From positions 1-46,888 of the forward strand of contig CACODD010000006.1 of NCBI GenBank assembly GCA_902625895.1: a DNA stretch of 46,888 bases, in the 5' to 3' direction. The translations under genes and the position numbers were made by a program. Origin of the DNA: an uncultured Alphaproteobacteria bacterium. Its GTDB lineage: Bacteria > Pseudomonadota > Alphaproteobacteria > Methylaequorales > Methylaequoraceae. Shown piece after piece: positions 1 to 46,888 of the stretch (position 1 is the first letter of the stretch; the number at the start of each line of letters is the position of its first letter). The notes beneath the pieces are model-generated. The model ran no database searches and was not told where the DNA came from. It saw only the letters and a program-made list of their open reading frames with translations.

Positions 1-1
1 A

Positions 2-1072
2 AACCCCGCTGCACTTCTTGAGGAAATAAGGAAGCTGGATGTTGCTGGCATAAAAATTTCAAAAAAAAATTTTAGAATTTCTGAAAATTCTTCGATTATT
101 TTTAGTTTTCATAAAAAAATTGATGAAATAAGAGAAGCAAGAAAGGGTCCTAATAAAATTGGAACTACTGGAAGAGGAATTGGACCTGCATATGAAGATA
201 GGGTTGGAAGAAGAGCTATTCGTTTTACCGATTTAGTTAATAAAGAAGTATTAAAAGAAAAAATAAAAAACGTGTTAGATTATCACAACATTATACTAGC
301 TGGTTTAAACTCAAAATTATTAACTGAAAAAGAAATACATGATGAGATCGACTCATATAAAAAACAAATATTAAAATATGTCGACAGAACCTCTAAAACT
401 CTTAGAGAGGCAAAACGCCATGGAAAAAAGATTCTTTTTGAGGGCGCCCAAGGTGTTCTATTGGATATTGACCATGGTACATATCCTTATGTAACTTCAT
501 CTAACACACTTCCCAGTGCTGCTTCATCAGGTAGTGGCATGTCTATAAAAGATATTGGTTATATTTTAGGAATTGTTAAGGCTTATACAACGAGAGTTGG
601 AAGTGGTCCTTTTCCCTCTGAGTTATCTAATTCTATTGGTCAAAAACTTGGTAAAATTGGTAAAGAGTTTGGAACGGTAACCGGAAGACAGAGAAGGTGT
701 GGTTGGTTTGACTCTGTTATAACACGACACTCTATGGAAGTTGCAGGTATTGATGGAATAGCTTTAACTAAGTTGGATGTTTTGGATAACTTTAAAGAAA
801 TAAAAATCTGTATTGGATATAAAATTAACAATAAAAAGATTGACTACTTTCCTCTTTCAGAATCTGATCAAAAAATTATAAAACCTATTTACGAGACTCA
901 TAAAGGTTGGATGGAAAACACTCAGGGTGCAAGAAGTTGGACTGATCTTCCTGCACTTGCAATTAAATATGTTAGGAGGATTGAAGAACTTTTACAAACA
1001 CAGGTTTCTATTCTATCAACGAGTCCAAGAAGAGAAGATACTATTCTTGTAAGAAATCCTTTTATTGGTTAA
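2..1072 (+). CDS. purA: adenylosuccinate synthetase, 5'-truncated by window edge
   Basis: Joins IMP and aspartate using GTP to give adenylosuccinate, the first committed step to AMP in the cytoplasm. The frame is open from base 2, well before the ORF-track start at 272, and the upstream part reads NPxALLEEI followed by GTTGRGIGPAYEDRVGRRAIR-type sequence, a PurA hallmark. Further on come FEGAQGVLLDIDHGTYPYVT and the VTGRQRRCGWFD region. The N-terminal P-loop-like part (about 100 residues) lies outside the window. The 3' end overlaps the end of rpoH by 11 bases, tail to tail. The GTG at 272 is not the true start. Identification is firm. Confidence 0.97.
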   Translation, partial: NPAALLEEIRKLDVAGIKISKKNFRISENSSIIFSFHKKIDEIREARKGPNKIGTTGRGIGPAYEDRVGRRAIRFTDLVNKEVLKEKIKNVLDYHNIILAGLNSKLLTEKEIHDEIDSYKKQILKYVDRTSKTLREAKRHGKKILFEGAQGVLLDIDHGTYPYVTSSNTLPSAASSGSGMSIKDIGYILGIVKAYTTRVGSGPFPSELSNSIGQKLGKIGKEFGTVTGRQRRCGWFDSVITRHSMEVAGIDGIALTKLDVLDNFKEIKICIGYKINNKKIDYFPLSESDQKIIKPIYETHKGWMENTQGARSWTDLPALAIKYVRRIEELLQTQVSILSTSPRREDTILVRNPFIG

Positions 1073-1961
1073 CGTTTTTTGACTTATAATTTATGTTTTT
1101 TACAACTTTTCTTAACTTTTCAAATGCTCTTACTTCTACTTGCCTTACTCTTTCCCTTGAAATTCCGAAGGATTTGCTTAGTTCGTCCAAAGTAAGTGGA
1201 TCATCTACTAATCTTCTTTGAGTAAGAATTCTTCTTTCTCTTTCATCAAGATTTTTAAGAGCAATCATTAACATATCCTTCCTTTTTAATAATTCGTCCC
1301 TTTGGATAAAGGTATTTTCATGGCTATCCCTTTCATCTTGAATCCCATTGATCCATTCATCTTCATTTTCGGCTGAATAAGGGTTATTAAGAGAGTGGTC
1401 ATGACCTGCGAGTCGTCTATTCATATCTACGACTTCATTTTCAGCCACGTCTAATCTTTCTGCAATTTCTGTAACAAGCTCCGGAGGTAAGTCTCCATCA
1501 TCAAGAGCCTTAAGTTTTCCTTTTAAAGATCTTAAATTAAAAAATAGCTTTTTCTGCGCAGCTGTGGTTCCAATCTTCACAAGTGACCAAGAGTGAAGAA
1601 TGTATTCTTGGATGGAGGCTCTTATCCACCACATTGCGTATGTAGAAAGTCTAAATCCTTTAGAAGGATCAAATCTTTCTAATGATTGAATAAGTCCTAA
1701 ATTACCTTCTGAAATGAGTTCACTTAGCTGAAGGCCGTACCCCCTATATTTCATTGCTAATTTGACAACGAGTCGAAGATGAGAGTTGATAAGTTGGTGA
1801 GCTGCCGAGCTTGATCTAGAGTTAATCCATTCATTAGCTAGCTTGATCTCATTATCGTGGGTCAAAATTGGAAACTTTTGAATCTCACGCAAGTAACTTG
1901 AAATGTCGTTTTGATCAACTGAAATATTAAAATTTTTTCTAAAAAATGTACTCATAATCAT
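1062..1961 (-). CDS. rpoH: RNA polymerase sigma-32 (heat-shock) factor
   Basis: Alternative sigma factor directing heat-shock and envelope-stress promoters. Region 2 shows SEGNLGLIQSLERFDPSKGF and the -10-binding LSTYAMWWIRASI stretch, followed by the RpoH-box-like Q-KKLFFNLR segment (about residues 130-145) that separates sigma-32 from other sigma factors. Region 4 carries LDELSKSFGISRERVRQVE, the helix-turn-helix for the -35 element. At 299 aa it is of family length. Two start codons are close together (MIM); either is possible. It sits just downstream of rluD on the same strand, an order common in Alphaproteobacteria, and converges on purA with overlapping ends. Confidence 0.96.
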   Translation of the reverse strand: MIMSTFFRKNFNISVDQNDISSYLREIQKFPILTHDNEIKLANEWINSRSSSAAHQLINSHLRLVVKLAMKYRGYGLQLSELISEGNLGLIQSLERFDPSKGFRLSTYAMWWIRASIQEYILHSWSLVKIGTTAAQKKLFFNLRSLKGKLKALDDGDLPPELVTEIAERLDVAENEVVDMNRRLAGHDHSLNNPYSAENEDEWINGIQDERDSHENTFIQRDELLKRKDMLMIALKNLDERERRILTQRRLVDDPLTLDELSKSFGISRERVRQVEVRAFEKLRKVVKNINYKSKNVNQ

Positions 1962-2020
1962 TTTATTACATATTTTAAAACTTATTTCAACAATAAAATG
2001 AATATAAGATGAACAAATTA

Positions 2021-3037
2021 TTAATTTTTATTCATAATCTTGGAAATTTTTGAATAATTTGACAAATTATTCGATAATTTTAAGAGATCCTCGGGAAATT
2101 TAGAATCAAATTCTAAGTTTTTTTTTTTCAACGGGTGATAAAACCCTAATTTACTTGCATGAAGTGCGTGTCTTTCGGTTTTAATGAAGTTTTCTGTTAT
2201 AAAAAACCCTAAATTATCTGTAAGTTGAAGATGATAATTATTTCTACTGTATTTTCTATCACCTAAAAGTGGATTGCCAATATAACTCATATGCAGTCTA
2301 ATCTGATGAGTTCTTCCTGTGAAAAGTTTACATTTAACATAGCTTATTTTTATCTTCTCGTTTATATCAAATGAGTTTATAAGCCAAAACTGTGTGATTG
2401 CTATTTTTCCGGAATTTGGCTGTGCAATAGCCATTTTTTGTCTATTTAATTTAGATCTTTCAATATTTGTTTCAATTGTACCACGTTCATTTTTTAAGAA
2501 GTTCCATGTAAATAAATCATATTCTCTTTTTATAGATTTTCTCTTAAACTGTTCGGATAAGCTATTGTGAGTAATGTCATCTTTTGCAAAAACTAAAAGA
2601 CCACTCGTCATTTTATCTATTCTATGAACAACCCCAGGTCTCAATACGCCGCCTATCCCTGACAAGTTTTTACAATGTGATAACAAACCATTAACTAATG
2701 TATTTTCGTTATTTCCTGACCCAGGGTGAACAACAGTTCCAGCCTTTTTATTTAAAACTATCAAATGCTCATCCTCAAATACTATATCTAGTTCTAAATT
2801 TTGGGGAATTAAACTATATTTTTTTGGTTCAGGGATTTCTAGAGTTAGTTTACCCAACTTTTTAAGTTTAACAGAAGGTTGGGTTATTAATTTATCATTG
2901 ATCTTTAAATTTCCATTCGTGATTAATTGTTGAAGACGATTCCTAGACAAATCTTTTAATTTTTGTGTAATAAAAACATCAACTCTTTTATCTAGATCTT
3001 TGCTAGTTATTAAAATCGATATATAATTTTGTTTCAA
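2021..3037 (-). CDS. rluD: 23S rRNA pseudouridine synthase, RluD/RluA family
   Basis: Isomerises specific uridines of 23S rRNA to pseudouridine. An N-terminal S4 RNA-binding domain (about residues 17-65, SRNRLQQLITNGNLKIN) precedes the RluA catalytic domain, with the catalytic Asp in HRIDKMTSG (D141), then the TGRTHQIRLHM and LGDRKY motifs and RHALHA near the end. Length 338 aa is usual. The only plausible start is a TTG whose first base (3037) is also the first base of the ATG of the divergent neighbour. RluD rather than RluC is inferred from the rpoH neighbourhood and S4 domain. Confidence 0.92.
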   Translation of the reverse strand: MKQNYISILITSKDLDKRVDVFITQKLKDLSRNRLQQLITNGNLKINDKLITQPSVKLKKLGKLTLEIPEPKKYSLIPQNLELDIVFEDEHLIVLNKKAGTVVHPGSGNNENTLVNGLLSHCKNLSGIGGVLRPGVVHRIDKMTSGLLVFAKDDITHNSLSEQFKRKSIKREYDLFTWNFLKNERGTIETNIERSKLNRQKMAIAQPNSGKIAITQFWLINSFDINEKIKISYVKCKLFTGRTHQIRLHMSYIGNPLLGDRKYSRNNYHLQLTDNLGFFITENFIKTERHALHASKLGFYHPLKKKNLEFDSKFPEDLLKLSNNLSNYSKISKIMNKN

Positions 3038-3324
3038 TGAGAAAGTTCCTAAAATTTACTGTTATTTTTCTTGGTATTTTGATAGTTACACTTTTTTGTA
3101 TTACAATATTTGCAATATATAACAAATACAATAATTATGATTTAAAAAATTTTAACTCTCTTAAGTTAGAACCACAAATAGAGGAATTTTTAACTATAAA
3201 AGATTTTCAAATTCAAAAAAATCTTATACACTTTCGTCTTGAAAATAATGATGATAATAGCCAATTTATTAGGACTTATAATCTTAGGAATGGAAAACTT
3301 TCAACAGAAATAAAAATTAAATGA
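3037..3324 (+). CDS. small single-pass membrane protein, DUF6476-like
   Basis: A 95-residue protein with one N-terminal transmembrane segment (about residues 5-27, VIFLGILIVTLFCITIF) and a short soluble domain ending in a beta-rich stretch (FIRTYNLRNGKLSTEI). Small one-helix proteins of this kind, annotated DUF6476, lie divergent from rluD in other Alphaproteobacteria; I assign the family from that context and the general look, not from a search. Function unknown. It starts head to head with rluD, sharing one base, and its stop overlaps the ATG of the next gene (ATGA), so it is the first gene of a three-gene operon. Confidence 0.6.
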   Translation: MRKFLKFTVIFLGILIVTLFCITIFAIYNKYNNYDLKNFNSLKLEPQIEEFLTIKDFQIQKNLIHFRLENNDDNSQFIRTYNLRNGKLSTEIKIK

Positions 3325-3776
3325 TTTCAAAAAAATTATTAATATTTCTTAGCTCCTGGATAATTGAAAATACTGAATTTAATCAGAAAATCGAAGATCC
3401 TAAGTTCTTTAGACTTACTGAAGACGAGATGTCAGATAAAGCTTGTTTTTCGTCTGAAAACTGCAGAGTAAAGGCTTATTATGTTAAGGATAGTGGTATT
3501 TACTACATTGATGAGATGCAGCCCGAGAAAGATATTTGTGACAAATCCATTATTTTGCATGAGATGGTTCATCATTATCAAAAAAATGATGATAGAGTAA
3601 TTGAATTAGACGAAAGAACACTTTGGACACTTCAAGAAAGACAAGCAATTTACTATCAAAACCTTTTTTTAATTTCTCAAAAAAGATTAAATGACAATCA
3701 AGGCCCAGAAAATGTACTTGAATGTGAAGGAGGTTCTTACTTAGATCTACAATATAAATATAATGAGTCCAAATGA
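3321..3776 (+). CDS. small HExxH metallopeptidase-like protein, copy 1 (DUF6647-like)
   Basis: A 151-residue protein with a zincin motif HEMVHH (H80, E81, H84) and a downstream ERQAxxxQN segment (E106) that could give the third zinc ligand, as in gluzincins. Cysteines at 42, 48 and 73 flank the motif. The N-terminus (ISKKLLIFLSSWI) is hydrophobic and may be a signal or anchor. A related protein is encoded at 29031-29420 with the same HExxH, similarly placed cysteines and the same ExxA...QN segment. The likely family is DUF6647; substrate and location are unknown. Start ATG overlaps the previous stop by four bases, which indicates translational coupling. Confidence 0.65.
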   Translation: MISKKLLIFLSSWIIENTEFNQKIEDPKFFRLTEDEMSDKACFSSENCRVKAYYVKDSGIYYIDEMQPEKDICDKSIILHEMVHHYQKNDDRVIELDERTLWTLQERQAIYYQNLFLISQKRLNDNQGPENVLECEGGSYLDLQYKYNESK

Positions 3777-3788
3777 GAGTAATTTAAT

Positions 3789-4619
3789 TTGAAAAATAAA
3801 ACAAATCTTATTCAACTTTCATTTGAAAATACAACAGCTCATTTATTCAAAAAACATATTTTTGATGGCAAAATTTTACTTATAAAAGATTCTAAAGAAA
3901 TCTTAAACATTATCAAGCTAACAGAGCAATATTTTAATTACCTTTTTAATACAAGGATAACTAATTCAGATAAACTAAAAATAAATTACAATAAAGAAAA
4001 CTCTATTTTTTTTCAGATTATTCAAAATAGAATAAAGTTTTGTAAATTGATAAGAAAATGCTTTACAAATTTTCTTTTACAAATTGAATTAGATTTTCAG
4101 AGTACTTTTATGGATTACATTACATTTAGATATAGTCCAGCAAGTGGTATGAAAAATATTGGAACATTGATTCCAACTCCAGCTCACAGGGACACATGGG
4201 CTTCAAATATTTTTAATCAAATTAATTTTTGGTTTCCAACTCATAATGTTTCAAATCGTAATTCAATTTTTTTTGTTCCTAAATACTTCCAAAAAAGTGT
4301 AAGCAATAACAGCGATGAATGGAGTTTTTATAGATATAAAAAAACAAAAGAATTTCTTTCAACACCAGTTTCAAATATAAAATTTCCACAAAATCAAATT
4401 GTCAGTTTCAATGTCAAAAAAGGTGAAGTTTTGTGCTTCTCAGGTCATCACATTCATGGAAGCTTGGTAGGTGACAGTGATAGACTTAATCTGGAAACAA
4501 GAATTGTTTGTGACAATGATGAAAAAACCTATAAAATACCAGTTAATTTAGATGCAATGGGAACTGTAAGAAAAAATAAGTGGTTTAGAAACTTAAAAAC
4601 TGGAAAAAGTTATATTTAA
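3789..4619 (+). CDS. Fe(II)/2-oxoglutarate-dependent oxygenase-like protein
   Basis: A 276-residue protein with the facial-triad pattern of phytanoyl-CoA-type dioxygenases: HxD at H133-D135 (PAHRDTW) and a distal histidine in SGHHIHGS (H220-H223), followed by RLNLETR, where an arginine would bind 2-oxoglutarate. It starts at TTG, with GAGAG about nine bases upstream and no better in-frame ATG near the N-terminus. It is last in the DUF6476/zincin operon and converges on blh with a four-base overlap. The substrate is unknown; closeness to the carotenoid genes is suggestive only, as it is on the other strand and in another operon. Confidence 0.65.
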   Translation: MKNKTNLIQLSFENTTAHLFKKHIFDGKILLIKDSKEILNIIKLTEQYFNYLFNTRITNSDKLKINYNKENSIFFQIIQNRIKFCKLIRKCFTNFLLQIELDFQSTFMDYITFRYSPASGMKNIGTLIPTPAHRDTWASNIFNQINFWFPTHNVSNRNSIFFVPKYFQKSVSNNSDEWSFYRYKKTKEFLSTPVSNIKFPQNQIVSFNVKKGEVLCFSGHHIHGSLVGDSDRLNLETRIVCDNDEKTYKIPVNLDAMGTVRKNKWFRNLKTGKSYI

Positions 4620-5500
4620 TTCTTCAAGAAATTAACCAACAAAATATGGGAAACGGTTAGGGAAGATAGTCCTACCACTATATAATTTATTTGAAGTAAA
4701 TTTATGTCATTCTTCATAAAATAATAAAGAAGAGTAAAAAATAAAATAGTAATGACAGTCATAGGAATAGTCTTAAAAAAAAGTTCTCCGAATTTTAAAT
4801 CAAGATTATTTTTTTCATCTAACAAATGTCGAGTAGAATGAAGAAAACAAAAATAAATAAAAAAAGATAGAAGAGGTTCAAAAAACCAAAAACAAAAGAA
4901 TAGTAAAATGAATTCACTTAAAACTAAATAAACTTTACTTTTATTTTGATACAATAACCAACTCTTTAACAACCAGACAAATATCAGTATTATTAAAAAA
5001 AAATACAAATAGTTAAAATATTTACTTACTTCAATTAAAAAAGAACTGTCTACAAAAAAAAAAGAGAAAATTTCAATTGATTCTTCCAGGTGAAACTTAA
5101 ACGGAAGAGAAATAACAAATATTCCTCTAATTAAAACTTCAATAAATGCAAATTTTGATTTCTCTATACAATCGCTGACACCAAAGTGTAAAATGGAAAG
5201 AAACAAAAAAATAGTAAATAATAAATGAGGATATTTTATCCATGAGAAAAAAAAGATTACAGGTACTAATATATAGATTAGAAGAAATAATAGCGTTTCA
5301 AAATTACTATTAATGATTCCTTTATGTTTTGCTATGTCTAGATCTAAACTTCCGTGTGCAAGTCCCGGCCATAGAATGGGTAAAGAAAAAAGTAAAATTT
5401 GATTTAAATAATTACCCGAAAAAAGCTCTTCAAAAAATAATGTAACTGGAATCATTAAAAAAATTGAAAATAGGAATAGCTTTGTGTCTAGTTGTTTCAT
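4616..5500 (-). CDS. blh: beta-carotene 15,15'-dioxygenase, Brp/Blh family
   Basis: Cleaves beta-carotene at the centre into two molecules of all-trans-retinal, the chromophore for the proteorhodopsin nearby. It is a polytopic inner-membrane protein of 294 aa with the family's conserved histidines: HGSLD (H49), LHFGVSD (H105), and LHSTRHL (H221 and H225), expected to hold the catalytic iron. It is the last gene of the crt operon, and its start overlaps the crtY stop by four bases (ATGA). The 3' end overlaps the convergent oxygenase gene by four bases. Confidence 0.95.
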   Translation of the reverse strand: MKQLDTKLFLFSIFLMIPVTLFFEELFSGNYLNQILLFSLPILWPGLAHGSLDLDIAKHKGIINSNFETLLFLLIYILVPVIFFFSWIKYPHLLFTIFLFLSILHFGVSDCIEKSKFAFIEVLIRGIFVISLPFKFHLEESIEIFSFFFVDSSFLIEVSKYFNYLYFFLIILIFVWLLKSWLLYQNKSKVYLVLSEFILLFFCFWFFEPLLSFFIYFCFLHSTRHLLDEKNNLDLKFGELFFKTIPMTVITILFFTLLYYFMKNDINLLQINYIVVGLSSLTVSHILLVNFLKN

Positions 5501-6612
5501 CTTATTTCAAAAACCGATTTTATTAACGAAATTTTGGGAAGTGAGAGGATTATTTTAAAGGTTTCAAAAAGGTTGGCGGTATTTGTTAAAAATTTTACTA
5601 TAGTAGGTAAGCTATTACTTTTAAAAAATCTTTCAAAAAATTGCAAAGCTGTTTCAGGATTATTTTCAATAAATTTACAAAAGGTATTGTCTAGAAAATT
5701 TAAAAAATTATTTTTTCTTATTTTAGGATACTTTTCTTTGATTATACAATCTACTATTTGCTTAGAATAAATAAATGAATTCTGTAAAGAATATCCTGTA
5801 GATTGTTTTACCCAATTCCCAGCAGTACCAATTTTAATACAATTTTCCATATTTTTTTCAATAATCTTGAACATCGGAATTACACCTGATTCACAAAATC
5901 TAATTTTATATTTTTTTCCAAAATAATTTCTAGACATATACATTTCTATATCTTGTTTATATTTTGACCTACTTAAAGTCTTCTTTGAAAAATAAGTAGT
6001 TTCTACTAATATTTTATTTTGGCTAAATGGTAAGATATAAATAAAATTAAAATTATTTTTTTTATTTTGTATATCCATTAATATTACTTCATCTTTGTTT
6101 ATAATGTTTTCTTTGAATGTAATTTCCACACCGTAAAAATGTTGTAATAATCTGTGTGATTTTTCCAAATCGGTGTCTATTCTACTATCGAATAATAATT
6201 GAGAAGTATAAATCTTTTTTTCGGTATTAATTTCTACAATATTATTGTTTGACTTTAATGATTTTATGTTTGCACCCAAAATTATCTTAAAATTCTTTCT
6301 TTTTTTAAGTCTGCCTAAAAAAAAATTATAAAGATTGTTTGACTTTATCCTTAAATATTCGATTCCACTAAAATTTAATGAATGTTTTTTTCCTTTAATA
6401 ATTACACATACTTTTTTCCATTTATTATCAGCAGATTTATTTAAAATATTGTAAGGAATATTCCAAAAACAGAGGTTTTTTTCAAATCTTAAATTTTTTT
6501 CTTTCTCTAATAAAAGTACTTTTTTATTAGTTCTTTTTGTTATTTCATCAGCTAGTACCAGACCAGATACTCCTGCTCCAACAATAATTATATCGAATCT
6601 TTTTTTAATCAC
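5497..6612 (-). CDS. crtY: lycopene beta-cyclase
   Basis: Closes both ends of lycopene to beta-ionone rings, making beta-carotene. A Rossmann FAD/NAD-binding start (IIIVGAGVSGLVLA, residues 9-22) leads the protein. Later come FDSRID and the YGVEITF motif seen in CrtY cyclases, FIYILPFS, and a C-terminal GTAGNWVKQSTGYSLQN stretch matching the cyclase GxxG...GY pattern. At 371 aa it is slightly shorter than most CrtY (about 380-390). It overlaps crtB by eight bases upstream and blh by four downstream, so translation is probably coupled through the operon. Confidence 0.93.
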   Translation of the reverse strand: MIKKRFDIIIVGAGVSGLVLADEITKRTNKKVLLLEKEKNLRFEKNLCFWNIPYNILNKSADNKWKKVCVIIKGKKHSLNFSGIEYLRIKSNNLYNFFLGRLKKRKNFKIILGANIKSLKSNNNIVEINTEKKIYTSQLLFDSRIDTDLEKSHRLLQHFYGVEITFKENIINKDEVILMDIQNKKNNFNFIYILPFSQNKILVETTYFSKKTLSRSKYKQDIEMYMSRNYFGKKYKIRFCESGVIPMFKIIEKNMENCIKIGTAGNWVKQSTGYSLQNSFIYSKQIVDCIIKEKYPKIRKNNFLNFLDNTFCKFIENNPETALQFFERFFKSNSLPTIVKFLTNTANLFETFKIILSLPKISLIKSVFEIR

Positions 6613-7519
6613 ATTTAATTAAAACTATTTTTTTAATACTTTTATTAAGTTTTTCTCTTATATTTGATTTTTTACATGTTTGCCCATTATAGATTAATTT
6701 TATCAAAACTTTGATTGTTTTAATCACTTTTTCTATTTTAGTTAGATAGATTCTTTGCTTCCGTATATTGTATTTGTTGTTTTTAATTTTTGTACCAATC
6801 GATTGATATAAATAAGATGCAATTGCAATAGGAAATCTATATTTTAAAGGTAATTTAATAATTCCTTCCCAGGCTAAGTCATAAATAATATCTGATGTAT
6901 CTATCAGTTTTTTTAAATCTTTGGAGAATTCTTTTTGGAGTTTGTCACTGAGTGGAATATCATAAAAATCATTTTTCACATGAACTCTAATCTCTTTTGG
7001 AATATAAATTCTATCTCTTAGTAAATCTTCTTTGACATCTCTGGAAATATTGGTTAGTTGCATTGCTATTCCAAGATAAATAGCATTAAATTTTAATGAA
7101 CTTTCTTTTACTCCCATAATATCACACATCATTAAGCCAACCGTTCCAGCAACTTTATAACTATAACAAAATAATTGCTTATAATCTTTAATATTGACCT
7201 TGCTTAAATCACTCAAAATTCCCTCAATTAGAGCATTTGGTATTCTATGATCAATTTTGTATTTAGACATTAAATTAATAAAATTACGAATTATTTGATT
7301 TTTTGACTTTCTTGTTAATAACTCCTTTTTAATTTTAGTTAATTTTATTTTTGAAACTTTTTTAGACAATTTTTTGTCATCACCCAAGTCGTCAACAAAT
7401 CTACAAAATAGATAAAGTACTTTGATATCGTCTCTTTTATCAGTTGAGAAAAATAATGATGCAAAATAAAAGGTTTTGGCTCTATTTTTTAATGAAAAGT
7501 TAGCTTTTTTTAGATTCAT
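6605..7519 (-). CDS. crtB: phytoene synthase
   Basis: Condenses two geranylgeranyl diphosphates head to head to phytoene, the first carotenoid step. The first Asp-rich motif is CRFVDDLGDD (D43-D47) and the second is LTNISRDVKEDLLRDRIYIP, a clear squalene/phytoene synthase signature. At 304 aa it is of normal size; the C-terminus is very lysine-rich. The start lies inside the 3' end of crtI (20-base overlap), and its own end overlaps crtY by eight bases. Confidence 0.95.
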   Translation of the reverse strand: MNLKKANFSLKNRAKTFYFASLFFSTDKRDDIKVLYLFCRFVDDLGDDKKLSKKVSKIKLTKIKKELLTRKSKNQIIRNFINLMSKYKIDHRIPNALIEGILSDLSKVNIKDYKQLFCYSYKVAGTVGLMMCDIMGVKESSLKFNAIYLGIAMQLTNISRDVKEDLLRDRIYIPKEIRVHVKNDFYDIPLSDKLQKEFSKDLKKLIDTSDIIYDLAWEGIIKLPLKYRFPIAIASYLYQSIGTKIKNNKYNIRKQRIYLTKIEKVIKTIKVLIKLIYNGQTCKKSNIREKLNKSIKKIVLIKCD

Positions 7520-8984
7520 TTTTAAGAATATTTTCGAGTACTTTAGCTGAGCTTATTACTCCTGGCACACCAGCTCCGGGATGACAACCTGCACCTACAA
7601 AATATAAATTTTTAAAATTTTCAGATTTGTTATGAAATCTAAACCAAGCAGATTGCCTAAAAATCGGAGAAACAGAAAATCCGGCCCCAAATAGTGAGTT
7701 ATAATCGTTTTTAAAATCATGAGGAGACATGTGAAAGCAAACTTTTAAATTTTTACGCAAATCCGGTAAAATTGTTTGTTCAAGAGCAATTAAGATTTTT
7801 TTTTCATAAGTCTTACCATAATTTTTCCAATCAATTTGTTTTTTAAGATTAGGAACTGGCGATAAAACATAAAAACTATCACATCCTTTAGGAGCCATTG
7901 ATTTGTCAGTTGCAGTTGGCCTATGAAGGTAAAGACTAAAGTCGTCAGCCAAAATTTTATTTTTAAAAATATCATTCAATAAGCCCTCATACCTTTTTCC
8001 CATCCATATGGTATGATGTGCTATATTTTTATATATTTTTTTTGTTCCAAAATAAATAACGAAAAGACCCATCGAATAATCCATTGTATCGACTTTTTTT
8101 TGATGCCACTTTTTATTATTTTTTGATTTAATTAAATATTTATAAGTATATGCAGGATCGGTATTCATAACTATTTTATTGGCATAAACAACTTTGTTTT
8201 TAAATTTTACTCCTATTGCCTGTTCGTCTTTTGTTAAAATCCTTTTAATTTCTGTATTTTTAAAAATTTTTATATTTTCCTCTTTCATAAGTTTTTCAAA
8301 GCCTTGTACAATTTTTCCAGTGCCCCCAATAGCATAATGAACTCCCCATTTTCTCTCTAAATAATGGATTAAATTATATATTGAAGTTGTATCAATCGGA
8401 TTCCCGCCTAATAAAAGGGGTTGAATGCTAAAAGCTTGTCTAATTTGTTCATTCTTAATAAATTTAGATACTAATCTAAAAACACTTAAATAACTTTTTA
8501 ATTTAATTAAAGTTGGGATTTGACGAATCATGAAAAAAAAATCATGAAAGGGGACAAATGAAAGTTTTTCAAACCCTACCTTAAAAATTTTTTCAGAGAA
8601 ATTTAATAGACGTCTGTATCCGCTAACATCTCTTGGATCAAATTTTGAAATTTCTTTCTCAGTCCTTTTTAAGCTTTTTGAATAGTCAAATATTTTTTTG
8701 TTTGAGGAAAAATAAAATCGATACCAGGGATCTAACTCGACGAACTTAACATATTTTTTTCTATTTTTTTTGAATAGTTCGAACAATTCATTGAATAAAA
8801 ATGGAGCAGTAATAACTGTTGGACCAGCATCAAAAGTAAATCCAGATTTTTTAAATACTCTTGCTCTTCCACCTAATTGATTTAATTTTTCGTAAACTGA
8901 CACTTCATAACCTAAAGATTTTAACCTAAGTGCAGCAGAAATACCTCCAAACCCTGAACCTACAACAATTGCAGTTTTATTCAT
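7500..8984 (-). CDS. crtI: phytoene desaturase (lycopene-forming)
   Basis: FAD-dependent enzyme introducing four double bonds into phytoene to give lycopene. The N-terminus has the dinucleotide fold VVGSGFGGISAALRL and the LGGRA and GFTFDAGPTV motifs of CrtI. The C-terminus has YFVGAGCHPGAGVPGV, the bacterial CrtI signature. Length 494 aa is typical. It begins directly after the crtE stop, with no gap, and overlaps crtB by 20 bases. The ORF at 7790-7975 on the same strand is a frame shadow. Confidence 0.96.
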   Translation of the reverse strand: MNKTAIVVGSGFGGISAALRLKSLGYEVSVYEKLNQLGGRARVFKKSGFTFDAGPTVITAPFLFNELFELFKKNRKKYVKFVELDPWYRFYFSSNKKIFDYSKSLKRTEKEISKFDPRDVSGYRRLLNFSEKIFKVGFEKLSFVPFHDFFFMIRQIPTLIKLKSYLSVFRLVSKFIKNEQIRQAFSIQPLLLGGNPIDTTSIYNLIHYLERKWGVHYAIGGTGKIVQGFEKLMKEENIKIFKNTEIKRILTKDEQAIGVKFKNKVVYANKIVMNTDPAYTYKYLIKSKNNKKWHQKKVDTMDYSMGLFVIYFGTKKIYKNIAHHTIWMGKRYEGLLNDIFKNKILADDFSLYLHRPTATDKSMAPKGCDSFYVLSPVPNLKKQIDWKNYGKTYEKKILIALEQTILPDLRKNLKVCFHMSPHDFKNDYNSLFGAGFSVSPIFRQSAWFRFHNKSENFKNLYFVGAGCHPGAGVPGVISSAKVLENILKNESKKS

Positions 8985-10061
8985 TTAGATTTTTTTTGTA
9001 TTTTTTGTTATTCTTGTAATTATTGAGCTAATAACAAAACTAACAATTCTAAATAACTTCTTGTCTGTTTTATCTGAAATTTCGATTGCCCTTTCAGATA
9101 CTTGTTTTAAATGATTGAAGGAAAGATCTAATGCTCCTTTTTTTTCTATCATTTTCAACCAAAATGTAATTTCATCTTCTGAAATTGAGTCATATCTTTT
9201 TTTTAAAAACCTTTGTAATATAAATTTTTCTCCTTGTGTTGCATTTTGTATAAAGTGCATTATGAGAATATTCATTTTACCTTCTTTCAGATCTCTTCCA
9301 GGAAGTCCTCTTTCTTTGAGGCCTAAAAAATCTGAAAGATCATCTTGAATTTGATACGCAACACCTGTTTCGTACAATGACTTAAAATATTTTGTGTCAT
9401 ATTTATTTCCTGATAGAATCAAAACAAGTTTTATGGGAAGAGAGATCAAACCGCCTGTTTTTGCCCTTGCTGTAGATTCATAATCTTCCATTTTCAAATT
9501 AAAATCAGACCTACTTAAAATTTCAATTGATTGCCCTTTTAATGTTTGTTTAATAGTTTTACTTAGTTCTTCTATTGCAAGACATTTGAGATCAGGTCGC
9601 GTTTTAATCTTGGATATAATTTCGAATGAGGCTGAAATAAAAAGATCTCCTAAATTAATGGCTGTGTGATCTCCAAATCTATTCCAAATTGTAGGTAAAC
9701 CTCTTCGCAAAAGATCTCTGTCTTGGAGATCGTCATGTATAAGAGATGCATTATGTATAAATTCACAACAAATTGCTATATCATGCGAAACTTGCTTGCT
9801 TAGGCCAAAGATTTTTGAAGCAAGAAGTGCCAGTATTGCTCTGAACCTCTTTCCACCTGAATTAAGCTGATACTTTGCACAATTTCCCATCCATGAATCA
9901 TCACAGAGGATGTCAGACATTTTTTTGTCAAGAGATTGTATATCATTTTTATATTTATCGTGGTTAAAGAAGCTTAAATCAATGTTTTTTTGAAAATTAT
10001 TGAGATGAATCCAATTCGAATTGATGTTTAAATTCTGTGTAATATTTTTTGTCATCTTCAC
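8985..10061 (-). CDS. crtE: geranylgeranyl diphosphate synthase
   Basis: Chain-elongating prenyltransferase making the C20 precursor for CrtB. The first Asp-rich motif is LIHDDLQDRDLLRRG (D110-D114) with the GGKRFR substrate site before it; the second is YQIQDDLSDF, followed by GRDLKEGK. The window holds a second, different prenyl synthase (ispA at 20359), which supports this one being dedicated to carotenoids. At 358 aa it has an N-terminal extension. The annotated start is GTG; an ATG two codons later is equally good and no clear ribosome site separates them. It is the first gene of the crt operon, 24 bases downstream of the base of the hairpin after proteorhodopsin. Confidence 0.92.
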   Translation of the reverse strand: MKMTKNITQNLNINSNWIHLNNFQKNIDLSFFNHDKYKNDIQSLDKKMSDILCDDSWMGNCAKYQLNSGGKRFRAILALLASKIFGLSKQVSHDIAICCEFIHNASLIHDDLQDRDLLRRGLPTIWNRFGDHTAINLGDLFISASFEIISKIKTRPDLKCLAIEELSKTIKQTLKGQSIEILSRSDFNLKMEDYESTARAKTGGLISLPIKLVLILSGNKYDTKYFKSLYETGVAYQIQDDLSDFLGLKERGLPGRDLKEGKMNILIMHFIQNATQGEKFILQRFLKKRYDSISEDEITFWLKMIEKKGALDLSFNHLKQVSERAIEISDKTDKKLFRIVSFVISSIITRITKNTKKI

Positions 10062-10078
10062 GGTTAAAAAGTTAACTA

Positions 10079-10114
10079 TAAAAAAAGGGAAACATCAGAT
10101 AGATGTTTCCCTTT
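10079..10114 (-). terminator. strong hairpin and U-tract after the proteorhodopsin gene
   Basis: A perfect 13-bp stem (10084-10096 pairing with 10102-10114) with a five-base loop, the two arms reading AAAGGGAAACATC and GATGTTTCCCTTT. On the minus strand it is followed by a run of seven T. It lies 26 bases past the proteorhodopsin stop and 18-24 bases ahead of crtE, so transcription entering the crt operon from the proteorhodopsin promoter must read through it. It is one of only two strong intrinsic terminator shapes I saw in the window. Confidence 0.88.
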
Positions 10115-10139
10115 AATTAATTTAAAACATTAAGCTTGC

Positions 10140-10835
10140 TTAAGCTTTTGCTGATTCAGACTTAGCAGCAGCCCAAATTACAAGACCAAAAGCAATTTTG
10201 TTGATAATGTCTGCAAGATTGTAAATCGCATTTAATGCATTTTCATCAGTTCCACCTGCTAGGTAACCTAGGAAGTAACCAATCGGGTAGATAGACCAAC
10301 CAATTGATACAATCCATTTCATTGCATTGTAAGCAGATTGCTGAGCTTTTGAGTTGCTTGATGCGTTAGCTTGCGCTGCTTCACCTGCAAAAACTTCATA
10401 CAGGATGTAAATCCAACCTGCCATACCCACTATGAAACCAACAGTTGCATTGATTGAGCCGTTTTCACCAAGGAAACCAGCAATTAACATTACTAATGTA
10501 CCAATCAAAAGTCTCCAGAACATTCCAGCTGTGGCTGCGCCAACTGCTGCTAGAATAAGGTAAAATTCAACCATCTGAAGTGGGACTGTTAATAACCAGT
10601 CAATATATCTATAGACATTAGGGTTCTCACCAGTCTGGATCCATACTGCTCTCATGTAGTAATAGTGAACAGCGGCTATTAAAGTTACAAGGCCAGCAAC
10701 TCTTACAGAAGTCTGCCAGTGTTTCGCAACACTATTACCCTCTAAAAAGAAGAAAGCTGTAGATGCAACCATGGCTACCGAAATTATCCAAAAAGAAACC
10801 CCAACGAGGTCATCGGCTTTAAGCATATATTCCAT
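10140..10835 (-). CDS. proteorhodopsin, blue-absorbing type, proton pump
   Basis: Seven-helix retinal protein that pumps protons outward in light. The helix C motif RYIDWLLTVPLQMVEFYLIL carries the proton acceptor Asp (D79, equal to D97 of the reference green pigment), the donor Glu (E90, equal to E108) and Gln at the spectral tuning site (Q87, equal to position 105), which predicts blue absorption. The Schiff-base lysine is K213 in NLADIINKIAFG, and the acceptor-partner histidine is H57. No cleavable signal peptide is evident, unlike the reference. An AAAGGA ribosome site precedes ATG. It is flanked by a predicted promoter and a strong terminator, with its own retinal operon downstream. Confidence 0.98.
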   Translation of the reverse strand: MEYMLKADDLVGVSFWIISVAMVASTAFFFLEGNSVAKHWQTSVRVAGLVTLIAAVHYYYMRAVWIQTGENPNVYRYIDWLLTVPLQMVEFYLILAAVGAATAGMFWRLLIGTLVMLIAGFLGENGSINATVGFIVGMAGWIYILYEVFAGEAAQANASSNSKAQQSAYNAMKWIVSIGWSIYPIGYFLGYLAGGTDENALNAIYNLADIINKIAFGLVIWAAAKSESAKA

Positions 10836-10853
10836 ATGTTTATCCTTTCGTAT

Positions 10854-10882
10854 ATATTATTAAAATTTGAGCAAGAACTCAA
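10854..10882 (-). promoter_or_regulatory. predicted sigma-70-type promoter of proteorhodopsin
   Basis: On the minus strand, TTGAGT (10877-10882) and TAATAT (10854-10859) are separated by exactly 17 bases, close to TTGACA-N17-TATAAT. Transcription would begin near 10847, leaving a very short leader with the ribosome site GAAAGGA. The region is AT-rich, so chance matches are possible. No other comparable pair was as well placed upstream of this gene. Confidence 0.5.
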
Positions 10883-10883
10883 A
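10866..10883. promoter_or_regulatory. inverted repeat overlapping the proteorhodopsin -35 element
   Basis: TTTGAG and CTCAAA form six-base arms around a six-base centre. One arm contains the predicted -35 hexamer and the other lies in the promoter spacer, a position suited to a repressor or activator site. No regulator is identified. Confidence 0.4.
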
Positions 10884-10901
10884 AGTTAAAGTTTTACAAG
10901 C

Positions 10902-10914
10902 AGATTAAGTGGGC
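10902..10914. repeat. 13-base direct repeat, copy 1 (upstream of proteorhodopsin)
   Basis: AGATTAAGTGGGC occurs here and again, identically, at 11458-11470. This copy is 67 bases upstream of the proteorhodopsin start, beyond the predicted -35. It partly overlaps a small hairpin, GGGCA-N10-TGCCC (10911-10930). Both copies lie upstream of leftward genes and in the same orientation, which could mean a shared regulator site. Confidence 0.45.
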
Positions 10915-11033
10915 AGATATGCTTTTGCCCAATAACCTCCCCATATTGTAAGTACTAGGATGACTAAAAAATTAGTTAATTCAAGAAAAAAAAAGCAAAA
11001 AATTCTTAAATTATTGATTTTATTACAAAAAAA

Positions 11034-11453
11034 TTATATAAAAAAAGAAATTGAAGCTAAAATTGTCGCATTAATTCTTAATTTTTTAAACCACTTATCT
11101 GATTTTTTTTTTATTAATATTAGGTCAATCGAAAGACTCAAAAAAAGAGACACAACAAGAATAAATGAACTATAAATTCCATTAACATTTAAAGCATGCG
11201 TTGAAACTAACATTAAAGGAATTAAAGGGCTAAAAAAGAAGAAACCTTTAATATTTGCATTAATTATTTTTTGCCATTGCATACCCGATAGGAAGCAAAC
11301 AATTAGTGCGGCGTACAGAGATGAAATCATCTTGATTTCTGAAAATCTAACCAAAATTTCATTGTTTTCGTAATAACCAATGATATGAGAAAGATAGAAT
11401 GGTAAAACACCAGCGTAAGTTACGAATATTATTCTTTTTCGAGATTTATTCAT
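11034..11453 (-). CDS. DUF3429 family membrane protein
   Basis: A 139-residue protein with four or so hydrophobic segments. It starts with TYAGVLPFYLSHIIGYY and later has SLYAALIVCFLSGMQW, matching the DUF3429 pattern (TYAGxLPF ... YgAvIlsFLgGxxW). Function unknown; the family is widespread in Proteobacteria. The reverse-strand ORF at 10960-11175 overlaps its end and is not supported. No Shine-Dalgarno is visible: the bases ahead of ATG are part of the 13-base repeat at 11458-11470. Confidence 0.8.
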   Translation of the reverse strand: MNKSRKRIIFVTYAGVLPFYLSHIIGYYENNEILVRFSEIKMISSLYAALIVCFLSGMQWQKIINANIKGFFFFSPLIPLMLVSTHALNVNGIYSSFILVVSLFLSLSIDLILIKKKSDKWFKKLRINATILASISFFI

Positions 11454-11457
11454 AAAA

Positions 11458-11470
11458 AGATTAAGTGGGC
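11458..11470. repeat. 13-base direct repeat, copy 2 (upstream of DUF3429 gene)
   Basis: An identical second copy of AGATTAAGTGGGC (see 10902-10914). It ends five bases from the DUF3429 start codon and takes the place where a ribosome site would be expected. It lies in the short divergent region shared with the DUF3126 gene. Confidence 0.45.
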
Positions 11471-11542
11471 TTTAATTTAATGTTTATCTAACTTGCTAGA
11501 TTCGATTAAATGTTTATCATATACTTTTTGGAGTTTTGCGCA

Positions 11543-11758
11543 ATGACAGACCAAGAATTAGAAAAAATAAGAAACTACTTAAACAAAATTTTTAATACCC
11601 ATGATTTTATTATAAAAAAAAGAAAATCGATAGAGGACTCATGTGAAGTTTATCACAAAGAGGAATTTCTCGGATTAATCTACAAGGAAAACGAAGAAGG
11701 TGAAGAAGATTATCAATTTCACATGACTATATTAAAAGAAGATTTAACAAAGCTGTAA
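11543..11758 (+). CDS. DUF3126 family protein
   Basis: A 71-residue soluble protein beginning MTDQELEKIRNYLNKIF, with SCEVYHKEEFLGLIYKENEEGEEDYQF in the middle, which matches the alphaproteobacterial DUF3126 pattern (AEVYxxdEFIGvlyrDdEDGdxSY-F). I place the start at 11543 rather than at the ORF-track start 11510: the family begins here and GGAG sits about nine bases upstream, whereas the extra eleven residues look like leader. Function unknown. It is followed by an exported protein gene, five bases after the stop. Confidence 0.82.
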   Translation: MTDQELEKIRNYLNKIFNTHDFIIKKRKSIEDSCEVYHKEEFLGLIYKENEEGEEDYQFHMTILKEDLTKL

Positions 11759-11763
11759 AAAAA

Positions 11764-12489
11764 ATGTTAAAGGTTTTTATTTTTATTGCTTTAATTTTTA
11801 AATTCTTAAATTTGAAAGCACATCATAAAATTTATAGTCCGCGTGTTGAAGAGGGAAGACAATCCCTAGAGTGGAGGGGGCATGTTAATTATGACGATAG
11901 ATTAGAATTTAATAAATCTCATCATCATGTTTTTGAAACAGAATATTCATGGACAGGTTTTTGGCAATCAGAATTAGAATTTCATGTCTCTGACAAAGCT
12001 GAAACACCATTAGACTGGGAAAAAACAGAGTTCCAAAATCAGGTTCAGGTTTTTGACTATAAAAACTTTGCTGGCGCTCTTTACTTTTCTTACAATTTTG
12101 TTTCTGAAAGTGATGAGTCTGATGAAATTGAATACAAATATTTAAATGAATTTAATAATGAAAATTTGAGTTTTATTTCAAATTTTATATTTGAGAAAGG
12201 AGTTGGGAAAGGAGCCACTGGTTCAACTTCTTTTGATATTAGTAATCAATTAATGTTTAAAAAGGTCTACGAGAAAAATTTCGGTTTTGGTTTTTTAGGT
12301 TTTAGTAACTTTGGTGAGGTATCTAACTTTAATACATTTAGCCTTCAAAAGCATTTATATGGGGTTCAGATAGAAAGTGAAATTGATTTAGAAATTTTTG
12401 AATACGAAATATCACTTGCTTATCTCCATGGATTAACTGATGCGTCAACAAACCATATGTTTCTGTGGAATATGGAGTTAGAATTCTAA
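11764..12489 (+). CDS. exported beta-barrel-like protein of unknown function
   Basis: A 241-residue protein with a signal peptide (residues 1-19, LKVFIFIALIFKFLNLKA, with likely cleavage before HHK). The mature part alternates polar and hydrophobic residues with many aromatics and acidic residues, and the last residue is Phe (NMELEF), as in outer-membrane beta-barrels. There is a histidine-rich patch, KSHHHVFE, near residue 55. I do not recognise the family. It follows the DUF3126 gene with a five-base gap and ends one base from the convergent lipoprotein gene. Confidence 0.6.
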   Translation: MLKVFIFIALIFKFLNLKAHHKIYSPRVEEGRQSLEWRGHVNYDDRLEFNKSHHHVFETEYSWTGFWQSELEFHVSDKAETPLDWEKTEFQNQVQVFDYKNFAGALYFSYNFVSESDESDEIEYKYLNEFNNENLSFISNFIFEKGVGKGATGSTSFDISNQLMFKKVYEKNFGFGFLGFSNFGEVSNFNTFSLQKHLYGVQIESEIDLEIFEYEISLAYLHGLTDASTNHMFLWNMELEF

Positions 12490-12490
12490 A

Positions 12491-13522
12491 TTAAAACCCT
12501 AATTCTCTTAATTTTTTCAAATAATTTTCTTCGCTAATTAAACCGCGTTCTCTCATGCTTTCAAGAGATTTAAGGGTAAGTTGAGTATTTGTAGTTCTGT
12601 TCCTTGGCTGAATAACAGGGTTTTGTTGGTAGTACCTTTGGTTATTTGTTGCAGGTTGAGAATAAATGGAGTTGTTTTGATAAGGTCTTTGATTGTTAAT
12701 ATCATATGGTCTTTGAATATAAGGAGAATTATACTGTGGGGTTTGAGGTGGATAATATCCTCCTTGCTGTTGAAATGACCCCCTAACAGTTCGCAATTCT
12801 CTTCTTAAATCTTGAACTTCCCTTTTAAGTTGTTCAACACCAATATTAGACCTAAGGGCTATTGTTTGTTCTTGCCTACTCAATGATGCTCTTGGTCGAA
12901 GTGCTTTTGATGAGAAAACTAACCAATCTTTTCTACTTTTTGCGATGGTTGGTCGAAAAACACCAGAGTTTGGGAGTGCGCTTAATCTATATTTATTGTT
13001 TATTGTTTGAAATCTTGAGCCAGGAGCGTACGGATTTTTAATCAAATCTGGATTAAGTGCATTACTTAGCATCGGATCTGTTTCAGAAATATTTCCTTTT
13101 CTTAATATCGATCCAAAAATAAGATTAAGACCAGATTTATTATAAAATACTCTTCCAGATGTTACTTTATTGGCTGAAAGCCCTTTTTGTTTGTACCAAC
13201 CTTCTAAAGTGAAGACAACATCCTCATTAGGTTCTGCTTCCAGTAAAGCTTCGCTTATAGCTTTAGAATATGTAAATACCCTATCATCAGGGAAAAGTGC
13301 TTGTGGTTTGCCGCCAAATGTGGTCAGTACAAGTTTTAGTGCACCTTCAATGCTATTCGGATCTATTTTTACAGGATGAATATTTTTTATTTGCTTATCT
13401 TCTGAATCAAGTTGAACTCTTTGATAACCACTTTTGTAATAAAACTTGTTATCATCAAATATATTTATACTCGAACAACTAACTAAGAAGAATAAAACAA
13501 TAAGATATAGTATTTTTTTCAT
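12491..13522 (-). CDS. lipoprotein with C-terminal SHOCT domain
   Basis: A 343-residue protein. A lipoprotein signal (ILYLIVLFFLVSC, lipobox at C16) is followed by a folded region of about 200 residues, a short coiled coil (VEQLKREVQDLRRELRTVRG, about 225-245), then a Q/N/P/Y-rich low-complexity linker (about 248-305). The end, LESMRERGLISEENYLKKLRELGF, is a SHOCT-type short helical module, found in bacterial proteins as an oligomerisation or interaction element. The role is unknown; an envelope location is expected. It lies just past the porin terminator, so it probably has its own promoter. Confidence 0.75.
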   Translation of the reverse strand: MKKILYLIVLFFLVSCSSINIFDDNKFYYKSGYQRVQLDSEDKQIKNIHPVKIDPNSIEGALKLVLTTFGGKPQALFPDDRVFTYSKAISEALLEAEPNEDVVFTLEGWYKQKGLSANKVTSGRVFYNKSGLNLIFGSILRKGNISETDPMLSNALNPDLIKNPYAPGSRFQTINNKYRLSALPNSGVFRPTIAKSRKDWLVFSSKALRPRASLSRQEQTIALRSNIGVEQLKREVQDLRRELRTVRGSFQQQGGYYPPQTPQYNSPYIQRPYDINNQRPYQNNSIYSQPATNNQRYYQQNPVIQPRNRTTNTQLTLKSLESMRERGLISEENYLKKLRELGF

Positions 13523-13565
13523 TTTTAAGTATTGCTATCATAATAACAAATTAATAAAAAAAAAG

Positions 13566-13599
13566 AAAAAAAAAAGGAGAGCAAATTGCTCTCCTTTTT
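13566..13599 (-). terminator. porin transcription terminator (bidirectional shape)
   Basis: An eight-bp stem, GGAGAGCA (13576-13583) with TGCTCTCC (13587-13594), and a three-base loop, with ten A on one side and five T on the other. Read on the minus strand it has a ten-T tract and lies 27 bases past the porin stop. Confidence 0.88.
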
Positions 13600-13625
13600 A
13601 AAATTTTGATATTGATCTTCAGCTT

Positions 13626-14954
13626 CTACCAGAAGAAGAAAGCACCAATACCACCGAATGTATCTTCTTGATCATCGTCGGCAAGATACCAAGATTTCTC
13701 TGCGTATCCACCTTCAGCGACCAATCTGAAATTATCAGTAACGTTATGCCAAATCATACCTGAATGCATAGTGTTGGCATTTGTAGTACCTAGGTTGTTC
13801 ATATCACTTCCTGTCATTCTCATATAGTTACCACCATAAGAATAACCTACATTAGTACCTTGACCGAAATCAAATGTACCTTGGATATATCCACCATAAG
13901 ATTTTCTTTCTTTACCATCATCATCTAATGCACCAGTAGATCCGGCTACAGTTCCGTTATTAGCGTCCTGCGCTTGACTTCTTGGTAATACAGAGTGTTG
14001 ACCTCTCATACCGAGACCAGAAGCATAGAATCCTGAAGCAACAAGTGAAAAGCCCTCATAAGTAAGTTTTGTACCAAAACCTACACCGGCTGAGTCAACA
14101 GAATCGTGTTCAATATCGACACCAGCTGAAGCTTGTCTAGATTGCGTTTCAGCCGCAGTTCTTCCTGTGTGTTGGTATGTGCCATCAACCCAAAGATTAA
14201 CGCCAACACCAGTTTGTAGGAAATCACCATTCCAAGTGATTTGCGCTTCTACTCTTGGAGCTGAGTGATCTGTTGCACTATTCGCAGGAGTTTCGGAAGC
14301 AACGTCTTTTGGATCAAGAAGAGCAACCTTTGCCGCAAAACCGTTTCCAAGCTCTGGAAGCGTCCACGACACCATCGGTTGAAAATCTGTGTAGAGGTAA
14401 CCTACACCAATTCTACCTAAAGTAGTATTGTTGTTACCTGCACTAGCTCCGGCACCTACACCAAATAATAGCATATCATTTAAGATTGCATTACTTTGGT
14501 GAATACCAAGACTACGACCAACTAAAACAGAACCAAAGGAACCAGCTATGGTACCACTAGTTTCACGAATGTTAATTTCACCGTTACCTAGAGCGTTTTC
14601 ACCACCGTTCATGTGAGTATATAAGCCAAGTCTTGCTGACATGTCTAAACCATTAGCTGTAGGAGCTTTAAGAGTCATACCCCAAACATTTGGTAAAAGA
14701 CCTGTAACAATACTTGTCTCTGTATTAGCAGCGTTTATAATGCCACCAGTACCATCGAAAGCTACCACAGCACCACCAGAGGTAGTAGGGGCATTCGTAC
14801 CACTATTTTGCATTATAAATGCGTTAGCTGCGCCATCAAAAGAGACTTCCCAACCTTCTTGACTCATCAATAAAATTTTTGAATCAACATTGGTGGAAGC
14901 CAAAGCCATGACGGCAGGAATTGCAGCTACTGCAATTTTTTTTGAAATTTTCAT
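13626..14954 (-). CDS. outer-membrane porin
   Basis: A 442-residue protein with a signal peptide (KISKKIAVAAIPAVMALAS) and a mature part rich in Gly, Ala, Asn and Thr, with repeated amphipathic strands (for example NIRETSGTIAGSFGSVLVGR and TNVGYSYGGNYMRM) and a terminal aromatic (GGIGAFFFW), the outer-membrane insertion signal. It resembles the Gram-negative porin families of marine Alphaproteobacteria, and diffuses small solutes. Base composition is noticeably richer in G and C than neighbours, and the ribosome site GGAAGGA is strong, both fitting high expression. It has its own terminator. Confidence 0.85.
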   Translation of the reverse strand: MKISKKIAVAAIPAVMALASTNVDSKILLMSQEGWEVSFDGAANAFIMQNSGTNAPTTSGGAVVAFDGTGGIINAANTETSIVTGLLPNVWGMTLKAPTANGLDMSARLGLYTHMNGGENALGNGEINIRETSGTIAGSFGSVLVGRSLGIHQSNAILNDMLLFGVGAGASAGNNNTTLGRIGVGYLYTDFQPMVSWTLPELGNGFAAKVALLDPKDVASETPANSATDHSAPRVEAQITWNGDFLQTGVGVNLWVDGTYQHTGRTAAETQSRQASAGVDIEHDSVDSAGVGFGTKLTYEGFSLVASGFYASGLGMRGQHSVLPRSQAQDANNGTVAGSTGALDDDGKERKSYGGYIQGTFDFGQGTNVGYSYGGNYMRMTGSDMNNLGTTNANTMHSGMIWHNVTDNFRLVAEGGYAEKSWYLADDDQEDTFGGIGAFFFW

Positions 14955-15057
14955 ATATTTCCTTCCTTATTAGTTAATATAATCATAGCAATATAATACA
15001 CTTAATAATCTCTAATTAAAATAATATGTTCTCAATTTTACATTTTTATGATTAATT

Positions 15058-15073
15058 GTTGTAATATTACAAC
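15058..15073. promoter_or_regulatory. 16-base perfect palindrome upstream of the porin gene
   Basis: GTTGTAATATTACAAC is a perfect palindrome, 104 bases upstream of the porin start and seven past the tonB stop. No T-run follows on the minus strand, so it does not look like a terminator. Its form suits a dimeric regulator of the porin gene; which regulator cannot be told. Confidence 0.45.
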
Positions 15074-15079
15074 ACTGGG

Positions 15080-15850
15080 TTATTTAAGAATAAAATTAAC
15101 AGGTATTTTGATTTTTAAATATCCTAGATTGTCGAGTACCTCAGCAGGAGGTTTCGGAAATTTAAATGATTTTAGGATTTTTGTTGTAGCCTTATAAAGT
15201 CTTTTCGGAGCTTTATCTTTTATCTCAATATTCATTAATTTCCCTTCTTTGTTAATTGTTAAGACTGAAACTATTGTTCCTTGTTCTCTTCTTTGTATTG
15301 ATTGAATTGGATAGGATTTAGACGCCATTTTATTAATTTCATGCGATATAAAACTTAAATATTCACTCAACAACTGGTTTTTAATTACTGATTTATTTTT
15401 ATTAAGAGAAAATTGCTTTTGGGATTGTATTTGTGGTTTGATTTCTGTAATTTCATTTGAATTAATAGATTTTTTTACTTCCTCTTTCTGAATATTTTTT
15501 TTATTTGGTTCAATGACTTTCTCAACTTTGTTAACTTTTTCTACTCTTTCTTTGGTTTCTTTTTTTTTTAAAGACACAACATCTTTTTTTTTCTCAATCT
15601 CTTTTTTCTTATTGTCTAAAATCTTGTTTTGTTTAATAGGTTTGTCTTCAATTTTTTTTATAGTTTTTTCTTTTACTACTTCTTTTGGTTTAGGTGGTGT
15701 TGGTTGAACAAATGAAAACTCTCTAAATTCGCTTAGGTTTACAACATAAATTTCTTTATCATTAGTTTTTGATGTGAAAAAAAAAATGATTGTAAAATGG
15801 AATAGTAAAGAAAAGGCAATCGATAAATATATAAACTTAGTATTTATCAT
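15080..15850 (-). CDS. tonB: energy transducer TonB
   Basis: Spans the periplasm and passes proton-motive energy from ExbB-ExbD to outer-membrane receptors. One N-terminal membrane helix carries the SxxxH motif required by TonB (S14 and H18, SLLFH). A long linker (residues 45-150) rich in Lys, Glu and Pro follows, including QPTPPKPKE. The C-terminal domain has the TonB pattern GTIVSVLTINKEGKLMNIEI and ends in IKIPVNFIL. 256 aa is a usual length. It is last in the ABC-exbB-exbD-exbD-tonB operon, overlapping the preceding exbD by 14 bases. No TonB-dependent receptor is in the window. Confidence 0.9.
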   Translation of the reverse strand: MINTKFIYLSIAFSLLFHFTIIFFFTSKTNDKEIYVVNLSEFREFSFVQPTPPKPKEVVKEKTIKKIEDKPIKQNKILDNKKKEIEKKKDVVSLKKKETKERVEKVNKVEKVIEPNKKNIQKEEVKKSINSNEITEIKPQIQSQKQFSLNKNKSVIKNQLLSEYLSFISHEINKMASKSYPIQSIQRREQGTIVSVLTINKEGKLMNIEIKDKAPKRLYKATTKILKSFKFPKPPAEVLDNLGYLKIKIPVNFILK

Positions 15851-16250
15851 TTTCTTTTTCTATTACCTTTACAAAAACTTTTTTTATGTCCTTTTCTTTG
15901 AATTCTTTCATTACTCTATTAAAGAAATGAATAGATGATTCTTTGTCTAAATCTAAAATATACTTTTTATTTTTTGATTGAATAAAATTTGATAATTCTT
16001 CAATTTTCAAACTTTTATTTTCATACAAAATTTCATTGTTTTTATTGATCGTAAATACAACACTTTGACTATCAATATCTACTTCATTTCCAAACTCAGA
16101 TTCTGGCCTACTAATATCATTAGAATCTTTTTTGCTAATCACGCCCGTTAACATAAAGAAAATTAATAATAAAAATATCAAATTTATCATTGGTGTAAGA
16201 TTTACCATTTCTAAGGTTTTATTAGGTCTTTGGGATTTTTTAAGGTTCAT
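15837..16250 (-). CDS. ExbD/TolR-type protein lacking the membrane aspartate
   Basis: A 137-residue protein of ExbD form: short cytoplasmic N-terminus, one helix (about 18-38, LTPMINLIFLLLIFFML) and a periplasmic domain. The helix normally carries an essential Asp in the pattern P-x-[VIL]-D; here the residue is Asn (N23, codon AAT). The partner exbD just upstream keeps its Asp. So this may be a non-protonating partner in a mixed ExbD pair. It overlaps the preceding exbD by 11 bases and tonB by 14. Confidence 0.85.
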   Translation of the reverse strand: MNLKKSQRPNKTLEMVNLTPMINLIFLLLIFFMLTGVISKKDSNDISRPESEFGNEVDIDSQSVVFTINKNNEILYENKSLKIEELSNFIQSKNKKYILDLDKESSIHFFNRVMKEFKEKDIKKVFVKVIEKENDKY

Positions 16251-16641
16251 CTGAGAAATTCACACTTTTAATTTTATTTTTTTTTATTAGATCCATGAGA
16301 TTTAATAAAACCTGAATCGATGATTTTTTATCATTCAAAATTACAATTTTGTCGAAATTTTGAGCATTCCAATCTTCAAAATATTTATTTTCTAAATCTT
16401 TTAATTTAATGATTTTGTCTTCAAAAAAAATTTTATCTTTTTTGAGATATAAAATCATAAGTTGATCTTTATTTTGCTGGTTTGAAATTTGTTTTTGATT
16501 ATTTACTGAGAAACTAACTTCATTATTTCTTGTAAAGTTTGTAGCTAACATAAAAAAAACTAGCATTAAAAAAATGATATCAATAAGAGGAATAATATTA
16601 ATCTTTAACTTTTTTTTTTTCAAAATTTTATTCAAAGTCAT
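16240..16641 (-). CDS. exbD: ExbD/TolR-type protein with conserved aspartate
   Basis: A 133-residue protein with a single helix NIIPLIDIIFLMLVFFMLAT carrying the conserved Asp (D21), the proton-relay residue of the ExbB-ExbD motor, and a periplasmic domain rich in Lys and Asn. It starts within the last codons of exbB (four-base overlap) and ends within the next exbD. With ExbB it should form the inner-membrane motor energising TonB. Confidence 0.9.
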   Translation of the reverse strand: MTLNKILKKKKLKINIIPLIDIIFLMLVFFMLATNFTRNNEVSFSVNNQKQISNQQNKDQLMILYLKKDKIFFEDKIIKLKDLENKYFEDWNAQNFDKIVILNDKKSSIQVLLNLMDLIKKNKIKSVNFSDEP

Positions 16642-17252
16642 TTGAGTGTTGATAATTTAGAAATTAAAGTTTCAAAGTCATCTATAAGATCGTTGATTTT
16701 TTTTTCTAAGAAATAGTGACTTACTAGAGCTGGTATAGCTACTATTAATCCCATCGCAGTAGTAAGTAAAGCTGTCCAAATGCCACCTGCAAGAATTGCA
16801 GGATCAACCAAACTACCCCCTAGTTCAAGCTCATTAAATGAATCAATCATTCCTATAACAGTTCCGAGGAGTCCTACTAACGGACTAACTTGCGAAATAA
16901 CTTCTAATGAGGGAAGGAAAGAATAAATTTGTTTAAATTCTTTATTTTTTAATGAGTCAATTTCCTTTTCAATATCAATTTTTGAATTATTAGAAGAAAT
17001 AATATCAACTATACTCAGAATAATTCTTTGTTTTGATTTTGGAAGGGTGTCAATAAAACCTTCCCTAACGTCGTTAATATTATTATTTTTGTCAGCAATA
17101 AGTAAACTGTAGAATTTAGAAAAATCAAGTTTTCTCAAAAAGTATATTTCAGTAATTTTCAGGGTGACAATTGCAATAGTAATTATCGATAAAGCAAATA
17201 GTGATGTGAATATAACTCCACCTTTGTCTAAATATAATAAAAATGATTCCAT
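16638..17252 (-). CDS. exbB: ExbB/TolQ/MotA-type proton-channel protein
   Basis: A 204-residue protein with three membrane segments: about 12-32 and the conserved pair around SPLVGLLGTVIGMIDSFNEL and WTALLTTAMGLIVAIPALVS, the MotA/TolQ/ExbB domain signature. It forms the pentameric channel holding ExbD and drives TonB. ExbB rather than TolQ is inferred from the linked tonB and the lack of tolA/tolB. It follows the ABC ATPase gene with a 14-base gap. Confidence 0.9.
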   Translation of the reverse strand: MESFLLYLDKGGVIFTSLFALSIITIAIVTLKITEIYFLRKLDFSKFYSLLIADKNNNINDVREGFIDTLPKSKQRIILSIVDIISSNNSKIDIEKEIDSLKNKEFKQIYSFLPSLEVISQVSPLVGLLGTVIGMIDSFNELELGGSLVDPAILAGGIWTALLTTAMGLIVAIPALVSHYFLEKKINDLIDDFETLISKLSTLK

Positions 17253-17266
17253 TTAGTTTTCCTAAA

Positions 17267-18052
17267 TTAAACTAAACCTTTCAATAGAGAAGGAAATTTT
17301 TTTTGCAACTGATCATATTCATTTTGAATTTCAGTGTTGTCAATTGAGAGTCCTTCTATTTTTGCTTTAATCTTATGATCGTAAACAACTGAAGCTGGTC
17401 TTTTGGAAAAAAAAATTATTCTGTCTCCAAGAAGAATAGCTTCTTTAAGATTATGCGTAATAAGTATGATTGTTATTGGATTTTTTTCATAGTAATTTAT
17501 TAATACGGAATAAAGGCTTTCTGCTGTGGGTTGGTCTAATGATACAAAAGGCTCATCCATTAATAAAATTTGTGGTTTTTTAATCAATGCTCTGGCTAAA
17601 GAGACTTTTCGTCTCATACCACCAGATATGGATTTTGGATAATAATTCTTAAATTCGTGTAAATCAAATTCGGAAAGAAGAAATTCTATTCTTTCAATAT
17701 ATTCGTCGTTATCTTCGCAAACTAATTCAATATTTTCTTTAACTGTTAACCACGGAAGGAGTCTAGATGTTTGAAAAACATAACCAAAATCTCCATTAAA
17801 CTTTAAATCACGTTTTTCTTTATTGAATTTCTGGTCCTCGACATCTATTAGACCACCTATTATATTCATCAAAGTAGTTTTACCACACCCAGATGGACCT
17901 ACAATGCAAACAAATTCTTTAGACTTGATTTGAATATTTATGTTTTTAAGAACATCGATGGATGTTTTATCGTGTGGATTCGTAAACGATTTTTTTTTAA
18001 TGTTAATGTGAAAATCCAATTTTTTACCTCCAAATGGATATTTTTTTTTCAA
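17267..18052 (-). CDS. ABC importer ATP-binding protein, NitT/TauT/SsuB type
   Basis: A 261-residue nucleotide-binding subunit: Walker A GPSGCGKTT (about 54-62), Q-loop VFQTSRLLPWLTV, signature SISGGMRRKVSLARAL, Walker B ILLMDEPF with catalytic Glu, and H-loop ILITHN. The FQxxxLLPWxTV wording is typical of nitrate/sulfonate/taurine-type importers. Its annotated start lies 29 bases inside the permease gene. The start could be somewhat later, since the first 15 or so residues precede the usual fold. It pairs with the permease and binding protein upstream. Confidence 0.93.
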   Translation of the reverse strand: MKKKYPFGGKKLDFHINIKKKSFTNPHDKTSIDVLKNINIQIKSKEFVCIVGPSGCGKTTLMNIIGGLIDVEDQKFNKEKRDLKFNGDFGYVFQTSRLLPWLTVKENIELVCEDNDEYIERIEFLLSEFDLHEFKNYYPKSISGGMRRKVSLARALIKKPQILLMDEPFVSLDQPTAESLYSVLINYYEKNPITIILITHNLKEAILLGDRIIFFSKRPASVVYDHKIKAKIEGLSIDNTEIQNEYDQLQKKFPSLLKGLV

Positions 18053-18773
18053 ATGGCCTTACTAAAATAAATTCTACGAAAATTATTAGAAGAACAAATA
18101 CTAATGTATATGCCAAAATACCTGAAATATCAAAAAATTGAAAGAATCCAAATAATTTAAATCCTACACCATTACTTCTACCCAAGAGTTCTACCACAAG
18201 AACAATTTTCCAGATCAATGATAGACCTGATCTTGCAGATGACAACAAATATGGGTAAAGTTGAGGAAGTATTACTTTTAAAAAGAATTTATTTCCTGAA
18301 ATTTTGTAAAATTTCGCTACATCCACATAATCTTTTTCAATTGATCTTGCTCCTTCTCGCATTATAACAGCAACCATCGGTATTTTATTTAAAGAAACTG
18401 CAACAATTGCTGCGACTTCATTTAAACCAAACCACACATAGCATAAAATTATAATTACTAGCGCCGGTACATTTAATCCCATAATGAGCCAGTCATCTAA
18501 AAAATTATTTAATGATGCATTTCTTCCCATATAAATTCCAAAAAAAGTTCCAATAAACATAGCTATAATAAATGATAAAAATACCCTTTTTAGAGTTATC
18601 GCTGTATGATAAAAAATTTCGTTGTCTTCTGCTTCTAAAATTATCTTATCGAAAACTTCGCTAGGTCCAGGTAAAAGGTCAACCTCGACGTAAAGACTGG
18701 AAATCTGCCATACACTGAAGAAAATTAGAATAGAAGCAATTCTAATAACTGCATTAGAGTTGTTTTTTTCCAT
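18024..18773 (-). CDS. ABC importer permease, NitT/TauT/SsuC type
   Basis: A 249-residue membrane protein with about six helices. The BPD-type coupling loop EGARSIEKDYVDVAKFYKIS followed by VILPQLYPYLLSSAR matches the EAA motif of this permease class, and SLIWKIVLVVELLGRSNGVGF is the usual C-terminal signature. It lies two bases after the binding-protein stop and overlaps the ATPase gene. Confidence 0.93.
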   Translation of the reverse strand: MEKNNSNAVIRIASILIFFSVWQISSLYVEVDLLPGPSEVFDKIILEAEDNEIFYHTAITLKRVFLSFIIAMFIGTFFGIYMGRNASLNNFLDDWLIMGLNVPALVIIILCYVWFGLNEVAAIVAVSLNKIPMVAVIMREGARSIEKDYVDVAKFYKISGNKFFLKVILPQLYPYLLSSARSGLSLIWKIVLVVELLGRSNGVGFKLFGFFQFFDISGILAYTLVFVLLIIFVEFILVRPFEKKISIWR

Positions 18774-18775
18774 TA

Positions 18776-19771
18776 TTACTCTACCCAGAATGTTCCAGGA
18801 GAAAGTTCTTTTGCTTTGCCAACAAGTTCTCTTCCTCCAACTTCTGAAAGTATAGAGTAAAGTTTTTTTGAACCATTAATTTGGTCCAACGAAAAATCTT
18901 TTGAAGGAATACCTTCTCTGTATATATCTCTTAGATTTTTAAAGAGTTGATCATTTTCTGCATTCATAAATGGTCTTACTTTTTCCCATATCTCATCCGA
19001 TTCAAGCATCAATTTTTTTGCTTCTTTTGATGTTTTAAAGAAATTTTTTAGTAATTCTTTATTCTGCTCTGCCCATTGCTCTTTGAAAACCCACCCGATA
19101 ACTGGAATACCTTTAGGAAGATTTAACTTTTTCAAGATGTCAGTAATATTTATAACTTTAGTGAATTTTTTATTTGTTAAAAGCTTTGCTTGGTAAGGCC
19201 AATAGGTAAGAATTGCGTCAAAACTATCTTGTTCAATCTTTTTATTTAATAAAGGTGGAGCACCAAAAATTTGCCTACTCACATCTTTAAGTTCTTTTCC
19301 GTATTCTTTTTTGAAATATGCTCTAAATATCAGCCAACCTTTGTCAACTTGACCACCGGCAATACCTATTTTTTTACCTTCCAAATCTCCTTCATTTTTT
19401 ATTTTTGAATCTTTCGATACTATGAGACCCCCAGCTGACATCGAATGTGGAACGAATGCAAATTCTCTACCTTCATTTCTTTGTCTTGATACCCAAAACC
19501 AATCAGTTACTATGAGGTCGACTGCTCCACCTTGAAGCGCAACAGCAGCCGCATTCTTACTTGCTAATTCAACTATCTCAACATCTAGATCGTTATTATT
19601 GTCCATATTAAGTTCTTTTATTAATTTTAGCTCCCAATTGACGCTGCCATATTGTAGAGATCCAATTCTTAAAGTATTTGCATGTAGATAGGAGAAACAA
19701 ATGTTTAAAATCAAAGTTAGAAACAAAACTTTGGTTATAAAAAGTGATTTGTTTAAAATATTTTTAATCAT
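18776..19771 (-). CDS. ABC importer substrate-binding protein, NitT/TauT/SsuA type
   Basis: A 331-residue periplasmic protein with signal peptide (VLFLTLILNICFSYLHA). The mature start LRIGSLQYGSVNWEL and the VALQGGAVDLIVTDWFWVSRQR stretch place it in the NMT1/SsuA-like fold, in a sub-family with DWxWVSRQR that I do not recall being assigned a substrate. ADLEGKKIGIAGG-like and GAPPLLNKKIEQ motifs follow. It is the first gene of the seven-gene operon. AGGA sits just ahead of ATG, with a second purine-rich stretch further up. The ligand is unknown; linked TonB genes hint at something needing an outer-membrane receptor. Confidence 0.88.
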   Translation of the reverse strand: MIKNILNKSLFITKVLFLTLILNICFSYLHANTLRIGSLQYGSVNWELKLIKELNMDNNNDLDVEIVELASKNAAAVALQGGAVDLIVTDWFWVSRQRNEGREFAFVPHSMSAGGLIVSKDSKIKNEGDLEGKKIGIAGGQVDKGWLIFRAYFKKEYGKELKDVSRQIFGAPPLLNKKIEQDSFDAILTYWPYQAKLLTNKKFTKVINITDILKKLNLPKGIPVIGWVFKEQWAEQNKELLKNFFKTSKEAKKLMLESDEIWEKVRPFMNAENDQLFKNLRDIYREGIPSKDFSLDQINGSKKLYSILSEVGGRELVGKAKELSPGTFWVE

Positions 19772-19867
19772 AATCCTAAATAATATTTCCTTCTTATTAA
19801 ATATATTGTATTTTCTATACTTTATATCAAACGTCTGTCAATGCTAGTTTTTTTTGATGAATGGAAT

Positions 19868-20101
19868 ATGAAGAAAAAAGTTTATTTTTTAAATCTTAAA
19901 GGTTATAAATGCCCGATACCAGTATTGAAAATTTCCAAAAAATTTAAGGAAATTAAAAAAGGTGATATTCTTGAGGTAAATACAGATGATCCAAAAGCTG
20001 ACACAGATATACAGGAACTTTGTAACAATATTAAAATAAAAGTATTAGAAATGAATTCTACAAAAGAAAAAAATATGTACTTTAAACTCCAAAAATATTG
20101 A
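19868..20101 (+). CDS. tusA: TusA-family sulfur carrier protein
   Basis: A 77-residue protein related to TusA/SirA, which passes persulfide sulfur, for example toward tRNA thiolation or molybdenum cofactor. The active Cys lies in GYKCPIPVLK (CPxP motif), followed by GDILEVNTDDPKADTDI. The ORF-track start (19841) adds nine unlikely residues; I prefer ATG 19868, as the family begins shortly before the CPxP motif. It is first in a rightward operon; its stop overlaps a possible TTG of xseB. Confidence 0.85.
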   Translation: MKKKVYFLNLKGYKCPIPVLKISKKFKEIKKGDILEVNTDDPKADTDIQELCNNIKIKVLEMNSTKEKNMYFKLQKY

Positions 20102-20118
20102 TTTTTGATTTATTTCGA

Positions 20119-20343
20119 ATGAAAGATTTACTTGATAAAAAAATAGACGATTTAACCTACGAGGATGCCTTTGATAGACTCCAAAAGATTACCGAATTAC
20201 TTGAAAATGGAAACGTTTCGCTTGATGACTCTATAAAATATTATGAACAAGGAATTTTACTTAAAAACTTTTGTGAAAAAAAACTAAAAAATGCAGAGAT
20301 GAAAATCAAAAATGTATTAGAAAAGTCAAAACGTAGTGAATAA
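20119..20343 (+). CDS. xseB: exodeoxyribonuclease VII small subunit
   Basis: A 74-residue helical protein that binds XseA to form exonuclease VII, which degrades single-stranded DNA. LTYEDAFDRLQKITELLENGNVSLDDSIKYYEQG is the XseB signature. I choose ATG 20119 (MKDLLDKK) rather than the TTG at 20098. The xseB-ispA pair is a usual alphaproteobacterial order. The large subunit is not here. Confidence 0.92.
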   Translation: MKDLLDKKIDDLTYEDAFDRLQKITELLENGNVSLDDSIKYYEQGILLKNFCEKKLKNAEMKIKNVLEKSKRSE

Positions 20344-20358
20344 AAATAGTGAATAATA

Positions 20359-21237
20359 ATGTCTAGGATAGAAAAATTTATCTCAAAATTTGCAATTGAA
20401 TTTGATGATTTTTTTTTAAAACTTCTCCCCAAAAAAAAATATTCCCAAAAACTTCATGATGCGATGAAATATTCAATTAAGGTCGGAGGTAAAAGGCTAA
20501 GGCCTTTATTTTTGATTGAAATATCCAAAATATTTAACGTTAAGAAAATAATGGCTTTAAGAGCCGCTGCCGCGATCGAATTAATTCATTGTTATTCATT
20601 GGTTCATGATGATCTACCTGCCATGGATGATGATGATTTACGAAGAGGGCATATGACTTGTCATAAAAAATATGATGATGCTACAGCAATACTGGTTGGA
20701 GATGCTTTTCAATCTTTGGCTTTTGAAATCTTATCCGATAAAAAAACGCATCCTAATGCTAATGTAAGGTGTAATTTGATTAATGAGCTTTCAAAAGCCT
20801 CTGGAGCAACTGGAATGGTAGGTGGACAAATGTTGGATTTAGATGCTGAGAAGAAAAAGTTGAGTTTAAGTGAAATTTTGATGCTTCAAAAACTTAAAAC
20901 TGGAGAACTGTTCAGATTTTCTTGTGTAGCCGGTCCAATTCTCTCTGAACAGAAAAATCTTAAGCATTTTGAAGAATTTGCGAATAATCTAGGTTTAGCG
21001 TTCCAAATTAAAGACGATTTGCTAGATGTTGAAGGTGATGAAAAACAAATGGGTAAAAAGACAAAAAAGGATTTATCTAGAGGTAAAGAAACCTTGATTT
21101 CTTATTTAGGAAAAGAAGATGCAAAAAAAAAGTCAGAAGATTTGATAAACGATTCAAAACAGATTTTAAAATTTTATGGAAAAAGAGCCAATAGAATTAT
21201 AGATTTAACTAACTTTGTAATTTCAAGAAACAATTGA
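20359..21237 (+). CDS. ispA: farnesyl diphosphate synthase
   Basis: Makes C15 farnesyl diphosphate from C5 units, feeding quinones, undecaprenol and, through crtE, carotenoids. The first Asp-rich motif is LVHDDLPAMDDDDLRRG (D84-D90) with GGKRLRP before it. The second motif is FQIKDDLLDVEGD. Length 292 aa fits FPP synthases. It lies between xseB and tlyA; the dxs gene that commonly sits between ispA and tlyA in Alphaproteobacteria is missing here. Confidence 0.94.
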   Translation: MSRIEKFISKFAIEFDDFFLKLLPKKKYSQKLHDAMKYSIKVGGKRLRPLFLIEISKIFNVKKIMALRAAAAIELIHCYSLVHDDLPAMDDDDLRRGHMTCHKKYDDATAILVGDAFQSLAFEILSDKKTHPNANVRCNLINELSKASGATGMVGGQMLDLDAEKKKLSLSEILMLQKLKTGELFRFSCVAGPILSEQKNLKHFEEFANNLGLAFQIKDDLLDVEGDEKQMGKKTKKDLSRGKETLISYLGKEDAKKKSEDLINDSKQILKFYGKRANRIIDLTNFVISRNN

Positions 21238-22002
21238 ATGTTTATTCGTAAAGTTGTTCCAGAAAATTTAGACAAACATAGGATTGACTATGTCCTTAAA
21301 GAGTTAGAGTTAGTTGAATCTAGGAATCAAGCTTTAGCTTTAATAATTTCAGGAAAAGTTTTTGTTGATAATGAAAAAGTATTAAAACCTGGAAAAATTG
21401 TACGGTGCAATAAAACGATTGAACTTAAAAAGGACAAAAATCAATGGGTTTCTAGAGGAGGAATAAAACTTAGTCATGCACTAAAAAAATTTGACGTTAA
21501 TGCAAGTAAAAAAGTTACTCTTGATATTGGTTGTTCAACAGGGGGATTTACAGATGTTCTAATAAAAATGGGAGTAAAAAAAGTGTATGCAATTGATGTT
21601 GGTTATGGCCAATTAGATTGGCGTTTAAGAAATTCTGAAAAGGTCATTTTATTTGAAAGAACTAATGCAAGGGACCTCGATTCTAATATTATTCCAGAAT
21701 TACTGGATTTAGTTGTATGCGATGTGAGTTTTATTTCTTTGAAAAAAGTACTTTTACCTGTGAAGAAGTTGTTGAATAGAAAATATGAAATATTAAGCTT
21801 AGTTAAACCTCAGTTTGAAGCAAGAAAAAATGAAGTAGGTAGAGGTGGCATAATCAAAGATTCAAGAATTCATAACAGGATTTGTGAAGACTTGATGTTT
21901 TGGTTTAAACAAAACTTTGATTACGAACATTTAAATATCATTGATAGTCCTATAACAGGACAAAAGGGTAATAAAGAATTTTTCATATATATAAAAAATT
22001 AA
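21238..22002 (+). CDS. tlyA: TlyA-family RNA methyltransferase
   Basis: A 254-residue protein with an N-terminal S4 domain (about 10-60, [16 protein letters not shown]), then [13 protein letters not shown], and an FtsJ-like methyltransferase domain with the SAM motif [15 protein letters not shown] (about 98-112) and VKPQFE. Members 2'-O-methylate rRNA, and some were first named haemolysins. It starts directly after the ispA stop and ends in a four-base overlap with the convergent aroC. Confidence 0.92.
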
Positions 22003-23069
22003 ATTTTGTTTTTATGATTCAATAAATATAAATCTGCTAATACAATTGCTACCATAGCTTCACCAACAGGGACTGCCCTTATACCAACACATGGATCGTG
22101 TCTTCCTTTAGTTTTAATAGTTGTATTTTTATTAGCAAGATTTACTGTTTTTCTCTCTGTTAGAATTGAACTTGTTGGCTTTACGGCAAATTTGACCACA
22201 ATATCCTGACCAGAAGAAATTCCCCCAAGTGTTCCACCAGAGTTGTTAGATCCAAATGTAACCTTATTGTTTTGATATCTCATTTCATCAGCATTTTGTT
22301 CACCTCTTAATGCTGCGCTTTTAAAACCATTTCCAATTTCGACACCTTTTACTGCTGGAATGCTCATTATGCCTTGTGCTAAGAGGGCGTCAATTTTTGA
22401 AAAGACTGGCTCTCCCAAACCTGGTGGGACCCCAGATGCAGTTATTTGAACGACAGCACCTATTGAGGAACCTTCTTTCCTTATTTTTAAAACATAATCT
22501 TCCCATATTTTTAAAATATTCTTGTCTGGACAAAAGAAACTGTTTTTCTCTACTTCCTTCCAGTTCCAATTATTAAAATCAATCTTTTTTTCACCTATTT
22601 GGATTAAAGCACCTTTAATCTTTATTTTCTTTCCTAAAATTTTTTGTGCTACTGCCCCTGCGGCAACACGCATAGCTGTTTCTCTTGCGGATGCTCTCCC
22701 GCCTCCACGATAATCTCTGATACCGTATTTCATTTGATATGTGTAATCTGCATGACCAGGTCTAAATTTATTTTTTATGTCACTGTAATCTTTTGATTTT
22801 TGATCAGCGTTGTAAATAATCATTGATAAAGGTGTGCCAGTTGTCTTTTTATCGAACAAACCAGATAATATTTTCACTTTGTCATTTTCTTTTCGTTGTG
22901 TTGTAAATTTTGATTGACCAGGTTTTCTTCTGTCCAAAAAACTTTGTATGTAATCTTCATCAATATTTAAGTTTGGTGGTACGCCCTCTATCACACATCC
23001 TAGGGCTTCTCCATGGCTTTCACCCCAAGTAGTTACTTTAAAAAGTTGTCCAATTGAACTTCCAGTCAT
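21999..23069 (-). CDS. aroC: chorismate synthase
   Basis: Last step of the shikimate pathway: EPSP to chorismate, needing reduced FMN. Hallmarks are [18 protein letters not shown] near the start, [29 protein letters not shown] in the middle (FMN and phosphate sites) and [18 protein letters not shown] at the end. Length 356 aa is typical. It lies three bases after fabI on the same strand. Confidence 0.97.
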
Positions 23070-23071
23070 TC

Positions 23072-23884
23072 TTAGCGTTCTACTGTTATATCTGGTGCAT
23101 CTACAGATTTCATACCAACTACATGGTATCCACAGTCTACATGAACAACTTCTCCTGTCACTCCTGATGACAAGTCTGATAAAAGGTACACAGAATTTTT
23201 ACCTACTTCATCTATTGAAGTAATTCTTTTTAATGGTGAATTATATTCATTCCATTTCAAAATATATCTGAAATCAGAAATTCCTGATGCAGCTAGAGTT
23301 TTAATAGGGCCAGCTGATATTGCGTTTACTCTGATATTTTTTTTACCAAGATCAACAGCCATGTATTTTACACTAGTTTCTAATGCTGCCTTTGCAATAC
23401 CCATTACATTATAATGTGGCATTACTCTTTCAGCTCCAAGATACGAAAGTGTTAATATTTGACCTCCAGATTGCATAAAATGTTGAGCTCTTTGACAAAG
23501 AGCAGTAAATGAATAACAAGACACATCAAGCGTTTTAATAAAATTATCTCTGGACGTGTTTACATAGTCACCTTTTAATTGATTTTTGTCTGAAAATGCA
23601 ATTGAGTGAACAAGAAAATCAAACGAACCCCATATCTTTGATAATTCCTTAAAAAAATTATCAATACTTGAGTCAGAGGTTACATCGCATTCAAGAACTA
23701 TTTGTGATCTACATTTTTCTGCAAGTGGAAGAACTCTCTTTTTTATAGAATCATTAACATAAGAAAATGCTAGATCAGCACCGCACTGACTCAACTTTTC
23801 TGCAATTCCCCATGCTATTGATTTTTCATTAGCTATTCCAAGAATTATGCCTTTTTTACCATTTAGATTTATTAGTGAGTCCAT
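23072..23884 (-). CDS. fabI: enoyl-[acyl-carrier-protein] reductase, NADH type
   Basis: Reduces enoyl-ACP in the last step of each fatty-acid elongation round. It is a divergent short-chain dehydrogenase with [13 protein letters not shown] (cofactor site), DFLVHSIAF, and the FabI catalytic pair Tyr and Lys in [13 protein letters not shown] (spacing YxxxxxxK), then [16 protein letters not shown]. Length 270 aa is usual. It is divergent from pdxH; pdxH-fabI-aroC neighbours are common in Alphaproteobacteria. Confidence 0.95.
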
Positions 23885-23956
23885 CTTTGATCCTTAGCAA
23901 ACTTATTGATTAACAGTTACTTACTCTTATATTATACTTCTAACATAAAATAAATC

Positions 23957-24526
23957 ATGAATCCTTTTAAAAAATTTAATATGTGGTTTAATTTTGCAAA
24001 AAAAAACCATCCATTCGATCATACCGCCTTTGCTCTTGGAACCGAAGATAAAGGCGAACCGCACGTGCGTATGGTTCTGTTAAAATTAATTTTGGAAGAT
24101 GGTTTTGTTTTCTTTACCAACCTAAATAGTAACAAAGGTAATCATTTTAAAAGAAATAAGAATCTTTCTATGTGTTTTTATTGGGAATCCATTCATAAAC
24201 AGATTAGAATTGTTGGTAAAGGTAGCATTGTTAACGATGAAATATCCGATAAATATTTTGGCTCCAGGCCAAGAGGTAGCCAAATTGGCGCATGGGCATC
24301 TGATCAGTCTTCTCAAATCAAATCATATAGCTACTTAAAACAAAGAGAGAAAAAATTTGAAAAAAAGTTCGAAGGCTTCAATGTTCCAAGACCAGATTAT
24401 TGGGTTGGAATAAAAATAAAACCAAAGCAATTTGAATTTTGGCAACAAGGTGATTTTAGGTTGCATAGTCGTGAAGTTTATTTTCTAAAAAAAAACGTTT
24501 GGCAAAGAAAGTTGCTTTCACCATGA
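23957..24526 (+). CDS. pdxH: pyridoxamine 5'-phosphate oxidase
   Basis: FMN enzyme oxidising pyridoxine or pyridoxamine phosphate to pyridoxal 5'-phosphate. RMVLLKLILEDGFVFFTNLNSNKG is the FMN-binding start, SRPRGSQIGAWASDQSS is the family signature, and the end has QGDFRLHSREVYF and WQRKLLSP. At 189 aa it is slightly short at the N-terminus (typical 200-220). PLP is also the cofactor of the convergent neighbour hemA; the two stops are one base apart. Confidence 0.95.
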   Translation: MNPFKKFNMWFNFAKKNHPFDHTAFALGTEDKGEPHVRMVLLKLILEDGFVFFTNLNSNKGNHFKRNKNLSMCFYWESIHKQIRIVGKGSIVNDEISDKYFGSRPRGSQIGAWASDQSSQIKSYSYLKQREKKFEKKFEGFNVPRPDYWVGIKIKPKQFEFWQQGDFRLHSREVYFLKKNVWQRKLLSP

Positions 24527-24527
24527 G

Positions 24528-25826
24528 TTAGGGTGCCGGTGCAGGAGCAGGAGCATCGCTAGGAGCTAGACTAGGTGTAGTAGGAGCCACGGTTTCTTTG
24601 TCAAGAGGAACAGACATTGACTTGTTAATTCCCAGATTTTTATATACAGAACACAAAGCGGTCACAAGCTTTTTAATCATTTTTGGAGTATGTTGAGGAG
24701 AAGCAGTAATTCTCAATCTTTCTTCCCTTCTAGGTACTGTCGGATAGTTTATTGGCTGAACATATACTTGGAAATCATCAAGTAACATTTGACTTGCATT
24801 TTTACAAAGTATGGGGTCACCTATGATAACTGGGATAATATGACTTTTGTTGTCTATAAACGGTATGTTATTTTTTTTAAGTGAATTTTTAAGATCACTT
24901 ACTACTTTAAACAACTTTTCTCTTTCTGATGAAGAAAACTTTAAATGTCTGATAGACGCATACGCACCGGCAGCAATACATGGAGGTAAAGATGTCGTAA
25001 AAATGAATCCTGACGAAAAACTTCTTACGAAATCAATGGTTTCTTTTTTTGCAGTGATGTATCCGCCAATGACTCCAAAAGCCTTTGCTAATGTTCCCTG
25101 TATTATATCTACTTGATCCATGACTTTATCTCGTTCAGCTACTCCTGCGCCTCGTTCACCATAGATTCCAACTGCGTGAACTTCATCCAAAAAAGTTAAA
25201 GCATTATACTTTTGAGCCAGACTACAGATACTTTTTATTGGTGAAAAATCACCGTCCATTGAATAAACAGATTCAAAAGCTATTATCTTAGGCTGTGATT
25301 TCGGAAATTTTTTTAGATTTTTTTCTAAATCATCTAAATTATTATGTTTGAAAATCACCTTTTTTGCACCTGAGTTTTTAATGCCCTGAATCATAGATGC
25401 ATGATTCTTTTCGTCTGAAAAAAAAACACAATTAGGAATTTTTTTCCCTAAAGTTGATAAAGTTGCTTGGTTGGCCAAATAGCCAGAATTAAACAATAGC
25501 GCAGCTTCTTTTTGATGTAGATAGCAAAGTTCTCTTTCTAGAAGCACATGATAATGATTGGTCCCAGAAATGTTCCTTGTTCCACCAGAACCAGCCCCTA
25601 CTTTTTTCAAAGCATTTGTCATACTCTCTAGAACATCTTTATTTTGGCTCATTCCCAAATAATCGTTGCTGCACCACACAGTGACTTCTGATACGGAATT
25701 GTCTTTATAGTTCAAAGCTTGAGGAAAATTTCCAGCTAACTTTTCAAGGTCAGCGAAAACTCTGTAGTTGCCTTCGGATTTAAGTTTATTTAAACTTTCT
25801 TTAAAAACTTCTAAATAATTAATCAT
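24528..25826 (-). CDS. hemA: 5-aminolevulinate synthase with Ala/Pro-rich tail
   Basis: PLP enzyme condensing glycine with succinyl-CoA, the C4 route to haem of Alphaproteobacteria. Signatures: WCSNDYLGMSQN, GAGSGGTRNISGT, FLDEVHAVGIYGERGAG and the PLP lysine in QGTLAKAFGVIGGY. Body length is normal, but the last 25 or so residues (after SMSVPLDKE) are a low-complexity Ala/Pro tail, encoded by locally GC-rich DNA. I use ATG 25826 rather than the TTG at 25835. It overlaps msrB by eight bases. Confidence 0.95.
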   Translation of the reverse strand: MINYLEVFKESLNKLKSEGNYRVFADLEKLAGNFPQALNYKDNSVSEVTVWCSNDYLGMSQNKDVLESMTNALKKVGAGSGGTRNISGTNHYHVLLERELCYLHQKEAALLFNSGYLANQATLSTLGKKIPNCVFFSDEKNHASMIQGIKNSGAKKVIFKHNNLDDLEKNLKKFPKSQPKIIAFESVYSMDGDFSPIKSICSLAQKYNALTFLDEVHAVGIYGERGAGVAERDKVMDQVDIIQGTLAKAFGVIGGYITAKKETIDFVRSFSSGFIFTTSLPPCIAAGAYASIRHLKFSSSEREKLFKVVSDLKNSLKKNNIPFIDNKSHIIPVIIGDPILCKNASQMLLDDFQVYVQPINYPTVPRREERLRITASPQHTPKMIKKLVTALCSVYKNLGINKSMSVPLDKETVAPTTPSLAPSDAPAPAPAP

Positions 25827-26199
25827 TTTTAACAAAGCTCAATGCAACTGAATTTATACAGTATCTTTTAAAAGTTGGTTCGGGTCCATCCTCAAAAACA
25901 TGCCCTAGATGCGCTTTACAATTAGAACATACAACTTCAACTCTTCTCATACCAAATGTATTATCATCAATCTCATCAATTACCTTCTCATTTATGCATG
26001 AATGAAAGCTTGGCCAGCCAGTTGATGAGTTAAACTTATGCTTTGAGCTAAATAGTTTAGCTTCACAACATATGCATTTATAAATTCCATCCTCAAAAAA
26101 GTCGAAAAATTCTCCTGTAAAAGGTGGTTCCGTTGCAGCATTTTGTGTAACCTGAAATGCAAGTTCAGATAACTTAATTTTTAATTCTGATTTCCTCAT
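25819..26199 (-). CDS. msrB: peptide methionine-R-sulfoxide reductase
   Basis: Repairs oxidised methionine (R form). Two zinc-binding CxxC pairs are visible (CICC and CSNC), plus the substrate region STGWPSFH and the catalytic Cys in RYCINSVAL. Length 126 aa is usual. It is divergent from thiO and overlaps the start of hemA, so the two form an operon. Confidence 0.96.
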   Translation of the reverse strand: MRKSELKIKLSELAFQVTQNAATEPPFTGEFFDFFEDGIYKCICCEAKLFSSKHKFNSSTGWPSFHSCINEKVIDEIDDNTFGMRRVEVVCSNCKAHLGHVFEDGPEPTFKRYCINSVALSFVKND

Positions 26200-26265
26200 A
26201 CTAATTCACATATAATAAAGTTATTATAAATTAAAATAAAAATATTTACAGTTTATTGTTTTTTT

Positions 26266-27360
26266 ATGATCATAATTTTAGGTGCAGGAATAATTGGACT
26301 CTCTATAGGGTACGATTTATTGAGAAAAGGAAAAAAAGTTAAAATCTTTGACTCAAATACTATTAAAGCTAAGTCCACCGACGCTTCAATTGGGATGTTA
26401 GCACCGCTAATAGAGGCAAAACCATTGGAAAAAGAACTTTTTAAACTAATGACAGCGTCAAAACTAATTTGGGAGAATTTTCAACAAAATAAGAATTTTT
26501 CTCAAACCACTGGATTGAAAAATAATTCTTCATTGATGGTAGCGCTTAATAAAGACGATGAAGAAAAACTAAAGTTTAAAAAAAAATTTTTTGAAACTTT
26601 AGGCTATAATTCAGTATTTCTGTCAAAAAATGAAACTCTTAGAAGAGAGCCGTTTCTAAATTCTAACGTTACTGCCTCTTTGCTTTGTAATAAACAAGAT
26701 CAAGTAAACCCAATACTTTACAGAGATTTTTTGATTAAAGAAATTTTAAGAATGAAAGGAAAAATCATAAACGAAAAAAAAATAAAAAAAATAACTATAA
26801 AGAAAAACAAAATTTTTTTTAATGATAAAAGTCTTAACTTTGATAAAGTCGTAATTTCGTGTGGGGCATGGAGCAATGAAATAATCTACAATTCTTTCGG
26901 AATTAAATTTCCTACAAGACCACTTAAGGGGATTTCGCTAACTCTAAAGGCACCGCTAATAAAATTTAATCATAATCTTTGGTTTAGAAATATTTATATT
27001 GCTCAAAGGGACAAAGGAATCTTAGCTGTTGGTGCAACTGAAGAGGAAAAGGGTTTTGATAATTCAGTCAGAATGGACGAATTGTTTTTTTTAACTAATT
27101 CACTGTGGGAATCTTTACCAAAACTTGAAGATATAAGTTTAAATGAAATAAAAGTAGGTTTGCGACCAGCAGTTTTTGATGGGAATCCAATTATTGGTCC
27201 ATTAGAAGAAGTTTCACAAGATATTATTTGTAATTTTGGTCACTACAGAAATGGAATTTTATTAGCTCCGATTACTTCACAAATTATTTCAAAATATATC
27301 TTTGAGGAAAACATAGCTAAAGAATATAAATTTTTTTCCCCTAAAAGATTTAATTTATAA
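26266..27360 (+). CDS. thiO: glycine oxidase / FAD-dependent oxidoreductase
   Basis: Oxidises glycine to iminoglycine for thiazole formation in thiamine synthesis. N-terminal FAD fold IIILGAGIIGLSIGYDL; then SIGMLAPLIEA, as in ThiO. The C-terminal part has VGLRPAVFDGNPIIGPL and GHYRNGILLAPIT, the DAO-family end. Length 364 aa fits. First of thiO-thiS-thiG. No TPP riboswitch sequence is seen in the 66 bases between it and msrB. Confidence 0.92.
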   Translation: MIIILGAGIIGLSIGYDLLRKGKKVKIFDSNTIKAKSTDASIGMLAPLIEAKPLEKELFKLMTASKLIWENFQQNKNFSQTTGLKNNSSLMVALNKDDEEKLKFKKKFFETLGYNSVFLSKNETLRREPFLNSNVTASLLCNKQDQVNPILYRDFLIKEILRMKGKIINEKKIKKITIKKNKIFFNDKSLNFDKVVISCGAWSNEIIYNSFGIKFPTRPLKGISLTLKAPLIKFNHNLWFRNIYIAQRDKGILAVGATEEEKGFDNSVRMDELFFLTNSLWESLPKLEDISLNEIKVGLRPAVFDGNPIIGPLEEVSQDIICNFGHYRNGILLAPITSQIISKYIFEENIAKEYKFFSPKRFNL

Positions 27361-27382
27361 TTTTTTAGTTTATCATTTAACA

Positions 27383-27613
27383 ATGAAGAATTTAAAAAAT
27401 AAATACTTTATTAATGGTAAGAATTTTAGTTGTGAACTCAAAGAACCTTATTTGGAGGATTTAATTGAAATCTTTCTTAATAAATCTATCCTGAAGGAAC
27501 CTAAAATTGCTGTTGCGGTAAACAATCAAATGATTGAGAGATGTAAATGGAAAAAAAAAAAAATAAACTTTCAAGATAAAATTGAAATTGTTGCTCCGTT
27601 TTTTGGGGGGTGA
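27383..27613 (+). CDS. thiS: sulfur carrier protein ThiS
   Basis: A 76-residue ubiquitin-like carrier ending in Gly-Gly (IVAPFFGG), which is adenylated and thiocarboxylated to bring sulfur to the thiazole ring. It is about ten residues longer than most ThiS at the N-terminus. A 13-A run (27551-27563) codes for part of a lysine stretch (WKKKKI). It lies between thiO and thiG. Confidence 0.93.
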   Translation: MKNLKNKYFINGKNFSCELKEPYLEDLIEIFLNKSILKEPKIAVAVNNQMIERCKWKKKKINFQDKIEIVAPFFGG

Positions 27614-27616
27614 TTT

Positions 27617-28390
27617 ATGAAATCAGATTATTTAGTAATTGATGGAAAAAAATTTAATTCTCGTTTGATTATGGGTACATCTCTTTACCCAAATTTAGAT
27701 GTTATGAATAAGTCTTTGAAAATTTCTGAAACACAAATAATCACAGTTGCAATTAGACGACTTAATTTATCTTCTAAAGGTTTTTTTCTAGATCAACTAA
27801 ACAAAGACTATTATTTCTTACCAAATACTGCAGGTTGTTTTACACAAAAAGAAGCAATTTTAACGGCAGAATTAGCTCGAGAAACCCTTCAAACGAATTG
27901 GATAAAACTTGAATTAATTAGTGATAAAGAAATGTTATTACCTGACCCAATTGAGTTATTTGATACCTGCAAGAGCCTGGTAAAAAAGAATTTTAGAGTT
28001 TTTGTATATTGCTCTGATGATCCAATTCTTTGCAAAAGATTAGAGGATTTAGGCTGTGAGATAGTTATGCCTTTGGTATCTCCAATCGGTTCAGGACTAG
28101 GAGTAAGAAATGAACATAATCTTGAGATTATAAGAAGAATATGTTCTGGAAAAATATTTGTTGATGCCGGTATCGGTAAACCAAGTGATGCCTCTAGAAT
28201 AATGGAAATGGGATTTGACGGAGTTTTATTGAACTCCTCTGTTGCAAGGTCATTAGATCCTGTAAATATGGCTAATGCTATGAAGCTAGCTGTAATTTCA
28301 GGGAGACTGGGATACAAATCTGGAATTATAGAACGAAGAAATATGGCCTCTGAAAGCACATCTTTCAAAGGGAAAATTTCTAACTTTTAA
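27617..28390 (+). CDS. thiG: thiazole synthase
   Basis: Forms the thiazole phosphate of thiamine from deoxyxylulose phosphate, the iminoglycine made by ThiO and the ThiS thiocarboxylate. A TIM-barrel protein with SRLIMGTSLYPN, TVAIRRL, PNTAGCFT, the Schiff-base lysine in NWIKLELI, and VDAGIGKPSDASRIMEMGFDGVLLNSSVA. Length 257 aa is usual. It starts four bases after thiS; its 3' end overlaps the convergent pyrE by 11 bases. thiE, often next in the operon, is absent. The antisense ORF 27889-28368 is a shadow. Confidence 0.95.
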   Translation: MKSDYLVIDGKKFNSRLIMGTSLYPNLDVMNKSLKISETQIITVAIRRLNLSSKGFFLDQLNKDYYFLPNTAGCFTQKEAILTAELARETLQTNWIKLELISDKEMLLPDPIELFDTCKSLVKKNFRVFVYCSDDPILCKRLEDLGCEIVMPLVSPIGSGLGVRNEHNLEIIRRICSGKIFVDAGIGKPSDASRIMEMGFDGVLLNSSVARSLDPVNMANAMKLAVISGRLGYKSGIIERRNMASESTSFKGKISNF

Positions 28391-29018
28391 CTTTCATTTT
28401 TTCAAGAAATGATTCGACAATTTTAACTTCATCATATTTAAGAATTTTTTTTCTTGATGCTACGCTAAGAACATGACTCCAATTGGTCAGAAAGATTACA
28501 TCAATTTTTTTTTTCTTAAATAAATAATAATCTTTGATTATTCCGTAATTAAAAATGACAAATATACCACTGATATTAGCTCCTAGTTTATCAATTGCAT
28601 CTAAAAATTTCAACTTGCTTCCACCATCAGTCATTAAATCCTCAGCTAAGAGAACATTATCTTTTTGTCTCAATAAACCTTCGATCTGCGAATTTTTACC
28701 AAATTTTTTTTTTTCTTTTCTTATGTAAGTCATTGGCAAATTTAGTTTTTGTGCAATAAATGCGGCAAATGGAATGCCAGCAGATTCGCCACCAGCAATA
28801 TTTGAAATTTTTTTGAATTTTGATTTTTCTTTTAATTTTGATATGCCAAAATCAATTAATTTTTTTCTTTCTTCTGGAAATGAAATTATACGCCTACAGT
28901 CACAATAAACAGGACTTTTTTTACCAGACGTCAATTTAAATTGTTTTTTTGGACTGAAGTTAATACATTTTAAATCTATGAGAATTTCAGCAGCTTCTTC
29001 GGATATATTTTTAACCAT
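28380..29018 (-). CDS. pyrE: orotate phosphoribosyltransferase
   Basis: Joins orotate to PRPP in pyrimidine synthesis. LTSGKKSPVYCDCRRI is the orotate-site start of bacterial PyrE; ISNIAGGESAGIPFAAFIA and YIRKEKKKFGKNSQIEG form the loop; LLAEDLMTDGGSKLKF is the PRPP motif. Length 212 aa is normal. It is divergent from the second small zincin gene with only 12 bases between starts. Confidence 0.93.
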   Translation of the reverse strand: MVKNISEEAAEILIDLKCINFSPKKQFKLTSGKKSPVYCDCRRIISFPEERKKLIDFGISKLKEKSKFKKISNIAGGESAGIPFAAFIAQKLNLPMTYIRKEKKKFGKNSQIEGLLRQKDNVLLAEDLMTDGGSKLKFLDAIDKLGANISGIFVIFNYGIIKDYYLFKKKKIDVIFLTNWSHVLSVASRKKILKYDEVKIVESFLEKMKVKS

Positions 29019-29030
29019 AACAAAAGGATT

Positions 29031-29420
29031 ATGACACTTTCAAATTTAATTTACATTTTATTACAATGGATTTCAATTAACACAAATTATGATACTAGTA
29101 AATTTGATTTTCCAATCAATGTTGTAGAACCAAAAGTCATCCAGGAAATGGTTTGTGGAGGTAAATGTCCAGTAATTGCTTTTTTCTCAGATGAACACGG
29201 AATATTTATATCAAACAGTGATTATAATGACCCGTGCAATCAATCAATTTTACTTCATGAAATTATTCATTCTTTTCAGTCTGATCTAAAAATTGAAAAT
29301 GCTTTTAAAGAAAAAGAGGCGTATGAACTACAAAATAAATTTTTAGAGGAATTATCAATAAAAAATGATATGATAGATATTCTGAATATTAAAAAATGTA
29401 GATCAAAACAATCTAATTGA
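29031..29420 (+). CDS. small HExxH metallopeptidase-like protein, copy 2 (DUF6647-like)
   Basis: A 129-residue relative of the protein at 3321-3776. It shares a hydrophobic N-terminus with a Trp at the same place (W13), Cys at 42 and just before the motif (C69; C73 in copy 1), the zincin motif HEIIHSFQ (H76, E77, H80), and a downstream EKEAxxLQN segment, where E94 matches E106 of copy 1. Third and later cysteines differ. It is shorter between the motif and the Glu. Function unknown; a secreted or periplasmic metal-binding or proteolytic role is possible. Confidence 0.62.
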
Positions 29421-29439
29421 TTATTTGTGGGGTGAAATT

Positions 29440-31122
29440 GTGAGCGATTATAAAACAGATCTTGAGATTGCGAGAGAAGCAAAAAAACTAAAAATCTCTG
29501 AGGTTGCTTCAAATAGACTATCTATCGATGAAAAAAACTTAGTTCCATACGGACATTTCAAAGCAAAACTTGATTCAGGCTTCATTAGTGGACTTAGTAA
29601 AAAAGATGATGGAAAGTTAATCTTAGTTACTGCGATGACCCCCACAACTGCTGGAGAAGGTAAGACTACAACTTCAGTAGGACTTACCGATGGTCTTAAT
29701 TTTATTGGTAAAAAAGCCATGGTTGCACTAAGAGAACCGAGCCTAGGTCCATGTTTTGGCATGAAAGGTGGTGCAGCAGGTGGTGGATATGCACAAGTTG
29801 TTCCCATGGAGGATATTAATTTACACTTTACTGGTGATTTTCACGCAATTACATCTGCACATATGCTTCTTTCTGCAATGATTGATAATCATATATATTG
29901 GAATTTAGAGCCAAAAATTGATAGCAGGAGAGTTGCTTGGAGAAGAGTCGTAGACATGAATGATAGAGCACTAAGGCAAATTACAAACTCTTTGGGGGGA
30001 ATTTCCAATGGATTCTCAAGGGAAGATGGCTTTGATATAACAGTCGCATCTGAAGTCATGGCAATACTTTGCTTGGCAACGGATTTTGAAGATTTGAAGG
30101 AGAGGTTAGGAAAAATTATTGTAGGTTACACAAGAGATCTGGATCCAATTTTTTGCAGAGATATAAAAGCTGATGGCGCTATGTCAGTTCTGCTCAAGGA
30201 CGCGCTTCAACCAAATTTAGTACAAACACTCGAGAATAATCCTGCTTTTATTCATGGGGGACCATTTGCAAATATTGCACATGGATGCAACACGGTTATT
30301 GCAACTAAGACTGCTTTGAAACTCTCTGATTATGTCGTAACAGAGGCAGGTTTTGGAGCCGATTTAGGTGCTGAGAAATTTTTAAATATAAAATGCAGAA
30401 AAACCGGTTTGAGACCTTCATGTGCTGTTGTGGTCGCCACAGTAAGGGCTCTCAAACTTCATGGAGAAGTTGACCCCAAAAATCTTGGTGAAGAAAACCT
30501 TAAAGCTGTGGAGAAGGGACTACCAAATCTTTTAAGACACCTAGAAAATCTTTCAAAATTTGGAATACCTACTGTAGTAGCTTTAAATAGATTTCCCACA
30601 GATACCAAAAACGAAATAACAAAAGTTCAAGAAGTTTGTGAGGAACTTGGAGTTAATGCAGTACTAGCTGAGCATTGGAAAGATGGTGGCAAGGGAGCTT
30701 CAAAATTAGCAGAAACTGTTATTTCAACTATCGAAAATAAAAAAGCTGAAGTAAAGTTTACCTATGATGATAAAGACGACGTAAAAGTAAAAATAAAGAA
30801 AATATCAAAAGAAATTTACAGGGCATCAGAAGTTACCTTTTCGCAACCTGCACTAAAAAAATTAGATGAAATATCAAAGTTAGGCTTCAACCATTTTCCA
30901 GTTTGTATGGCAAAAACTCAATATAGTTTTAGTACCGATCCAAAAAATAAGTGTGCACCTGAAAATCATGATATTCAAATAAGAGAGGTCAGGTTATCTG
31001 CGGGAGCAGAATTCATCGTTGCAATTGCTGGAGACATAATGACCATGCCTGGTTTGCCTAAGAAACCTGCGGCTTACGAAGTAAAAATAGGATCTGATGG
31101 AAACATTCAAGGTTTATTCTAA
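29440..31122 (+). CDS. fhs: formate-tetrahydrofolate ligase
   Basis: ATP-dependent activation of formate to 10-formyl-THF, joining formate to one-carbon metabolism; in marine Alphaproteobacteria it often serves oxidation of methylated compounds and purine synthesis. The P-loop [20 protein letters not shown], the [22 protein letters not shown] stretch and [13 protein letters not shown] toward the end are diagnostic. I prefer GTG 29440 (VSDYKTDL), preceded by GGGGTG, over the TTG at 29425; this gives 560 aa, the usual length. The 3' end overlaps the convergent glycosyltransferase by nine bases. Confidence 0.95.
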
Positions 31123-32238
31123 TAAAAACTCATTATAAACTTCGAGGAATTTTTTTATAATTATTTTGGTTGAAAATTTTTCAATAACTAACTTTCTTCC
31201 ATTTTTACCGTAAAAATTTGACAGTTTAGGGTTGTTTAGAATCTTTTCGATAGCTTTGGATAAGTGAATATAATTTTGTGCAGGAACCAAAATTCCATTA
31301 AAATTATTACGGCATATTTCTCTACAACCAACTACATCTGTTGTTATGATCGGAAGTTCACAACTGGCAGCTTCGAGAAGATTTTTTGGGAGTCCTTCTC
31401 TGTAAGAGGGTAAAACAGCAATTGTTGATTTTTGAAGATAAGGTAGAACATTCTTTTTTTCCCCTTTCCATATAATTAATTTTTCACTCTGCCACTGCTC
31501 TAACAGATTTACTTTAACTGATGCTCGATTTTGTATGTCTGGATTACCAAGAATCAAAACAGAAATTTTTTTTTTTTTTCTTATTTCTTTAATTGCATTA
31601 ATTAATTCGAAAATACCTTTGTCATATAATATCCTTGAATGGAATATGATATCATATATTTTTTTTGTTTTTTTACTTTTAAAGAAACCTGTATCTACTC
31701 CAGAACCATAGATAATAGTTGTTTTGGCAAACTTAGTAATTTTGTTATTTTTAAAAATCAACTTATCTTCTTTATTCTGAAAAATAAAAAGAACCTTCAT
31801 TTTTTTTAAAAAAATATTTATTAAACTTACATATGAAAATTTTAAAATTTTTGATGATAATTTTTTACTTATAAAAATATAACCCAGCCCAACAACGCAG
31901 AATATCATTTTTTGTTTTCTGAATACTTTAGATATAATAGAGGTATACAAAATAGGTTTTAGAGCAACACTTTGAATTAAATCTGGCTTAAACTTTAAAA
32001 TAATCAAAAATAATTTTATGATACAAAATAATTCTCTTAAAGGATTTATTGACCCTCTATTTATCTCAATATGCTTTGTTTTAAACCCATAAGATTGTAT
32101 TATTTTCTCCTTGTCTGTAAAATTACAAACTACAAGCACCTCGAAGTTATTTTTTAAAGCTGAGCATGCTTGATCGATTTTATGGGACAAAAAATATTCA
32201 TCTTCACTTACGAAATATAAAAGTTTATATTTTCTCAT
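31114..32238 (-). CDS. glycosyltransferase, GT4-like (family 1 in Pfam)
   Basis: A 374-residue GT-B-fold enzyme. The C-terminal half has the donor-binding region: [29 protein letters not shown] and the EX7E-type motif in [31 protein letters not shown]. The N-terminal half begins [15 protein letters not shown], similar to polysaccharide and lipopolysaccharide transferases that use UDP-sugars. The acceptor is unknown. It is beside, but divergent from, galU and ugd, which supply UDP-glucose and UDP-glucuronate. Confidence 0.85.
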
Positions 32239-32252
32239 AGTTAGGTAATAAA

Positions 32253-32696
32253 ATGTTATATTACATTATTTTTGGAATAATTTTAGCAACAATTTTACTT
32301 TCATTATTTTTAGAATTTATTCATGAATCCCATGAAAAATTTAAAAAGAAAATAAAATTCATCTTGTCTATAATTTTGGTCATTATAATTCTTTTAATAA
32401 TGACAAGATTTCCTAATATTATATCGGTAATTCCTGCTGTTTTTTTAATTCTATATAGATGGCGTGTTTTTATAAACTTTTTGTTACAAACATTTTTCTT
32501 CAAGAAAAGAAATAACTCTTCGAAGTCATTAAAAAAGGAAGATGCTTATGAAATTCTTGGCTTAAAACAAAATGCTTCAAAAAATGAGATTTTGAAAAGG
32601 TATCAAGAATTAATAAAAAAAAATCATCCTGATAAAGGTGGGTCAGAATGGATTACAAAACAAATTAATAAAGCCAGAGATACTCTTTTAAGTTGA
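32253..32696 (+). CDS. membrane-anchored J-domain protein (Pam18/Tim14-like)
   Basis: A 147-residue protein with hydrophobic segments at about 1-20 and 34-70 and a C-terminal J domain (about 95-147, EDAYEILGLKQNASKNEIL, then HPD at 125-127 and GGSEWITKQINKARDTLL). The J domain is at the very C-terminus and has the short GGS-x4-QINxARD end, as in mitochondrial Pam18/Tim14 and its alphaproteobacterial relatives, rather than DnaJ itself. It should stimulate DnaK at the inner membrane. The start is 14 bases from the divergent glycosyltransferase. Confidence 0.85.
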   Translation: MLYYIIFGIILATILLSLFLEFIHESHEKFKKKIKFILSIILVIIILLIMTRFPNIISVIPAVFLILYRWRVFINFLLQTFFFKKRNNSSKSLKKEDAYEILGLKQNASKNEILKRYQELIKKNHPDKGGSEWITKQINKARDTLLS

Positions 32697-32729
32697 GATT
32701 TTTTTTTTTTTCTTTAACCTTCAGTTTTT

Positions 32730-33599
32730 ATGCAAAGTAAAATAAAAAAAGCTATTTTTCCAATTGCAGGTTTGGGAAGTCGATTTCTTCCTGCAACTAA
32801 AACATTAGCAAAGGAAATGTTAATTGTCATGGATAGACCTATTTTAGAATGGGCTGTAATCGAGGCATCTAAGTCTGGGATTGAAGAAATGATTTTTGTA
32901 ACTTCTTCGAAGAAAAATTCAATAATTGAACATTTTAATAGATCATTAGAGCTTGAAAATTTGTTAAAAAAAAAAAAAAAGAATAATCAGATTTCTTCGA
33001 TTCAAAGCCAAAGTGAGCTAGGAAAATTCACTTACGTAATTCAAGATGAGCCAAAAGGGCTTGGACATGCTGTATGGTGTGCAAAAAGATTCATTGAGAA
33101 AAATGAAAATTTTGTTGTGATGTTACCTGATGACATAATTCTTTCTAAAAAGCCTGTTATAGCACAAATGCTTAAAATTCATGAAAAAACCTCAGGAGGT
33201 TCAGTTTTAGCTTTAGAGAAAGTTCCAAAGAAAGAAGTATTTAAATACGGTGTAATTGATTTTCAAAAAAAAAAAGATAATTATTATCAAATAAAAAATC
33301 TTATCGAAAAACCACATCCTTCAAAAGCACCTTCAAATCTTACTGTTGTTGGAAGATATATTTTGAACTACAAAGTGTTTGACCTTCTTGAAAAACAGAA
33401 AAAAGGTCATGGAAATGAAATTCAACTTACCGATAGTTTGATTTCTTTGATTGAGAAACCGGGTTTATACGGTTTGGAATTTGAAGGAAATAGGTATGAT
33501 TGTGGAAACAAGTTAGGTTTTATTGAAGCTAATGTTAATTTCGGATTGAAAGATAAAAATGTTAGTAAAAATCTAAGAAATTTATTGAGAAAAATATGA
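32730..33599 (+). CDS. galU: UTP-glucose-1-phosphate uridylyltransferase
   Basis: Makes UDP-glucose from UTP and glucose-1-phosphate for surface polysaccharides. The nucleotide-binding start FPIAGLGSRFLPATKTLAKEML is diagnostic, followed by FVTSSKKNSIIEHF and the VMLPDDI metal site; RYDCGNKLGFIEANV closes the protein. Length 289 aa is normal. A 15-A run (32966-32980) encodes consecutive lysines in an open frame. It overlaps ugd by four bases. Confidence 0.96.
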   Translation: MQSKIKKAIFPIAGLGSRFLPATKTLAKEMLIVMDRPILEWAVIEASKSGIEEMIFVTSSKKNSIIEHFNRSLELENLLKKKKKNNQISSIQSQSELGKFTYVIQDEPKGLGHAVWCAKRFIEKNENFVVMLPDDIILSKKPVIAQMLKIHEKTSGGSVLALEKVPKKEVFKYGVIDFQKKKDNYYQIKNLIEKPHPSKAPSNLTVVGRYILNYKVFDLLEKQKKGHGNEIQLTDSLISLIEKPGLYGLEFEGNRYDCGNKLGFIEANVNFGLKDKNVSKNLRNLLRKI

Positions 33600-34915
33600 A
33601 AATAACAGTTGTTGGTACAGGTTATGTTGGCTTAGTCTCTGGAACTTGTTTTGCTGAGTTTGGAGTCACTGTTGTTTGCGTCGATAATAACAAAGAAAAA
33701 ATTAAAAAGTTAAAGAAAGGGATCATTCCAATATTTGAACCAGGATTAAAAGATCTGGTTAAAAAAAATTTAAAGGAGAAAAGGTTATTTTTTCAGACAA
33801 GCTTGTCTGAATCGTTGAGAGATTCGGAGGCTGTTTTTATAGCTGTAGGAACTCCATCAAGAAGAGGTGATGGGCATGCGGATTTGCGCTACGTTTATTC
33901 CGCTGCGGAGGATATTGCAAAAAATTTGAATAAATATGCAGTAATTGTAAATAAATCAACTGTGCCAATTGGAACCGGAAAAAAAGTTTTTGATATAATA
34001 AAAAAAATTAAACCTAAGCTAGAATTTGATGTGGCATCAAACCCAGAATTTTTAAGAGAGGGATCTGCAATTAATGATTTCATGCGCCCCGATAGAGTTG
34101 TTATAGGTTGCGAAACCAAAAGAGCACAAGATATCCTAAAGGAACTTTATAGACCTTTATATCTTTTAGAAACACCTATTTTGTTTACAAAAAGAGAAAC
34201 AGCTGAACTAATTAAATATGCAGCGAACTCCTTTTTGGCTACCAAAATTACTTTTATTAATGAAATTGCTGATTTGTGTGAAAAAGTAGGAGCCAATGTC
34301 AGTGATGTTTCCACAGGTATTGGATTAGACGGTAGAATAGGCAAAAAATTTCTTCATCCTGGTCCAGGTTATGGTGGTTCTTGTTTCCCTAAAGATACAC
34401 TTGCATTAGTTAAAACTGCGCAAGACTACAAATCTCCATTGACATTAATTGAACATGTTGTTGAAAGTAATAAAAAAAGAAAAAGATCAATGTACAAAAG
34501 GATTACTAAAATACTCCCCCGAGATAAAAAAAAAAAAATAATCTCAGTACTTGGTTTAACTTTTAAGCCCAATACAGATGATATGAGAGATAGCCCAAGT
34601 CTAGATCTAATACCTGCATTAATAAAACAAAACTATGAGGTAAGAGTTTTTGATCCAGAGGGTATGGAGGAAGCAAAAAAGAGTTTAATTGAATATAAGT
34701 CTAAAATTATTTGGTGTAAGAATGCATATGAGGCAGCATTAAATGCTGACGTATTAGTAATTCTCACAGAGTGGAATGAATTTAGAGCTTTAGATCTCAA
34801 AAAACTTAAAAAACTTTTGAAAAGAAATGTAATAGTTGACTTAAGGAATATTTATAATCCAACAGAGATCAAAGAAAATGGTTTTGAATATTACTCAGTC
34901 GGAAGAGCTTTATAG
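33596..34915 (+). CDS. ugd: UDP-glucose 6-dehydrogenase
   Basis: Oxidises UDP-glucose to UDP-glucuronate. The NAD fold VVGTGYVGLVSGTCFAEFG is at the start, VNKSTVPIGTG follows, and the catalytic Cys is in GPGYGGSCFPKDTLAL (about residue 260). Length 439 aa is usual. Its start overlaps galU (ATGA), and its stop overlaps the GTG of the next gene by one base, giving a tight galU-ugd-phosphomutase operon. Confidence 0.96.
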   Translation: MKITVVGTGYVGLVSGTCFAEFGVTVVCVDNNKEKIKKLKKGIIPIFEPGLKDLVKKNLKEKRLFFQTSLSESLRDSEAVFIAVGTPSRRGDGHADLRYVYSAAEDIAKNLNKYAVIVNKSTVPIGTGKKVFDIIKKIKPKLEFDVASNPEFLREGSAINDFMRPDRVVIGCETKRAQDILKELYRPLYLLETPILFTKRETAELIKYAANSFLATKITFINEIADLCEKVGANVSDVSTGIGLDGRIGKKFLHPGPGYGGSCFPKDTLALVKTAQDYKSPLTLIEHVVESNKKRKRSMYKRITKILPRDKKKKIISVLGLTFKPNTDDMRDSPSLDLIPALIKQNYEVRVFDPEGMEEAKKSLIEYKSKIIWCKNAYEAALNADVLVILTEWNEFRALDLKKLKKLLKRNVIVDLRNIYNPTEIKENGFEYYSVGRAL

Positions 34916-36300
34916 TGACAACTATTAAACACTTTTTTGATGATTCGATTATTCGCTCTTACGATATCAGAGGTATTTTTAACAAAACACTTTTCGAAAA
35001 AGATGCAAAGGTAATTGGACAATTATTTGGTTTAGAGGTTGGAAAGAACAAAAAAATCAATGTGGGATACGATGGAAGAAAATCCTCAGAACCACTAAAG
35101 GATTCTTTAATTGAAGGAATACTGGAGTCTGGGGCAGATGTTTGTGAAATAGGTTTAGTTCCAACTCCATTATTATATTTTTCTACCATTTCAAATAATT
35201 CTAGAGGGGGTGTAATGGTTACTGGGTCTCATAATCCCAAAAATTATAATGGTTTTAAATTAATCTTAGATGGTCTTCCATTTTACGGTGAGGATTTGAT
35301 AAATTTGAAGAAAAGGGCTCAAAACTTTTTACTTGAAAAAAGTATAGGGAAAAGAGAGAAGGTTAATTTTGAATCAGAATATTTAAAAAATATTTTTAAT
35401 AATTTTTCTCAAGGCAGAAAACTTAATATAGTTTGGGATTCCGGTAATGGTTCAGCAGGCAAAGTTATGGAAGAAATTTCAGGAAAGATTAGAGGCCAAC
35501 AGAAACTTTTATTCAAAGAAATTGACGGGAACTTTCCAAATCATCACCCAGATCCATCTGATCCAGAAAACCTTGTTCAATGTATCGCAGAAATAAAAAA
35601 AAACAATTTTGACTTTGGAATAGCTTTTGACGGTGACGGAGACAGAATCGGAGTAATTGATGATAAAGGAAGAATTATTGCAGGTGACATATTACTATTA
35701 ATTCTTTCCAAAAGTCTGGTTAAGAAAAATTCTACAATTATTGGAGATGTAAAATGCAGTCAGGTTCTATTTGACGAAATAGAAAATTTAGGTGGAAAAC
35801 CTATTATTTCTCAAACAGGTCATAGTCATGTAAAAATAAATATGAAAAAACATGATGCAGATTTGGCAGGAGAAATGAGTGGTCATATTTTTTTTAAATC
35901 AAACTATGGGTTTGATGATGCATTATATGCTGCCATTCAACTTATCAAAATTATTTCAAACTCTAATAAAAAACTTTCTGAACATGTAGATAACATTCCA
36001 AAGGTATTTAACACCCCTGAAATTAGAATAGATTGTGAAGATGATAAGAAGTTCGTACTAATAAACAATATTTCTAAAAGTCAAAAAAAACTTAATAAAA
36101 AAATAGTTGATATTGATGGATTAAGAGTGCAATCAGAAGATGGTTGGTGGTTGCTTAGAGCTTCTAATACTCAGCCATGTATTGTCTTGAGATGCGAATC
36201 AATCAGTAAAGTTGGATTAAAAAATCAGTTGTTAAAGATAAAAGAAGCTATCAATGAATTTGACACAAAAATTTCTCAAAAAATAGTGGTTGAAAATTAA
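34915..36300 (+). CDS. phosphomannomutase/phosphoglucomutase
   Basis: Interconverts hexose 1- and 6-phosphates, here likely to supply glucose-1-phosphate to GalU and mannose-1-phosphate to GDP-sugars. The phospho-serine is in VMVTGSHNPKNYNGFK, the metal loop is AFDGDGDRIGVID, the sugar loop is GEMSGHIFF, and the phosphate loop is LRASNTQPCIVLRCE. Length 461 aa fits the AlgC/ManB class. The start is GTG and overlaps the ugd stop by one base. Substrate preference cannot be told from sequence. Confidence 0.93.
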   Translation: MTTIKHFFDDSIIRSYDIRGIFNKTLFEKDAKVIGQLFGLEVGKNKKINVGYDGRKSSEPLKDSLIEGILESGADVCEIGLVPTPLLYFSTISNNSRGGVMVTGSHNPKNYNGFKLILDGLPFYGEDLINLKKRAQNFLLEKSIGKREKVNFESEYLKNIFNNFSQGRKLNIVWDSGNGSAGKVMEEISGKIRGQQKLLFKEIDGNFPNHHPDPSDPENLVQCIAEIKKNNFDFGIAFDGDGDRIGVIDDKGRIIAGDILLLILSKSLVKKNSTIIGDVKCSQVLFDEIENLGGKPIISQTGHSHVKINMKKHDADLAGEMSGHIFFKSNYGFDDALYAAIQLIKIISNSNKKLSEHVDNIPKVFNTPEIRIDCEDDKKFVLINNISKSQKKLNKKIVDIDGLRVQSEDGWWLLRASNTQPCIVLRCESISKVGLKNQLLKIKEAINEFDTKISQKIVVEN

Positions 36301-36344
36301 AAAGGATTTTTCTAATTTAATAATGATGCTAATATTTTTTAATT

Positions 36345-36659
36345 ATGTCTGACGAAAATAAAACAACCACAACCGGTATAGCTACAAAAGAAAAAACTGA
36401 GGTTCAAAAACCCAAGTTGTATAAAGTAATTTTGTTAAATGATGATTATACTCCAATGGAATATGTGGTAAAGTTATTGAGAATAATCTTCAAGAAAAGC
36501 GAAGATGAGGCTGTAAATATTATGCTTATGGTTCATAAAAAAGGTTCAGGTATATGTGGAATATTTACTAAAGAAGTAGCTGAAACAAAAGTAGAAACAG
36601 TTTTAAAAATGGCACAGAGTGATCAACATCCTCTTAAATGTATTATGGAGCTAGATTAA
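36345..36659 (+). CDS. clpS: ATP-dependent Clp protease adaptor
   Basis: Delivers N-end-rule substrates to ClpAP. After a flexible N-terminal tail of about 25 residues come KVILLNDDYTPMEYVVKLL, the conserved ClpS start that binds the N-degron, and VHKKGSGICGIFTKEVAETK. 104 aa is usual. Its stop TAA shares one base with the clpA ATG. The aat gene at 43248, which creates Leu/Phe N-degrons, is in the same window and completes the pathway. Confidence 0.96.
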   Translation: MSDENKTTTTGIATKEKTEVQKPKLYKVILLNDDYTPMEYVVKLLRIIFKKSEDEAVNIMLMVHKKGSGICGIFTKEVAETKVETVLKMAQSDQHPLKCIMELD

Positions 36660-38941
36660 TGATTTCTGATGAATTAGAAAAAACCCTTCAAAGAACTCAA
36701 AAGTTCGCCAAATCCTTCAAACATCAGTATATGACGCTCGAACATTTGCTTTTCTCTATGCTTGACGATAGTGATGTAATAAAGGTTTTGGATGCATGTG
36801 TTATCAATAAAGATAAACTAAAAAAAAATTTAGAAAAATTTGTAGAAGGTAATCTTAAAGATTTGGTAAATGAATCTTTAGAAAATGAAATCAAACCTAC
36901 ATTAGGTTTTCAAAGAGTAATTCAAAGAGCAGTTATTCACGTTCAGTCATCAGGGAAGGAAGAAGCCAATGCAGCAAATGTTTTAGTTGCGATATTTAGT
37001 GAAAGAGAATCTCATGCTGTCTATTTTCTGCAAAAAGAAAATCTTAATCGATTAGATGTAGTTAATTATTTGTCGCACGGTATTGAAAAAGAAAATGAGA
37101 AGGATGATTTTGAACAAATCATGAACGATTATTCAGAAGACAATCAACAAAAAAAATCAAACGAAATTATTGAAAAGTTTTGCGTAGATTTAAATAAAAA
37201 GGCTTCGTCTGGTAAAATCGACCCAATCATAGGGAGGGAAAAAGAAATTAATAGAACGATTCATGTTCTTGCAAGAAGAAATAAAAACAACCCCATATTC
37301 GTGGGAGATCCAGGTGTAGGTAAGACTGCTCTAGCGGAAGGCTTAGCTTTGAAGATTATAAAAAAAGAAGTACCTAGCTCACTTTTAGATTCAAAAATCT
37401 TTTCACTTGATCTAGGTGCCATGTTAGCAGGCACAAAGTTTAGGGGGGATTTTGAGGAACGTCTTAAAAAAGTAATTGATTTTTTTCATAAGTTTGAGAA
37501 CAACATTCTATTTATTGACGAAATTCATACACTCATTGGCGCAGGTGGAACTAGTTCAGGTTCTATGGACGCCTCTAATATTTTAAAACCAGCCCTCACA
37601 AAGGGTAATTTTAAGTGTATTGGTTCAACTACTTACAGCGAATACAGAAATTATTTCGAAAAAGACAGAGCTTTATGTAGAAGATTCCAAAAGATTGATG
37701 TTGATGAACCTTCAGTTGAGGATTCTATAAAGATTCTTGATGGACTAAAATCATATTATGAAAATTATCACGGTGTAAAATTTGACGAAGATTGCTCTAA
37801 AGAAGCTGTCAATCTCTCCAAAAAATATTTGATTAATCTTAAACTTCCAGATAATGCATTGGATGTTTTAGACGAAACTGCTGCTGCTATAAAAATAAAC
37901 GACTCACGTGCATCTAAAAACATATGTAAGTTAGATATTCAAAAAACTATATCAAAAATAGCCAATATTCCTGAGAATAGCATCAAATCCGATGATAAAG
38001 TCAAACTTAAAAGTCTAGAAAGGGATCTCAGGACTTTGATATTCGGCCAGGATAAAGCTATTAAGGTCGTTTCGTCATGTATAAAACTCTCAAAAGTTGG
38101 TTTAAGAAATAATGAAAAACCAATAGGCTCTTTTTTATTTGCAGGTCCAACAGGTGTAGGTAAAACTGAGCTCACTAAACAGTTAGCAAACACCATGAAG
38201 ATGAATTTTATCAGATTTGATATGTCTGAATACATGGAAAGGCACAGTGTGTCCAAACTTATTGGAGCACCCCCCGGATACGTTGGATTTGATCAAGGTG
38301 GGCTTTTAACTGATGCAGTAGACAAAAACCCATATTCTGTAGTTCTGCTTGACGAAATAGAAAAAGCACATCCTGATCTTTTCAATATTTTGCTCCAGGT
38401 TATGGATTATGGCAAACTTACAGATCATCTTGGAAAAAAAGTAGACTTTACAAATGCTATCCTCATCATGACCAGTAACATTGGTGCAGAGGACATTGTA
38501 AAAGAGAAAGTTGGATTTTTGGGAGAAAATGTTAAAGATGATAACCAAAAAGCTATTTCGAAATTTTTCAGTCCTGAGTTTAGAAATAGGCTAGATTCAA
38601 TTGTGAATTTCGAAATGTTGAATAAACAAAACGCCATTAAAGTTGTTGATAAGTTTTTAATGGAGTTAGAATCAATTCTAATAGATAAAAATATTACCTT
38701 AAGCATAAGCGAAGAAGCTAGATCGAAGATTTTAGAACTTGGGTTTAACAACATTAATGGAGCTAGACCAATGGCCAGAGTGATCGAAGAAAAAATAAAA
38801 CTTCCACTAGCGGACATTATGTTAAAGAAAAATGAAAAATTAAGTAATGTTAAGGTAGACTTCTGCTCAGAAGTTAAAACCTTTAAATTTTCATTTACTG
38901 ATCAAAAAAAGAAATTAATTACCGTTTTCGCTGAAAGGTGA
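36659..38941 (+). CDS. clpA: ATP-dependent Clp protease ATP-binding subunit
   Basis: AAA+ unfoldase that feeds proteins to ClpP. It has an N-domain (residues 1-145), D1 Walker A GDPGVGKTALAEGLA with FIDEIHTLIG, and D2 Walker A GPTGVGKTELTKQLA with LLDEIEKAHPDLF and the GYVGFDQGG pore loop. I take ATG 36659 as start (MISDELEKTLQRTQKFA), as the ORF-track start at 36638 adds seven residues out of clpS. Length 760 aa fits. It overlaps the convergent neighbour by 27 bases, the longest tail overlap here. Confidence 0.96.
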   Translation: MISDELEKTLQRTQKFAKSFKHQYMTLEHLLFSMLDDSDVIKVLDACVINKDKLKKNLEKFVEGNLKDLVNESLENEIKPTLGFQRVIQRAVIHVQSSGKEEANAANVLVAIFSERESHAVYFLQKENLNRLDVVNYLSHGIEKENEKDDFEQIMNDYSEDNQQKKSNEIIEKFCVDLNKKASSGKIDPIIGREKEINRTIHVLARRNKNNPIFVGDPGVGKTALAEGLALKIIKKEVPSSLLDSKIFSLDLGAMLAGTKFRGDFEERLKKVIDFFHKFENNILFIDEIHTLIGAGGTSSGSMDASNILKPALTKGNFKCIGSTTYSEYRNYFEKDRALCRRFQKIDVDEPSVEDSIKILDGLKSYYENYHGVKFDEDCSKEAVNLSKKYLINLKLPDNALDVLDETAAAIKINDSRASKNICKLDIQKTISKIANIPENSIKSDDKVKLKSLERDLRTLIFGQDKAIKVVSSCIKLSKVGLRNNEKPIGSFLFAGPTGVGKTELTKQLANTMKMNFIRFDMSEYMERHSVSKLIGAPPGYVGFDQGGLLTDAVDKNPYSVVLLDEIEKAHPDLFNILLQVMDYGKLTDHLGKKVDFTNAILIMTSNIGAEDIVKEKVGFLGENVKDDNQKAISKFFSPEFRNRLDSIVNFEMLNKQNAIKVVDKFLMELESILIDKNITLSISEEARSKILELGFNNINGARPMARVIEEKIKLPLADIMLKKNEKLSNVKVDFCSEVKTFKFSFTDQKKKLITVFAER

Positions 38942-40045
38942 AAACTTTGATAGATAATCTGCTACTTCAACAGTTTTTTCATTTTCCTTTGTAAGAAATT
39001 CTTTAATAGGTTTGCTCAAGACTTCGTTGTTAAACCAGTGGTTGCTATACGTGAGATTGGGTAAATATCCCCTAGAAATTTTGTGTTCGCCTTGAGCGCC
39101 AGCTTCTACTTTTTTTAACTTGTTTTTTATTGCATACTCAATTGCCTGATAATAACACAACTCAAAATGTAAATAAGGTACATTTTCAGTACATCCCCAG
39201 TATCTTCCATAAAGTATCTCATTGCCAACAAAATGGACAGAACAACCCAATAATCTTTCATTTTTATAAGCCGAAATTAATAGAATTTTTTTTTCTTTTT
39301 TTGTGCTGATAAGACCCTTGAAAAAATCAAAGTTTAGATATGGTCTGGACCACTTTTTCTCTATTGTATTAAGATAACAGCAATATAGGTTCTTAATATC
39401 TTTTTCATCAATTTGGTTTCCTTCTTTAATCAAAAATGAAACACCATGATCTTTAAGGAATCTCCTTTCTTTAATAATTGTTTTTTTCTTTCTACTTTTC
39501 ATTGAATTGAGGAAATCATCAAAATCGGAAAAAGAATTGTTTACCCAGTGATATTGAATACCAATCCTTTTCAAGAATTTATATTCTTCCAGTTTTTTTG
39601 AAGTTTTAGAATCAATGAAATTTGCATGAAAAGATGATATATTCTGCTCTTTTATAACTTTTAGAATAAGATTGATGATTTTATCTTGGTCAACAGAATT
39701 TTTTGAATAAATAAATTTAAGCCTGGTAACTGGAGTAAATGGAATTCCGGATAAATATTTTGGAAAATAGTTTGAACCAATTTGATAATATGCATTTTCA
39801 AACATATGGTCAAAGATGTATTCACCATTGGAATTTAATTTTTTAAAATTTGGTACAAATGCAACTATCTCATTATTTTCTTTAAAAATAAAATGCTGTG
39901 GAATCCAACCTGAATTTTCATCAGTACATTTAGAATCTTCTAATAACTTGAAAAAGCTGTACTTCAAGAAGGGTGAGTTGTCAGAAAAGTTATCTTTACA
40001 AAAGTATTCTGCATTTTTGATTGAAGAAATTAATTCAATTTTCAT
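38915..40045 (-). CDS. COG3146 GNAT/FemAB-like protein
   Basis: A 376-residue protein of the DUF482 (FemAB_like, COG3146) family. It has the family wording GIPFTPVTRLKF, MKSRKKKTIIKERR, YGRYWGCTENVPYLHFELCYYQAIEYAI, and ends VEAGAQGEHKISRGYLPNLTYSNHW. The fold is a double GNAT domain as in Fem peptidyltransferases; the substrate is unknown. It overlaps clpA at one end (27 bases) and the RidA-like gene at the other (11 bases), in a leftward operon of three. Confidence 0.88.
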   Translation of the reverse strand: MKIELISSIKNAEYFCKDNFSDNSPFLKYSFFKLLEDSKCTDENSGWIPQHFIFKENNEIVAFVPNFKKLNSNGEYIFDHMFENAYYQIGSNYFPKYLSGIPFTPVTRLKFIYSKNSVDQDKIINLILKVIKEQNISSFHANFIDSKTSKKLEEYKFLKRIGIQYHWVNNSFSDFDDFLNSMKSRKKKTIIKERRFLKDHGVSFLIKEGNQIDEKDIKNLYCCYLNTIEKKWSRPYLNFDFFKGLISTKKEKKILLISAYKNERLLGCSVHFVGNEILYGRYWGCTENVPYLHFELCYYQAIEYAIKNKLKKVEAGAQGEHKISRGYLPNLTYSNHWFNNEVLSKPIKEFLTKENEKTVEVADYLSKFSPFSENGN

Positions 40046-40541
40046 TTTGGTTTATATATGAAATAGAAAATATTCCTTCAATTTCAACTGGAGAGTTTTT
40101 TGGTAAACTCGAAACACCTATAGCTACTCTGCTATGTTTTCCATTTATTCCTAATACTTTGATAATATAATCTGATGTAAAATTTAATAAGGATGAATGA
40201 TCATCAAATTCTTGATCACAATTAAAATAGCCCTTAATAGAACAGCACTTAACATTGTTTACTTTTTTTTTTGAATCCTTTATACAATCATTTAGATTCC
40301 ACAAAAGGTTTGAAGTCGTGATTTCCATTACTTTTCTATATTCACTTAAAAGTATTTTTTTTTTAATTTTTCCTGGAGACTCGATTCCGGTTGTAGTGAT
40401 TGGGAGTTGACCTGATATAAATACAAAATTATTACTTAATACGAATGGAAGATAGTTTGCAAGTGAGCTGTTTCTTGGTAGATACCTTTTTATATTACAT
40501 TCATTTAATTTGTTTTCAAAAAAATCATTCATCAATTTCAT
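40035..40541 (-). CDS. RidA (YjgF/YER057c/UK114) family protein
   Basis: A 168-residue protein with [11 protein letters not shown] near the N-terminus and [25 protein letters not shown] at the end, the RidA fold (HSRxAvGVxxLPxxxxVEIEaIf). It is of the longer alphaproteobacterial type (about 150 aa) rather than the short imine deaminase, and there is an uncommon run of Cys and Lys in the middle. It may remove reactive enamines. The start lies 17 bases inside the preceding gene. Confidence 0.85.
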
Positions 40542-41361
40542 GATTGCAGGTTAAGCATTTATATTTTTTTGATTCTTTATACATTGTGAAGTTTCCGCAT
40601 TTGTCACAGGGATCACCTTCAAATGTGTAATGACTTTGAATTTTCTTAGCTTTAGATTTTTCATTTTCATTTGTTATTAAAGTAAGATTGTTATCGAACA
40701 CATTTTTTCTTATATATCCTTTACTTGTAAATTCTTTTAAGACAATTTCAGCGTCTTTCTTTTTACTTTTAATGTTTTCATCAGGAAAAAGTTCAGTAGT
40801 TTGATTTTGATCATGATTACTAAAGTCGTCTCTTCCTAAATATGATATAGCTAATTCTTTGAAAATATAATCCAGCACTGATGTCGAAAACTTTATTTCA
40901 GTATTACCATAAACTTGGCCGCTTGGTTCAAATCGTGTAAAGGTAAAAGCTTCAACAAATTCTTCCAATGGTACTCCATATTGTAATGCAATTGAAACTG
41001 CTATTGCAAAATTGTTCATTAAACTTCTAAATGCCGCACCTTCTTTGTGCATATCAATGAATATTTCACCTATTGATCCATCCATATATTCACCAGTTCT
41101 TAAGTAAACCTTGTGTTTGTTAATTGAAGCCTTCTGTGTGTAACCTTTTCTTCTGTGTGGAAGTTTTCTTCGATAAGCTGAATTGCTTTTATCGATATCT
41201 TTTCCTAAAATATTCTTTATTTGATCTATTAAAATTTTTTTATCATTGTCTATCTTTTTTAATGCAGTTTTTACATTTTTATTATTTCCATCAACAAAAT
41301 GATGGATATTTTTTTCAACAAAGTTGTCGATAAAGTTTTTTAATTCGTTATATTTATTCAT
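40525..41361 (-). CDS. freestanding C-terminal domain of B12-dependent ribonucleotide reductase (NrdJb-like)
   Basis: A 278-residue protein that reads as only the C-terminal part of alphaproteobacterial Nrd[71 protein letters not shown], and a final zinc ribbon (CDKCGN ... CLTCNH). The catalytic glycyl/cysteine barrel is absent. Pseudomonas has a split nrdJa/nrdJb, but there the two genes are adjacent. Here the upstream gene is the divergent NDUFA12, 26 bases away, so no nrdJa is next to it. The ORF is intact and starts at ATG. Whether it serves a reductase elsewhere is unknown. Confidence 0.85.
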
Positions 41362-41387
41362 AATGTAAAATAATAATAATTAATAAG

Positions 41388-41756
41388 ATGAGCTTATCAT
41401 ATAATTCTTGGTTTTTTAAAATATATTGTAACTTTTTCGCAAAAAAAATTGGTGAAGACAATTATGGAAATCAATATTTCCAAAAAAAAAAACCTTCTCA
41501 AAAAAATAATTTTAGACAAAGAAGGTTTGTTATTTATAAGGGAAATGTTGAGGCAAGCAAAATTCCTCAAGAATGGAATGCGTGGCTTCATCATATAACC
41601 GATGAAATACCAGACTTGAAAGCCAAGAAGCCGTTCTGGGTTAAAGAACACATACCAAATCTTACCGGAACCCCTTTTGCCTATGAGTACAAAGATAAAA
41701 AGGATTCGTCAAAAATTAAAAATGTATATTCAATATGGAAGCCGAAAAAAAAATAA
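41388..41756 (+). CDS. NDUFA12-like complex I accessory subunit (17.2 kDa)
   Basis: A 122-residue protein with GEDNYGNQYFQ, RRFVIYKG, IPQEWNAWLHHITDEIP and IPNLTGTPFAY, the full signature of the NDUFA12/B17.2 subunit shared by mitochondria and Alphaproteobacteria. It is a peripheral complex I subunit. The first of a rightward operon: it overlaps the first MCE gene by 22 bases. Confidence 0.95.
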   Translation: MSLSYNSWFFKIYCNFFAKKIGEDNYGNQYFQKKKPSQKNNFRQRRFVIYKGNVEASKIPQEWNAWLHHITDEIPDLKAKKPFWVKEHIPNLTGTPFAYEYKDKKDSSKIKNVYSIWKPKKK

Positions 41757-42187
41757 GAATAAAAAAGTTTTTTTACGGAATTATAGCGTTTATAATTCTA
41801 CTTAACCTTGTTTTTACGGAAAAAAATAGAGGTGGAAGGGATGTAAATAACTATTTTGCAACGTTTAACAAGATTGATGGAGTTTCAGTTGGTACAGATG
41901 TTGTTATCTCTGGGATTAAAGTAGGTGAAGTAAAAGAAATTTTTATTAAAAATAATTATCCCCAAATATCAATTTCTGTAAATAAGAATATAGAGATTTC
42001 TGATGATTCCTCTGTTTCAATTCAAACCGATGGACTTTTTGGAAAAAAATTTCTTTTAATTGAAATTGGGGGGAATGATGTATATTTGAAAAATGATGAA
42101 AAATTTTCTTTTTCTGAGGATTCGATTGTTATAGAAGAACTTTTAGGAAAAATAATTTCGATTGGTGAAAAAAATAAAGGGTTATGA
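41735..42187 (+). CDS. MCE/MlaD-family lipid-transport protein, copy 1
   Basis: A 150-residue protein with one N-terminal helix (about 10-27) and an MCE domain: ATFNKIDGVSVGTDVVISGIKVGEV, then VSIQTDGLFGKKFLLIEIG. It belongs to the MlaD class that, with MlaE/MlaF, moves phospholipids between the membranes. It has no long C-terminal coiled coil. The next gene is a second MCE protein, overlapping by four bases; mlaE/mlaF are not in the window. Confidence 0.88.
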   Translation: MEAEKKIRIKKFFYGIIAFIILLNLVFTEKNRGGRDVNNYFATFNKIDGVSVGTDVVISGIKVGEVKEIFIKNNYPQISISVNKNIEISDDSSVSIQTDGLFGKKFLLIEIGGNDVYLKNDEKFSFSEDSIVIEELLGKIISIGEKNKGL

Positions 42188-42633
42188 AACAAAATTACAT
42201 TGAAACAATTTTAGGTGGATTAACATTCGTAATTGCTATTTCTTTCCTATTTAAATTCATGGGAGTTAACTCAGATAAAAAAACTGAAGATTCGTATCTC
42301 TTAAAAGCTAAATTTATGAAGGTAGGGGGCGTAATGATTGGTAACGATGTCAAGATGAGTGGTGTGAAGATTGGAGTTGTAAGTAATGTTTTACTTGATG
42401 AAGAATATTTTGCAGAAGTAACTTTTAAAGTTTATTCAACAATTAATATTCCTGAAGAAGTGAGTATTGAGGTTTCTAATGATGGTATTCTTGGTAATAA
42501 ATATTTATCAATTACACCAATTAACAGAAATAACAAAAATTTTTTGAAAGCTAACAGTGAAATTAAAAATGTAAAAGATTTTGAATCGATTGAGGATCAG
42601 GTTAGCAGAATAATTTTTTTAGCAACTCAATAA
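42184..42633 (+). CDS. MCE/MlaD-family lipid-transport protein, copy 2
   Basis: A 149-residue protein with an N-terminal helix (TILGGLTFVIAISFLFKFM, about 8-26) and an MCE domain (AKFMKVGGVMIGNDVKMSGVKIGVV, VSNDGILGNKYLSITP). IETILGGLTF resembles the canonical MlaD start, so this is likely the MlaD proper and copy 1 an added partner. The start overlaps copy 1 (ATGA), so the two are probably made together. Confidence 0.92.
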   Translation: MKQNYIETILGGLTFVIAISFLFKFMGVNSDKKTEDSYLLKAKFMKVGGVMIGNDVKMSGVKIGVVSNVLLDEEYFAEVTFKVYSTINIPEEVSIEVSNDGILGNKYLSITPINRNNKNFLKANSEIKNVKDFESIEDQVSRIIFLATQ

Positions 42634-42635
42634 AA

Positions 42636-42860
42636 ATGAATAAATCAAATGAAAAAGAATTTTTATGGATCGATAAAAACAACAAAATTATTTCGTGCGA
42701 AGAAACAAACAAGGTTCTGAACGAAAATTTTATTGAGGTTTCATCAGTTCTTCAGAGTGCTTTCGACGATGCAATTTTGATTGGTTGTGACGAAGATGAT
42801 TTTAAAAAAAAAATTATAAAGCTAATGAATAGTCTAGAGTTTTCAATTGGCAAAGAATGA
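42636..42860 (+). CDS. small acidic helical protein of unknown function
   Basis: A 74-residue soluble protein, mainly helical by look, with CEETNKVLNENFIEVSSVLQSAFDDA and LIGCDEDDFKKKI. I believe comparable small proteins (pattern KvLxENxxElxxvLqdafeDAvLmGcde) occur in other Alphaproteobacteria, but this is from memory. It lies two bases after mlaD, and its stop overlaps the DUF2155 start by four bases, so it is likely translated. Confidence 0.6.
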   Translation: MNKSNEKEFLWIDKNNKIISCEETNKVLNENFIEVSSVLQSAFDDAILIGCDEDDFKKKIIKLMNSLEFSIGKE

Positions 42861-43255
42861 GATTTCTCATTTATTTAACAGCTTGTTTTTTAGCTAATTA
42901 CAGCTTATTAATTACACAAGAAGTTGAGTGTCAAGGTGCAGTTTTAAGGGTCTTAAACAAAACAACAAATGAAAAAAATTATTTTACTACTCCGCTTTCT
43001 CAAACAATAGAACTTTACAATTCAAGTATTGTTATCCATAGATGTGTAAAACTAGAAAATGAAGGAAAAAATGATGAGGTAGCACTCATAACTCATAAAC
43101 TGAAAAATAAATTAAACAAAGAGGAGGTTTTTTTTGGATGGATTTTTAAATCAACTCAATATTTAAACTCTCCCAACAACCCAATTTACGATATCAGACT
43201 TGAAGAATGTTTAATTGAGGATCCAATCTTTTTAAAAAATAACGAATCTATTTAA
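42857..43255 (+). CDS. DUF2155 family exported protein
   Basis: A 132-residue protein with a signal peptide (RFLIYLTACFLANYSLLI). The mature part has CQGAVLRVLNKTTNEKNYFTTPLSQTIEL, IHRCVKLE, FFGWIFKSTQYLNSPNNPIYDIRLEEC, matching DUF2155 of Alphaproteobacteria (AvLrxLDKvTar ... FsGWMFaSSPxLxxxeHPVYDvWvxxC). Conserved Cys residues are present. The function is unknown; periplasmic. It ends in an eight-base overlap with convergent aat. Confidence 0.9.
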   Translation: MRFLIYLTACFLANYSLLITQEVECQGAVLRVLNKTTNEKNYFTTPLSQTIELYNSSIVIHRCVKLENEGKNDEVALITHKLKNKLNKEEVFFGWIFKSTQYLNSPNNPIYDIRLEECLIEDPIFLKNNESI

Positions 43256-43874
43256 AGTAATCTAATACATTTTTTTCAAGTTTTTCAGGAAAAATCGGAC
43301 TTTCTAAAAGTTTATTGTCTTTGAGTAATTTTAAATATTTATTTTTAGAAATCTTTTTTGTACCAAATTGCTTTAAATGGTCAGAATAAAATTGTGTGTC
43401 TATAAATCTAAATCCTCCTTGTTTTAATAATGCTGCTAGATATGTTAATGCAATTTTACTAGCGTTTTCTCTGATGCTGAACATACTTTCTCCACAAAAT
43501 ATTCCCCCTACAATAATACCATATAAACCACCAACTAGAGATTTATCAAAATAACATTCAATTGATTTAGCGAATCCTAATCTGTGAAGCTTTGTGTAAT
43601 TTTCAATAATTTGTTTATTAATCCATGAATTTTTTCTTTTTTTATTTTTTGCGCAAAGGTTTATTACTTTTTCAAAATTTGAATTGATTTCTACGGTATG
43701 AGTATCTTTTCTGATTAGTTTTGTTAAACTTTTGGAAACTTTAAATTCTTTTAAATCTATTACACCTCGCTCTTTTGGTTCCACCCAATATATATAAGGA
43801 TCGTAGTTTGAATCAGACATTGGGAATATACCTTTTTCATAGGCTTTGAGAACAAGATCAGTTGATAAAAACAT
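43248..43874 (-). CDS. aat: leucyl/phenylalanyl-tRNA-protein transferase
   Basis: Adds Leu or Phe to N-terminal Arg/Lys of proteins, making N-degrons for ClpS-ClpA, both in this window. Signatures: YEKGIFPMSD, YWVEPKERGVIDL, WINKQIIENYTKLHRLGFAKSIECY, LVGGLYGIIVGGIFCGESMFS and FIDTQFYSDHLKQFG. Length 208 aa is usual. It is last in the aroQ-accB-accC-aat block, three bases after accC. Confidence 0.96.
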   Translation of the reverse strand: MFLSTDLVLKAYEKGIFPMSDSNYDPYIYWVEPKERGVIDLKEFKVSKSLTKLIRKDTHTVEINSNFEKVINLCAKNKKRKNSWINKQIIENYTKLHRLGFAKSIECYFDKSLVGGLYGIIVGGIFCGESMFSIRENASKIALTYLAALLKQGGFRFIDTQFYSDHLKQFGTKKISKNKYLKLLKDNKLLESPIFPEKLEKNVLDYFK

Positions 43875-43877
43875 AAT

Positions 43878-45212
43878 TTATGAGTTTAATTTATCATACC
43901 AGCTAATATCAAATTTTGCTTTCACAAAATCTTGATGACTTAAAATTGTTTTCAAAACCTGAATATTAGTCTCTATGCCTTCTATAACATATTCATCTAA
44001 AGCCCTTTTAAGTCTCATAATGCATTCTTGTCGATTTTTTCCTTTTGAAATTATTTTTGCAACCAAACCATCATAAAAGGAAGTCACACTACAACCTGAA
44101 TAAAGGAGTGAATCAATCCTTATACCAGGCCCACCTGGTGGATGATAAGTTTTTACTAAACCAGTAGAGGGAAACATTGTTATTGGATTTTCTGCATTAA
44201 TCCTGCATTCAATGGAGTGACAAGTTTTTTGTATTTGATCCTGATTTATTGTTAGTTTACCATTGGATGCTACATTTATTTGCTCTTTTACAATATCAAT
44301 ATTAAATACTTCTTCAGTTATTGTATGTTCTACTTGAAGTCTTGTATTCATTTCAATGAAAAAAAAATTTCCGTTACTGTAGAGATATTCTACAGTTCCT
44401 AAATTTTGATAGCCTACCTTTTCAAATGCATTTAGGGTGATATCACAAACTTTTTGTCTTTCATTCTCACTAATTGCAGGGCTAGGACATTCCTCAATAA
44501 TTTTTTGATTTCTCCTTTGAATGGAGCACTCTCTTTCTCCTACATGAATTAAATTTCCCTTATGATCCCCAATTATTTGTACTTCTATGTGTCTTGGATT
44601 CTCAATAAACTTTTCGATATATACATTGTCATTTCCAAAACTTTGTATTGTTTCTTTTTTTGCTAATAAAAAGTTATCCTTTAATTCACTTTCATCATAA
44701 ACTTTTTTTATTCCTCTTCCACCACCACCATTGCTTGCCTTTACTAAAACTGGATATCCAATCTCTTTTGAAATAGTTTTTGCTTCGGATACATTTTTAA
44801 CATTTTTTTTACTTCCTGGAATAACTGGAAGCCCTAATTCTTTGGCAAAATTTTTTGCTTTTACTTTGTCCGACATTTTTTCAATGTGATCATATTTTGG
44901 ACCAATAAACTTAAATCCATGATCATTTACAATTTTCGCAAAACTAGAATTTTCAGATAACATTCCAATTCCAGGATGAATAGCGTCGACGTTAGCAATT
45001 GTAGCTGCTGAAATTATTGAAGGAATATTTAAATAAGAATTTTTAACCTGTGGAGGCCCTATACAAACACTTTCATCGGCTAATCTTACAAACATTTCTT
45101 TTTCATCTGCCGTAGAATGAACAACAACAGTTTTTATATCAAGCTCTTTACATGCTCTAAGGATTCTTAGAGCAATTTCACCTCTGTTTGCAACTAGAAT
45201 TTTTTTTAGCAT
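43878..45212 (-). CDS. accC: acetyl-CoA carboxylase biotin carboxylase subunit
   Basis: Carboxylates biotin on AccB with ATP and bicarbonate, the first step of fatty-acid synthesis. ILVANRGEIALRILRACKEL opens the protein, with the ATP-grasp loop ASNGGGGRGIKKV, the EKFIENPRHIEVQIIGD stretch and FFIEMNTRLQVEHTITE near the metal site. 444 aa is normal. It overlaps accB by one base. Confidence 0.97.
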   Translation of the reverse strand: MLKKILVANRGEIALRILRACKELDIKTVVVHSTADEKEMFVRLADESVCIGPPQVKNSYLNIPSIISAATIANVDAIHPGIGMLSENSSFAKIVNDHGFKFIGPKYDHIEKMSDKVKAKNFAKELGLPVIPGSKKNVKNVSEAKTISKEIGYPVLVKASNGGGGRGIKKVYDESELKDNFLLAKKETIQSFGNDNVYIEKFIENPRHIEVQIIGDHKGNLIHVGERECSIQRRNQKIIEECPSPAISENERQKVCDITLNAFEKVGYQNLGTVEYLYSNGNFFFIEMNTRLQVEHTITEEVFNIDIVKEQINVASNGKLTINQDQIQKTCHSIECRINAENPITMFPSTGLVKTYHPPGGPGIRIDSLLYSGCSVTSFYDGLVAKIISKGKNRQECIMRLKRALDEYVIEGIETNIQVLKTILSHQDFVKAKFDISWYDKLNS

Positions 45213-45646
45213 TATTCGATTAAGACAAGAGGTTCGCCGAATTCGACTGGAGTTTCGTTTTTAACATATATTTTTTTTACTGTACCATTTCTATCTGCAA
45301 CAATTTCATTCATTGTTTTCATAGCTTCTATTATTAAGAGAACTTGACCAATTTTTACATTTTGACCTATTTCAATGAATTGCTTCGACCCAGGCTCTGG
45401 GCTTAGGTAGGCTGTTCCCACCAATGGTGATTTAAGTGATGTTTCTGATTTTTGATCTACAGGTACTTTATTAGAGGAATCTGTTATTTTTTTTATATTT
45501 GTATTTTTTTTACTTTCATTTTGATTCTTTTTTAATTTATAGGATAACTTACCGTCAGAAATCTCCAATTCTTTCAGATTATTCTTTTCCATTAATTGTG
45601 ATAAAAACTCTATATCATCAATTATTTTTTTATCTTGTTTTTTCAT
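45212..45646 (-). CDS. accB: biotin carboxyl carrier protein
   Basis: Carries biotin between AccC and the carboxyltransferase. The N-terminus is IDDIEFLSQLMEKNNLKELEI; a Lys/Asn/Ser-rich linker follows (about 35-65); the C-terminal domain has the biotinylation site EAMKTMNEI and the thumb PLVGTAYLSPEPGS. 144 aa is usual. It starts just one base after the aroQ stop. Confidence 0.96.
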   Translation of the reverse strand: MKKQDKKIIDDIEFLSQLMEKNNLKELEISDGKLSYKLKKNQNESKKNTNIKKITDSSNKVPVDQKSETSLKSPLVGTAYLSPEPGSKQFIEIGQNVKIGQVLLIIEAMKTMNEIVADRNGTVKKIYVKNETPVEFGEPLVLIE

Positions 45647-45647
45647 C

Positions 45648-46073
45648 CTACAAATATTTTAATGAGTTAATTGCTACTTGATAAACTTGAGTACCAAATC
45701 CTGCTATGATACCATTAACTACGGGGCTAATAAAAGAATTTTTTCTAAACTCCTCTCTGTTGTAAATATTTGAAATGTGTACTTCTATCTTTGGAATTTT
45801 GACTGTCTTGAGTGCATCATGAATGGCGATGGAGGTGTGTGTAAATGCTCCAGCATTTATTATCATTCCATCATAATTCTTACTAGTGTGAATTTTATCA
45901 ATGATATCACTTTCTGAGTTGCTTTGGAAAAAGTTTAAACTTAATTTGTCGTCTTTAAATATTTCGCAGCATTCGTTCTCAATTTCTTTTAGAGTCTTTG
46001 TCCCATACAATTCTACTTCTCTCTCTCCAAGTAAATTTAGGTTAGGACCATTAATAATTAAAATCTTTTTCAT
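45648..46073 (-). CDS. aroQ: 3-dehydroquinate dehydratase, type II
   Basis: Third step of the shikimate pathway. INGPNLNLLGEREVELYG carries the active Arg and Tyr; INAGAFTHTSIAIHDAL and EVHISNIYNREEFRKNSFIS complete the site. 141 aa is usual. It overlaps the end of the upstream TPR/M48 gene by four bases. The aroQ-accB-accC order is common in Alphaproteobacteria. Confidence 0.96.
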   Translation of the reverse strand: MKKILIINGPNLNLLGEREVELYGTKTLKEIENECCEIFKDDKLSLNFFQSNSESDIIDKIHTSKNYDGMIINAGAFTHTSIAIHDALKTVKIPKIEVHISNIYNREEFRKNSFISPVVNGIIAGFGTQVYQVAINSLKYL

Positions 46074-46624
46074 TTTTTCCTCTTTTCCATTTCATACTTG
46101 AGATCTGATAATTTTTTTTTAAGGACAGGATCTATAGTTATTTTTGTAGCTCTATCAATATGGATTTTAGCACTTTCAATCTTCCCGGTTAACATATATT
46201 TTTCCGCAAAAGCGTATGAGGAATAATCTAATTTTTTTAATTTTCCGTAGTTTAAACCTAAATAATGCCACGCTTCAATAGGAAATTCATCTTTTTTTAC
46301 ATATTCCAATAAAAGTTGTATCGATTTTTCTTGGTTGTCTCTGGTATTACTGTGATAAAGCGACTTAGCTAAAAACAATGCAAAACCTTTCTCATTAGGT
46401 AATATAGACTTTGAAATGTAAAATGATCTAATTGCATTTTGGAAATCTCCACTTTCATAATACATCTGACCTTTTAGCTCATGAAAATATGGATTGTTGT
46501 TATCTTTTTTTATACATTGATCAATGTATTTCATTGCTACTTCAATTTTCCCAACTCTATAATTGTGGAGAGCTTGTGCATATAAACTTTCTAAATTTAT
46601 TGATTTTGAGTACAAGTAATCCAA
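46070..46624 (-). CDS. C-terminal TPR part of an M48 (BepA/YfgC-like) metalloprotease, N-terminal part missing
   Basis: A 184-residue open frame of TPR repeats that matches the tail of alphaproteobacterial M48 proteases: LYAQALHNYRVGKIEVAMKYID, NNPYFHELKGQMYYESGDFQNAI, EAWHYLGLNYGKLKKLDYSSYAFAEKYMLTG. The catalytic M48 half (HExxH, some 250 residues) and signal peptide are not here. The frame begins at a weak TTG, with a stop two codons before it, exactly where sequence resembling rne starts on the other strand. So it is a truncated gene or a break in the assembly. In intact genomes the protease has a role in outer-membrane assembly quality control. Confidence 0.75.
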   Translation of the reverse strand: MDYLYSKSINLESLYAQALHNYRVGKIEVAMKYIDQCIKKDNNNPYFHELKGQMYYESGDFQNAIRSFYISKSILPNEKGFALFLAKSLYHSNTRDNQEKSIQLLLEYVKKDEFPIEAWHYLGLNYGKLKKLDYSSYAFAEKYMLTGKIESAKIHIDRATKITIDPVLKKKLSDLKYEMEKRKK

Positions 46625-46888
46625 CTGTTAATTTGAAATCTGGTGGATACCTTGTTATTAATCAAACCGAAGCACTTGTTTCAATTGACATTAATTCAGG
46701 TAAATATACGAAACAACGAAACATTGAGGATACCGCTTTTAAGACGAATTTAGAAGCTTCAGAGGAAATTAGCAAACAATTGCGAATTCGCGATTTAGCA
46801 GGATTAATTGTTATAGATTTTATAGATATGCTTGATAGAGGTCATAACATCAAAGTTGAAAGAAAGCTAAAAGAATGTCTAAGAGAAG
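46621..46888 (+). CDS. rne: ribonuclease E/G, internal fragment
   Basis: The frame starting at 46621 reads PTVNLKSGGYLVINQTEAL, then SIDINSGK, FKTNLEASEEISKQLRIRDLAGLIVIDFIDM and VERKLKECLRE up to the window end, which is the catalytic centre of RNase E (the Asp in IDINS and the Asp in VIDFIDM are the metal-binding pair). The roughly 280 upstream residues, including the S1 domain, are absent: upstream codons read into the antisense of the TPR gene. The 3' end is cut by the window. So this is a piece without its 5' half, not a whole gene start. Confidence 0.9.

Follow-up and report, generated by a model that had tools for sequence, protein, structure and literature searches.

A predicted PqqT-type PQQ importer encoded in a putative operon with Ton motor genes in a marine alphaproteobacterial family

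PqqT of Methylobacterium extorquens AM1 (structures 9b1u, 9b1v and 9ooz) is the periplasmic PQQ-binding component of an ABC importer and comes from a methylotroph of the XoxF type; its Kd for PQQ is 50 nM (PMC12124388) and one of its structures, 9b1v, contains PQQ and Gd (PMC12828617). TonB-dependent uptake of the same cofactor is proven for PqqU (YncD) of E. coli, a receptor almost absent from Alphaproteobacteria (n = 1) in a published survey (PMC12124388). The binding protein considered here is like PqqT in sequence, fold and pocket lysine, but differs from it in that the two share about 34% identity and that it is encoded with exbB-exbD-exbD-tonB; PqqU, for its part, has no orthologue in the family to which the window belongs.

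As to the Ton genes, those of Vibrio cholerae (tonB1-exbB1-exbD1) lie next to hutB (VCA0910-0913) in what we take to be an operon. The likeness to the present case is that Ton motor genes adjoin the gene of an ABC-importer binding protein (PMC7600106), and by analogy this heme uptake locus is a precedent for Ton genes beside an ABC importer; however, the heme importer is of another class, there is one exbD and the ligand is different. The tonB1-exbB1-exbD1-exbD2 operon of Sphingobium SYK-6 comprises one exbB, tandem exbD genes and a tonB serving many receptors (PMC8599685), but both of its ExbD proteins keep Asp-25, whereas the second one has Asn in our case, and no ABC genes are reported in it.

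The seven-gene block and its neighbours

The locus lies in a contig stretch of 46 888 nucleotides (the window) from an uncultured alphaproteobacterium. A previous sequence-only reading had described seven leftward genes there, and this description stood: all seven ORFs were confirmed, the products exceeded their Pfam cut-offs (NMT1 for the binding protein, TonB_C for TonB, and likewise the permease, the ATPase, ExbB and both ExbD proteins), and the gene order is conserved. The features, including three located downstream of the block, are the following.

18776..19771, reverse strand: periplasmic binding protein, PqqT clade and DWFWVSRQR sub-family, with PQQ as predicted ligand; NMT1 (Pfam), phmmer, Foldseek and tree
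18024..18773, reverse strand: ABC importer permease of the NitT/TauT type; BPD_transp_1, 9e-26
17267..18052, reverse strand: ABC importer ATPase, TTG start; ABC_tran, 4e-30
16638..17252, reverse strand: ExbB; MotA_ExbB, 1e-26, and census of family genomes
16240..16641, reverse strand: first ExbD, motor aspartate present (PLID); ExbD, 6.5e-21, alignment and census
15837..16250, reverse strand: second ExbD, Asn replacing the motor aspartate (PMIN); ExbD, 1.1e-15, and alignment
15080..15850, reverse strand: TonB (TonB-B, the second TonB of the genome); TonB_C, 2e-9, above cut-off, and census
13626..14954, reverse strand: porin; Porin_4, 2.6e-20 in relatives, and synteny
13571..13599, reverse strand: terminator-like hairpin of 13 pairs, between the porin and lipoprotein genes
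12491..13522, reverse strand: lipoprotein with a coiled coil and a C-terminus resembling SHOCT; kept as the porin's neighbour in relatives

The genes are tightly packed. The binding-protein and permease genes are 2 nt apart, the permease gene overlaps that of the ATPase by 29 nt given the TTG start of the latter, 14 nt separate the ATPase gene from exbB, and from exbB through the two exbD genes to tonB the successive overlaps are 4, 11 and 14 nt. We infer that the seven genes form one operon and are transcribed together. A scan for sigma-70 promoters gave matches no more frequent than in shuffled sequences, and an Rfam scan of the window returned no riboswitch or other RNA.

The order from the binding protein to tonB is kept in all 17 wide family loci as far as the contigs reach, the contig ending inside the block in two of them, and a divergent tusA precedes the block in these loci. 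Conservation of the block is far beyond chance: identity between the binding proteins of family loci goes down to 59-61%, and the seven genes are present in all five family genomes with a completeness of at least 90%. A match to the binding protein was found in 25 of the 32 family genomes (one match being partial), and the genomes without a match are fragmentary. On whether the block is conserved beyond close relatives, the answer is mixed: it is kept across the whole marine alphaproteobacterial family, but outside the family the importer trio (binding protein, permease and ATPase) comes without exbB in 69 loci out of 69. The nearest named records are single-cell genomes and MAGs of uncultured Alphaproteobacteria. 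Equating the family with HIMB59/AEGEAN-169 or with 'clade X' of PMC11996626 was considered and not retained; two papers on HIMB59/AEGEAN-169 name neither PQQ nor TonB.

Wherever a family locus extends far enough, tonB is followed by the porin gene and then by the lipoprotein gene, two genes (13626-14954 and 12491-13522) that had been missed earlier. We considered that the porin could be a TonB-dependent channel and rejected the idea: it has no match to the Plug domain and is an ordinary Porin_4 protein. A search of the PDB gave no match for the porin and no relative of note for the lipoprotein, whose structure model is of low confidence. In one locus (L100), a porin and a lipoprotein also come after the trio, where the Ton genes are absent; this lipoprotein (L100:14145-15164) adjoins the porin and has a SHOCT-like C-terminus as well.

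The binding protein and its probable ligand

The sequence-only reading had set the binding protein in a sub-family of its own, marked by the motif DWFWVSRQR, and could attach no substrate to it. It is indeed not of the ordinary sulfonate or nitrate type, and among solved structures its closest relative in both sequence and fold is PqqT. Against NCBIfam it gave only a sub-threshold match to the SsuA family. Against the sequences of the PDB, phmmer placed PqqT first (9b1u, 1.2e-58), the next, unrelated match being at 1e-6. Its AlphaFold model (pLDDT 92.8), submitted to Foldseek, retrieved the three PqqT structures 9ooz, 9b1v and 9b1u, all with PQQ, at the top, with E-values around 1e-33 and TM-scores of 0.81-0.91, as compared with 6e-16 for the next fold. 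The protein is nearer to PqqT than to SsuA, TauA or Thi5 by either measure. In trees, PqqT is nested within the DWFWVSRQR clade, apart from SsuA-like proteins (UFBoot 93; FastTree 0.86-0.90), with weak basal nodes (56-60).

At the level of residues, K115 of the PqqT chain, which would be K142 assuming an offset of 27 residues for the signal peptide, aligns with K143 of our protein. We take K142 of PqqT to hydrogen-bond PQQ. K143 is invariant in 80 relatives out of 80, an invariance that is partly built in, because DK[GS]WL was one of the two seeds of the search, although PqqT itself was not seeded. In an artificial metalloprotein derived from PqqT, it is K142 that was mutated to Asp (PMC12828617). 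W45, E46, D84, D89, S109, D142, W145 and W190 are common to our protein and PqqT, and most SsuA-like controls lack them, with the exception of D84, found in 16 of 27 controls.

Genomic context outside the family points in the same direction. The 69 trio loci examined there, many of them shortened, come from the 80 best of 574 confirmed stretches, and three kinds of gene lying no more than 10 kb away were counted as PQQ context: those for pqq synthesis, for PQQ dehydrogenases and for ped-type exporter permeases. Such genes are near the trio in 49 of the 69 loci, against none of 20 control loci of SsuA-like proteins. In Zhongshania (L160), pqqB, C, D and E run without interruption into the genes of the binding protein, permease and ATPase. 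According to the record annotation, the trio of Phyllobacterium is followed by quinoprotein relay metallohydrolase 2, a SoxYZ-like gene and XoxF5, and in Phaeobacter the neighbourhood of the trio includes pedF and a PQQ dehydrogenase.

Several observations count against PQQ import: the low identity with PqqT given above, the lack of a PqqU orthologue in the family, the replacement of the clade-specific W90, W92 and R97 by L, F and G in PqqT, and the situation in the family itself, whose pqq and xoxF genes lie on other contigs or in other regions than the block, so that PQQ genes are beside it in none of the 11 family loci. The family carries pqqB, C, D and E, xoxF, a cytochrome, xoxJ and fae; 21 of its 32 genomes have PqqE above cut-off and 20 of the 32 have a PQQ alcohol dehydrogenase, neither being above cut-off in the window's own genome, which is 66% complete. 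One family locus (L174) contains xoxF, a methanol-type cytochrome, xoxJ, pqqE, D, C, B and fae; this compact locus of a streamlined marine alphaproteobacterium (L174:1-20000) also includes C1-carrier genes. PQQ is therefore probably synthesised in the family, and for a producer its import into the cytoplasm is not obviously needed; such import would serve to recapture or supplement it. On balance, we regard PQQ or a PQQ complex as highly likely to be the ligand. PQQ is thus very probably bound by the importer, which would give a cargo to a system left unassigned by the sequence-only reading; that it is the actual ligand, carried inward, is what we infer.

The Ton motor and the receptors

It had been proposed that the motor encoded in the block was dedicated to the importer. 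This did not hold. In family genomes, the only ExbD-family proteins are TolR and the two of the operon, and the ExbB-family proteins of a relative 93% complete (G011) are TolQ, MotA, two others that do not adjoin tonB, and the operon's ExbB. The operon thus appears to hold the only Ton motor (ExbB-ExbD-ExbD) of the cell, and since this motor must serve every TonB receptor, it is shared. As to whether one tonB serves many receptors, the count is two TonBs (TonB-B in the operon and another paired with a B12 receptor, T1), one ExbB/ExbD set and three or four receptors.

The two ExbD proteins differ at the motor motif. The transmembrane aspartate of the motor is present in the first (PLID) and replaced by Asn in the second (PMIN) in all 18 family loci aligned, the window included (window and L036-L052). 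The corresponding Asp-25 is reported to be essential in E. coli ExbD (PMC8599685). The same Asp/Asn tandem was found in four other alphaproteobacterial sets (G032, G038 and twice in G039; L238-L241), whereas three other tandem sets of Alphaproteobacteria are Asp/Asp. A literature search found no description of an Asp/Asn tandem, which is not proof of novelty.

Another part of the early reading, the lack of a receptor gene in the window, held for the stretch of 12.5-23 kb; the one TonB receptor detected in the genome is on another contig. In that same genome (contig C10; L005:7434-9437 and 9560-9733), T1 and its own tonB are a pair for B12 uptake, accompanied by a strong cobalamin riboswitch. 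The riboswitch lies upstream of T1 not only here but also in three family loci, in L097 and in all eight outgroup loci tested; T1 is a B12 receptor. As a T1 relative comes after the trio in L097, T1 had been considered as a PQQ receptor, an idea rejected on account of this riboswitch. T2 is ZnuD-like (zinc) and adjoins a Zur-like gene. T3 is FecA-like and, in four loci, transcribed away from the gene of quinoprotein relay metallohydrolase 2 or of a homologue (L167:9812-13322, L172:5822-9297, L280:471-3924 and L170:5517-8970), with a TupA-like tungstate-binding protein nearby; in one locus, a GSDH-type sugar dehydrogenase is near. T3 was not accepted as a PQQ receptor, its context being suggestive only and its sequence FecA-like. 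None of the family receptors T1, T2 and T3 is a PqqU orthologue, local identity to PqqU being 28% at most. Some family genomes have a fourth TonB receptor, and this receptor, T3 and the adjacent Porin_4 porin are candidates for the entry of PQQ through the outer membrane.

In some other bacteria, TonB receptors, PqqU orthologues included, are found near the trio. Two loci (L127 and L131) have PqqU orthologues of 40-43% identity together with pqqB/C/E and the trio. In relatives of Niveispirillum and Azospirillum, a TonB receptor comes directly after the trio (L124:12393-14519, L146:12373-14505 and L162:12355-14487); it is a candidate non-PqqU receptor for PQQ. The proposal that the ligand arrives through a TonB receptor thus fits a scarce compound with proven TonB-dependent uptake, and it fits the receptors seen near the trio elsewhere, but within the family the block lacks a linked receptor gene, so that coupling of its importer to such a receptor is presumptive.

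Proposed mechanism and its rivals

Taken as a whole, a PqqT-type ABC importer of PQQ, in one operon with the only ExbB-ExbD-ExbD set of the cell and one of its two TonBs, is the reading that we consider likely. The binding protein would capture periplasmic PQQ, which could have escaped from the XoxF alcohol dehydrogenase in the cell's own periplasm or have been gathered from seawater; permease and ATPase would then carry it back into the cytoplasm. The motor encoded alongside would power all TonB receptors of the cell, for B12, zinc and at least one FecA-like, while external PQQ would be admitted by one of these receptors or by the adjacent porin. A more specific version seems doubtful to us: in it, PQQ, alone or complexed with a lanthanide, enters marine alphaproteobacteria of the XoxF type via a non-PqqU TonB receptor (candidate: the FecA-like T3), and the uptake is driven by TonB-B together with an ExbD pair of mixed type, only one subunit of which has the proton-relaying aspartate.

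It is quite conceivable that importer and Ton genes are operon neighbours devoid of functional coupling, PQQ or another solute entering via the adjacent porin and the Ton genes merely sharing the transcript and serving the B12, zinc and iron receptors. That the operon's ExbB and ExbD, being the only ones, must serve other receptors agrees with this, as do the trio, porin and lipoprotein found without Ton genes in L100 and the ability of PQQ, when concentrated, to diffuse across the outer membrane (PMC12124388). However, the exact gene order is conserved in every family locus, and TonB receptors, PqqU orthologues among them, are near the trio in other bacteria.

The same importer could have a PQQ-lanthanide complex or a lanthanide chelate as its physiological ligand and supply XoxF with both metal and cofactor. 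We find this unlikely: PqqT was crystallised with PQQ and Gd, the family dehydrogenase is XoxF-like and the Phyllobacterium trio is in a cluster annotated as XoxF5, but the Gd of the crystal may come from a soak, and the trio also accompanies pqq genes together with dehydrogenases that are not known to belong to lanthanide types. Equally improbable is a ligand other than PQQ, made or used beside PQQ enzymes (e.g. an alcohol-oxidation product): NitT/TauT proteins bind diverse small solutes and genomic context ties the trio both to dehydrogenases and to pqq synthesis, but the closest structure is PqqT with bound PQQ, nested inside the clade, and adjacency to pqqBCDE is not expected for a dehydrogenase substrate.

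On the favoured reading, that of a PQQ importer, PQQ becomes a testable ligand for a widespread 'sulfonate-like' sub-family of binding proteins in Alpha-, Beta- and Gammaproteobacteria. The Asp/Asn pair makes the number of protonatable ExbD subunits needed by the Ton motor directly testable. The same reading points to machinery for PQQ uptake in Alphaproteobacteria, a class almost devoid of the known receptor PqqU. In the ocean, lanthanide XoxF enzymes reach high expression (PMC11996626), which lends importance to the way in which cells keep or share the cofactor of these enzymes.
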